Positions 1 through 46,672 of a DNA stretch of 46,672 nt are shown here, one piece after another. Below the pieces are notes generated by a model. The model was not told the DNA's origin and ran no database searches. It worked only from the letters and a program-made list of their open reading frames with translations. Made by a program: the position numbers and the translations under genes. The DNA comes from Puniceicoccales bacterium (GTDB lineage Bacteria > Verrucomicrobiota > Verrucomicrobiia > Opitutales > UBA953): positions 1-46,672 of the forward strand of contig JAIRPL010000005.1 in assembly GCA_031256995.1 (NCBI GenBank). Direction: 5' to 3'. Every line of letters starts with the position of its first letter. Within the stretch, counting starts at the first letter, position 1.

Positions 1-62
1 CGGCGGCCGCCGCGCCCGCCCCCCGCCGCGCCCGCCGCGGGCGGGGCCGCCCGCCCCCCCCG
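1..62. other. GC-only low-complexity window edge
   Basis: The first 62 bases contain only G and C, in runs of CCG, GCC and poly-C, and the first A is at 63. The reading frame of the following acyltransferase stays open through this tract, but it would encode only Ala, Pro, Arg and Gly. The family has hydrophobic transmembrane sequence at this point. From base 63 onward the translation resembles the family again. I read this as a contig-edge or low-complexity sequencing artefact rather than native coding sequence. Confidence 0.55.
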
Positions 63-80
63 AAAGGGATCGTCGCCTCG

Positions 81-1319
81 ATGCTTTTGTTCAATTTTGG
101 CATCCTGTTTGTGTTCAAATACCTGATGTTCGCCGTGCGAAACATCAACCATCTCACCGGGACAAATCTCACAATCCCCTCCATAGTCCTGCCAATCGGC
201 ATCTCTTTTTTCACTTTTCAGGCCGTCTCGTATGTTCTTGATGTTTATCGCGGAGATGTGAAGGCACAACGCAACCCGGTCAAAGTCGCCCTGTATATCG
301 CCCTGTTTCCGCAACTCGTCGCCGGCCCCATCGTCCGTTACACCGACATCGTGGAGCAGATTGACAGCCGCGAGGAGACCTTTGACTTGTTTTCGGAAGG
401 CGTGGTCCGGTTCATCTGCGGCTTTGCCAAGAAGATGCTTCTGGCCAACCCGCTTGCCATTGTCGCGGACACGGCATTCTCACCCCAATCCGACGGGATG
501 TCCGTGTTGTTTGCATGGCTCGGCGCGCTGGCGTACACCTTCCAAATTTATTACGATTTCTCCGGCTATTCAGACATGGCGATCGGGCTTGGAAAAATGT
601 TTGGATTCAACTTTCGCGAGAACTTCAATCATCCATACATCGCGGGAAGTGTCTCGGATTTTTGGCGGCGCTGGCATGTCTCCCTCTCCTCGTGGTTCCG
701 CGACTACGTTTACTTTCCACTCGGGGGCAGCCGGGTGAAAAGCAAGGCCCGTCTTGTTTTCAACTTGTTTGTCGTCTGGGCGCTGACGGGGGTCTGGCAT
801 GGCGCGAACTGGACATTCATCGCATGGGGAATCTTCTATTTCGTCCTGCTGACATTTGAGAAATTGACAGGCTTGGGTGATGACGAAAAGAAGCGGGGGA
901 GCGCCATCATGGCGACAGGGAACATCAACGAAACCGGCCGCGTGGAGAGGCCGGGTTTTCCCATGCCATTTTTGGCGCGGGGCCTGCGGCATTCCTATGT
1001 CATTCTGGCCGTTGTCTGTGGCTGGGTTATATTCCGCGCCTCCGATCTGGCGCAGGCGTCGCATTATCTCTCCACGATGTTTGGATTGGGAGACGTCCCA
1101 TGGATCAGCCCGCTGGCAATCACCTACTTCAAGGAAACGGTCTATTACTGGATATTCGCGCTGCTGTTTTCCATGCCGGTCATGCGCTGGGCCTCAAAAT
1201 TTCCGATAATGCGTCCGGTGTTGTTTTTACGCCCCATGGCCCTGGTCATCATCCTGGTCATTGGAATATGCTACATGGTCAAGAGCGTGCACAACCCTTT
1301 CATCTATTTCAATTTCTAA
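81..1319 (+). CDS. MBOAT-family O-acyltransferase (AlgI/PatA-like), 5'-truncated
   Basis: An integral-membrane O-acyltransferase that passes acetyl groups across the inner membrane for exopolysaccharide O-acetylation. Family hallmarks are PIGISFFTFQAVSY near the start, FWRRWHVSLSSWFRDY (Phe at residue 194, counted from 81) and TGVWHGANW, whose His240 matches the invariant MBOAT catalytic histidine. Several hydrophobic helices follow, ending just before the stop. Family members are usually about 460-520 residues; this has 412 and begins in the middle of the usual N-terminal membrane region, so roughly 70-100 residues are missing. Codons 63-80 still look like family sequence, so the ATG at 81 is internal and the true start lies outside the window. 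The stop is one base before the ATG of the AlgJ-like gene, implying an operon. Base composition looks less GC-rich than that of genes after 3000. Confidence 0.9.
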   Translation: MLLFNFGILFVFKYLMFAVRNINHLTGTNLTIPSIVLPIGISFFTFQAVSYVLDVYRGDVKAQRNPVKVALYIALFPQLVAGPIVRYTDIVEQIDSREETFDLFSEGVVRFICGFAKKMLLANPLAIVADTAFSPQSDGMSVLFAWLGALAYTFQIYYDFSGYSDMAIGLGKMFGFNFRENFNHPYIAGSVSDFWRRWHVSLSSWFRDYVYFPLGGSRVKSKARLVFNLFVVWALTGVWHGANWTFIAWGIFYFVLLTFEKLTGLGDDEKKRGSAIMATGNINETGRVERPGFPMPFLARGLRHSYVILAVVCGWVIFRASDLAQASHYLSTMFGLGDVPWISPLAITYFKETVYYWIFALLFSMPVMRWASKFPIMRPVLFLRPMALVIILVIGICYMVKSVHNPFIYFNF

Positions 1320-1320
1320 C

Positions 1321-2691
1321 ATGAGAACCAAGGCGGGAGGCAAAGCTTTGCAAGCGGGGAATCGCGTTGTCGCGGTTGCTTTTCTTTTCTTGATCGGCTC
1401 GCTCAACGCGCCGGTAAGTTATCTTTTGTACCGGGTGAAAAACGCGGTGGAACCACCGCAATCCACTGAGAATATCTTGTTTGGAGATGATAAAATCAAG
1501 GTGGAGAATGTCGCAAAAGCGGAAGAGGTTAAGGAGAAAAACATCCCGCGACAGAAAACGATGCGTCATGAGATCATGAGGATCATGGGAAAACTGAAAA
1601 GATCCGAAATTGACACCGCTGTGAAAAAAAATCAATTGGCGCATTCGCAGTGCATTGAGATCCATGGGCTTCTCCAACGCTTGATGGGAAAGCGGATCCT
1701 ATGGGACGCAGACCCGGATCTGACCCAATACAAGACAATCACCGGACAACTTTTGTGGCGGCGTGAAATTCCAAGGGACACGATCGAGGATCGCGCCGAA
1801 TTCCTCATGGAATTGCAGGATTACCTGAAGTCGAAAAAGATAAATTTCCTCTATGTCCAAGTCCCTGGAAAATGCAAACCGGGACACGATGAAATTCTTC
1901 CAGGAATCACCGATCCATTCAACCGGCAACAGGATCATTTTCTCCGCTCGCTTCGGGAAAGAAATGTTCCTTTCCTGGATCTTCGCGAAGAAATGCTCAA
2001 GGATGGGATGGATTGGGAAAAGGCATTTTACAAGACAGACCTCCACTGGACGATGGAAACGGCCCTTTGGGCTTGGGGAAAGACGGCATCGTTCATCGCC
2101 GGAAACATTTCCTCTTTTCGTTTGAAGGAAAACATTCCTGACAAGAACTATAAAATGGTCGATCTCGGAAATTTCCTGGGCTGCATAGGCCGCCGAATCG
2201 GATATTTGTATTCAGGAGAGGATCCATTCCGATATCCCGTGCCTGATTTTCCTCTGCGATTAACCAATTCAATCGTCACAATGTCGGACGGACGCCCCCA
2301 AAAGGGCATTCCAAACAAACGCGACACTTTTGAAAAAATCACCCCCATACCGGAAGAACTAAAAAGCCTCTACTCCTTGTATGATTGGATCAACCCCAAT
2401 GTCGCCTATCGGAACACCATCAATGAGTTTGGGAGTGGGAATATTTTGTTGCTGCACGACTCCTTCGGCACTCCTTTTTCCCGTTACGCCTCGCTCCACG
2501 CACGGAGAACGGCGGAACTTGACCTGCGGAACTTCACAAAATTCTCACTGGTTGATTTTCTCAAGGAAAACCAATTTGACATCGTCATCATGATATCGGC
2601 GAATATAGGTAATGGTTCGTTGTACTGCGTTCCCCACTACATGAAGGACAGCCCTTTCCGCCAAGAGATAGCCGTGCGGGCGGCAAAGTGA
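1321..2691 (+). CDS. AlgJ/AlgX-like (DHHW/SGNH-type) putative polysaccharide O-acetyltransferase
   Basis: A 456-residue protein with an N-terminal membrane anchor (about residues 16-36) followed by a periplasmic domain. KTDLHW, with Asp240 and His242, matches the Asp-x-His-Trp signature of AlgJ/AlgX/AlgV, and LLLHDSFGTPF places the likely nucleophile Ser381 in a GDSF-like block. In that family the Ser-His-Asp triad transfers acetyl groups supplied by an MBOAT partner onto a sugar polymer. The MBOAT gene lies directly upstream with one base between stop and start, which supports the pairing. An ATG at 1261 would extend the frame by 20 residues inside the MBOAT gene; I chose 1321 because the leader-like membrane segment follows directly. 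The gene is visibly AT-richer than those downstream, suggesting separate ancestry. The substrate polymer cannot be told from the sequence. Confidence 0.82.
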   Translation: MRTKAGGKALQAGNRVVAVAFLFLIGSLNAPVSYLLYRVKNAVEPPQSTENILFGDDKIKVENVAKAEEVKEKNIPRQKTMRHEIMRIMGKLKRSEIDTAVKKNQLAHSQCIEIHGLLQRLMGKRILWDADPDLTQYKTITGQLLWRREIPRDTIEDRAEFLMELQDYLKSKKINFLYVQVPGKCKPGHDEILPGITDPFNRQQDHFLRSLRERNVPFLDLREEMLKDGMDWEKAFYKTDLHWTMETALWAWGKTASFIAGNISSFRLKENIPDKNYKMVDLGNFLGCIGRRIGYLYSGEDPFRYPVPDFPLRLTNSIVTMSDGRPQKGIPNKRDTFEKITPIPEELKSLYSLYDWINPNVAYRNTINEFGSGNILLLHDSFGTPFSRYASLHARRTAELDLRNFTKFSLVDFLKENQFDIVIMISANIGNGSLYCVPHYMKDSPFRQEIAVRAAK

Positions 2692-3007
2692 AATATTCTC
2701 ACATGGCGTGATTCGCAAAAAGGCCCGCGGCTCTTGCGCGCATCAAGGACGGCGAAAAAACGGAATGCTTCCCACCTCTTTTGACAGGGTGTCTCCGCGT
2801 TTTTTTCGGACCGGGCACGGCACGTGTTCAGACTGGGCAATGCGACTGTGAAAATTCACGCCGCCAGGTCACCCCATCACGCCCCGCGTTTTCTTTGGCC
2901 ACCGGTTGGCCATCGTCATCCGTTTTCCGCGCACACGTGAAACCGCCCGCCCCGCGCCCGCCGCTTTCGTCATTGCCCACGGGAGGGGGCCGCTTTTTTT
3001 TCCGCGC
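2692..3007. other. intergenic, no gene seen
   Basis: A 316-base gap between the acetyltransferase stop and the chosen aldose epimerase start. A short in-frame extension of the epimerase (from 2906) is open here, but its residues are Arg/Pro-rich and unlike the family. I see no convincing hairpin terminator or promoter hexamers. Confidence 0.4.
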
Positions 3008-4114
3008 ATGTCTTTCACGAATTCCAACGCGACGTCGTCCAAACCTCCCGCCGTGGGCGTGCAACCTTGGGGCAGGCTTCTGGACGGGCGCGAGGCCGCG
3101 CTCTACACCCTCGACAACGGCAACGGATTGCGCGTGAGGGCCAGCAACCACGGCGCAACCCTCGTCAGCATCGAGGCGCCTGACAGGAATGGGGCCGTTG
3201 CCGACGTGGTTCTTGGCTATGACACCCCCGCCGGATACGCCGCAGGCAGTTCCTACTTTGGCGCCGTCGTCGGGCGCGTCGCCAACCGTGTCGCCAACGC
3301 ACGGTTTTCGCTCGACGGCACCACGCACACCCTCGACGCCAACAACACGCCCGGCGGCATCCCCTGCTCCTTGCACGGCGGAAACGACGGTTTTGACCGC
3401 CGCCTGTGGAGCGCCACCGTGCTCCCCGGAGACCACCCCGCGCTGCTTCTCAGGCTGACCAGCCCCGACGGCGACGGGGGATACCCTGGAAAGCTGGATG
3501 TCTCGGTCACCTACATCCTCCTATCCGAGAACATCTTGCGCGTGGATTACACGGCCGTGACCGACAGGCCCACGCCCGTCAATCTCAGTCAGCACACCTA
3601 TTGGAACCTCTCCGGCGAAGGCAGCGGCACGATCCTCAACCACCGGCTTCGCCTCGCGGCATCGCATTACACCCCCGTCAACGCCGGCCTCATCCCGACA
3701 GGAAAAATCGTCCCTGTCGCCAACACCCCCTTTGATTTCACGCAATCCCGCGACATTGGCGAACGCATCCATGCCGACGACACCCAGCTCGCGTATGGCG
3801 GCGGCTATGACCACAATTGGGTGCTCGACGGCCCGCCGGAGGGCGACATCCGTTTCGCCGCCGAGGTCTGGGATCCGGCCAGCGGGCGTGTCCTGACCCT
3901 CTTCACCAACGAGCCGGGCATCCAGTTTTACAGCGGCAATTTTCTGGACGGCGCGCCGGGCAAGGGCGCCAAACCCTATGGCCACCGCAGCGGCCTTGCC
4001 CTCGAAACGCAGCATTTCCCCGACTCGCCCAACCAGCCGGCCTTTCCGAGCGTCATCCTGCGCCCGGGCGAACGCTTCACCAGCCGCACGGAATTCCGTT
4101 TTTCCACCCGCTGA
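3008..4114 (+). CDS. galM: aldose 1-epimerase (galactose mutarotase)
   Basis: Cytosolic enzyme interconverting alpha and beta anomers of aldohexoses such as galactose and glucose. The 368-residue reading shows the GalM signatures in order: NHGATL near the N-terminus, NRVANARF, a CSLHGGNDGFDRR block, SQHTYWNL with catalytic His196, YDHNWVL, and ALETQHFPDSPN with Glu333 as the expected general base. Length is normal for the family (about 340-390). The frame is open to an ATG at 2906, but I chose the ATG at 3008 because the extra 34 residues are not family-like. It has a long leader to the upstream exopolysaccharide genes and is followed 48 bases later by rsmD. Function is well supported; a role in supplying sugars for the neighbouring polysaccharide genes is only inference. 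Confidence 0.92.
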   Translation: MSFTNSNATSSKPPAVGVQPWGRLLDGREAALYTLDNGNGLRVRASNHGATLVSIEAPDRNGAVADVVLGYDTPAGYAAGSSYFGAVVGRVANRVANARFSLDGTTHTLDANNTPGGIPCSLHGGNDGFDRRLWSATVLPGDHPALLLRLTSPDGDGGYPGKLDVSVTYILLSENILRVDYTAVTDRPTPVNLSQHTYWNLSGEGSGTILNHRLRLAASHYTPVNAGLIPTGKIVPVANTPFDFTQSRDIGERIHADDTQLAYGGGYDHNWVLDGPPEGDIRFAAEVWDPASGRVLTLFTNEPGIQFYSGNFLDGAPGKGAKPYGHRSGLALETQHFPDSPNQPAFPSVILRPGERFTSRTEFRFSTR

Positions 4115-4162
4115 AATCGCGCGAAAAACCACCGCGCCGCGCACCCCGCAACAGCACCCATC

Positions 4163-4804
4163 ATGCGAATCACCGGAGGCCTGGCCCGGGGCATCCCGTT
4201 GCGCCTTCCTGCCCGGGGCGAAATCCGCCCCGCCACGGACTACCTTCGCGAGGCCGTCTTCTCCTCGCTTGGCGCCTTTGTGGAGGGCGCGCGCGTGCTG
4301 GACTTGTTCTCCGGGACCGGCGCCTACGGCCTTGAGGCCCTCAGCCGGGGTTCCGGCGCCGTCACTTTCGTCGAAAAAAATCCGGCCGCCATCGCCGCCG
4401 TGCGCGCCAACGCCAGCGCCGTTCAGAAAGCGATCCTCTCCGCGGCAAGTCACGGCAAAAAGCCGGCCGCCCCGTGCGCGGATGCCGCCCCCCCCCTTCC
4501 CCGCGCCAACCCCGCGCCCGCCCCCGCCTGCGACTTCATCCAACAAGACGCCCTGCGCTGGGCGCCGCCCACGGAGGAAACCTACGATCTCCTCTTTTGC
4601 GATCCCCCGTGGCGCCTCTGGGAGGACGAGGCGGCCTCCATTCCTGAAAAGCTCGCCCATTGGGCAAGGACGGGGCCGGATTCGCGAATCATTCTCGAAG
4701 GCCCTGCGGAGTGGCAGCCCAGGCTCCCTCCCGCCTGGCGCGAGCACCGCCGTCTCGCCAAAGGCAAGGGCCAGCCCTCCGCCATTCTCCTGCGCCCCGC
4801 CTAA
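4163..4804 (+). CDS. rsmD: 16S rRNA (guanine(966)-N(2))-methyltransferase RsmD
   Basis: SAM-dependent methyltransferase that modifies G966 of 16S rRNA during 30S assembly. The start MRITGGLARG, then RPATDYLREAVFSSL (the family has RPTTDRVREALF), motif I LDLFSGTGAYGLEALSRG, VTFVEKN and the catalytic motif IV DPPW (Asp147) are all in the expected order. At 213 residues it is slightly longer than usual. The excess lies in an Ala/Pro-rich insert around residues 96-120, between two strands of the Rossmann fold, similar in flavour to the inserts in the dehydratase gene downstream. The stop is 8 bases before the likely start of the aminotransferase gene. Confidence 0.92.
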   Translation: MRITGGLARGIPLRLPARGEIRPATDYLREAVFSSLGAFVEGARVLDLFSGTGAYGLEALSRGSGAVTFVEKNPAAIAAVRANASAVQKAILSAASHGKKPAAPCADAAPPLPRANPAPAPACDFIQQDALRWAPPTEETYDLLFCDPPWRLWEDEAASIPEKLAHWARTGPDSRIILEGPAEWQPRLPPAWREHRRLAKGKGQPSAILLRPA

Positions 4805-4812
4805 AAGCGGAC

Positions 4813-5991
4813 TTGCCATTCTCCAACCACGAATTATTCAGTCAGGAATTGGACATTTCACAACGCATCTATCTGTCGCCACCACATTTGAGCGGCGAGG
4901 AACAGGGTTTTGTACGGGAAGCCTTTGACACCAACTGGGTTGCGCCGCTCGGCCCCAATGTTGAATCCTTTGAGCGCGAGGTTTGCGAATCCACGGGAGC
5001 GAAGGCCGCGGTCGCGCTGTCATCGGGCACGGCGGCGATACACCTTGCCCTGCGCCTTCTGGGAGTCGGGCCGGGTGACATTGTCGTCTGCCAATCCCTC
5101 ACATTTGCCGCCTCGGCCAATCCCATACTCTATCAAGGGGCCGTTCCGTTCTTCGTGGACAGCGAGGAAGCCAGCTGGAACCTCTGCCCGAATCTCCTCG
5201 ACGAGGCGCTCTCAAGGCTCGCCGCCAAAGGCACCCCCGCCAAAGCCGTCATCTCGGTGGACATCCTTGGGCAGTGCGCCGATTACGACAATTTGCGCAC
5301 CGTCTGTGCCCGCCACAACGTCCCCCTCGTGCAGGATGCCGCCGAGGCCATGGGTTCCACGCACCGGGGCGTCGCGGCGGGCCGCCAGGGCGCGTTTGGC
5401 ATCTACTCCTTCAACGGCAACAAAATCATCACCACATCCGGCGGCGGGATGCTTCTTGGCGACGACCCGGAAAGCATCGCGCGCGCGCGTTTCCTCGCCA
5501 CGCAAGCCCGCGACCCCGCGCCGCACTACCAGCACACCACCTTTGGCTACAATTACCGCCTCAGCAATGTGCTTGCCGGCATCGGGCGCGGCCAGCTGCG
5601 CGTGCTTGGCGCCCGTGTGGCCGCGCGGCGCGCCAACGAACGCCTCTACCGGGAATTGCTGGCCGGCATCCCCGGCGTGGAGTTCATGCCGGAGGCGCCC
5701 TGGGGGATTTCCAACCGCTGGCTCACGCACATCCAGATCGATGCCACGAAAACCCCCCGCAACGCCACCAGCGAGGACGCGCGCCTCGCCCTTGAGGCCC
5801 GGAACATCGAGAGCCGCCCGCTTTGGAAACCCCTTCACGCCCAACCCGTGTTCGCCGCCGCGCCAACCCTCCTTAACGGCGTCGCCGACAGGCTTTTTGA
5901 GCGCGGCCTGAGCCTGCCCTCCGGCTCCGCCCTCACCCCGCCGGAAATCGCCCGCGTCGCCGCGGTCATTCGCGAAACCCTCGCCGGTTAG
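4813..5991 (+). CDS. DegT/DnrJ/EryC1-family PLP aminotransferase (nucleotide-sugar aminotransferase)
   Basis: A fold-type I pyridoxal-phosphate enzyme that transaminates keto-sugar nucleotides for cell-surface polysaccharides. Typical blocks are YLSPPHLSGEE at the N-terminus, SSGTAAIHLALRLLG, LTFAASANPI, VQDAAEAMGS and SFNGNKIITTSGGGM, in which Lys204 (counted from the TTG at 4813) is the Schiff-base lysine. The C-terminal half has the usual FGYNYRLSNVLAGIGRGQL stretch. Length, about 390 residues, is right. The start is uncertain: no ATG lies near the family N-terminus. TTG at 4813 or 4849 would both fit, while the ATG at 4660 would overlap rsmD by 145 bases and add non-family residues. It probably works with the dehydratase at 6100, which makes the 4-keto sugars such enzymes use. 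Confidence 0.88.
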   Translation: MPFSNHELFSQELDISQRIYLSPPHLSGEEQGFVREAFDTNWVAPLGPNVESFEREVCESTGAKAAVALSSGTAAIHLALRLLGVGPGDIVVCQSLTFAASANPILYQGAVPFFVDSEEASWNLCPNLLDEALSRLAAKGTPAKAVISVDILGQCADYDNLRTVCARHNVPLVQDAAEAMGSTHRGVAAGRQGAFGIYSFNGNKIITTSGGGMLLGDDPESIARARFLATQARDPAPHYQHTTFGYNYRLSNVLAGIGRGQLRVLGARVAARRANERLYRELLAGIPGVEFMPEAPWGISNRWLTHIQIDATKTPRNATSEDARLALEARNIESRPLWKPLHAQPVFAAAPTLLNGVADRLFERGLSLPSGSALTPPEIARVAAVIRETLAG

Positions 5992-6099
5992 GCCCGGCCG
6001 GCCGGCCCGATACGCCCGGCGTGTCCCGGCGCACCCGTCCCCCGTCACTCCCCCCGGCGCCGTCCCCAAGCACAATTTCCAACCACAAAACCACGCCAC

Positions 6100-8391
6100 A
6101 TGCGCCTTCTCGCCCATTTCTTCAGCCACAATTCCCTGTGCCGTTTCGCCATCCTCACCCTGCTTTACGGGCTGGCCCTCTCCGTCGCCCTCTTTCTCGC
6201 ATTCAGCATCCGTTTCTACGGGCATGACGAATGGGACGAATGGTCCCTGCGCTTCATCTTCACGGGCATGTGGCTCGTCCCCCTGCAGATCGTCATTCTC
6301 GCCGCCCACCGGCACTTTTCGGGGATGCTCGGCTATTTTCGGATGCCCGAGCTTTGGCGCCTCGTCCGCGCCATGACATTGGCGACATTCCTGGCCTTCG
6401 CCTGCTCCTACGTCAGCGGCGAAATGCATGTGCTGGAGCGTGGCAGGACACAGTCCATCGCCGAATGGTTTGCCAACCTCCTGCGCCTGGATCACATCAC
6501 GCCTCCCGCAAACGCCCCTGCAAACAATCCCTCCGCGCAACCCGGCACCCCCGAGGCCCGAAAAAACCCCGCCATCCACACCCCCCCGGGCGAGGCGCCG
6601 ATCCACACGGAATCAAGTGACGCTGCATCAACAACATCCGTCTGGAAATCCGCCCAGGAGATCCTCCCAAAAAGCCAATCCGGCGCAATCCCCGGCACGG
6701 CAGGCCGCCTCACCCCCTACCTCGTCATCCTCGTGGACGCCCTCCTGTCCTTCCTGTTCATCTGCACCCTGCGCGTCGCCTTCCGCACCGCCCACAACAT
6801 CAAAAACAGCCGCAACGACGCGCAAATCAACAAGACAAGCCCCATCAAGCGCATGGCCATCCTTGGCGCCGGCGACGTCGGCGCCGCCCTTGCCGCGGAC
6901 TGGCTCGCGCGCCCCGGCCTGCGCCGCCTGCCCGTCGTGTTTCTCGACGACAACGAGGCCAAGCACAGCTTCCGGATTCACAACATCCCCGTCGTGGGCC
7001 GCATCGCGGACCTCGCCACCGTCAAGCAGCAGTACCACATAGACGAAATCGTCATCGCCATCGGCGCCCCCAGCCCGCGCCGCCTCAGCGAAGTCGCCGC
7101 CCTGGCCCGTGAAAACGGCCTGCGCGCCGAGATCGTCCCCTCCCTCATCGAACTGGCCAGCGGCCAGGCCCGGGCAAGCCGCATCCGGCCCGTCGAGATC
7201 CAGGACCTTCTGGGCCGTGACCAGATCTCCCTGGACAACGCCGCCATCGGCTCCCTCATTCGCGGCAAGACCGTGCTCGTCACCGGCGCCGGCGGCAGCA
7301 TCGGCGGCGAGCTTTGCCGCCAGATCGCGGCCCGGAACCCGGGGTGCCTCCTCCTCGTCGAACGCTGCGAGGTGCAGCTCTTCAAGATCGAGCAGGCCCT
7401 TGCCGAGACCAGCCTTGGCGGCAGCGTCCAACCCATCCTGGGCGACATCACCGACGAGGCCCGGATGCGCCACATCCTCTCCCTTCACAAGCCCGACATC
7501 ATCTTCCATGCCGCCGCCCACAAGCACGTCCCCCTCATGGAACGGCAACCCTGGGAGGCCATCCGCAACAACACCCTTGGCACACGCCTCCTCATCGAAC
7601 TGGCCGTCGAGTACGGCGTCGCCCGCTTCATCCTCATTTCAACCGACAAGGCCATCAACCCGACCTCCGTCATGGGAGCCACCAAGCGCATGGCCGAGAT
7701 CTACCTGCAAGCCCGCCAGACCACCATCCCTGCGGAAACGCCCCACCCCGCCCCGCCCGCCCAGGCTGCGGCGCAGGGCGCAACCCCGCGCGAGACGGCG
7801 GATGGAAACCCAAAAACATCCGATGCCGCCACCGCCCCATCCCCCCCCGTCCCGCGCACCCGCCTCATGGCCGTCCGTTTCGGCAACGTCCTTGGCTCCT
7901 CCGGCAGTGTTGTCCCCATTTTCAGCCGGCAAATTGCCAATGGCGGCCCCGTGCGCGTCACGCACCCCGACGTCACCCGCTACTTCATGACCATCCCCGA
8001 GGCCGTGGGCCTTGTCCTCCAGTGCGCCGTTCTTGGCAAGGGCGGCGAGATATTCGTCCTCAACATGGGGAAACCCGTCAAAATCGCCGAGCTTGCCCGC
8101 CAGATGATAGAACTCAGCAACCTGCGCCCCGACATCGACATCGCCATTGAATACACCGGCCTGCGCCCAGGGGAAAAACTCTACGAGGAGCTGCGCTACA
8201 CCGAGGAGGCCCACGCCCCCACGACCCATGCCGACATCATGCGCTTCACCCCCTCCCACCCCGACGATCTGGCTCTCATCACGAACTCGTTGTCCCTCTT
8301 CACCTCCAACATTTACGGGAATTCCGCCAATGACCTCAAACTCGCCATCAAGAAAATAGTCCCCGAATACCACCCCTACCTCGCCGAATAA
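6100..8391 (+). CDS. membrane-bound CapD/FlaA1/WbpM-type nucleotide-sugar 4,6-dehydratase/epimerase
   Basis: A 763-residue polysaccharide-biosynthesis protein. Four transmembrane helices are visible (about residues 9-33, 48-66, 86-104 and 206-228). A first Rossmann region starts at MAILGAGDVGAALAADW, followed by the extended SDR domain with TGAGGSIGGEL (Thr395) and the catalytic pair S514-TDK and MGATK (Lys529), the arrangement of UDP-GlcNAc 4,6-dehydratases of the PglF/WbpM group rather than classical YxxxK enzymes. RPGEKLYEEL closes the domain. Oddities are two Pro/Ala/Thr-rich insertions: about residues 137-202 between membrane helices 3 and 4, and about 543-588 just after the active-site helix. 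Family members are usually 600-680 residues, so the inserts explain the extra length. It likely supplies the keto-sugar substrate for the DegT-family enzyme upstream. Confidence 0.9.
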   Translation: MRLLAHFFSHNSLCRFAILTLLYGLALSVALFLAFSIRFYGHDEWDEWSLRFIFTGMWLVPLQIVILAAHRHFSGMLGYFRMPELWRLVRAMTLATFLAFACSYVSGEMHVLERGRTQSIAEWFANLLRLDHITPPANAPANNPSAQPGTPEARKNPAIHTPPGEAPIHTESSDAASTTSVWKSAQEILPKSQSGAIPGTAGRLTPYLVILVDALLSFLFICTLRVAFRTAHNIKNSRNDAQINKTSPIKRMAILGAGDVGAALAADWLARPGLRRLPVVFLDDNEAKHSFRIHNIPVVGRIADLATVKQQYHIDEIVIAIGAPSPRRLSEVAALARENGLRAEIVPSLIELASGQARASRIRPVEIQDLLGRDQISLDNAAIGSLIRGKTVLVTGAGGSIGGELCRQIAARNPGCLLLVERCEVQLFKIEQALAETSLGGSVQPILGDITDEARMRHILSLHKPDIIFHAAAHKHVPLMERQPWEAIRNNTLGTRLLIELAVEYGVARFILISTDKAINPTSVMGATKRMAEIYLQARQTTIPAETPHPAPPAQAAAQGATPRETADGNPKTSDAATAPSPPVPRTRLMAVRFGNVLGSSGSVVPIFSRQIANGGPVRVTHPDVTRYFMTIPEAVGLVLQCAVLGKGGEIFVLNMGKPVKIAELARQMIELSNLRPDIDIAIEYTGLRPGEKLYEELRYTEEAHAPTTHADIMRFTPSHPDDLALITNSLSLFTSNIYGNSANDLKLAIKKIVPEYHPYLAE

Positions 8392-8461
8392 AGGCCCCGC
8401 CGCCGCTTCCAACTCGCCTTGGGGGTGAAAATCGATTCCCTGCGACGCCTTTCACGCAATC

Positions 8462-9199
8462 ATGCTCCTTATTCGCCCTGACAATCGCGAAGCCGCGCAA
8501 CTTCGTCCCATCAGTTTCCAGCCCGGGATCGCGCCAAACGCCGCCGGCTCCGTGCTCGCCGCCTATGGCAACACCCGTGTCATCTGCGCGGCAACCCTCG
8601 AAAACAAGGTCCCGCCCTGGATGAAACAACAGGGCATCAAGGGTGGATGGCTGACCGCCGAGTACTCCCTCCTCCCCTACTCAACCCAGGACCGGAAACA
8701 ACGCGACATCGCGAAGGGAAAACTCGACGGGCGCACCGTCGAGATCCAGCGCCTCATCGGACGTTCCCTCCGCGCCGTGCTCGACCTCGAAAAACTCGAC
8801 GGATACACGCTCTGGGTGGACTGCGACGTGCTCCAGGCCGACGGCGGCACGCGCACGGCCTCCATCTCCGGCGCCTATGTCGCCGCGCAAATCGCTGTCC
8901 GCAAACTACTTGCCTCCGGAAAAATCAAGGAGTCCCCTTTTGTTGACAGTGTCGCCGCCATCAGCGCCGGGATCTATCAGGACTCCCCCGTGCTCGATCT
9001 CAACTATCTTGAGGACAAGGATGCCTCCGTTGACGCCAACATCGTGATGACCGGGAGCGGCAAGTTTGTTGAGGTCCAAAGCTCCGGCGAGGAAGCCACT
9101 TTTTCCGCCAAGGAACTCGAGGAAATCATCGCGCTGGCCCGCACCGGCCTCGCCACGATATTCAAACTCCAGCAGGAGACCCTCGCCCAATTCCCATGA
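8462..9199 (+). CDS. rph: ribonuclease PH
   Basis: A phosphorolytic 3'-to-5' exoribonuclease that trims tRNA 3' ends and makes nucleoside diphosphates; active as a hexameric ring. The 245-residue protein shows RPDNREAAQLRP at the start, AEYSLLPYSTQDRKQRD, the GRTVEIQRLIGRSLRA block, WVDCDVLQADGGTRTASISGAY and the C-terminal TGSGKFVEVQSSGEEATFS. These are the standard RNase PH motifs in standard order and spacing, including the phosphate-binding GGTR. Length is typical. It is the last plus-strand gene before the convergent giant surface-protein gene, separated by about 130 bases. Confidence 0.96.
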   Translation: MLLIRPDNREAAQLRPISFQPGIAPNAAGSVLAAYGNTRVICAATLENKVPPWMKQQGIKGGWLTAEYSLLPYSTQDRKQRDIAKGKLDGRTVEIQRLIGRSLRAVLDLEKLDGYTLWVDCDVLQADGGTRTASISGAYVAAQIAVRKLLASGKIKESPFVDSVAAISAGIYQDSPVLDLNYLEDKDASVDANIVMTGSGKFVEVQSSGEEATFSAKELEEIIALARTGLATIFKLQQETLAQFP

Positions 9200-9327
9200 C
9201 CGGCGCCCCGTCCCGCGCAGGATCCTGAAAAAACCGGGCGCACGCGACGTTTCGCGACGGAATGCCGTGTGGATGCCAAGCCTCCTGCCGCTGAACGCGG
9301 ACGCGAGGCGCGGGCAAAGGGAAGTCC

Positions 9328-12300
9328 TTATTTTTTGCGGTTTTTGCGGCGACGGAAGAGGGTGAGGGCAAGGGTCGCGAGGGAGCCGCAAAGGGCATAT
9401 GTGGAGGGTTCGGGGACGGAGGGCATGCCTCGCCAGGCGTAGCGGTAGAGGTAGAGGTTGGTGTTCTTCCAGTAAAGGTGCCAGTCCCCGGAAAGGAAGT
9501 TGAAGCTGTCCTGCGAGAACAGGTTGAGCAACGCCGGGTTGTCCCAATCAAGCTCCAGCAGGGTCGGGTCGGCACCGACGATGGAGACGTTTTGCATGAG
9601 CAGAAATGCCTCGTCGGTATCAATTGGAATGTAGGCTGGAGTGATGCTGAGCGTGATCGGGCCGCCCGTGGTGGCGTCGAGTCTGCCATAGCCACCTCCC
9701 GCTCCACCTTGGGCCATGGATATGGCGGCGGCGGTCCCGGAACCAGTGATGCCCGAGGGCTTTCCAGAAACGGGATCCAATCCGACGAGCATGGCGCTGC
9801 TGGTTTGGACGACGATCCTGGAGCCGCCGCGGATGCTGACGTTTTGGGAGAGAATGGACAGGCCGACCTCGCCCACCGAGGGCGCGCTAAAGTAGGACGG
9901 GCCGGAAATGAGGGTGCTGCCGGTGTGCAGGATGAACTCGCCCGTTTGAATCTTTGTGCCGGAGCTCGTTTGCAAGGTTGCGACACCCCCGACGCTGTTG
10001 CCGACATGGAAGCTCCCTTTTGTGTTGCTAGATCCGTAATTGTTTCCAGCCGAATTGCTTATGGAGAAGAGGCCATTTTCAATGCGCGTGTGCCCGGAAA
10101 AGCCCCTGGCATCGCCTTGGAAATGGAACGCGGCGGAGCCGGTTTTCCGGAAAATGGAATCTTCCGGCCCCGTCAAAACGCCCCTAAATATCTGGGGATC
10201 CCGGCTGTTGGCATGTTCAAAAATGGAACTTGAGGAAATGGAGATGCTGCCGCTGTAGTCATTGCGATAGTAATCAACCGCGGCGGGGGTGCCACTGTTG
10301 TAGGTGTCGGTAAGGGTGCCGAGGCCGCCCAGAAGACGGACATGGGCGGCAATAGGGCCGATAGTCAGGGTGCCTTGGAAGCTGTTGTAGCGGCTGGCGA
10401 TTTCATAATAGTCGCCGGACAAGAGCAACTGGCCGTCCACCGAGGCTTCATGCGTGACACCGTTGGGGCCGATGGGGGTGTCCAAATGCCCAATATGGCC
10501 GGAGAGGCGTTGGCCTGCGGGGTTGCCTTGCTGCCGAAATGCAAGGGTGCCGGAGGGACCAATCGTGATCTGCCCCAGATAATCACGTGTCGAGGTGCGG
10601 GAAATGGTTGGGAATGAGAGGATGTCTGAGGCGGAGAGATAATGGGTCTCATAGCTGAAATCGGGGCTTCCATTGCCAAGGCCTCTGGAAATTTCAAGTT
10701 CCCCACCATCAACGGTGGTCGAACCGCCAAAGGTCTTCCATTCACTGCCGACAACACGGACCCCATTGTAGGTGTTTTCCCCCCCCATGCGCAGCCTTCC
10801 GGTTCCCGTTTTCACAAGATTGCCCCTCCCGGATATCAACGTTTGGTTGTCCTGGGAGAAGGCTCCATACCGAGTTGTTCCATATTCCAGCACCAACGTG
10901 TCATAGGCGGTGATGATCTGCACCGCACTATTCGGCAACAGACTCAGGAACCGGAATTTTCCCACGGGATCGGAGCCACTCCATACAAGGGTGACTGTGG
11001 AGCCGCCGTTGATTCGCAGGAATGGTGCCGCGGCAGGGGTTTCAAACCGAGCGGTGGCGCGATCGGTAACATCGAGGGCCGGCAGAATGCCTGCGTATGG
11101 ATCGTTGGGGTTTGTCGCGGGGTCGACGTAGGGTCCACTGACGCGGATCGAGGAACCCGAGAAGACAAAATTGCTGCCCGGACCGGTGACGAGCAGGGAG
11201 TGCACATAAATGGCAGTGCCGACATTGACACCCAGGACTTGGTCCTCCTCGCCCGCAGCCGCGTCATTGCCAACGCCGACATCAAAAATGACACGCGAGC
11301 GATCGGAAAAGGGGACATTGCCGCCTGCCGCCGACGCCTGGGCGCGTGTGAGCGCATAGGCCTCGTCCTTGCGCCAGTTCATGTTGGTGGCGGTCGTGTT
11401 CCAAACGTTCGCCGAGGTCGTGCCATCCCAGTAAAGTCCAGCGGACACTTGTGTGCCGATGTAGAGGACGCCCTCGGTGGCCAGGCGGTCAAATTTCCAA
11501 CTTGTGCCGGAAGGGGGCACGACGGGCGCGCCGCCGTGGGTGATGGAGACATTGGCGCCGAAAAACCAACCCGCGCCGTTGGTGAAGGTGGCGGGCGCCG
11601 TCGAAGGCGCGCCATTGCTGGCATCAAAGAGATTGATCTCGTAGCCAATCGCGAATTGCGAGGGATCAAAACCGTTGTCGTAGCGCAGTTGAAGAAACGC
11701 GTTGTTGGCGGTGTCAATCCGCGAGGTGGAAAGCAGGCCGTGGCTTCCGCCGGCGCTGACAACAAAATCGAGGATGCCGTTGTCAATGGTGACAAAACCG
11801 CCGGACCCCGTGTCAAGCGTGCCAATGGAACCGGTGGCGGTGTCGACATCCAGCATGAGCCTTCCCATGGATGTGAGGCTCACCATGGAGGCGTCCGAGG
11901 GGCCGGCGGTGACCGGGGCGGCGATGCGCAGGAGCGAGCCGTTGGAGACGTTGACATTCCCGATGACGGTGGTGGGGGCGTCAATGTCGATGGTGCCGCC
12001 ATTGCTCACCGTGATGCCGCTGGAGAAGGTGTTGCCCGCGCCCGAGATGCGCACCAAGGCCGTCCGCGTCGGGCCGCCCGTCAATCCGGACGGCGAGTCG
12101 GGGGTGCCGGTGTTGGCGAGGGTGCGCGTGAAAGCATAGTTCTCCGTCCTGATGGCAAGGACGCCCGGCCCCTCGTTGGCGACAAGGCCGTAAGAGCCGC
12201 CGGTGCCATCATAGCTGGAAAGCCGCAGCTCGCCATGCCCGCGGTTGATGACGGAGGAGGCGCGCAGGGGCGGGGCTGCAACCCCCACCGCCTTCGCGCT

Positions 12301-15300
12301 GATTTCCACAAGCGCCGTGCCGGCGTCGGCAGCCGAGGCATTGGCAATGATGTCCACCCCGGCAATGCGGCTTGATTTGCGCAAAAAGACGCCACCCGGC
12401 CCGTCAAACGTGAGCGTCGGGATCGGGTAAACCGTGGAGGTGAGCGAGTGGCCGTCAAGCACCAGCCGGCCGGAAGGATCGGCGATCGTGACGACGGAGG
12501 GCACCGTCACATCCCCGAGGACACCGTCGCCAAGCGGGTTGCGCAGGGTCAGCGTCTTGTTTCCCGCAAGGGTCACCCCGCCCATGAGGCGGTAGTCGTT
12601 GGGGATCGTCAGGTCGGCGGGGCGCAGCTCGCCATTGGGGTCCCCGCTTCCCGGCGCGCCAAGCCCCGGTTTGTAAATTTCCTGCGAGGGCACGCCAACC
12701 CCGCCGGGGTTGAACCAGTCCTCAACCGTATGGAGCGTGCCGCCGAGCAGGTTGAGGCGGGCGCCTTGGGAAACGGCGCCGACGGACGCGGGACTTCCGA
12801 GGTAGAGATGGCCGCCCTCAAGCAAAATGCCCCCGGCAAGGCCGTGCATCCCATTCGACCCATCATTGGTGCCGCGGATGAAAAGATGCCCCTGCCCGCG
12901 CTTTTCTATAAACGCAAAATCGCCGCTGCCCATGACGGTGTCATTGAGTTCGACGAAGGAGTCGGCCCGCACGGTGTTGATGACCAGCGTGGTTGATTTG
13001 GCCGGGTCGGCGCTGTTGTCGTCGAGCAGGAAAATCGGCAGGTTGAAGCGCAGCCGCCCGCGCACCTCCACGAGAATGTTGGCGACGTCCCCCGATGCCC
13101 CGCCGTCAAGGGTGAGCTTGGGGTTGGAGGCCGGCGAGTAAGGGCCGGTGATCCCGCCGGAAACGTCATCTGGCGAGGCAAAGGTGACCTGCGCATTGGA
13201 GTTGCTGCCGTAGAGCCGGATGGTGCCCGCGATGGCGGCCTGGCCGGTGTCATAATTGGAGATGCCCTGTCCCAGCTTCTCAAAACCGTCCGTGGTGATG
13301 GGGATAACGAGGTTGCCCCAGTTCCAGGCGTCGTTTCCGGGCATCTTTCGTGTGTCAAAGGAGACGATCCTGCCCGCATCCTGCCGCATGCTTGACTGGC
13401 CCGGCCAACGATCCGTGGGGCCACCCTGGATGGATCTGTCCTCCCAGTTTGAAAATGTTCCGCCCGCATATTGTTCACCGGCCGGGGTGATGCGATGCTC
13501 CCAATAGGTGTTGGCCGGGGTCATCGCATCCGAGGCGATCTCGGCGGCATAACCCGACCAGGTCAATTCCTCTTGCACGGGGACAAGCACGCGCTCGCCA
13601 TCCGGATTGCTTTTCACAATGGCCATGCCGGAGGGCAGCCCCCCGCCAGGCACCTCAAGATAGAGGTTCGGGACAACCTCGCCGCGCCGGTAATCTGTGA
13701 CAATGATGCGCGTGGCGCCAAGCCCCGTGTCGGGATCGCCCTGCCAGTTGATAAAGTGAAGCTCCCCGGTGCTACCCTCCGCGATGCGCCCAAAGGTGAA
13801 ACGCAGAGGCATGGCGGGGGAAAGCGCGGTGTCATCGGTGAGCTTGATGTAGCCCGTGACACCCTGGGCCACATGGATCGCGCTCACACGGCGTCCGGAC
13901 GGCGCATCCGTGACATCCGCGCGGAGCGCCTGCGATTTGCCATTGAGGTCGAGGGTGCCGGAATCCCCAAACCCGCCGGACAAATTGTCGAACTCCAATC
14001 GCACGACACCGGAAAGGCGGTTCGAGTCCGCCATCCACAGAGTGCCGCCATTGCCGATTTGGAGATGGTTGGCGCGAATGTTCATGCCGAGCCGCAGAAG
14101 GCCGGGCATGTCCATGCGAACCGTGTCCGCCACAAGCCAGCCGGCGTCCGGGTTGTCCGGGGTGTAAAGAGGCTGCCCGTGCAGCATCGCCCCTTCCGGC
14201 CCCGCCATGCGCAGAATACCCGCGCCCTGAAACCCCATCCCCATTCCCGTGGCCGAGCCTCCCGCGACAAACATCGCCTGTTTTAGCAAGTGGAAGGGCT
14301 GATTGTTGGAGGAATCCGTGGAGACGGTCGTGACGCCATGGGTCTCTGTGGCGATGGCTGCGATGGACCCCGCGTAATCATCGCGGTTGACATAAAAATC
14401 GCCCGTCCCCGTGGCAACGAGTTGCGAAGTGCCAAAATACTCGCTGCGCCCGGCGACCCCGACCGGGGCAAGATGGATGCTCCCGGCCTGCACCCCCTCC
14501 GCATGGGAGCCGGAACGGGCGACAAGGGCGCCTAAATCCACCCGCAACTGCCCCGTGATCGCATTGTTGGGATGGGTGAGAACAAGCGACTTTAGGCCCG
14601 TCTTGGTAAAACCGTTGTTATTGTCCCGGATCGGGGAGTCTATCTGGAGGGAGCCGGTCCACATGACGAAGCCCAGGTTCGCCCCGTTCAGGACAAGCGG
14701 CACGGGAGAGGCAAAAACAATGGTGTCGGCGACATTTTCAGCCTCCGGGGGCCGCGACACCTCGAATTCCCGCAACCCATTGAATTCAACCGGGTTGTAA
14801 ATCACGCGCGCCGTCCTGTATGAATCCGTGCTCCACGGCGAGAAAACGATCCTTTGCAAACGCACTGGATTGGATGAGGAGAAGGTGATGGTCCCCGTTC
14901 CAAATGGGCCGCTCAAAAGATTCCCATCCACGTCCAAAACCGCGTCGGCGGCGAGAAGCACCCTGCCCAACTTGTTATCGCTGGTGTAGACACTGAATTC
15001 TGTGCCGCCGGAGTAGGTGCTTCCAGAGCCATTAAAACGCAGCACTGAGTAATCGCTGGCGCCGCCTGTATACAAAAGGCGATTGCTTCCCGTGATCACA
15101 AAATTTTCCCCCAAAACCAAGCCGTTTTTACTCGGGAGCAAGGATCCACCCATTTGCGGATTGGCGGGCGCCAATGTGTTTCCAAAACCGATGCATATGT
15201 CATGCCCGCCCATGTCCAAGGAGGAATCATCCAACACCCAGTTTCCGTAGAAACCTTTCTCCCGGCCATCCAGGATAACCAAGGGATTGACGAGGGTTCT

Positions 15301-18300
15301 GGAACCCTGCGTGAACGTGTTCAGCTCGACCCCATTCGCATCCGTGGCAACAAGATGAAAGCCGGACGAGAGGGTGAGAACCCCTGTTCCAAAGGCATTG
15401 TCATTCCCAACATACACGAGGGTTGGATTGTAATGGTTTGATAAAAAAGAGGTTCCTCCCGAGAAAGTGCTGTTTCCATTGAGCCAGATATCCGTGGAAC
15501 CCCATTCCCTAAAAACCAATGAGGCCGGCTGGCCTGGCTCCGCGTCATGAATATCCCCCAATAATTTCAGCCGAACAGAATACGCATGGCCGTCGTAGGA
15601 CACGGAATAGGAAGAAATATTGTGTTCCCCCGGAGAAAGCCGGATGCCGTCGGGACTTCCGGAAGCGTCAATAGTCAAACCTGTGTACGTGTATCTGGAT
15701 GGGGCGCTGGCATATTCCGTTGGATATTTAAGCGCGATATCCCCATGAAGCAAAATGCCGCCTGGCGCGCACAAAACGCCATATTGGTAACTGGGAGACT
15801 CCATGGTCTCCATGTTGGTGACGGAGCTGGGCGAGGAGCCGAAGGTGATCAATCCAATGCCCAATGGGGTCGCATTGGGTTCTCTGGTGCGAATCTGCAA
15901 ATGTCCAACATCATCGTCCCAGACAAAACCATTGAACTCGTTGCTTGGGTTGGAGATGCGAAGATCGCCATGCCCGGCAAACCCATCCGTGTTCTGGCGT
16001 TTTACAAGCGCCCCTCCCGTGATTTTTCCGCTCAAATGCAAGAAGCCATCCGTCCTCGGGGCATCGAGTATGAGATGGGTCTCCGATTGTAAGTGAATGC
16101 CGGAGCTGATGGTGAGAGTCGAGACGCCAATGTGCTTGATGCGCGCGGACAAATCGGGGGTGTCCTCAAACACAAGTTTTCCAGCTCCCACAAGCTCAAA
16201 CCGGAGCGCGGAAGTCTCCACGTTAAGCCGAGCAATCGTGTAGGTGTCGTCCACCGCGATCTTTTTTCCATCCGTGTTCGCCGTTCCCAAGGAAACATCC
16301 TCCCCAAGGCGTTGATCAATGTCGCGAAAAGAGGCCGAGGACAATCCGCCGGGAGTGCCGGGGATATTTCCATTGAGCCAATTTCCCGAATCACCCCAAT
16401 TGGTGCCGGAAAAATTGGGAAAGGCGCTCCCGATCCACTCCGCTGTGGGAAGCCCGCTGGGGACAAGATAATAGGGGTCGGCAGCGTTTTCGTTTTGTCG
16501 GATAGCGGCCCCGGCCTCAAATCCCGTGAAGGCGATATTGTTCAATTCATTCACACCCAAAGGGGCGGGTTCTACCTCAAACCGGACATAATTATTTCCG
16601 ACTGTCCCGTCCCAGCTTCCACTAATTCCTTGAATCAAGAAAAAGGGCACGCTTCCTGGTGAGGCCCCTTCCCAAGATTCCAGGCTTTCAAAGGTAAGTC
16701 CGCCTTTATCCTCGAGATTGAACGAGCCACGATCCGCCTTGACCACCAAAGTCTTAAAGGAATGAGGATCGTCCAGCGCCAGGGCACCTCCTTCGATCAC
16801 CAATCTGGCGCGCTCCTCCTTGCTTTCGTTAAGCAACTGTCCGGAGTGTGCGATTCGAAGCGTTCCGCCGGCCACCGTGTATTCCGGAGATGAAATGTAT
16901 CGTACAGAATCATCAATGAATGCCGTCCCATTCTTCTCTTTTCTGAAGGAGTTAAAAGTAAGAGTAGCTGTTGCTCCACCAAAACTAAGAATTCTCGAAT
17001 CGACCGTGGCATTGCTAAAAAGCAGATTGATCTTTGGATCGAGAGTCCCTGTGCCACCAAAATAAAAATGACCTCCATCGCCCAAGACGATGGTCCCGCC
17101 AGAAGCCGTGCTAGACAAAGCCCCAATGCTCCCGCCAGTGAACTTGAGCAGCACCGGTGCGGAATCAGTGGTTGCGGCGGAAACATCATGGCCAACAAAT
17201 AGTTGCGTATTACTATCCAATTTGAAAACGCCGTCGGAGATCTCATTGTCGCTGCCGCCCCGCGTGAAGGCCACCCGACCGCTATCGGTCAACTTGAAGA
17301 TGCCGGAAGAGATGTGATTTTTTTTGGTCGCAAAATTCAACGATCCCGAACCGACTTGAATAAGGCTGTTTGCGCCATCCACAAAGGCAGCTCCGTCTCC
17401 CTCAATGGAAACCAAACCGTTCCAGCGGACTTGGATGGCGGGTCTGTCCGGATCCGTTCCCCGGACAAAAACGTCTTTCCCGCCTTCATTCGTCTTTATC
17501 ACAAAGGTACCGGCACTGGCCATGATTCCGCCCGTCCCAAAATAATTCTTCCCACCGGCAACCGAACCAATGACAAGGCCCAAATTGCTCGTCTGGTTCA
17601 GCCCGACAATAGCGGCCACCGACCCTGAAGACGTCAAAATGCCTGAAAATGAGTTGGATGGATTGTCAAGGCGAAGAAACAAACGACGGTTGGGGTAACT
17701 TTGATCAACCATGCCTGAAACGTAAAAGCTGCCAGATTCACCATCGGCATCCTTGATTACGTTTTTGATGGACACATTCGGGTTTTCGGGAGTGCTGTCC
17801 GGATAAGAACCCACATCTGAATCAAACCTCCCGACCCTGATGTTATATATTTTGTCCAATGTAATAGCCGGTCCCTCAAATTCGATTCCCGCAATGCCGG
17901 CATCCTGTTGAAAAACCACCTCGTTGGTCACCCTCTTCTGGGTGGCATCCGCGTCGATTGCGAGAAAGATGGAACTGACCGGGCTGGCGCTGGCGCTGCC
18001 GAGGTATATCCTCCCACTCCCAAGCGCCCTGCCATCCTCGAGGATGAGGCCTCCGCTATTGAGATGGACGCCTCCGGAGAAATCGTTCTCTGGCGACGTC
18101 AGGATGACAATCCCCTTCCCTTCTTTGATGATCCCGCCCGAACCTGTGATTTTTTTCGAAAATTGATAGCGTGCGTTCGAGTTCGTTTGCGTCGTATTTA
18201 TCGCCAAGTCGCCATTCAAAACGACCGGGACGCCAAGGATCAGCCGCGAAGATGGAATCACAGATATGTAAAGATTGTCCAACTTCGCGGGAACCCCGGC

Positions 18301-20709
18301 GGTGCCGCTATCAAAAACAAGCTTCGCATTCTCGCCCCCGCCTATGGTTAGAATGCCCGCGACAACGGAGCTTGGGGTGAGTTCCACATCAAGGGCGCCG
18401 ACAGTCGTCTCCACGTTTTCCAAGGAGATCGTCTTGGAAAAAATCCCATCCCCAAGGGCGCCAACACCGTATTTGATGGAGGCTGTCACGCCAGGGGCGT
18501 TGGGAATGCGAAAAGGGTCGTCCCCTTCCCAATTGAAGTAATTGTGCCAGCGCCAATCCGAGGCGATGTTCACCCCGTCCACCGTGTTGTCAAAACGGCT
18601 GACAAGTCGTTGGCCGGCAGAAACAAGAAAATGCCCGATGCCGGGCGGGACGGGGTTCCCGCTTGAATCCACCCATTTCGCGCCCGGCTCGTAACCATAA
18701 AACCATACCTTCTCAGCCGGGAAGTCCGCCCCAAGACTCACACGATCCCAATTACTTGTGGAAGCAAGGTTCGCGACGTCCCCCTCCCAGCCCTTGATGC
18801 GCAGCATCTCCCCGGTGAAGCTTCCCATCTGCAAAGTGGTGCGGGTGGAGGCATCCCCCCCAAAGTCAAAATAAGCCGCGCACCCGGGCGCTATCCTGAC
18901 ATTCCCAAATGTCTGCTCGACGCCGCCCAAACGAATCCCCGCCATGGCGGCGAGGGGACTTTCGAAAAGAATGTCCATCCCGAAAAGTTGATTCGGGGCC
19001 GTCAACTGAAGCTCCCCGCCTGAGAAACGAATCTCACCAGACACATTCAGGTGTTCGATTGATTGGGCCAGCCTTGTCGTTCCCGCACCAGCAATTTCAA
19101 CTTTTCCAGAAATGTTGAGACTGCGGGGCGACGTCGCGGAAATCTCCTGGATGGTGCCGGCCGCCGGAGAAAACTTCCAGGAAATCCCGCTTCCGGGGAC
19201 CTGATTGGCCCCGGTTATCACGACATCCCGCCGCAACTCAAGCGTGGCATTCCCAGCATGCTGGAAAATGGTGCCGTCGAGAAATGCGGGCGCATCCACC
19301 AAAAGCACATTGGAGTAACCGCCGAATTCGATGACACCTCCCCCGAAATTGACCCGGCCGGCGTTGCTGATGCCAAGCGTGCCGCCATTGTTTATCGTGA
19401 TGTCTGCGGAATTCGTGAAATTGACAACGTTGAGATTCGCGCCGGCAGACTCCGAGGTGATTTCCAAGTGCGTGTAAGGCCCGTCAATGACAATGGCGCC
19501 CCTTCCCAAGGCCGAATCATTGCCAATTCCAATGTCAAAATCCGTTCCCGAAAGCCCTTGCGCGTTCACCCGGCCGGATAAAACTTTCAAGCCACCAAAA
19601 GTATTCAGAACGTTGCCTGTGTTTTGGAGGGTGAGGGTGCCCATCCCCGTTTTCGTCAACGTCCCGCCTGAGACCTGGCCGGTGACAACCATCTCCGCGT
19701 GAATTTCTGTTCCAATGGTATTGCCATTCGTGTCCAGAGCAAAATGGTTGGCATTAAAAATGAATCCGGGATTGGAACGATCGTTATAGTTGCCTCCACG
19801 GGCCAGGTTGAGCGTGGCATCCGGCTCAAAAATCACCTCTCCAACAACGGCAGACTTTGAACTGTTTTGATAGAGGATTGTGTTTCCGGACAGATCGTTG
19901 TATTGGATCGTCAACGTTCCGCCCTCTTTTCCAAAAAAATTGCTGCCGCCCGCGGAAGTGACATCCACCACTCCGCCGTTGAAAATAAAACTGGAGTAAT
20001 TTTGCGCCCCGGTCGAAAAACGAAGAGTTCCGGAACCAGTCTTGGTGACGGAGGCAGACGAGACATCGCCAACTTGGATGATCGAATTGAACTGTGAATC
20101 CAGCGTGATATTTCGCGCACTGGCAATCAGGGATTTATAAAAACGAATCTCGCCCCCAAGCTGCGAATGATTGCGCACAATGACATCACTCGTACTGGAG
20201 GACTCGACATTGGCCTGAAACGTGAGCATGGCCTTGGCGGTCAATTCAATCACGGCTGGATTGACCCCCGCGTTCAAGAGGACTTTGACAGAGCTTGATG
20301 AACTTCCAATGGTGAACGAAACCATGCTCCCCAACGCATCCGTGCCGTTCACAGAAATAAAACCAAGTGTCCGGTTTCCGTTAAGGGAAATCACCCTGCC
20401 GTTGAGTTCCTGATAGGCCGCGAGGTTGAAATTCGCCCTGTCCCCTTGGGCCGAGGGAAATGTCAAACCGCCATCCGGCGAGGTCCAATTCGTGCTGACA
20501 TTCCAGTCAAGATTCGTGGTGCCCGCCCAATTGTAGGTGGAGGCGGCGTGAATCGCCTCCGGCGCAAAATTCATGGCGGACAATGCCGCCGCCCCGGCCA
20601 GCACCCGATTCAACACCCGGCGACGCGGAGAGAACTCAAAAGGATTCCTGCTCGAGTTGACAGGGACGTTGGTATTCGAGGTTGAGGGTGATGCCTGCGG
20701 GGATTTCAT
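9328..20709 (-). CDS. giant PEP-CTERM protein with autotransporter-associated beta-strand repeats
   Basis: A 3793-residue secreted surface protein. The N-terminus has Arg-rich RRRVLNRVLAGAAALSAM, then a signal-peptide core cleaved near IHAAS. The body is a succession of beta-helix-type repeats built on patterns such as LTKTGMGTLTLQN, LSGRVN and GGTEF (the PATR-type passenger repeat). The C-terminus is a PEP-CTERM signal: VPEPSTYA, a hydrophobic helix, then RRRKNRKK. There is no C-terminal beta-barrel, so anchoring should be through an exosortase, which is not in the window. Trp/Asn-rich modules of the form W-G...NW recur at about residues 58, 723, 1435, 2383 and 3093 and divide the protein into units of about 660-950 residues. 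I chose the ATG at 20709 (MKSPQ) over the upstream ATG at 20772, whose extra 21 residues look untranslated. The N-terminal two-thirds appears AT-richer than the C-terminal third. Function is unknown; adhesion or matrix structure is plausible. Confidence 0.88.
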   Translation of the reverse strand: MKSPQASPSTSNTNVPVNSSRNPFEFSPRRRVLNRVLAGAAALSAMNFAPEAIHAASTYNWAGTTNLDWNVSTNWTSPDGGLTFPSAQGDRANFNLAAYQELNGRVISLNGNRTLGFISVNGTDALGSMVSFTIGSSSSSVKVLLNAGVNPAVIELTAKAMLTFQANVESSSTSDVIVRNHSQLGGEIRFYKSLIASARNITLDSQFNSIIQVGDVSSASVTKTGSGTLRFSTGAQNYSSFIFNGGVVDVTSAGGSNFFGKEGGTLTIQYNDLSGNTILYQNSSKSAVVGEVIFEPDATLNLARGGNYNDRSNPGFIFNANHFALDTNGNTIGTEIHAEMVVTGQVSGGTLTKTGMGTLTLQNTGNVLNTFGGLKVLSGRVNAQGLSGTDFDIGIGNDSALGRGAIVIDGPYTHLEITSESAGANLNVVNFTNSADITINNGGTLGISNAGRVNFGGGVIEFGGYSNVLLVDAPAFLDGTIFQHAGNATLELRRDVVITGANQVPGSGISWKFSPAAGTIQEISATSPRSLNISGKVEIAGAGTTRLAQSIEHLNVSGEIRFSGGELQLTAPNQLFGMDILFESPLAAMAGIRLGGVEQTFGNVRIAPGCAAYFDFGGDASTRTTLQMGSFTGEMLRIKGWEGDVANLASTSNWDRVSLGADFPAEKVWFYGYEPGAKWVDSSGNPVPPGIGHFLVSAGQRLVSRFDNTVDGVNIASDWRWHNYFNWEGDDPFRIPNAPGVTASIKYGVGALGDGIFSKTISLENVETTVGALDVELTPSSVVAGILTIGGGENAKLVFDSGTAGVPAKLDNLYISVIPSSRLILGVPVVLNGDLAINTTQTNSNARYQFSKKITGSGGIIKEGKGIVILTSPENDFSGGVHLNSGGLILEDGRALGSGRIYLGSASASPVSSIFLAIDADATQKRVTNEVVFQQDAGIAGIEFEGPAITLDKIYNIRVGRFDSDVGSYPDSTPENPNVSIKNVIKDADGESGSFYVSGMVDQSYPNRRLFLRLDNPSNSFSGILTSSGSVAAIVGLNQTSNLGLVIGSVAGGKNYFGTGGIMASAGTFVIKTNEGGKDVFVRGTDPDRPAIQVRWNGLVSIEGDGAAFVDGANSLIQVGSGSLNFATKKNHISSGIFKLTDSGRVAFTRGGSDNEISDGVFKLDSNTQLFVGHDVSAATTDSAPVLLKFTGGSIGALSSTASGGTIVLGDGGHFYFGGTGTLDPKINLLFSNATVDSRILSFGGATATLTFNSFRKEKNGTAFIDDSVRYISSPEYTVAGGTLRIAHSGQLLNESKEERARLVIEGGALALDDPHSFKTLVVKADRGSFNLEDKGGLTFESLESWEGASPGSVPFFLIQGISGSWDGTVGNNYVRFEVEPAPLGVNELNNIAFTGFEAGAAIRQNENAADPYYLVPSGLPTAEWIGSAFPNFSGTNWGDSGNWLNGNIPGTPGGLSSASFRDIDQRLGEDVSLGTANTDGKKIAVDDTYTIARLNVETSALRFELVGAGKLVFEDTPDLSARIKHIGVSTLTISSGIHLQSETHLILDAPRTDGFLHLSGKITGGALVKRQNTDGFAGHGDLRISNPSNEFNGFVWDDDVGHLQIRTREPNATPLGIGLITFGSSPSSVTNMETMESPSYQYGVLCAPGGILLHGDIALKYPTEYASAPSRYTYTGLTIDASGSPDGIRLSPGEHNISSYSVSYDGHAYSVRLKLLGDIHDAEPGQPASLVFREWGSTDIWLNGNSTFSGGTSFLSNHYNPTLVYVGNDNAFGTGVLTLSSGFHLVATDANGVELNTFTQGSRTLVNPLVILDGREKGFYGNWVLDDSSLDMGGHDICIGFGNTLAPANPQMGGSLLPSKNGLVLGENFVITGSNRLLYTGGASDYSVLRFNGSGSTYSGGTEFSVYTSDNKLGRVLLAADAVLDVDGNLLSGPFGTGTITFSSSNPVRLQRIVFSPWSTDSYRTARVIYNPVEFNGLREFEVSRPPEAENVADTIVFASPVPLVLNGANLGFVMWTGSLQIDSPIRDNNNGFTKTGLKSLVLTHPNNAITGQLRVDLGALVARSGSHAEGVQAGSIHLAPVGVAGRSEYFGTSQLVATGTGDFYVNRDDYAGSIAAIATETHGVTTVSTDSSNNQPFHLLKQAMFVAGGSATGMGMGFQGAGILRMAGPEGAMLHGQPLYTPDNPDAGWLVADTVRMDMPGLLRLGMNIRANHLQIGNGGTLWMADSNRLSGVVRLEFDNLSGGFGDSGTLDLNGKSQALRADVTDAPSGRRVSAIHVAQGVTGYIKLTDDTALSPAMPLRFTFGRIAEGSTGELHFINWQGDPDTGLGATRIIVTDYRRGEVVPNLYLEVPGGGLPSGMAIVKSNPDGERVLVPVQEELTWSGYAAEIASDAMTPANTYWEHRITPAGEQYAGGTFSNWEDRSIQGGPTDRWPGQSSMRQDAGRIVSFDTRKMPGNDAWNWGNLVIPITTDGFEKLGQGISNYDTGQAAIAGTIRLYGSNSNAQVTFASPDDVSGGITGPYSPASNPKLTLDGGASGDVANILVEVRGRLRFNLPIFLLDDNSADPAKSTTLVINTVRADSFVELNDTVMGSGDFAFIEKRGQGHLFIRGTNDGSNGMHGLAGGILLEGGHLYLGSPASVGAVSQGARLNLLGGTLHTVEDWFNPGGVGVPSQEIYKPGLGAPGSGDPNGELRPADLTIPNDYRLMGGVTLAGNKTLTLRNPLGDGVLGDVTVPSVVTIADPSGRLVLDGHSLTSTVYPIPTLTFDGPGGVFLRKSSRIAGVDIIANASAADAGTALVEISAKAVGVAAPPLRASSVINRGHGELRLSSYDGTGGSYGLVANEGPGVLAIRTENYAFTRTLANTGTPDSPSGLTGGPTRTALVRISGAGNTFSSGITVSNGGTIDIDAPTTVIGNVNVSNGSLLRIAAPVTAGPSDASMVSLTSMGRLMLDVDTATGSIGTLDTGSGGFVTIDNGILDFVVSAGGSHGLLSTSRIDTANNAFLQLRYDNGFDPSQFAIGYEINLFDASNGAPSTAPATFTNGAGWFFGANVSITHGGAPVVPPSGTSWKFDRLATEGVLYIGTQVSAGLYWDGTTSANVWNTTATNMNWRKDEAYALTRAQASAAGGNVPFSDRSRVIFDVGVGNDAAAGEEDQVLGVNVGTAIYVHSLLVTGPGSNFVFSGSSIRVSGPYVDPATNPNDPYAGILPALDVTDRATARFETPAAAPFLRINGGSTVTLVWSGSDPVGKFRFLSLLPNSAVQIITAYDTLVLEYGTTRYGAFSQDNQTLISGRGNLVKTGTGRLRMGGENTYNGVRVVGSEWKTFGGSTTVDGGELEISRGLGNGSPDFSYETHYLSASDILSFPTISRTSTRDYLGQITIGPSGTLAFRQQGNPAGQRLSGHIGHLDTPIGPNGVTHEASVDGQLLLSGDYYEIASRYNSFQGTLTIGPIAAHVRLLGGLGTLTDTYNSGTPAAVDYYRNDYSGSISISSSSIFEHANSRDPQIFRGVLTGPEDSIFRKTGSAAFHFQGDARGFSGHTRIENGLFSISNSAGNNYGSSNTKGSFHVGNSVGGVATLQTSSGTKIQTGEFILHTGSTLISGPSYFSAPSVGEVGLSILSQNVSIRGGSRIVVQTSSAMLVGLDPVSGKPSGITGSGTAAAISMAQGGAGGGYGRLDATTGGPITLSITPAYIPIDTDEAFLLMQNVSIVGADPTLLELDWDNPALLNLFSQDSFNFLSGDWHLYWKNTNLYLYRYAWRGMPSVPEPSTYALCGSLATLALTLFRRRKNRKK

Positions 20710-21253
20710 TTTTATGGTCTCATATTCGGGTGTTTTCAGAGTGGAAAAACCACCTCCAAGCCACGTGATCATCCCAAATGGGAAAAATGCAAGCCTTTTG
20801 TTTATAAGTACTTTTATTAATCAAAATCCTTTTTTGAAACAACGTTTTCCTAATGTATAAAAATCAGAAAAGCGCACTGCCTTGCCCTCCGCCCGAATGG
20901 ACGATGAAAAGGCAAAATCCTCGAAGTCAGGCATCTTTCAATTCCAATATTTTTTGGAATTAAAACCGCGGCTGAATCCAATGACATAAAATTTGCGCGA
21001 GGATGGCGGATGTTTTCCGCTGTTTTATGAGCAAGGTACAGGAAGAGGTGGGCACGCGAGAAGGCGGCATGAAACTCCAATCCAAAGAGTCACCGCCGTG
21101 AAAAACCGTCCCATGGTGCGGACGTCCTTCGCCTCCCTAGAAAACAGGAAATAACGGATGCGGCCGGGCATCTCTTTCTCCACCGCTTTCCCAACCGCTC
21201 AAACACCCCGGAACATCCCGCCCCGCCGGCGGCACCCAAGGCACGCGCACGCC
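20710..21253. other. AT-rich upstream region of the giant PEP-CTERM gene
   Basis: A 544-base gap between the FUSC-gene end and the giant-gene start. Positions about 20785-20870 are strikingly AT-rich compared with surrounding DNA, with several A and T runs, and on the minus strand lie 80-160 bases upstream of the start, where a promoter would be expected. I could not pick a single convincing -35/-10 pair. No gene or clear terminator is seen in the rest. Confidence 0.35.
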
Positions 21254-23401
21254 TCACGGAAGCCGGAAAAACCTCCGATGCTCGGCAAAAGTCGTCCGTA
21301 TCCCGAACAAAACCGCCAGCACATGCACGGCGTCTGGAAACGAGTCGGCCCCGGCCTTCAAAACAGCGGACAGCGCGGCATCCAGGCGCGGCAATGGCGT
21401 CAGCCCCGCCGGATTCCCGGGGTGGCGCGACAAATGCCGCAGATGGGCCGAAACCGCCTTCAATGCCAGGCGCACCGGCTCCTCCAACGCCGGCGGCATG
21501 TTTCGCCGCCACCCGCCAAGGTGCCCGCAATTCAGCCCGATCCGCAGCAAACCCAGCGCGCCCTGCAAGGTCTCCTCGGCCCCGCTTCGGGCAAGGTCGG
21601 GCTGCGTGCGCAGCGCGCCGACACGATCCAGCATCCGCGCGGAAAGGCGCGCGCGCGACTCCGGTTCCAGCGCGATCGCGGCAACGTCGCGCATCAGCCC
21701 GGCCATGAGGCGGCGCACCGTCCACTCACTGCCAACGGGACGCAGCAGCGCCAGCATCACCGAGCCTGCCACAAGGCCCACCATAAGCCCGAGCGCGTTG
21801 TTGAAAAAAAACTGCGGCCGTGGCTCCATCCGCGCCGCAAGCTCCATGAGAACAATGACATGCAGGCAAAGTGGTATCGCGTAGGGCGCATGCCGGGGGG
21901 TCGCGATGAACATGCCTCCAGGAATGAGCAGCACGGCGAAAGCGGCGGCAAGCATCGGAAAACCGTCCACCGCGGGAATGACGGCAAACAGGTAAACAGC
22001 CGTGATGAGCGCCGAGAGCAAAGTCATGTTCGTGAACACACGGGCGCTGCGCACAGGGTCGTCCGACGTTGACATGATGCACACCACGACACCCGTGATG
22101 CTCACGGCCGCCGCGCCAAAATCCCAGCCGGTCAGGATCCAGAACGCGCACACGGTGGCGACAGCCGTGGCGGAAACGAGCGCCGAGACCAGCGCCAGCA
22201 CATGGTCGCGATAACGCGCCGGCGGCCCGTCCCCATCCTCGCATTCCTCCCCGGAGACGGGCGGCGCCTCACCGCCCTTCTCAAAGGCATCGACAAGCAG
22301 CAATGTGGAGCGCCAGCCCGCGAGCAAATCACGCAGGCGCAGGATGAGGTTGTACTCAAGGACGCAGGCGGGGACCTCGCGCATGGCGGAAAAATCCGGG
22401 GCCACCGCGTCAAGATCGGTGTCCAGCGCGGGGTCGACGGCGGGGTCGCCGCCCTCGATGCGGTCCGCCACGCGCGTGAGAAGCGGGCGCAGGCGCGCGA
22501 GGGCGCCGGGCCGTTCACGCGCGAGCAGCGCCACGCGGTCGTGCACGGAGACCAGCAGGGCCGAGACGGCGACCAGGCGCGCCTGCACGCGGCGGACGAT
22601 GGCCCCCGCGGCGCGGATCTCCACCGTGTCGCGCTCGGCGTGCACGCGCAGCGACTCCAGCGAGACATTTCCCGCGATGACGGCGCGCAGGTCCGCCAGG
22701 CGGCGGCGCTCGTCGCCCCTCTCGCGCAGGGTGTCGAGCATCCAGGCCCGCGTGTCATCCACGCAACGGCGCACGGCGGAGCGCAGGATCCCGCCCATCG
22801 TCCGCGGGAAGACGAGGCGGCTGGCAAGCGTGGCGCACACGATGGCAATTGATATCTCGAGCAGGCGCGCAACGGCATAGTCAAACGTGCGAAGAGGCTC
22901 GACGACGGATGGCGCGGCAATGAGCGCGGCCGTGAATCCCGCGAGCATCGTGCCATATGCGGCCGGCGCGTCGCGCAGCAGCACGGAGAAGTACAGGCAT
23001 CCGCCAATCCACAATGAGAGCGCGGCGACAAACAAGGGCTGGCAGGCGTTGAACAGCGCCACGAGCACGACACCGGCCACGGCCCCGGCAAGCGTCCCCG
23101 CGATTCGCGCAAGCGACTTCGAGAGCACCATGCCGGCGTAGGCCTGCGAGACCACGTAGACCGTCATCATGGCCCAGCCGGGCTGCGGCAGATCCAGCGC
23201 AAAGGCCAGCCACAGGGCCGCGAGCGCGGCGGCGAACGTCCTGACGGAATAGAGCAGGGCGCCCCCGGAAAGCACGCCAGAAATGCCGGCGCGCCCCGAT
23301 TTTTGGGCCGGCGCCCCCTGCCCGGCCGGAGCCTGCGCGCCGGAGGGCACGGCTTGGGGGGCGCCCCGGGCCTCGGGCGCGGGAATGTCCTTCGCGTCCA
23401 T
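21254..23401 (-). CDS. FUSC-family inner-membrane transporter-like protein (fusaric-acid-resistance/AaeB-like)
   Basis: A 716-residue predicted inner-membrane protein with the two-block FUSC layout. A first cluster of hydrophobic helices (about residues 42-190, including TFAAALAALWLAFAL and PGWAMMTVYVV) precedes a long charged cytoplasmic region (about 200-415) rich in Arg and Ala. A second cluster of helices follows (about 415-575, including the TGWDFGAAAVSI block), then a cytoplasmic tail. Relatives such as AaeB export aromatic carboxylic acids, normally with an AaeA-like periplasmic partner; none is present here. The start ATG overlaps the stop of the upstream autotransporter gene (TGATG), so it should be translated by coupling. 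A longer frame from 23437 exists, but its extra residues lie wholly inside the autotransporter barrel sequence. Substrate unknown. Confidence 0.82.
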   Translation of the reverse strand: MDAKDIPAPEARGAPQAVPSGAQAPAGQGAPAQKSGRAGISGVLSGGALLYSVRTFAAALAALWLAFALDLPQPGWAMMTVYVVSQAYAGMVLSKSLARIAGTLAGAVAGVVLVALFNACQPLFVAALSLWIGGCLYFSVLLRDAPAAYGTMLAGFTAALIAAPSVVEPLRTFDYAVARLLEISIAIVCATLASRLVFPRTMGGILRSAVRRCVDDTRAWMLDTLRERGDERRRLADLRAVIAGNVSLESLRVHAERDTVEIRAAGAIVRRVQARLVAVSALLVSVHDRVALLARERPGALARLRPLLTRVADRIEGGDPAVDPALDTDLDAVAPDFSAMREVPACVLEYNLILRLRDLLAGWRSTLLLVDAFEKGGEAPPVSGEECEDGDGPPARYRDHVLALVSALVSATAVATVCAFWILTGWDFGAAAVSITGVVVCIMSTSDDPVRSARVFTNMTLLSALITAVYLFAVIPAVDGFPMLAAAFAVLLIPGGMFIATPRHAPYAIPLCLHVIVLMELAARMEPRPQFFFNNALGLMVGLVAGSVMLALLRPVGSEWTVRRLMAGLMRDVAAIALEPESRARLSARMLDRVGALRTQPDLARSGAEETLQGALGLLRIGLNCGHLGGWRRNMPPALEEPVRLALKAVSAHLRHLSRHPGNPAGLTPLPRLDAALSAVLKAGADSFPDAVHVLAVLFGIRTTFAEHRRFFRLP

Positions 23402-23403
23402 CA
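23399..23403 (-). promoter_or_regulatory. TGATG stop-start overlap, translational coupling
   Basis: On the minus strand the TGA stop of the Pmp-like autotransporter (23403-23401) shares its A with the ATG of the FUSC gene (23401-23399). Such overlaps typically mean that ribosomes finishing the first gene re-initiate on the second, keeping the two products in step. Confidence 0.75.
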
Positions 23404-26400
23404 AAAGAGGCGTCGATAGCCAAGGGAGACGGCCCACGGGCGGGTGTATTTGTCCCCCTTCGCAAATTCATAGTCGAAGTAAACCTGCTGGCGGACATCC
23501 ACCTGCCACGCGAAGCCCAGGCCGAGGATCCCGCGCGTGCCATCGGTGTTGGGGTGGAGGTTCAGGATGCCGATGCGGACGCCGCCCGAGTCGCTGGTCT
23601 GCGCCTCGATCCCGGCGCGCAGATAGGGCTGGAAAAGGCCGAGCGAGCCGAGGTCGAAAACTTTTCCGCCGCGGATGCCGGCCTGAAAATCGCGGACGTC
23701 GCTGCCGCCAACCCGCACGCGGAGGTTGTTCCGGGTGTCATAATCCGCCCCGAAGATGTGCACCCATGCAAAGGAAAGGTCCGGCTGCACAAAGAAGGTG
23801 TGCGCAAGGTTCCAGCGATAACCGAGGCGGAAGGAAAGGCCGATGGCGCCGTTGGTGAAATCCGCCTTGTCGTCGAGCGCATCGTACTCGTTGGCGTAGA
23901 GCTGCCCCTTGAGGGTGCCCTCGGCAAAAAGGCCGGAATCGTGAAGCCAGGCGCCGTAGAGTCCTATCGCGACGGAATCGGTGGAGCCGCGCGAGCCGTA
24001 TTTGTCGCGAAAATCGCGCATGGCCCCGAGGTATCCGGCAAAGGCGCCGGCGTGGAGGAGGTTGCGGGTGTTGGGGGCGAACTCGCGGTCGGCGCCGACG
24101 TCCATGCCGTACTGATGCTCCCTGAAATCGCGCAAGCCGGTGATCCCCAAATGCGCGTCAACCTGCTGGCCGTGGGCGCGCGCCCAGATGCCATAGGGAT
24201 GGGTCGGCCGCTGCCCATGCAGGCGCCTCGGGCTGGAAGGCACCGCGGCGGCGGAAAAATCATCGTCCTCGACTCCCGCATGGTAGTCGCGGATGGGGAA
24301 GATACGCTCGGCATTGAGGCGCAAGTCGCCAAGGCGTTTGTCGATGTTGTTCAGCTGGGTGAACCATTCGATGGACATGGCCCCGACGGTGTTCGCGGCA
24401 ACGGTCGCGCCCGGGCCGTAAACGGAGGCTTTCGCGAGCATGTAGCCGCCATTGTCGTCCTCCATGAAGTTATACTCCCAAAGCGGGGTCACCATCTCGC
24501 CCGTGACACGCTCATCGCGCAGATCCACGTTGTTCGGGGCGGAGACGACAGGGGTTTTGTCGAGGTCGGCCTCCGGATTGGAGAGGTTTTTAAGGATGAA
24601 ATGGTGCTCGCCGGAAATGTTGCCGCCGACCTTGAGAAGGTCCGAGGCGAGGGGGTCGAAATGGCTGACGTCCATGCGGTAGACACCCCGCTCCGCGCCG
24701 GTTCCGGCCGAGAGCGAGTCCACCGTGAGCTGGTGCCCCGCATGCTCGAAGACGACGGTTCCGCCGGAGTTGTCGAGGGCGCCCCACGCGGCACTGGCGC
24801 GCAGGTGGATGGTGCCGGAGTTGCGGACGGCGCCGTTGACCGCGCCAAGGCTGGCCGTGCCGGAGTTGCGCAGCGCGCCATTGATGGTGTTCGCGGAAAG
24901 CGCGCCGGAGTTGTCGACAAGGAAGGAGCGCCCCTCGGGGAGGCCCGCCTCCGGGGCATTGATGATGCCCGCGTTGAATCCACCGGAATTGTCCACAAGG
25001 CCGGTGACGGTCGTGGAGGCCAGAAGGGCGGGCGCGGCATTGAACTGGCCAAAGTTGCGGACGTTTCCGTTGACGATGCCCGCCGAGAACACGCCATGGT
25101 TCTCAACCAGGCCGGACACGGCATCGGCGCTGAACACGGCGGAGGCGGTGCCATTGAGCACGGAGCCATTGACCGTCGTGGCGGCAAAGGTGCCGGTGTT
25201 CGTGATCAGGCGCGCGTCCCCCGGGAGTGGCGAGACCGGGGCGTTGACCGTCCGCGCCTGGAACGTGCCCGTGTTGTTGATGGTACCGGTGACCACTCCC
25301 GCCGTGAAATCCCCGTGGTTTTGGATGAGTGGCGTGAGAACATCAAAACCGGAGGGCGTGTTGACCTGCCCGGCCTCGACGCGCCCCCGGTTGATGATGC
25401 CTCCCGTGATCGTCTCGCGCGCCCTCACAAAGGGCGTCTCCCCGGGGGGATAGGCGGTGCCCTCCACGCCGTTGACGAGCGTGCCGGTGATGACGCGGGC
25501 ATCAAGGTCCCCGTGGTTGGTGATGCTTTCCGTGGCCGAGATGGCGCGCGCGGCGAGGGATGCGCCGGCGGCGTTGACGAGCGTCCCAAGCGCGTAAACG
25601 CCCTCGCCAAGCACGGTGCCGGCGTTTGCGAAGTTTGCAGCGGTGACACTCACCGCGCCGCCCGCAGGCTCCGGCACCTCCACGGCGGCCGTGACAAGCA
25701 CGGCCACGCCCCCGCCACTGGAGACGGTGTTGCCAAGGGCGCCCGTGAAATCCAGCTCCAGCAGGGAGCCGGCGGCGGCGGAGATCGGGCCGGTGCCCGC
25801 CGCGCCCGCCGCGGCAAGGCGCAGGGTGCCCTGCTCAAGGCGCGTGCCGCCACTGTAATTCCCGGCGGCGGCAAGCACGAGGGTGCCGGGGCCGAGCTTG
25901 GTCAGAATGCGCCCGGCGGGATTCTCCGCCACCCAGGCATCGCCAAGATTGTTGGAATGATCGTCGAGGGGGACGTTGACGCTGAATGTGCGGCCCTGCC
26001 CAAGCGTGAAATGCCCGTGGGCGCGCAGGTCCACGGGGGCTGTCTGCGTGTTGGTGCTGTACCAGGCGAGCACGGTCCGCAAAACGAGGTTCCGGCCGGT
26101 GGAGTCCAGGCCGACCTCGCTGACAAGGAAGTCGTCGGCACTGAATGCCTCGGGGATGCTCACCTCGGCGCCAGGGATGCCGGTGATCCCCCCGCCGGTC
26201 TCGATGAGAGGCGTCCCGGAGGGGCCGTCATAGCTGCCGCCATCGAAGGAAATGGAGCCGGAGATGTTGATCCTGGAACCCTCGTCCAGGGTGAGATGCC
26301 CCGTCACGACAAGCTTGTCGGAAGTCGCGGGCGCGGGGTTGACCTGCAGGCGTATCTCGGCGCCGGAGAGGTCGGCATCGCCGTCGAGCGTGAGGGTGCC

Positions 26401-29256
26401 CGTGTCAAAACCCGCCCAGGTGCCCTCCTTGGAAAGATCAGCGTTGGGGATGTAGCGAAGCGAGTCGGGGGAGACGATCCCCGCGATGCGAATGGGCGCG
26501 GACGCGGCGGAGGCGATGGTGCCCGCGCCGGCAATTGTGGAGCCTCTCGCGGCGTTGAAGGGCGAGCCGCCGGCATCGAGGACCGCGCCGCCAAGCACAC
26601 GCAGCACGCCGCTCTCAACCTGGATGCCCCCGTGACTCTCCCCCGGGGGATTGAGCACATTGTCCCCCGCAAACTGGGCGTTGGGCACCCCAAGCACCAG
26701 GACATTGGGAAGCGCCCCCGGCGCGTGATGCAACGGGTCGTCAAAAACAATGGCACGTTTTTCCTGCCCCTTGAACACGGAGGTGCCGCCGGAAAGGGCG
26801 ACAGCCCCGGAGGCCCCGGCCTCCTTGTTCCCCGTGAAATAGATGTCACCCGAATCGGCGTCGAGAACCAGCGAGGCGGCCGCGATCGCGCCGCCACCCA
26901 TCGCGGCGGACTCATTGTTTTTGAACAGGGTGTTTCCGCGGATGGAGAGGGCGCCCGCCACGTGGATTGCGCCGCCCAGGCCGTCCGGGGACTTGTTCGC
27001 CACAAAGGAAAGCGCGCCCTCGTGGGCAATGGCGAGCTTGTCGCCTCCGGCCGCGATCGCGCCCCCGTTGCCCGAGGCGGCCGAGTTTTTGGCAAACGAG
27101 ACACCGTCGCCCAAGGTCAGCTTGGAACCGCCAAGCGAGATCGCGCCACCGGAGTCGCCAGCCGTGTTCCCGGCAAGCCGGGCGCCGGCGCCAAGGGTGG
27201 CATCCCCCGCCACGGAAATCGCCCCGCCGTCCCCCCCGGCGGCGTTGTCCTCGAACACCACGGAGGCGCCGAGTGTGAGGGCGCCCCCGCTGGAAATCGC
27301 GCCGCCATGGCCGGAAATGGCGCGGTTTTCCGTGAATTTCGCGCCGGACGCCCCGCTCATCTCGAGCGCGCCAGTCGCGAAAATGGCGCCGCCGTCCGCC
27401 GTGGCGGAATTTTTGGCGAACACCGCGTCCTGCGCGCCCGAGAGGGACATGCCGCCGATGAAAATGGCACCGCCGGCGCCAGCGGAGTTTTGGTCAAACA
27501 CAACGCCCCGGCCAAGGGTGACATCCCCGCCGGCATACACCGCGCCACCAGATCCCGACTCGGCCTTGTTCTCCGCGAACGTCGCGGCGGCGGGCAGGAC
27601 AAGATCGCGTCCGGCGAAAATGGCGCCTCCCCCGGTGTCCGCCGTTCGGGCGACATTCAAGCGAAAGGCAAGCGGGCCGGAGGCATTGATGAGCAGTGAG
27701 CGCGAGGACGCCACGGCGACCGCCCCACCCGCCCCAAAGGCGGAATTGTTTTCAAAAACCACATCCGGGGCGGCATCCAAGGACACCACCTCGGCGGCGG
27801 CCAAGGACATCCCGGAGAGGAATATCGCGCCCCCATTCCCGATGGCCGAATTGCCCTCCGCCGGCACCGGGCCGCCAAAATGGGTGTTTGCGCCAAGGGT
27901 GACATTCCCGCCGGAGCTAATCGCACCGCCGGAGCTGCCGGCAGAGTTTCCGGCAAAAATGGAACCACCGACGAACGACGCGGAATCTCGGACGTAAACC
28001 GCTCCGCCGGAACCGTTTGTCGATTTGTTTCCCAGGAATGCCGCGGCGGCCTTGGTCACCAGCCTCCCACGGACGTAGATGGCGCCGCCGTCGGCGCTAA
28101 GCTGGGCCTCGTTGGCCTCAAATGTGACAAGGCCCGCGGCATTAAGCTCAAAAGAGTCCTTGGTGTAAATGGCGCCGCCGCCCACATTCCTGGCGATATT
28201 TTCCCTGAAAATCGCGCCTCCTCCAAGATCGAGCCTTGCGGGAATGGCATCCCCGGGCGCCGCGGTGTGGCTCAGGTAGATGGCGCCGCCGCTTTTGGCG
28301 GCATTCCGCTCGAAGACGGCATTGTCGCCAAGCACAACGGACTTGGCATTGATCGCCCCACCATCGCCCTGCCCCGTCACGGTGTTGCCGACAAACGAGG
28401 TGTCGTTCCCGAAAATGGCGTGATTTTCGGCATACACCGCGCCGCCATTCCCCTGGGCGGTGTTTCCCGTGAAGACATTACCATCGCCAAGCGAAAGCTG
28501 GCCCTCCACGCCAATCGCGCCGCCGTAGGCGACTGCGGAATTGTTCTCAAAACGGATTCCGGAACCAAGCGTGAGATTATTTCGCGCGTGAATCGCCCCG
28601 CCATTGGTGGACGCGGAATTGCCTTGAAACACCAACGTCCCCGCGTTGCGCAGGGTGAAAATGTCCGCGACCTCAAGGACACCGCCACTGCCGTCAACAG
28701 CCCGATTATTTGAAAAAATGGCATTAACCCCGAGAAAAAGAGTCGAAGATCCGTTGTTTTTAACAAAAAAAGCGCCACCGGAACCGGCGGTATTCCCATT
28801 CACCGCGAACTCGGATCCCGACTCGGCGACACCCGTCACCTTGAATTCCGATCCTTCGCCGATAAAAAACGCGCTGCCGCTCCCTGTGGTGAGAGTGTTC
28901 CCCCGGATCTCGAGTTTGGAGCCGGATTCAAGGTGGAACGCCCCCGCATAACTGTCACCCGAGGCCCCGATCACGGTCCGCTGGTTCGCCCCCCCAGAGG
29001 CAGCCTCAAAAAGATACGGGGAGCCGGCACCGGGAAATGTCAAAATGGCGCGGTTCCCCCCGGGCGTCCCCCTGAAATCAATGGTCGAAAGCGTCCCGTC
29101 CCAAGGCGTCGAACTTTGGAGGTCGTTGATGTTTTTGTTATCATGAATGGACACGGCGGCGTTCACCGGAACCACCACCGAAAGCATGAACGCCGAGGAA
29201 AAAAGGCCCACTGCGTGGCGGATGGTTTTCTTTGAAAGTCGAAGATTACGTGACAT
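23401..29256 (-). CDS. Pmp-like autotransporter with GGA[I/V]/FxxN repeats and C-terminal beta-barrel
   Basis: A 1951-residue type V-secreted protein. A signal peptide (about residues 1-34, ending VPVNAAVS) precedes a passenger holding more than twenty GGA[I/V] motifs (GGAIYV, GGAVYA, GGAISS and the like), each paired with F-x-x-N-x-A (FTGNTA, FENNSA), the hallmark of chlamydial polymorphic membrane proteins. This runs to about residue 830. A PATR-type segment (SGGTRLEQGTLRL) follows, then a low-complexity stretch with N-x-G...V-x-N-x-G repeats (about 1250-1550). The final 265 residues from YGIWARAHGQ form an autotransporter barrel, ending in the aromatic tail YRRLF needed for BAM recognition. 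The ATG at 29256 gives the neatest signal peptide; one at 29286 is also possible. It is followed with overlap by the FUSC gene. Confidence 0.9.
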   Translation of the reverse strand: MSRNLRLSKKTIRHAVGLFSSAFMLSVVVPVNAAVSIHDNKNINDLQSSTPWDGTLSTIDFRGTPGGNRAILTFPGAGSPYLFEAASGGANQRTVIGASGDSYAGAFHLESGSKLEIRGNTLTTGSGSAFFIGEGSEFKVTGVAESGSEFAVNGNTAGSGGAFFVKNNGSSTLFLGVNAIFSNNRAVDGSGGVLEVADIFTLRNAGTLVFQGNSASTNGGAIHARNNLTLGSGIRFENNSAVAYGGAIGVEGQLSLGDGNVFTGNTAQGNGGAVYAENHAIFGNDTSFVGNTVTGQGDGGAINAKSVVLGDNAVFERNAAKSGGAIYLSHTAAPGDAIPARLDLGGGAIFRENIARNVGGGAIYTKDSFELNAAGLVTFEANEAQLSADGGAIYVRGRLVTKAAAAFLGNKSTNGSGGAVYVRDSASFVGGSIFAGNSAGSSGGAISSGGNVTLGANTHFGGPVPAEGNSAIGNGGAIFLSGMSLAAAEVVSLDAAPDVVFENNSAFGAGGAVAVASSRSLLINASGPLAFRLNVARTADTGGGAIFAGRDLVLPAAATFAENKAESGSGGAVYAGGDVTLGRGVVFDQNSAGAGGAIFIGGMSLSGAQDAVFAKNSATADGGAIFATGALEMSGASGAKFTENRAISGHGGAISSGGALTLGASVVFEDNAAGGDGGAISVAGDATLGAGARLAGNTAGDSGGAISLGGSKLTLGDGVSFAKNSAASGNGGAIAAGGDKLAIAHEGALSFVANKSPDGLGGAIHVAGALSIRGNTLFKNNESAAMGGGAIAAASLVLDADSGDIYFTGNKEAGASGAVALSGGTSVFKGQEKRAIVFDDPLHHAPGALPNVLVLGVPNAQFAGDNVLNPPGESHGGIQVESGVLRVLGGAVLDAGGSPFNAARGSTIAGAGTIASAASAPIRIAGIVSPDSLRYIPNADLSKEGTWAGFDTGTLTLDGDADLSGAEIRLQVNPAPATSDKLVVTGHLTLDEGSRINISGSISFDGGSYDGPSGTPLIETGGGITGIPGAEVSIPEAFSADDFLVSEVGLDSTGRNLVLRTVLAWYSTNTQTAPVDLRAHGHFTLGQGRTFSVNVPLDDHSNNLGDAWVAENPAGRILTKLGPGTLVLAAAGNYSGGTRLEQGTLRLAAAGAAGTGPISAAAGSLLELDFTGALGNTVSSGGGVAVLVTAAVEVPEPAGGAVSVTAANFANAGTVLGEGVYALGTLVNAAGASLAARAISATESITNHGDLDARVITGTLVNGVEGTAYPPGETPFVRARETITGGIINRGRVEAGQVNTPSGFDVLTPLIQNHGDFTAGVVTGTINNTGTFQARTVNAPVSPLPGDARLITNTGTFAATTVNGSVLNGTASAVFSADAVSGLVENHGVFSAGIVNGNVRNFGQFNAAPALLASTTVTGLVDNSGGFNAGIINAPEAGLPEGRSFLVDNSGALSANTINGALRNSGTASLGAVNGAVRNSGTIHLRASAAWGALDNSGGTVVFEHAGHQLTVDSLSAGTGAERGVYRMDVSHFDPLASDLLKVGGNISGEHHFILKNLSNPEADLDKTPVVSAPNNVDLRDERVTGEMVTPLWEYNFMEDDNGGYMLAKASVYGPGATVAANTVGAMSIEWFTQLNNIDKRLGDLRLNAERIFPIRDYHAGVEDDDFSAAAVPSSPRRLHGQRPTHPYGIWARAHGQQVDAHLGITGLRDFREHQYGMDVGADREFAPNTRNLLHAGAFAGYLGAMRDFRDKYGSRGSTDSVAIGLYGAWLHDSGLFAEGTLKGQLYANEYDALDDKADFTNGAIGLSFRLGYRWNLAHTFFVQPDLSFAWVHIFGADYDTRNNLRVRVGGSDVRDFQAGIRGGKVFDLGSLGLFQPYLRAGIEAQTSDSGGVRIGILNLHPNTDGTRGILGLGFAWQVDVRQQVYFDYEFAKGDKYTRPWAVSLGYRRLF

Positions 29257-30618
29257 GGAAACAGATGTTATAAACGTTGGATGCATCGCACCGTCGCGCG
29301 GAACTCAATGCGTTATCGGCGGACATCATGGAATCCCCCGCGGCGGCGGCCAGCCTGAAAATATCGGAGGACTTCCGGCGAGGGCGGTTTTCCGGCCGCG
29401 ACCAAAGACGTTCAAAAAAGCGGAACGCGCCAGCCGGCCGCCCCCTCAAAACCAGCCAGGACAAACGATCGAAAAAGCCCCTTGCGGCCGCCGCAAAAAA
29501 ACACGCGTTCCACCCAATCGGACAAAGCCATTCCAATGGCGTGCGATTCGCATAAAAAGAACGCGTCACGGCAAATGGATTCCACACGTAAAACAACGCG
29601 AGGGACGCCATTCAAAAATGAAGGATCCATTTCTTGTCATCCCCAAGCCAAACCGGGGGCGCGCATGCCGCGGGAATCCTGTTTCATAACACGGAAAACA
29701 ACGAAAAACAAAATTCAGGAACACCCCGTTCCAGACGTTAAAAAATGTCGCGACAGGCATTTGATTTTTCTTCCCGGTTTTTTCTCAAATCCACGACTTG
29801 ATTGACTTCGAAAAAAGAAGAAGAACACTTTGATCCAACATGTTCCGCGCACATCGGAAAACGGTTTTCGAAATTGGAATGATTCAACAAAAACCTTCCC
29901 CAATCATTTTGCACAAACCACTTTCCACGACCAAAAACATGTTGGGAAAACCCGTCGAAAACGCACATCCGCCATTGTTTTCATTCATCAATCAAACACA
30001 TCCAGAAGAAATGCCGGAACCCTCGCGGAAAGGCATGCCGGAACGTTCCTTTCTTCGAGGATTTTCCAAGGGAAGGAGACAGCCGTTTGGAATATTATCC
30101 GCATCCGGAACACAATTCATCCGGCAGGCCAAATCCTCGTGAAAAAACGGCCCGGCCACCCCATCCGGACCATGGTCCAGGCGGCCAATCCATCATTCAC
30201 CATCTCGGTGCATCCTTTTTCCACCCATGATGTTGCAAAACATCACCCGCCCCGCCGTAACAAGGCTGAAACAGCGGGATGCCGCCCCCATTTTCACATG
30301 CGAATGAATTGGCGTTGCGCGCTGGAATGGCGTCAAAAAACGCGCTGAGCACCCTTGGCCAGCCTGCGTCCACGCCGATTTGCGCAAATGCCGGGACAAG
30401 GAGAAAAACCACGCGCATTTGACAAAAAAACATCCTTTGCATGAAAAACGCCGCGATCATGGAACGGAACGGAAACGCGCCGGCACCTCACTCGAAATAA
30501 AAAGACAAGGCATGAAGGAAGGGCGAACGAAGGCGCACCCGGCCGGTTCCGGCTCTTTTTTCAATCCAAAAAATTTTACGAATTGCGTTTTCATAAAGAG
30601 GCATTTTACCTGCCCGGC
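29257..30618. other. 1.36-kb region between divergent genes, no gene recognised
   Basis: A long gap between the divergently transcribed autotransporter (-) and sugar kinase (+). Short open frames exist on both strands (the longest about 170 codons at 29830-30348), but their residues look random, with high Arg/His/Lys/Thr and no family pattern. The DNA is AT-richer than the flanks, with many A-runs (about 29700-30000). A consensus-like TTGACA lies at 30419-30424 in plus orientation, but the hexamer 17 bases downstream is a poor -10. The region presumably holds both promoters; it may also be the remains of a lost gene. Confidence 0.4.
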
Positions 30619-31716
30619 ATGCAATTTGACATTCGGGCCATTGCAGGAAACTTCGCCATCCTCGGCGACTTCGTTTCCGCAACCCCCCACGGTGACGGGC
30701 ATATCAACGACACTTACGCGACAACCTTCAACCAGGGCGGCACCCCCGTGCGCTACATCGTCCAGCGTGTCAACCATGCCATATTCCGGGACGCGACCGC
30801 GCTCATGTCAAATGTCGCCCGGGTTTGCCGCCACGCCGGCGGACGCCTGCGCGCGGACAACCAGCCCGACGCCTCGCGGCGCGCCCTCACGCTCGTGCCC
30901 ACGCGCGACGGTTCCGACTGGGTCAAGGACGCCGCCGGCAACCACTGGCGCTGTTTTCTGTTCATCGAGGGCGCGGCCTCGTTCAACGTGGCGGCCACTC
31001 CCTCGCTCGCCTTCCACGCGGCGCACACCTTCGGGGAGTTCACGCGCCTGCTCTCCGACCTTCCCGGCGAGAGGCTCGCGGAAACCATCCCCGACTTTCA
31101 CCACACGCGCAAACGTTACGAGGCGTTTTTGTCCGCGCTGGAGACGGATGCCGCCGGGCGCTCGGCGTCTGTCGCAAATGAGGTCCGTTTCCTGAAAGAC
31201 CGCGAGAAGGACTGTTCCGTCATCGTGGATGCCATCAAACGCGGCGAGATCCCCGAGCGCATCACGCACAATGACACCAAGCTCAACAACATCCTGATGG
31301 ACGTCCAGTCGGGGCGCGGGCTGTGTGTCGTGGACCTCGACACGGTGATGCCCGGCAGCGCGCTTTACGATTTTGGCGACATGGTGCGCAGCGGCGCCAC
31401 GAGCGCCCTGGAGGATGAGACGGATCTCGACGCCGTCACCTGCCGCGCCGATCACTTCAAGGCGCTTGCCTCCGGCTTCATCACCGCCCTCAAGGACACG
31501 CTCAACGATCGCGAAAAGGAGCTTCTCGCCTTCAGCGGCAAGCTGATGACGCTTGAGGTCGGGATGCGTTTCCTGACGGATTACCTGTGCGGCGACACCT
31601 ATTTCAAGATTGCCCATCCCGCGCACAACCTTGAGCGCTGCCGCAACCAGTTCGCCCTCGTCTCATCCATTGAGAAACAGCTTTCCGCATTCGAGAAAAT
31701 CGTGGCGCGCGCATGA
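30619..31716 (+). CDS. APH/choline-kinase-fold phosphotransferase, NahK-like (N-acetylhexosamine 1-kinase-like)
   Basis: A 365-residue cytosolic kinase of the aminoglycoside-phosphotransferase fold. The catalytic loop is ITHNDTKLNNIL (His217, Asp219) and the metal-binding motif is VVDLDTVMPGSALYDFGD (Asp239). The combination of HNDTKLNN with DLDTVMPG is typical of N-acetylhexosamine kinases that phosphorylate GlcNAc or GalNAc at C1, rather than of antibiotic kinases, so a sugar-salvage role is more likely than drug resistance. The N-terminal GDGHINDTY block is the family's nucleotide-loop region. Start choice: the frame is open to a TTG at 30583, but the ATG at 30619 (MQFDIRAIAGNF) begins with family-like sequence. 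An AGAGG sits 17 bases upstream, rather far for a ribosome site. Confidence 0.85.
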   Translation: MQFDIRAIAGNFAILGDFVSATPHGDGHINDTYATTFNQGGTPVRYIVQRVNHAIFRDATALMSNVARVCRHAGGRLRADNQPDASRRALTLVPTRDGSDWVKDAAGNHWRCFLFIEGAASFNVAATPSLAFHAAHTFGEFTRLLSDLPGERLAETIPDFHHTRKRYEAFLSALETDAAGRSASVANEVRFLKDREKDCSVIVDAIKRGEIPERITHNDTKLNNILMDVQSGRGLCVVDLDTVMPGSALYDFGDMVRSGATSALEDETDLDAVTCRADHFKALASGFITALKDTLNDREKELLAFSGKLMTLEVGMRFLTDYLCGDTYFKIAHPAHNLERCRNQFALVSSIEKQLSAFEKIVARA

Positions 31717-31902
31717 TGGCGCGCGAGGTTTGCGCGCAAAAAACCGCGCGAACGGCGGAAGACGGGAAATTGCGCCTTGCCAGCGCGGCGCGGGCGCGTT
31801 CCCTGCCCTCCCTTCATTCTCCTTTCCGCCACCCCGCGTCATGCGCGGGTGGACGCCACCCTTATCACGCAGCAAGTTCCACTCAAAACAAGACCGTCAC
31901 AC

Positions 31903-32718
31903 ATGTCTCACGACAACGAATCGCATGACAAAGTGCTCAGCCTGACACTCCGTGTCTGGCGCCAGCCCACCCGCCTGGCCAAAGGCGAATTCAAGGAATA
32001 CAAGGTGGCCAACATCTCCGTCGGTTCCTCGTTCCTGGAGATGATCGACATTCTCAACGAGCAACTCGTCGCCAGCAACGAGGAGCCGATTGCGTTCGAC
32101 CATGATTGCCGCGAGGGCATTTGCGGCATGTGTTCGATGACAATCAACGGCATTCCCCACGGCCCTTTGCAAGGTGTCACCACCTGCCAGGTGCACATGC
32201 GCCATTTCAAGGACGGGGAGACCATCACCCTTGAGCCTTGGCGCGCGCGCCCCTTCCCGGTCATCAAAGACCTTGTCGTGGACCGCACCGCCCTGGACCG
32301 TGTGACACAGGCCGGGGGCTTTATCAGCATCCGCACCGGCTCGGCGATTGACGCCAACATCATCCCCATCCCCAAGCCGGTCGCCGACCGGGCCATGGAC
32401 GCCGCGGAGTGCATTGGCTGCGGGGCCTGTGTCGCGGCCTGCCCGAATGCCGCCGCGATGCTCTTCGTCGGCTCCAAGGTGGCCCACTTCAACAGTCTCC
32501 CCCAGGGCAAGGCGGAAAAAGACCAGCGCACGCTGGCAATGGTGCGCACAATGGATGCCGAGGGTTTTGGCAATTGCACCAACTACGGGGAGTGCCAGGC
32601 GGTCTGCCCCAAGGGCAACACGCTGGACTTCATCGCGCAGCTCAACCGCGACTACGCCTCCGCCCAATTCAAAAATTTCTTCCGAAGCACGGGAAAACAG
32701 CGCGTCATGGGCAAGTAA
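31903..32718 (+). CDS. sdhB: succinate dehydrogenase/fumarate reductase iron-sulfur subunit
   Basis: A 271-residue electron-transfer subunit that passes electrons between the flavoprotein and the membrane quinone site. The N-terminal ferredoxin domain has the [2Fe-2S] ligands in [10 protein letters not shown] (from Cys69). The C-terminal domain has [13 protein letters not shown] (Cys170, 173, 176, 180) and [14 protein letters not shown] (Cys225, 231, 235) for the [4Fe-4S] and [3Fe-4S] clusters. Sequence style and length match the Bacillus/Bacteroides-type SdhB/FrdB. The ATG at 31903 ([10 protein letters not shown]) is preferred over the upstream in-frame start, whose 42 extra residues are non-family. 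Unusually, no sdhA or sdhC is adjacent: the upstream neighbour is a sugar kinase and the downstream one a convergent oxidoreductase. A strong terminator follows. Confidence 0.94.
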
Positions 32719-32736
32719 GGCACCCCGCGCGCAGCG

Positions 32737-32774
32737 AAAAACGGCAGACCCTGAATGGGGCCTGCCGTTTTTTT
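32737..32774 (+). terminator. bidirectional rho-independent terminator
   Basis: AAAAACGGCAG (32737-32747) pairs with CTGCCGTTTTT (32762-32772), with a 14-base loop that can itself pair CCC with GGG. A T-run follows on the plus strand and a shorter T-run on the minus strand. It lies 19 bases after the sdhB stop and about 55 bases beyond the end of the convergent oxidoreductase gene, so it can serve both. Confidence 0.85.
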
Positions 32775-32828
32775 GCGAAAAGGAAATGGGCCGCTCCCCG
32801 TTCGGGGGGCGCCAAGGGAAACAGGATC

Positions 32829-34307
32829 CTATGCCAGTTTATAAAACTGCTCCCAACCCTTCCGCGGGGGAACGCCGTCGAGGAGTTTGTCGGCAACCTC
32901 GTGGTTGGTGATGCGCTTGGTGGCGGGATCAAACGCAAATCGCTCCCCAACGCGTTGCGCGATGACGCCAAGGTTCATCACCTGGCACAACGGCCCGGAA
33001 ACCGAGAAGGGTGCCCGCGCCTCTTCCGCGCCAAGCGTGGCGAGCAGGAAGTTCTTGAAATGGTCGGACGTGACACGTGGCACGGCGACTTTCGCAAACT
33101 CCCTGGCCTTGTCGGGATCAAGCGCGCGAAGGGTGCGCCCGTGGGTGCCGCCTTGGAAAATGGTGCCATCCGCAGCGTAGAGTTCCTTGCCGTTGTTGGG
33201 CACAAGGCTTTTCCCTTTTTTGTCAGCCTTCGCCGAGGAGCCGCCCCCGGGGGGCGGAATATCGGCATCCACCTCGATGTCCTCGCCCCCCTTGGGCAGG
33301 GGTGGCGGGTTTTCCTTGCCGTCATACCACGCAAGGGTGCAGGCAGGCCTGCCTTCGCCGCGCGCGGCAAATTTGAACTCCAACGTCGAGGCCTGCGGGA
33401 AGATGAAGGCGTTGCGCCCCTCAAGTCTCAGGGGGTTGACCTCGCGCGGGAGGCCAAGCTGGAGGAAGCGGTGCGCGGTGTCAAAAATATGGGCGCCCCA
33501 ATCCCCAAGGGCCCCGTTGCCAAACTCAAACCAGCAACGCCAGTCCCCGTTGAGGTAACCCGGATTGTAGGGATGCTCCAGCGCGGTGGAAAGCCACGCC
33601 TCCCAATCAAGCCATTCCGGCACGGGTTGCGCCGGGAAAAAGTCCTTCATGCCAAGAAAACTCTTCTTGTGCCAGCGGCGCGCCGCATTCATGTGCGCGT
33701 TGATCCGCGTGATGTTTTTGATGACCCCTGCCTCGGTCCACGCCTTGAATTGGTAATAGTTGCCCCCGGAGTGGCCCTGGTTCCCCATCTGCGTCACGAC
33801 GCCGTACTTCTTCTCGGCGGCCATCAACAGCTCGATCTGCCTGAAACTTTGCGCGATGGGCTTCTCGACATAGACGTGCTTGCCAAGGGCCATCGCGGCG
33901 ATGGCCGCCGGGAAGTGGGAAAAATCCGGCGTGGCGACAAGCACGGCATCAATCCGGCCGCCGACCTCGTCCAGCAATTTGCGAAAATCGCGATACTGCC
34001 TGGCATGGGGATATTTCTGCAGCACGTGCTGCGTGCGCTTGTGGCCAAGCTCGGTGTCACACAGGGCGACAACCTCGACAAGGCCGGTCTTGGCAAAACC
34101 CTCAATGTCATTCTTGCCCTGGTTCCCGATGCCGATGTAGGCGATCCTGACTTTTTGCCCGATCTTCTTCGCATCCTTCCTGCTGGCGGCGGAGAGATTC
34201 TCCGGCAATGCGCGCAAAATGAACGGTGCGGCGCCGGCGGCGAGGACGCCCCTGATGAAAGAACGCCGGCGGAGTGGGTAGGGAGAAATCGGGCAGGTGA
34301 TGGACAT
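32829..34307 (-). CDS. Gfo/Idh/MocA-family oxidoreductase with Tat signal
   Basis: A 492-residue NAD(P)-dependent sugar dehydrogenase-like protein. The N-terminus LRRRSFIRGVLAAGAAPFIL is a twin-arginine export signal, suggesting periplasmic action with bound cofactor. A Rossmann domain follows with IAYIGIGNQG, then VATPDFSHF and the conserved HVYVEKP, whose Lys is a key catalytic-site residue in the family. MGNQGHSGGNYY and the substrate domain complete the fold. Long Tat-exported members of this type are abundant in Verrucomicrobiota and Planctomycetota and are associated with carbohydrate degradation. It lies 141 bases downstream of the ThuA-like gene on the same strand, a common pairing. 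The exact sugar substrate is unknown. Confidence 0.9.
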   Translation of the reverse strand: MSITCPISPYPLRRRSFIRGVLAAGAAPFILRALPENLSAASRKDAKKIGQKVRIAYIGIGNQGKNDIEGFAKTGLVEVVALCDTELGHKRTQHVLQKYPHARQYRDFRKLLDEVGGRIDAVLVATPDFSHFPAAIAAMALGKHVYVEKPIAQSFRQIELLMAAEKKYGVVTQMGNQGHSGGNYYQFKAWTEAGVIKNITRINAHMNAARRWHKKSFLGMKDFFPAQPVPEWLDWEAWLSTALEHPYNPGYLNGDWRCWFEFGNGALGDWGAHIFDTAHRFLQLGLPREVNPLRLEGRNAFIFPQASTLEFKFAARGEGRPACTLAWYDGKENPPPLPKGGEDIEVDADIPPPGGGSSAKADKKGKSLVPNNGKELYAADGTIFQGGTHGRTLRALDPDKAREFAKVAVPRVTSDHFKNFLLATLGAEEARAPFSVSGPLCQVMNLGVIAQRVGERFAFDPATKRITNHEVADKLLDGVPPRKGWEQFYKLA

Positions 34308-34448
34308 GGGTAATGTGCGCAGGTTGGCTGTTGTTGGGTTGGGTTTGTGAAGGCGTGGTGAGACAGTGCGCCATGCAGCGGGTTCCAGACAGGGCGGGCA
34401 ATCCCGCGCCTCCCCCGGAAAAAATCCTGCCGCGCGGGCATCGCCGCC

Positions 34449-35180
34449 TTACACAGAGGGTGGCTCAAGGGGCGCGACGCGGGGACATTGCCGCGCAATG
34501 CGGACTGTCGGCCGCGCCCACCGGACCGCGTTGGCAAGCACCCGTTGGACATTGGGGTCGTGATAAGTGGGGTGAGTCTCATGGCCGGGGCGGAAATAAA
34601 AAAGGCGCCCGTTGCCCTTTTTCCATGTCGCCCCACTGCGGAAAACCTCCCCGCCCGAGAACCATGAGATGAAAATCAGCTGCTCCGGCTCGGGGATGCC
34701 AAAAGGCTCGCCATACATCTCCTCAACCGGCAGATCAAAATGCTCCGGCACCCCCTGGACGATGGGATGCGAGGGGTTTACGACCCAGAGGCGTTCCCTG
34801 TCCATCGCCTCACGCCATTTCAAGGCGCCAGTATCCCCCGTGAGCGCAAGAAAAATCTTGGATTCATGCGCGGAATGAAGAGCGATGAACCCCATGCCCT
34901 CCAGGACACGCCGGTGCACACGGCTCACCACTTCATCCGCGACAAGATGGTGCGCGGAATGCCCCCACCAAATGAGGACATCCGTGGCATCCAGAACTTC
35001 CTGCGTCAAACCATGTTGCGGCTCCTCCAAGGTGGCCGTGCGCACCTCCACGCCCGGAAGGTGGCGCAACGGCTCCGCGATGGCCTCGTGGATCCCGCGT
35101 GGATAAGCCAAGGCGGCGGCGGGCTTGCTCTTTTCGTTCAAAAACTCGTTCCAGACGGTGACATGCAGTGTTTCAGGCAT
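34449..35180 (-). CDS. ThuA-like (trehalose utilisation) domain protein
   Basis: A 243-residue protein of the ThuA family, which has a class I glutamine-amidotransferase-like fold. Visible blocks are VTVWNEF near the start, [29 protein letters not shown] and the [15 protein letters not shown] stretch near the C-terminus. In rhizobia thuAB oxidises trehalose and related disaccharides, ThuB being a Gfo/Idh-type dehydrogenase; here the next gene downstream is also a Gfo/Idh-type enzyme. I chose the ATG at 35180 ([13 protein letters not shown]). The frame stays open upstream as far as 35531, but that stretch runs antisense through the tRNA gene and cannot be coding. Confidence 0.88.
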
Positions 35181-35348
35181 AAAGGCGTGATGCAAAGGGG
35201 GCGGAGGAAAAGCCCTCCCGGGGGAAAGCGCAAGTGCGCCACCATGAAAATCCGGGACGGCCTTCCCGTGAATCGCCCCCTCCCCCCAAAGGATCCCTAT
35301 TGACAGCAAGTGGCACGACGGCTTTCCTGCCCCGCGTTTCCTTTGGAA

Positions 35349-35445
<97 letters not shown>

Positions 35446-35481
35446 AATTCGCTTGGAAACGAGGGGGTAAGGTAGGAGATC

Positions 35482-35496
35482 CCTGTATCTGACAGG
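35482..35496. repeat. short inverted repeat upstream of the integrase remnant
   Basis: CCTGT-ATCTG-ACAGG, perfect five-base arms around a five-base centre, lies between the tRNA and the integrase GTG. It could be an operator or integrase arm site, but the arms are short enough to arise by chance. Confidence 0.25.
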
Positions 35497-35515
35497 TTGA
35501 CGTAGCAAGTCCTAT

Positions 35516-35989
35516 GTGAAACCAAAATCAATCCCGTCCCAAATCCGCCCCCCCAAGAAACCCTCCGTCCAGATCGTCTATCTGGTCAATGGCTCGCTCA
35601 ACGGAAAGCGCATCCGCAAAAACTTTCCGACCAGAAAGGAAGTTTCTTCAAAAAAGATGCCCTTGAACTGTAGGCCGTCCAATCCGTCGCTTCCAACCTG
35701 CAGATGGCTGGTCCCATCTTTCCGACGAAAAGCTGCAGCAGGCCAAATCCGTCTTTCTGCGCATCCGGGGCGACCGTCATACCCTCTCCAAACTCATGGA
35801 CTCCGCCCTGCCCAACCATAAGGCGCCCAAAACACACAAAACTGCTTGCCGAGGCCATCGCCGAATACGTCGCGCAGCGCACCGTCGAACACAGACGTGA
35901 ACTTATTCTCCGATGCCCAGCCCTCGACCATCCGCAAGGAAACCACCCTGTTCCAGAAGAGTTTTAAGAATCTGCTCGTGTCCAAACTA
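35516..35989 (+). pseudogene. tyrosine-recombinase (phage/island-type) integrase, N-terminal remnant
   Basis: From the GTG at 35516 the translation reads a NGSLNGKRIRKNFPTRKE block, the beta-sheet arm-type DNA-binding start of island integrases I associate with Verrucomicrobiota. The frame then shifts at the A-run near 35650 and reads DALEL, hits an in-frame TAG at 35671 (CAG expected, Gln), and continues AVQSVASNLQMAG. It shifts again to HLSDEKLQQAKSVFLRI and HTLSKLMDSALPNHKAPKTH, then again to LLAEAIAEYVAQRTVEH, and finally to FSDAQPSTIRKETTLFQ. At least three frameshifts and one stop therefore interrupt it. The whole catalytic domain is missing: the insertion sequence starts at 35990. Its position 74 bases after the tRNA-Ser 3' end fits an integrase that entered there. 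Confidence 0.8.
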
Positions 35990-36836
35990 GATAGTGTCGT
36001 CACGAGATTGCAAGCCAAAGGTAAAGACAACGGATTTGGACGGCCGCGAGGTAGCTGGCGGCGTTTTTTAGATAGCGTGTGGCAATCGCGCGCCAGCCTT
36101 TGAGTCTCAAAAAGGCGTTTTCCACCAGGTGCCGCAATTTATGGAGATGGCGGTCATGCGGGCGCGGGTGGACGCGGTTCTTTTTGGACGGGATGACCAC
36201 CTCCATGCCGCGATTTCGCGCCTCCGCCACGACCGCGCTGGTGTCGTGGCCTTTGTCCGCGATCAGGCCCTTTCAGCGATCAGGCATTCGGCGGGCAGGT
36301 CTTTGGTCAACGCCCCAGCCTGTGTGCAATCAGCAACGGGACCCGCCGTGACAATGACTCGGACCGGCATGCCATGAGCATCCACGGCCAGATGTGTTTT
36401 CGTGTTGAGCCCCCTTTTGTGCGACCCATCGCCTGGTTGCCGCCCCTGGCCCCGGCCGCGTGCGGGTGCACTTTCACGTGGCTGGCGTCGATCATGAGCC
36501 ATTCGAAGTCGGGCTCCTCGATGATCTTTTCCAGCAACGCCTCCCACAGCCCCTTGTCCCGCCAGCGGCTGAACCTTCGCCGGGTGTTTTTCCATCCGCC
36601 GTAATCGGGCGGCAGATCCCGCCAGGGCACCCCGGTCCTCAAATGCCAGAACACCGCGTTGATAAAACGCCGGTTGTTTTCTGCCACCCCTCCCCATTGC
36701 CCTCTTTGTCCGGGCAGGTGCGGCTCAAGCGGCTCCACGCCCGGTCGTTCAAATCGTGTCGGTGATAGTCGGCTTCCATGCCTGCATAGTTTGTTTTCAA
36801 GCTCTTCGGTCAAGCCAATCTCGTGACGACACTATC
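35990..36836 (-). mobile_element. IS5-family (IS427-group-like) insertion sequence, 847 bp
   Basis: Both ends carry a perfect 21-base terminal inverted repeat beginning GATAGTGTCGTCACG: 35990-36010 on the left and 36816-36836 on the right in reverse complement. They are flanked by TA (35988-35989 and 36837-36838), consistent with a TA target duplication. The interior holds one transposase gene on the minus strand. Size and structure suit the IS427 group. The exact termini could differ by a base or two because both sides read TA. Confidence 0.88.
36000..36779 (-). pseudogene. IS5-family DDE transposase, frameshifted
   Basis: Reading from the ATG at 36779, MEADYHRHDLNDRAW is followed by a frameshift (about 36730-36745) into LEPHLPGQRGQWGGVAENNRRFINAVFWHL and the catalytic LMIDASHVKVHPHAAG. 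At about 36405-36415 an A-AAA-GGGGG run allows a -1 slip into LNTKTHLAVDAHGMP; IS427-group elements are known to use such a slip to join two frames, so this one may be programmed. The frame then ends at LIAERA-stop, but an adjacent imperfect copy of the same stretch restarts as LIADKGHDT and leads to VENAFLRLKGW, which carries the last catalytic Glu. The N-terminal frameshift and this short tandem duplication should inactivate the enzyme. Confidence 0.85.
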
Positions 36837-36872
36837 TAATTAATCAATGCCAAAATTTATGAAAATCTGGCG

Positions 36873-37555
36873 TTAGTTAATTGGAAATATTTTCTGCCAT
36901 TCGAGTTGCCTGAATTCCGCAAAACGTTTCAAGTCAGACATTTTTATCCAGCCGCTATCCGTGGCGGCGACCAAGGCGGCCCGGGCTTCTGCGGTGTCCA
37001 TAAGGCCCAATGTCTCGGTTTCGACCAGCAATTCGACCAGCACTTGCTCGGGGGCGGCGTGGTGATCTTGGGCGGGGGGGGTGCTTGGAATGGGTCGGAC
37101 GAAGGACGACCATCTTCTCTCCGGGGCGGATGTCGCGGGCGACATCGCGTTTGCCGGGGTTGACCGCGACTTCCCAGCCCTGCTCACGCAAGGTGTCGCC
37201 CACGGATTCGAGGGTCTCGCGGGGCACGTAGAGGAAGGCCACGGGCTGGGCCAGAAGGTGCTGCATCCACGGATTGAGCTGGGCGGTGCTCCACGCGCAG
37301 AAGTCAAGCAAGGGGAGCGCCTTTTTCGTTGCGCGAATGAGTTTCTGGATGGGCCTGGGGTCGAGCTTGAGAGGCTCGGAGAGGCGCCCATACCAGCCAC
37401 GACCGGCGTCGTGGATGAGGCCCTGTCGGGTCGCCTCGCTGAGATAGACGTTCAGGGTCGTTGACGGCGGCCTGCACCTCGGTGTGGGAGAAGTGGGCGC
37501 GGCGCGACTTGAGGCGACCGAGGAGATCGAAGAAAACGATTTGTTTGGCATCGAC
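36873..37555 (-). pseudogene. AbiEi/DUF6577-like winged-helix C-terminal extension of the methyltransferase (frameshifted)
   Basis: In frame with the methyltransferase, sequence from KQIVFFDLLGRLKSRRAHFS starts a winged-helix-like domain. One extra base in the GGG at 37455-37457 breaks the frame at AVND; removing it restores LNVYLSEATRQGLIH and a GRGWYGRLSEPL block. A second extra base in the G8 run at 37074-37081 breaks it again; seven bases would give PAQDHHAAPEQVLVELL, leading to LKRFAEFRQLEWQKIF and the stop at 36873. The domain resembles DUF6577 and AbiEi-type antitoxin proteins (about 220-250 residues), which are usually separate genes; no start codon separates it here. No AbiEii-like nucleotidyltransferase toxin is nearby. 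The family assignment is from memory of pattern and is moderate. Confidence 0.6.
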
Positions 37556-40500
37556 CGGAGCGGATTGGGCGGCCCAGCGCTGGTCCTCGGCGTCGAGGCC
37601 GTAGAGGGCGGCGACGCGGGCGTCGATCTCGGCTTCGACCTTGGCGATTTGCCCGGTGAGGGCGGCGGTCTCGTCGCGGGCGGCCTCGTAGAGTTTGAGA
37701 TCGGGGGCACGTCCGTGGAGCTTGCGGGCGCGTTTGGCGTAGTCTTCGGGCGCGAGGGACCAGGGTTGCTCCAGCGGGTTGCGCGAGGTGCTGTCGGCGG
37801 GGTCGAGGCTGAGGGCGCGGATGAACTGCTCGCTGCGGGCGCGGCGCTGGCCGTGCAGGGCTTGGGCCTGCTTGGCGAGTTGGCCGACGATTTCGCGGTC
37901 GGCGGTGGAGGCATCTGGGATGGGAAGTTTCTCGAAATAAATCGGCCTCAATATCGCCCGTCCCCTTTCTTCTTTGTCACCCAATACCGAGCAAATTTCC
38001 AGCAAATGACGAAATGCAGCGGCGGAGTTGATCACCCCCAGTAAATACGAATCTTCTGTTGAAATAAAATATGCTGGGGCGTTGAGACAAATTCCCTTGG
38101 TGTCCATGGGAAATCGAGCCTCTTTCGCAAAGGCAGGGATAATAATTTTAGTTCCGCAGAGCTTGTCATAATAATCGCAGGCTCGGAGTTCCCACCAGTG
38201 AGATCCTTGATCTGCTCTTTTACGCGCTTGTCGCTCGAAATGAAGCAAATGCTCCATTACAGCAGGATAACGATTCATTGGGGTGCCAATTTTCGTGAGT
38301 ATCACATACTGCCCCCTATAGTGTATTTCGTAGCGCCGAGCATCGTCTCCCGAAATGATCGGTCGGATAATTTCATCGGCGGCTGGATTCTTGGTCAAAA
38401 TGGCTTTGCGCGTCTCCTGATTAACCACGAAGGCCTCATTCAATCCCGTTTTAACACCATATAATATTTCCCCTTTATAGATTTCACCCAACGTTGGACC
38501 ACTGCGTTCCATTTTTTTTCGCAAGCTGGCGGTAGCAACGGTAGCTAGTCGAGGCTTCCCACTCCCAAATTGTGATGAAGGGACCCCGGTCGCAAGCTTC
38601 CCAAAATGCTGATGGACACTATCCTTGTAGCATTCATCCAGATTTTTCACCATCGCCCATTGTGTGGCGAGTTCACCTCGCGGCAGCTTACTCCAAGAAA
38701 ATATCGCGGCATCAGTGGCGGCGGTGTCGAAGATGCCGAGCTCACCGAAATCCATCACGAACCGGAACGCCTGTGCATCGAGCAAGTGCTGGCGGAGGGA
38801 TTCGCCGTAGCCTGCACGGAGCCATTTGTTAGACGAGATGAAGGCGGCGATGCCGCCGAGCCTAAGCAACTCGTGAGCGCGGGCGTAGAAGTAAACGTAA
38901 AGATCAGCGAGACCCGAGAATACTTCAGGAAACCGTCTTTTGAGAATTGGCTTTTGATCTTTGATCAGCTCCTGCCGCACATAAGGCGGATTGGCGACGA
39001 TGATGTCGAAACCTCCCGGCTGGGCCGGGACCGCGAGTTCGTCGCCCAGGTTGAGGCCACCGGAGAGTGTCTCGGTGGCGGGCGTGGGCATGAAGACCTC
39101 GGCGAACTCGATGGCCCAGTGGAAGGCGTCGTCGGGGCTTTGGCCGAGGCGGGAGTTTTCCGTGGCCAGCCAGCCCTTGATGTCGGTTTTAAGGCGGTCG
39201 ATCTCCTGGCGCAGAGCGGTTTTTTCAGGGCCGTGGGCGCGGAGGTGCCGGTCTTTTTTCAGACGAAACTCCTGAACCGCGGGGTTGATGAGCGCGGTGT
39301 TCTCGCTGTTGAGCACGGCGGCGGGCGCGGGTGCGGAGAGGGCGTCGCCCACCTCGATCTTGAAATCGAGATTGGGCAGGGGCGGAACTTTGTGGGCTGG
39401 GCCGTCATACTCGACCACGAGGGCGAGCCAGAGGCGAAGGCGGGCAATGTTGACGGCGAACGCGTCCTTATCGACGCCATAGAGGTTGCGCTCAATGATC
39501 TGGAGGCGGCGAGTGTAGGACGACTCGGGATCAGGCTTTTGCCGTGTGGCGAAGATGCGGGTGCGCAGGTCGAGCAGTTCGTGAAGCAGGCCGAGAAGGT
39601 AAGCGCCGGAACCGCAGGCCGGGTCGCAGATTTTCACGTCCACCAGGGCGCGGTGAATCGCTTCGGGATCGCGCAGGGCGGAGGCGTCGTCCTCGTGGAC
39701 GAATTTTTCCAGGGCGGCGCGGGACTCGGCCGGGCAGCGGTCGGCGAGGTGCTCGACGAGGGCGGCACGGCCCATGAAGGCGACGATGGGCTTGGGCGTG
39801 TAGTAGCTGCCCTGCTCGTGGCGACCGGTGATGAGTTCCTCGAACACTTTTCCCAGCATCTCGGGATCGACGGCGACATTGATCTCCAGCGGCGTGCTCT
39901 CGGCCACGGTGAAGTTGTAGCGTGAGAAAAGGCCGCTTTCGGAATCAAGGATGAGGGCGAGGGCCTCGTCGGGCACGCGGAGGGAGGCGAGCCGGTCGGT
40001 GCCGTCCTCGGCGTATTCGAAGAGGCCGCCGTTGAGGTAGGGCACGGAGCCGAAGCGCGGGTCGGTGGAGTCGGCGGGGCGGTCGGGCTGATTGAGTCCC
40101 GCAAAAAAAAGCGGCGTGAGGCGGTCGGCGTAGAAGTTGCCCGGCGCGGACCCGGTGCGGCGTTTGGCGGTGTAGTCGTCCCACAGCGCGGCGAGGTAGT
40201 CGGTGCGCCGGTCAAAGCGGAGCCAGCCCTTGCGCTCGACGAAGGCGAGGAACATGAGCCGGTTGAAGAGGCGCTGGGTGAAGAGGCGGAGCGGCTCCTT
40301 GTCCGGGAGCGAGGGGCGTATGTGAGTCTCAACGGCGTCGAACACGCGACCGTAGTCGCGGTAAAACTCCTTGAAGAGGGGCTCGACCTTGAACGCTTCT
40401 ATCAGGTCGGCGAGCTGGGCACGCGCGCCGAGGGAGCGAAGCAACTCCAGGCGCTCCAGCGCGGTGCGGCAGGGCTGGCCGGGACCGAAAAGGTAGGTGT

Positions 40501-40909
40501 AGCGGCGCGGGGCGGTGGCGTACTGTTCAAGCTGACCATCGGCGGAGAAGTTGTTGGTGCGGGTGGCAAAGGAGAAGCGGTAGTCGGGCGCGTCGCCGAC
40601 GAAGAAGGCGAGCACGGCGTCGGCCTGCGGCTGGCCGATGAAGCGGGCGACAAGCTTGTGCAGCCCAGCGCGGTTGCGCTGCAAGTCCACCTGCCCGGAG
40701 ACGCGGACTTCGAGCACGGCGACGGTGCGGTCGCCGGTGAGCGGGATACTCGCGATCTGTGCGGCGGAGACGATGGCGTCGGATGGAATGGCGAGCGGCT
40801 TCGGAGCGGCAAAGGCCTAGGTCGCGGGCAGCAGGTGGTGAAGCAGGGGGAGCCAGCGCGCGCGGTCGTAGGGAGATTGAAGGAAGGATTTGAGTTCGTC
40901 GCGGGTCAT
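37304..40909 (-). pseudogene. Eco57I-class DNA methyltransferase (type IIG/BREX-PglX-like), with in-frame amber codon
   Basis: A very large SAM-dependent adenine methyltransferase-like protein. Residue numbers count from the ATG at 40909 (MTRDELKSFLQ), six bases after the stop of the NYN gene. Motif I DPACGSGAYLLGLL begins at Asp429 and the catalytic motif IV NPPYVRQE at Asn640. The upstream helical part contains LMFLAFVERKGWL and GSYYTPKPIV, typical of Eco57I-class enzymes. After motif IV comes a TaqI-like target-recognition region, including GVKTGLNEAFVV, IIRPIISGDDARRY and YFISTEDSYLLGVINS. I see no clear nuclease motif in the N-terminal part. Codon 31 is TAG (40819-40817) inside otherwise continuous homologous sequence. 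Without it the frame runs on to the AbiEi-like tail. Translation could restart internally, but the longest uninterrupted frame lacks the first roughly 60 residues. Confidence 0.85.
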
Positions 40910-40915
40910 GGGAAA

Positions 40916-41599
40916 TCAGGAGGCGGGCCAAGCGCGGGGCCGCTCCAGCACGGCACCGCTGGCCAAGGTGATCGAGGCGGGGAAGAGGTGGTTGGTGATG
41001 CCATCAAGCGGCAGGGCGCGGCAGGTCACACCGATGGAGGGATAATAATCGTTGCGTCGGTCTTTGGCCTCCTCCGGAAGAGTGGGAATGTAAACCGCGA
41101 TTTTGATCGCGGTGTGATTGGTCCGCACCCAAGCCACGGCGGGCTCCAGATCGGAGTCACCGGAGACGATGACCGCGCAATCCATGCGGTCGCGAAGGGC
41201 ATCATCGATGAGGTGGACGACGATGTTTACATCGGTCTTTTTCTCCTCGCCTACCTCATACTGAAGGTTGCGACCGCAGGCGGGGGCGCGGCAGGTGACG
41301 GTACGATTTTGATATTTGCCAAGCACAACCGTGGTCCTAGGCAGGGTGCGCAGGGCGGAGAGGTAACGTTGCTGGCGGTCTCGGCGCGGGCTGGTGCTCA
41401 GTCTGGGCTCCACAAGGGCGGAGAAAAATTTGACCGCTATGATCTCCTCGTCCGGACGGAGGGCTTGGAAGAACGATTCCACGTCCAACCACTTCCAGGA
41501 CGGGCGCTCCGCAAAGATTCCGTAATACCAGTTGAAAGCATCGATGTAGATGATGGTGCGACGTTTGGGCGGTGGCGGCGCGGAAGGGGAAGAATCCAT
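40916..41599 (-). CDS. NYN/PIN-like (DUF88/LabA-type) putative ribonuclease
   Basis: A 227-residue protein. YIDAFNWYYG supplies the first acidic residue (Asp20) and the Asn-Tyr-Asn-like signature. KKTDVNIVVHLIDDAL gives Asp123, and VIVSGDSDLEPAV gives Asp148 and Asp150: the four-acid metal-binding set of NYN domains, which are PIN-fold nucleases usually acting on RNA. Two cysteines in CRAPACG (103 and 108) lie in an insertion that looks like half of a zinc knuckle. The ATG at 41599 is chosen because the frame upstream is Pro/Arg-rich and runs into the helicase gene. It sits 55 bases after the helicase and 6 bases before the methyltransferase start, so it belongs to the operon. NYN proteins are not standard members of restriction systems. 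Confidence 0.85.
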   Translation of the reverse strand: MDSSPSAPPPPKRRTIIYIDAFNWYYGIFAERPSWKWLDVESFFQALRPDEEIIAVKFFSALVEPRLSTSPRRDRQQRYLSALRTLPRTTVVLGKYQNRTVTCRAPACGRNLQYEVGEEKKTDVNIVVHLIDDALRDRMDCAVIVSGDSDLEPAVAWVRTNHTAIKIAVYIPTLPEEAKDRRNDYYPSIGVTCRALPLDGITNHLFPASITLASGAVLERPRAWPAS

Positions 41600-41654
41600 C
41601 GAATAAAGGCTTGATTTTGGATGAAAGAGGACAATCTTTGGTGAACTTCTCGCT

Positions 41655-44600
41655 TTAAGCGATGGGGTGATCCGCAAGGGTTGCCCCTTTTTTGTGCCCG
41701 GATGCCGCGGTCGCTGTCGCCGGGTGGTCAAAGGATTCGGTGAGGATGATTTCGGGTTCGGTCTCGGCACGGCGAAGGGTCTCAGCGGCACCGACACCCT
41801 GGCTCTCCATGTCCTCCAACTTATACTCGCGGAGGATGTCGAAGAGTTTGTCGGCGAGGACGGCGGGGGTGACCTTCACCTTCTTGGTGTCGCGCTGGAG
41901 TTTGTTGATCTCGCGCTGGAGGCTGGCGTAGCGGGCACGGGCAAGGGCGAGCTTGGCGAGGCGGATGAGACGGCGCTCCTCGTCGCTGATGAAGTCGAAG
42001 GCAAGGAAGCCATCGATGAAGTCGCGGGCGCGTTTCTCGTTGGGGCCCTGTCTGGCCTCGACGGCGAGGGGCGCAAGGGTGTCGGCGATGACGGCTTCGC
42101 GGAAGGCGGCGGTGGCGGCGTTGACCTGAGCGTGGTGGTCGCGGTGAAGGGCGATGGCGGGTTCGTCGATATGGGTGGCGCGAAACTCGCGGGCGGCCTC
42201 GGTGAAGGTGATTTCCTCTGGCCCGGCGTCGGGGCGGATACGATAAAACGCGTCGCGGTGGGCATTGCGGATGAAGGCGACGGTGCCGCTGGCGCGGGGC
42301 GGATCAGCGCGGCCCACGCGACAGCGGGCGGGGAGCTTGGCGATGCGGCGGAATTGTTCGGGGTTTTCGGCACGGAAACGGCGCAGCTCCATGAGCAGGG
42401 TGAGGCGTTCGTCGCGTTCGTTGTCCTCGGGGACTTTTTCGAAGAGACCGAAGGTATCCACCTCTTCGTCGGTGGAGTAAATCTGGCTGTCCTCGCCGAG
42501 CACGGAATGGAAGGCTTGGAGCTTCATGATGGCCTTCTTGCGCAGCTCGATGTCGTCATCGACGCGGGAGGTGGGGTAGAAGTTGTAGATGTAAACGCGG
42601 GGCGCGAGGGAGCCGATGCGGTTGACGCGGCCGATGCGCTGCATGAGCCGGGTGGAGTTCCACGGGGTGTCGTAATTGACGATGATGTTGGCGCGGTGGA
42701 GGTTCACCCCCTCGGCGAGTACCTCGGTGGAGAGGATGAGGTCGAAGTCGTCGCGGCGTTTGCCGGAGTAGTTGGCGTCGAAGTTGGCGCGGATGTCGTC
42801 GCGGCGGGCGTTGCGGTTCCCAGCGTCGATGGTGAGGACGCGATTGAATCCGGCGATGGAGAGACGTTTGGTGAGGTAGTCGGTGGTTTCCCTGGATTCG
42901 GAGAAGACAACGAGTTTGCCTTCGCGGTTGATGTCGCGGTGGAGCAACTCGTCGCGCAGGTAGCGGAGAAAGCGGTCGAACTTGGGGTCCTGATTGGATG
43001 CGACCACCTGCTCCCAATCGGCGAGGATGGGGGCGATGCGCTCGAGGTCGCGGCGGAGTCCGGCAAGCAGGTCTTCGGAAAAGTCCTCGGGGTTGCAGAC
43101 TTCGATGGTGGGGTCGGCGTCCTGTTTCTCGGCGATGAGCGCGACGAGTTCTTCCTCGCGGCCTTCGAGGATGAGCTGGTTCACTGAAAGGTTGGGCGCG
43201 ATGTAAACGGTGCCGCGCTCGAACATGCCGATCATGACCTGGGTGGCGTTGTGGAAGCGGCGCAGGGACGCGGTGAAGGCGTAGAAAGAACTGTCGAGGC
43301 GCTTCACGAGCAGCGTGCGCATGATGGTGGCGAGCTGTTGGGAGATGCGGTCGGCGTTCTGGTATTTTTTCTTCAGGTCGGCGCGAAGGAAGGAGAGCGC
43401 CCGGTAGCGGTTGTAGGTGAGGCTGGTCGGGGTGCCGGTCGAAAGGACCTGGACGGTGCGGTCGTAGAGGGATTCCAGCTCGGAAGAGAGCGGATAGAGG
43501 ATATGGCGAGGGCGTTCGATGGCCGGAAAATGGATGCTCTGGGCTTCGAGGTCGCGCTTGTAGTCTTCGTTTTCGTCGAGGTCCGTGCGGGTGCGGCGGA
43601 CGATGATTTCGCTGATAACCTTGGTGCGAATCCGCTCGTAAATGGCGACGACGGCGCGGCGAGCGGCCTCGACATTGGGCTCCTTCCTGGCCTCGCGGAA
43701 CTCGCGTTCGCGCTGGGCGAAGAAGTGTTGGAGGTTGCCGACGCTGAGGGTGGAACGTTTCAGGTCTTGGAAAAGGGCGAGTTGGTTGCGGATGTCCTGA
43801 GGGGCGTTGTTGAGCGGGGTGGCGGAAACGAGGATAACTTTCTTCTCGGCGAGCGAGCCGTCGGGGAGCTTGCGGAGCGTGCCGGATTTGCAGAGACGCT
43901 GAAGGTCGTCGAAGGCCTCGGCAGTGTCGTTGCGGAACTTATGAGCCTCATCGACGATGATGAGATCGTATTTCTGGGGATTGCGGACCTTGTGGAGCGA
44001 GCCGTTGGTGACTATATCGCAGTTATCGAGATGGAAGCGTTCCTTGGTTTCGCGCCAGTTTTCCTCCAGCGCGGGCGGGCAGACGATGAGGGTGTGGGAG
44101 CGGTGATCGGGAAAGCCGTTGTGGAAGAAAAACTTTCGGGCGATGAGGCAGGCGATAACGGTTTTGCCCAAGCCGACGACATCGGAGAGGAAGAAGCCGT
44201 TGTGCTTTTCGAGAAGGCGGTAACCGTTGTTCACGGCGTCGATCTGGTAGCTGAGACGCTTAAAGCCGTCGGGCAGGTCTGAAATGGCGTTGGGGTCGTA
44301 GTCTATGGCCGGGCCGAAGTATTCGGTGAGAAGTTTGTAGTAGAGTTCGTAAGGCGTGATCGTGGTCGCGAGGTAGGTGGAGTCGCGAACGGCAAGGACG
44401 GTCTTGGGCAGCACATCGACGGACTCGGCCCAAAGTTTTTCGAACTCGTCGGAGGCGAACTTCACGTCGTCGTAGTCGTGGAGCAGGACGTTGAATTCGT
44501 AGTTACGGGACTGTTCTTCGACTCCGAGTCCAGCAGCGGTCAGGTTGGACGAGCCGGTAATAACGGCACCGGGCTTGTGCTCGCACCAACCAGAGGGAAG

Positions 44601-45017
44601 GAAAATGTAGATTTTGGCGTGAAGGCGTTTGGTAGGGTGGGCCTTGATCGCGAGTTTGCCGGACACCACGTCTTCGACGAAGCTGAGAATGCCGGTTTCG
44701 ATGTCGGGACGGTATTCCGCTTTCTGGATGTCGGCTTTAAGGCGGCGCTGGAAATCTTCGAGGGCTTTGGCGGGATCAGCGAGAAATAAGAGTCCGCGTT
44801 TGTGGTAGTCGGCGACGATCTCGTCCACGTCGATGCCGACAAGAATGCGAACCTTGGGAACTTGGGACAGGTGAGGACGGAGGGCGAAGTAACCGGACGC
44901 ACGCAGGTAGCCGACCAAGGCGTCGAAACGCTGAATGTCAGGATTGTGATGGAAAACGCCCCCTAGTTTGGCGAAGAGGGTATTGATACCGGCGTTGGTG
45001 AAGAAGCGGGTGGACAT
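41655..45017 (-). CDS. PLD-nuclease-like / SNF2-family helicase
   Basis: An 1120-residue, undamaged protein. The N-terminal domain (about residues 1-210) has the phospholipase-D-like motif LHAKIYIF...GSSNLT, with His133. Next is a superfamily 2 helicase with DVVGLGKTV (Walker A Lys285), VDEAH (Asp356), SATPLNN, the FSESRETTDYLTKRL block in the second RecA lobe, STEVLAEGVNLH and the arginine finger motif QRIGRVNRIGS. A long helical C-terminal region follows (about 850-1120). This is the layout of helicases that accompany Eco57I-type methyltransferases in defence-like loci. A single PLD motif means it would have to pair with itself to form an active nuclease site. The start is 5 bases after the stop of the 142-residue protein, so translation is probably coupled. 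Confidence 0.92.
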   Translation of the reverse strand: MSTRFFTNAGINTLFAKLGGVFHHNPDIQRFDALVGYLRASGYFALRPHLSQVPKVRILVGIDVDEIVADYHKRGLLFLADPAKALEDFQRRLKADIQKAEYRPDIETGILSFVEDVVSGKLAIKAHPTKRLHAKIYIFLPSGWCEHKPGAVITGSSNLTAAGLGVEEQSRNYEFNVLLHDYDDVKFASDEFEKLWAESVDVLPKTVLAVRDSTYLATTITPYELYYKLLTEYFGPAIDYDPNAISDLPDGFKRLSYQIDAVNNGYRLLEKHNGFFLSDVVGLGKTVIACLIARKFFFHNGFPDHRSHTLIVCPPALEENWRETKERFHLDNCDIVTNGSLHKVRNPQKYDLIIVDEAHKFRNDTAEAFDDLQRLCKSGTLRKLPDGSLAEKKVILVSATPLNNAPQDIRNQLALFQDLKRSTLSVGNLQHFFAQREREFREARKEPNVEAARRAVVAIYERIRTKVISEIIVRRTRTDLDENEDYKRDLEAQSIHFPAIERPRHILYPLSSELESLYDRTVQVLSTGTPTSLTYNRYRALSFLRADLKKKYQNADRISQQLATIMRTLLVKRLDSSFYAFTASLRRFHNATQVMIGMFERGTVYIAPNLSVNQLILEGREEELVALIAEKQDADPTIEVCNPEDFSEDLLAGLRRDLERIAPILADWEQVVASNQDPKFDRFLRYLRDELLHRDINREGKLVVFSESRETTDYLTKRLSIAGFNRVLTIDAGNRNARRDDIRANFDANYSGKRRDDFDLILSTEVLAEGVNLHRANIIVNYDTPWNSTRLMQRIGRVNRIGSLAPRVYIYNFYPTSRVDDDIELRKKAIMKLQAFHSVLGEDSQIYSTDEEVDTFGLFEKVPEDNERDERLTLLMELRRFRAENPEQFRRIAKLPARCRVGRADPPRASGTVAFIRNAHRDAFYRIRPDAGPEEITFTEAAREFRATHIDEPAIALHRDHHAQVNAATAAFREAVIADTLAPLAVEARQGPNEKRARDFIDGFLAFDFISDEERRLIRLAKLALARARYASLQREINKLQRDTKKVKVTPAVLADKLFDILREYKLEDMESQGVGAAETLRRAETEPEIILTESFDHPATATAASGHKKGATLADHPIA

Positions 45018-45022
45018 GCTTT

Positions 45023-45451
45023 TTAAGGAACATCCGCAGAGTCCTCAGCGGATTTAGGCGGGAGGAAAGATGCGCCACGTTTCAAGCGAGCCGAAGTTTG
45101 ATCAGCAATGAGAGCGATAAACTTATCGGGCTCAGACCACCGTTGGGAGCTTTTACCAGGATCAAAGCCGTTGGCTTTCACAATGGCTTTGAGGACGAGA
45201 AGATCGAAATCCCGCAGCCAAAATCGGAACTCAGTTTCACCCTTGTCTTGAAAAGCTTTGAGCACGTCGGGGATCTCAATATCTGCGGTCGGAGCCTTGG
45301 GCTTAGACGTCTTTTTATTGGCGGCACCGGCAGGGAGGTCGGCAACGACAGCTTCCAGCCGCTGGGCGAATGCCGGATTGCGGGCAGCCTCGTCTTCGAC
45401 GAGTTCGACTAAAGCGCGAAGCGCGCGGATTAGTTTTTGGCCAGGTTGCAT
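45023..45451 (-). CDS. 142-residue protein of unknown function in defence-like operon
   Basis: I do not recognise this family. The N-terminal third is helical and charged (LIRALRALVELVEDEAARNP), the middle has a Lys/Ala/Thr/Pro linker (about residues 45-57), and the C-terminal half has a compact pattern with IEIPDVLKAFQDKGETEF, FDLLVLKAIVKANGFDP and RWSEPDKFIALIADQ. No membrane segment or signal peptide is visible. It overlaps the end of the ParA gene by 22 bases and stops 5 bases before the helicase, so it is embedded in the operon and very probably works with its neighbours, perhaps as an adaptor. The position is strong evidence that it is a real gene; the function is unknown. Confidence 0.8.
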   Translation of the reverse strand: MQPGQKLIRALRALVELVEDEAARNPAFAQRLEAVVADLPAGAANKKTSKPKAPTADIEIPDVLKAFQDKGETEFRFWLRDFDLLVLKAIVKANGFDPGKSSQRWSEPDKFIALIADQTSARLKRGASFLPPKSAEDSADVP

Positions 45452-46509
45452 CGTTCGATGATCTCCTTGGTAAGGTTGTAATGGGTCTCGTAGTTGGGGC
45501 CGTATTTTTTGCGGAAAGTATTGAGACCGGCATCGGCATCGGCACCGCGCGCGGTATTGGCATTTTGTGCGATGGCTGCCTCGAAGAGCGGCGGTTGTTC
45601 GAGATCGGTATCGTTGCCCTCAAACAGACGGCCGGCACGAAGCTGGTTGAGCACTCGCTGGTGTAGATCGATATTGCCTTGGACCTTGGTCGCTACGATC
45701 CCAAGGGGGCGAATGGGGGGGGCGCGGTTGATGCTGTCGGAAAAGGCCTCGATGCTGCTGACGATCTGGAAAATACCCCAGGTGGAAACGATGTCGGGGA
45801 TCGCCGGGATGACGTAGTGGGTCGAGAAGCGAAGCCCGTTCTTGGTAACAATTCCGAGGCTGGGAGGGCAATCGATAATGACGAAGTCGTAACGGTCGAT
45901 CACAGGGGCGAGCGCGCGCCGCAAGATGTCTTGGGGGTTGTTCTCGTAGTTGCCCTGCATGGCGACAAACGGGAGTTTTTCCTGGATGTCGATGAACTCG
46001 ATGCTTGATGGAAGGAGATCGAGCCGGGCGATGCCGCCGTTAATGGTGGAGACGCTGTGAATGATGGACTCCTCGACATTGAAGACGGGTTTGGCTTCGG
46101 GACGGAGTTTGTCCTTGAAAAGCTGCGCGAGCGTGCGTCCGTCCTTGTCGCGTTTCCCCCACTCCTCTTCGCCGATTAGATTGATCGTGGCATTGGTCTG
46201 GGGGTCGAGATCGATGAAGAGGACATGCTTACGGAAGTCCTTGGCGAGAATCTCGGCGACGGCAACGGAGGTGGTGGTCTTGGCCACGCCGCCCTTGAGA
46301 TTGATGAAGCTGATGACCTTGGTTTGGTAGCCGTCCTTCGCTTTCAACCATTCAGAAATGACTTCGGCGTCCCAAACGGGACCGGCCTGAAGCGTCTGAA
46401 CGGGCCTGGGAAAATGATCAAAGCGCTGCCGCCAATTGGCGACCGCCTGTTTGGTGACGCCGGCCAGTTCGGCAATTTCAGATACACCTACGAGCTTTCT
46501 TGATGCCAT
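45430..46509 (-). CDS. ParA-family ATPase with N-terminal helix-turn-helix
   Basis: A 359-residue protein. Residues about 6-55 form a helix-turn-helix (ISEIAELAGVTKQAVANW-like, with WDAEVISEWL after it), resembling MerR/phage-regulator types. The ATPase domain starts at VISFINLKGGVAKTTTSV (deviant Walker A, residues 72-79), followed by FIDLDPQTNAT (Walker A') and FVIIDCPPSLG (Walker B). The signature Lys and the Asp-rich strands match the ParA/MinD/Soj group. No ParB gene or obvious centromere repeats are nearby. It is the first gene of the minus-strand operon and overlaps the next by 22 bases, so it is a component of the defence-like cassette rather than a plasmid partition gene. The HTH may let it bind its own promoter. 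ATG at 46509 chosen; no strong ribosome site is visible. Confidence 0.88.
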   Translation of the reverse strand: MASRKLVGVSEIAELAGVTKQAVANWRQRFDHFPRPVQTLQAGPVWDAEVISEWLKAKDGYQTKVISFINLKGGVAKTTTSVAVAEILAKDFRKHVLFIDLDPQTNATINLIGEEEWGKRDKDGRTLAQLFKDKLRPEAKPVFNVEESIIHSVSTINGGIARLDLLPSSIEFIDIQEKLPFVAMQGNYENNPQDILRRALAPVIDRYDFVIIDCPPSLGIVTKNGLRFSTHYVIPAIPDIVSTWGIFQIVSSIEAFSDSINRAPPIRPLGIVATKVQGNIDLHQRVLNQLRAGRLFEGNDTDLEQPPLFEAAIAQNANTARGADADAGLNTFRKKYGPNYETHYNLTKEIIERCNLAKN

Positions 46510-46539
46510 AATGAAACAATGTCGCGGATGCGTGAACGT

Positions 46540-46545
46540 TGTCAA
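46540..46545 (-). promoter_or_regulatory. candidate -35 box/operator upstream of the HTH-ParA gene
   Basis: On the minus strand TTGACA, a perfect -35 hexamer, lies 30 bases upstream of the ATG, within the near-palindrome GTTGACAAC. The -10 region is poor and would put the start point close to the ATG. The palindrome could be a binding site for the HTH of the ParA-like protein. About 130 further bases to the window end show no gene. Confidence 0.3.
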
Positions 46546-46672
46546 CAAAAAATAGGTTGTGTCCGGAAAGTTTCGCACATTTGTGGAGGCATGTGGAGGG
46601 CGGGGGAAGGTTTATTGTTGGTTCTTTTGTCGGTTATTTTGTGGAAGTTTATGGACGGGAGTAGACCGTCCT

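What the first reader, a model, noticed from the sequence alone, without database searches (positions are those of the whole stretch)
36873..46509. Five-component defence-like operon: HTH-ParA, small unknown protein, PLD-SNF2 helicase, NYN nuclease, Eco57I-class methyltransferase
Seen in the sequence: five consecutive minus-strand genes with overlaps or gaps of 22 bp overlap, 5, 55 and 6 bases, next to a tRNA, an integrase remnant and an IS. Known: SNF2 helicases with PLD domains and large Eco57I-class methyltransferases occur in restriction-like defence (DISARM, BREX), and a helicase-methylase-ATPase type ('Hma') has been proposed in defence catalogues. Inference: this is a related or new type in which a ParA-type ATPase replaces the usual STAND, AAA or PglZ partners and an RNA-directed NYN nuclease is added.
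Basis: partly seen in the sequence, partly recalled or inferred. Interest (0 to 1): 0.85.

Follow-up and report, generated by a model that had tools for sequence, protein, structure and literature searches.

The report
Portable ParA switch before restriction genes
The five genes are not one fixed defence system: a two-gene ParA cassette, carrying a conserved DNA palindrome upstream that is predicted to be its own binding site, sits in front of a restriction system whose methyltransferase gene is broken, and because relatives of the cassette sit in front of other, unrelated defence genes it likely works as a portable switch for them.

Summary
The five genes are there, but not as a conserved unit. 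In 387 genomes of the phylum the helicase occurs in 21 and the NYN gene in 12; only this genome is on both lists. The helicase's regular partner is an Eco57I methyltransferase, in some loci fused to an AbiEi-like domain and followed by AbiEii. In the window that gene is broken and AbiEii was not found. HTH-ParA and the 142-aa gene form a separate cassette. It precedes type I R-M genes (two loci) and Thoeris-like genes (a decayed copy), lies beside DISARM genes, and stands among phage genes in viral contigs. In all 21 distinct HTH-ParA loci the small gene follows and a palindrome TGTNNAC-N3-GTNNACA lies upstream; 8 HTH-less ParA genes lack the palindrome, 7 of them the small gene too. I infer an autoregulated ATPase switch placed before different defence operons. 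Binding, repression and signal are untested. In the 16 loci outside the Verrucomicrobial group no recognised defence gene directly follows, so a stand-alone role is a serious rival.

The parts
46531..46547 (-). Palindrome TGTTGAC-AAC-GTTCACG, 21 bp before the ParA start codon: predicted operator
   Evidence: 9 of 10 core positions; 5 of 1000 shuffles reach 9; such a site in 21 of 21 distinct HTH-ParA loci and 0 of 8 HTH-less controls; distance to the start codon; 16-bp pattern found at 46532-46547
45430..46509 (-). HTH-ParA (359 aa): N-terminal helix-turn-helix region, residues about 1-60, then ParA ATPase
   Evidence: Pfam AAA_31 1.3e-38, HTH_28 only 0.0088; solved relatives are Soj/ParA proteins; alignment A2
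45023..45451 (-). Small helical partner protein (142 aa), directly after HTH-ParA
   Evidence: No match in Pfam, PADLOC or NCBIfam at E<=0.01; 102 homologues; AlphaFold model all-helical, mean pLDDT 78
41655..45017 (-). PLD-SNF2 helicase (1120 aa), core of the restriction system
   Evidence: Pfam SNF2-rel_dom, Helicase_C, PLDc_2; 21 of 387 genomes of the phylum, own included
40916..41599 (-). NYN-domain protein (227 aa), PADLOC candidate HEC-09, inserted between helicase and methyltransferase
   Evidence: PADLOC HEC-09 1.1e-43; PF01936 9.3e-11; absent from the helicase-methyltransferase junction in the 17 loci where it can be seen
37451..40909 (-). Eco57I-class N6 methyltransferase part of a fused gene, with an early in-frame stop
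   Evidence: PF07669 4e-36, TaqI_C 2e-6; aligned to intact relative P0105, 70.9% identity
36873..37464 (-). DUF6577/AbiEi-like C-terminal domain of the same gene, lying in two other frames (broken)
   Evidence: PF20217 4.7e-19, PADLOC AbiEi 3.6e-17, pieces
36003..36813 (-). IS4/5-family transposase fragments at the place where five relatives have AbiEii
   Evidence: PF13340 2e-21, PF01609 7e-5
35349..35442 (+). tRNA-Ser(gct), possible island edge
   Evidence: ARAGORN

Best explanation
The locus is a composite: a portable two-gene cassette (HTH-ParA plus a small, predicted helical protein, with a conserved palindrome upstream that is its predicted operator) stands in front of a broken PLD-SNF2 helicase / methyltransferase-AbiEi restriction system with an unrelated NYN gene inserted, and the cassette is likely an autoregulated ATP-dependent switch for the defence operon behind it. 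Shown: the cassette's boundaries, its recurrence in front of or beside unrelated defence genes, the constant pairing of HTH-ParA with the small gene, and the palindrome that goes with the HTH. Inferred: the HTH binds the palindrome and represses the common promoter, as plasmid ParA/RepA proteins repress their own operons; the small protein, by analogy with ParB, changes the ATP state of ParA when it meets a signal (possibly unusual or foreign DNA), so that the cassette and the restriction genes behind it are derepressed. For the restriction core, inferred from relatives: the PLD-SNF2 helicase acts on unmodified DNA, the methyltransferase protects host DNA, and its fused AbiEi domain would hold the AbiEii toxin in check. 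That arm is broken in this window.
For: Modularity: DNA identity of the window to L067 (84.7%) runs from 46562 to the small gene's stop codon at 45023; to L062 (82.4%) 46562-45053; L063 (73%) and L064 (67%) start at 46550-46551 and end before the stop. Different genes follow on the same strand: type I HsdM 9 bp (L062) and 0 bp (L064) behind the small gene, with HsdS and HsdR genes further on; Thoeris-like ThsB about 29 bp behind (L066, a decayed copy); the helicase 5 bp behind (window). DISARM DrmD and DrmMII lie beside L063, PLD_Helicase and DUF1156_MTase beside L069. Pairing: 17 of 17 HTH-ParA viral contigs have the small gene directly downstream, 0 of 7 HTH-less ParA do; the ParA and small-protein searches each hit the same 4 of 72,556 plasmid records. 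Operator: palindrome with 9-10 of 10 core positions in 21 of 21 distinct HTH-ParA loci (shuffles reach 9 in 0.1-2.2%; in-gene control at most 7), at most 7 in 8 of 8 HTH-less ParA; a second copy scoring at least 8 lies 22-23 bp away in 11 of 21. L068 has the small protein but neither HTH nor palindrome, so the palindrome goes with the HTH. Plasmid pSS37A-Re-4 has a separate annotated repABC, so the cassette is not its only partition unit. Restriction core: methyltransferase next to the helicase in 17 of 20 loci; AbiEi-like domain plus AbiEii in 5 of the 11 where the methyltransferase gene can be seen to its end; 92 of 93 proteins found with this C-terminal domain, the query's own record included, also carry methyltransferase domains.
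Confidence: 0.45

Rival explanations
1. The HTH-ParA / small-protein cassette is a self-contained unit (a phage moron or small defence or addiction module) with its own regulated promoter; its place in front of restriction genes is incidental clustering in islands.
For: In viral contigs it sits among phage genes without defence genes directly behind it, e.g. between terminase and portal genes in L094, beside portal genes in L101 and L102, near a terminase gene in L091. A predicted operator of its own fits a self-contained unit.
Against: In four Verrucomicrobial loci (one a decayed copy) a defence gene starts 0 to about 29 bp behind the small gene on the same strand, closer than island clustering needs.
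Confidence: 0.3
2. It is a partition (par) module that keeps a mobile island, prophage or plasmid in the cell: ParA, a small ParB-like protein and a palindromic centromere-operator.
For: Anatomy resembles par loci: ParA-family ATPase, small second gene, 17-bp palindromes upstream, doubled 22-23 bp apart in 11 of 21 loci.
Against: Only 4 of 72,556 plasmid records carry it, and the one read in full has repABC as well. The palindrome goes with the HTH, not with the small gene (one case, L068).
Confidence: 0.15
3. One reading: all five genes are one dedicated defence system with ParA as the ATPase and NYN as an RNA effector.
For: Tight co-directional spacing of the five genes in the window.
Against: The five were not found together in any other locus read; ParA and the small protein pair with unrelated systems; the methyltransferase is broken.
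Confidence: 0.06

Closest known systems
Controllers of associated pathways: CapW/BrxR, CapH+CapP, CapK+CapS (PMC13373217, passages read; PMC9122601, passages read)
   Same: A small regulator unit, sometimes two genes, at the promoter side of diverse unrelated immune operons; predicted repression through an operator in the shared promoter
   Different: None of their named domains (WYL, peptidase, GHKL kinase, STAS) was matched; the switch here is a ParA-type ATPase with an N-terminal HTH plus an unknown helical protein; no damage sensing shown
RptR, repressor of type I R-M islands (PMC12255303, abstract and outline read)
   Same: Repressor at restriction operons that binds palindromic sites in the promoter (here predicted)
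   Different: RptR is a small DNA-binding protein, site TAGCTA; here a ParA ATPase and a partner, site TGTNNAC-N3-GTNNACA
Plasmid ParA/RepA proteins that autorepress par or repABC operons (recalled for P1 ParA and SopA; RepA in PMC4492784, seen only as title and start of abstract in a search listing)
   Same: ParA ATPase with DNA-binding part, second gene behind it, site in its own promoter region
   Different: The second gene is no recognisable ParB; only 4 of 72,556 plasmid records carry it; most copies seen are in defence neighbourhoods or viral contigs
Hma / DUF499-centred BREX-related systems (PMC8565338 passages; PMC12839542 abstract, passages, sections 29, 30 and part 1 of 35)
   Same: SNF2 helicase with N-terminal HKD/PLD nuclease (type 2) plus an adenine methyltransferase
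   Different: No DUF499 ATPase, DUF1156-type methyltransferase or DUF3780 matched; the methyltransferase is Eco57I/TaqI-C with AbiEi fusion
AbiE type IV toxin-antitoxin system
   Same: AbiEi-like domain, and an AbiEii (PF08843) gene next to it in five relatives
   Different: AbiEi is the C-terminal domain of a methyltransferase; AbiEii was not found in the window or its genome

Membership tests
Hma / DUF499-centred BREX-related system | DUF499 (HmaC) ATPase | tested here: not met
   The operon's ATPase is AAA_31/ParA; no DUF499 among Pfam matches of the five genes
Hma / DUF499-centred BREX-related system | N6 methyltransferase with DUF1156 | tested here: not met
   Pfam: Eco57I, MmeI_Mtase, N6_Mtase, TaqI_C, no DUF1156; HmaB is not among the 25 best of 67 PADLOC matches shown
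Hma / DUF499-centred BREX-related system | SNF2 helicase with N-terminal HKD nuclease (type 2) | tested here: met
   PLDc_2 best at residues 119-196, SNF2 at 257-328, Helicase_C at 687-802; HmaA only 1.6e-33, partial
DISARM | SNF2 helicase that passes the DrmD cut-off | tested here: not met
   DrmD 175 bits against a cut-off of 610
BREX | PglX methyltransferase that passes its cut-off | tested here: not met
   Best PglX models 69.8-73.8 bits against cut-offs of 400-900
Controllers of associated pathways (CapW, CapHP, CapKS) | Homology to a known controller family | tested here: not met
   Pfam, NCBIfam and PADLOC give ParA-type matches for the first gene and nothing for the small protein
Controllers of associated pathways (CapW, CapHP, CapKS) | Sits at the promoter side of diverse immune operons | tested here: met
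   Type I R-M (L062, L064), Thoeris-like (L066, decayed copy), PLD-SNF2/methyltransferase (window) directly behind it; not so in the 16 other distinct loci
Controllers of associated pathways (CapW, CapHP, CapKS) | Represses the operon through an operator | tested here: inconclusive
   Palindrome in 21 of 21 loci, 0 of 8 controls; no binding or expression data
ParABS partition module | ParA ATPase | tested here: met
   PF13614 1.3e-38; Soj and P1-type ParA among solved relatives
ParABS partition module | Recognisable ParB-type partner | tested here: inconclusive
   No ParB-type Pfam match for 28 family members at E<=10; fold searches weak
ParABS partition module | Is the partition unit of the replicon that carries it | tested here: inconclusive
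   pSS37A-Re-4 has an annotated repABC elsewhere; stability not testable here
AbiE type IV toxin-antitoxin | AbiEi and AbiEii both present | tested here: not met
   AbiEi-like domain present; AbiEii: no significant match in the window or the incomplete genome; both present in L025, L026, L027, L029, L031
HEC-09 (PADLOC Hma-embedded candidate) | Matches the HEC-09 profile over its length | tested here: met
   1.1e-43, profile positions 2-202 of 203

The most novel reading that the evidence does not exclude
HTH-ParA plus its small helical partner and their shared palindrome are a further family of portable immune-operon controllers, the first built on a ParA-type ATPase, found in Verrucomicrobiota, Pseudomonadota and viral contigs, where nucleotide state rather than phosphorylation, proteolysis or ligand binding sets whether restriction genes are expressed.
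Probability: 0.35. Interest if true: 0.8.

Novelty: new variant of a known kind. Interest (0 to 1): 0.62.

Why it matters
How restriction and other immune operons are switched on without killing the host is an open question, and only a few portable controller families are known. A ParA ATPase as the switch would link partition-type nucleotide cycling to immunity, and the 17-bp site makes the idea directly testable with a reporter. Separately, a methyltransferase carrying an AbiE antitoxin domain next to its toxin would be a built-in guard against loss of the methyltransferase.

Tried and rejected

Rows dropped before the count of 21: L088 (same contig as L067), L097 (same DNA as L096 over ParA) and L098 (near copy of L096, not letter-identical), plasmid NZ_AP027145 (near-identical hit to NZ_AP027146), L065 and L066 (5' end of ParA broken or missing). 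L068 was used as a control because it lacks the HTH. Neighbours for profile scans were chosen by eye from ORF lists; not all ORFs were scanned, and names without a profile call are marked as read by eye. The search admitted only proteins of at least 0.55 times 1345 aa, so stand-alone DUF6577 proteins could not appear in it.
Full report
OBSERVATION. Five co-directional minus-strand genes are present: HTH-ParA (46509-45430), a 142-aa gene (45451-45023, here called SML), a PLD-SNF2 helicase (45017-41655), an NYN gene (41599-40916) and an Eco57I methyltransferase (from 40909). The last gene is not open: it has an in-frame stop at codon 31 and its C-terminal part lies in two other frames. The intact relative P0105 (1353 aa) aligns to the window in three consecutive pieces from 40909 to 36876. 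Its C-terminal part is DUF6577, which PADLOC scores as AbiEi. IS4/5 fragments follow and a tRNA-Ser lies at 35349-35442.

NOT A FIVE-GENE SYSTEM. In 387 genomes of the phylum the helicase (E<=1e-100) is in 21, NYN (E<=1e-15) in 12, SML (E<=1e-6) in 1; only the window's own genome is common to the lists. I fetched 20 of the 21 other helicase matches with flanks. tblastn at 1e-4 found the methyltransferase next to the helicase in 17 of 20; the other three contigs (L034, L041, L044) end on that side. ParA, SML and NYN were found in 0 of 20; L031 and L033 end too soon upstream to judge ParA and SML, and the three just named cannot show NYN. The closest relative, L031 (87% identical helicase, same order), has no NYN between helicase and methyltransferase. 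That junction is a variable slot: Xre/MbcA/ParS-type and RES-domain genes in L028, DUF3800 in L032, DUF4062 in L043.

THE RESTRICTION CORE. In L025, L026, L027 and L029 the methyltransferase and DUF6577 are one open reading frame of 1,345-1,408 aa, directly followed by AbiEii (PF08843); in L031 the gene is split over two frames but AbiEii follows. Of 11 loci in which the methyltransferase gene can be seen to its end, these 5 have the AbiEi-like domain and AbiEii; in the other 6 (L028, L032, L036, L039, L042, L043) tblastn with the window's pieces found no AbiEi-like match, and I did not scan them for AbiEii. A database search with the C-terminal 206 residues of the L026 protein, restricted to proteins of similar length, gave 93 proteins, the query's own record included; 92 have methyltransferase domains as well, and the exception, P0169, carries Cas3-type helicase domains. 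AbiEii has no significant match in the window or the own, 90%-complete genome. By established AbiE biology (antitoxin AbiEi, nucleotidyltransferase toxin AbiEii; recalled) I infer that the fusion ties toxin control to the presence of the methyltransferase; this is untested.

THE CASSETTE. A scan of genome contigs with an SML alignment gave 5 loci, viral contigs 1. ParA precedes SML in all six, though it is truncated in L065 and L066, and SML of L066 is split over two frames. Behind SML: type I HsdM genes (L062, gap 9 bp; L064, gap 0) with HsdS and HsdR genes further on; ThsB-type genes and a SLOG-patatin gene (L066, gap about 29 bp); a type II methyltransferase about 1 kb on (L065); an integrase on the other strand (L063), whose other side carries DISARM DrmD and DrmMII; and a contig end (L067). 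DNA similarity to the window begins about 40-55 bp before ParA and, in L067, ends exactly at the SML stop codon. In plasmids, separate searches with SML and ParA hit the same four records: Caballeronia, Rhizobium (beside PLD_Helicase and DUF1156_MTase) and two Methylocystis plasmids. On one of the latter the cassette lies 1.8-2.5 kb from genes annotated as multiubiquitin, E2/UBC and ThiF, and the plasmid has its own repABC.

A scan of viral contigs with a ParA alignment gave 24 loci. All 17 ParA proteins with the N-terminal HTH have SML directly downstream; none of the 7 without it has one. Upstream of the HTH the palindrome TGTNNAC-N3-GTNNACA is present with 9 or 10 of 10 core positions in 21 of 21 distinct HTH-ParA loci; dinucleotide shuffles reach 9 in 0.1-2.2% of cases, an in-gene control never exceeds 7, and the 8 HTH-less ParA genes never exceed 7. 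In 11 of the 21 a second copy scoring at least 8 lies 22-23 bp away. The Caballeronia locus L068 has SML but neither HTH (tblastn) nor palindrome, so the palindrome belongs with the HTH; this rests on one case. In the window the palindrome ends 21 bp before the start codon; a promoter scan there found no sigma-70-type pair.

HOW IT LIKELY WORKS. Shown: cassette boundaries, pairing, palindrome, varied neighbours. Inferred: HTH-ParA binds the palindrome and represses the promoter that also serves the genes behind it; SML acts on the ATPase; a signal changes the state. ParA-family proteins are known to repress their own operons (recalled for P1 ParA and SopA; RepA in PMC4492784, title and abstract start in a listing). 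The design matches that of CapW/BrxR, CapH+CapP and CapK+CapS, which sit before diverse immune operons (PMC13373217, PMC9122601, passages read). The weak point: in the 16 distinct loci other than the window, L062, L063, L064 and L067, none has a recognised defence gene on the same strand within 100 bp; several are flanked by phage genes (Pfam-confirmed terminase or portal genes in L091, L094, L101, L102; also L067). Defence-type genes lie within several kilobases in some (type I R-M in L092, a type III-like methyltransferase and helicase in L103, ShosA in L099, IetS in L100), without a matched control. So a stand-alone role is the main rival.

WHAT IS KNOWN. NYN matches PADLOC HEC-09; HECs are 'Hma-embedded candidates', several with shown antiviral activity (PMC12988326, passage), so a link of this NYN family to restriction loci is not new. 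Hma is now described as a DUF499-centred BREX-related system (PMC12839542, passages and sections 29, 30, part 1 of 35); the window's genes show no DUF499, DUF1156 or DUF3780. DUF6577 is in no paper of the library. None of the titles and abstract starts listed describes a ParA-based immune controller.

VERDICT. The restriction arm is decayed here. The new point is the portable HTH-ParA/SML cassette with its constant palindrome.

Noticed in passing
L025 9813-15149; L026 9841-15037; L027 4452-9783; L029 4774-10056: Methyltransferase fused to an AbiEi-like domain and followed by AbiEii: an antitoxin domain built into a modification enzyme; 92 of 93 database hits have the same fusion.
   Followed up: partly
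P0169: A protein of 1024 aa joins the same DUF6577 domain to Cas3-type helicase domains, so the AbiEi-like domain may be fused to other defence enzymes too.
   Followed up: no
L028 9857-11289; L032 13097-13873; L043 11000-12469; window 40916-41599: The junction between helicase and methyltransferase is a cargo slot: Xre/RES-domain genes, DUF3800, DUF4062 or NYN.
   Followed up: partly
L062 466-1368 and L067 5385-6287: The same kind of 300-aa protein, read by eye as a phage capsid protein (no Pfam match), lies upstream of the cassette in both; L067 also has terminase and Mu-type portal genes. This suggests a cargo site in one prophage type.
   Followed up: partly
L094 1-4394: The cassette lies between the terminase large subunit and portal genes of a phage, in the same direction, with its own palindromes.
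   Followed up: partly
L074 1845-4967; L075 7464-10163: The two closest NYN relatives lie near an HsdR gene and a different SNF2 helicase gene, so this NYN family may favour restriction or helicase neighbourhoods.
   Followed up: partly
window 18567-18582: A second exact match to the 16-bp pattern in the window, far from ParA; perhaps chance in GC-rich DNA.
   Followed up: no
L067 10429: The IMG/VR contig ends exactly at the stop codon of the small gene, as an assembler would do at a junction with several different continuations.
   Followed up: no
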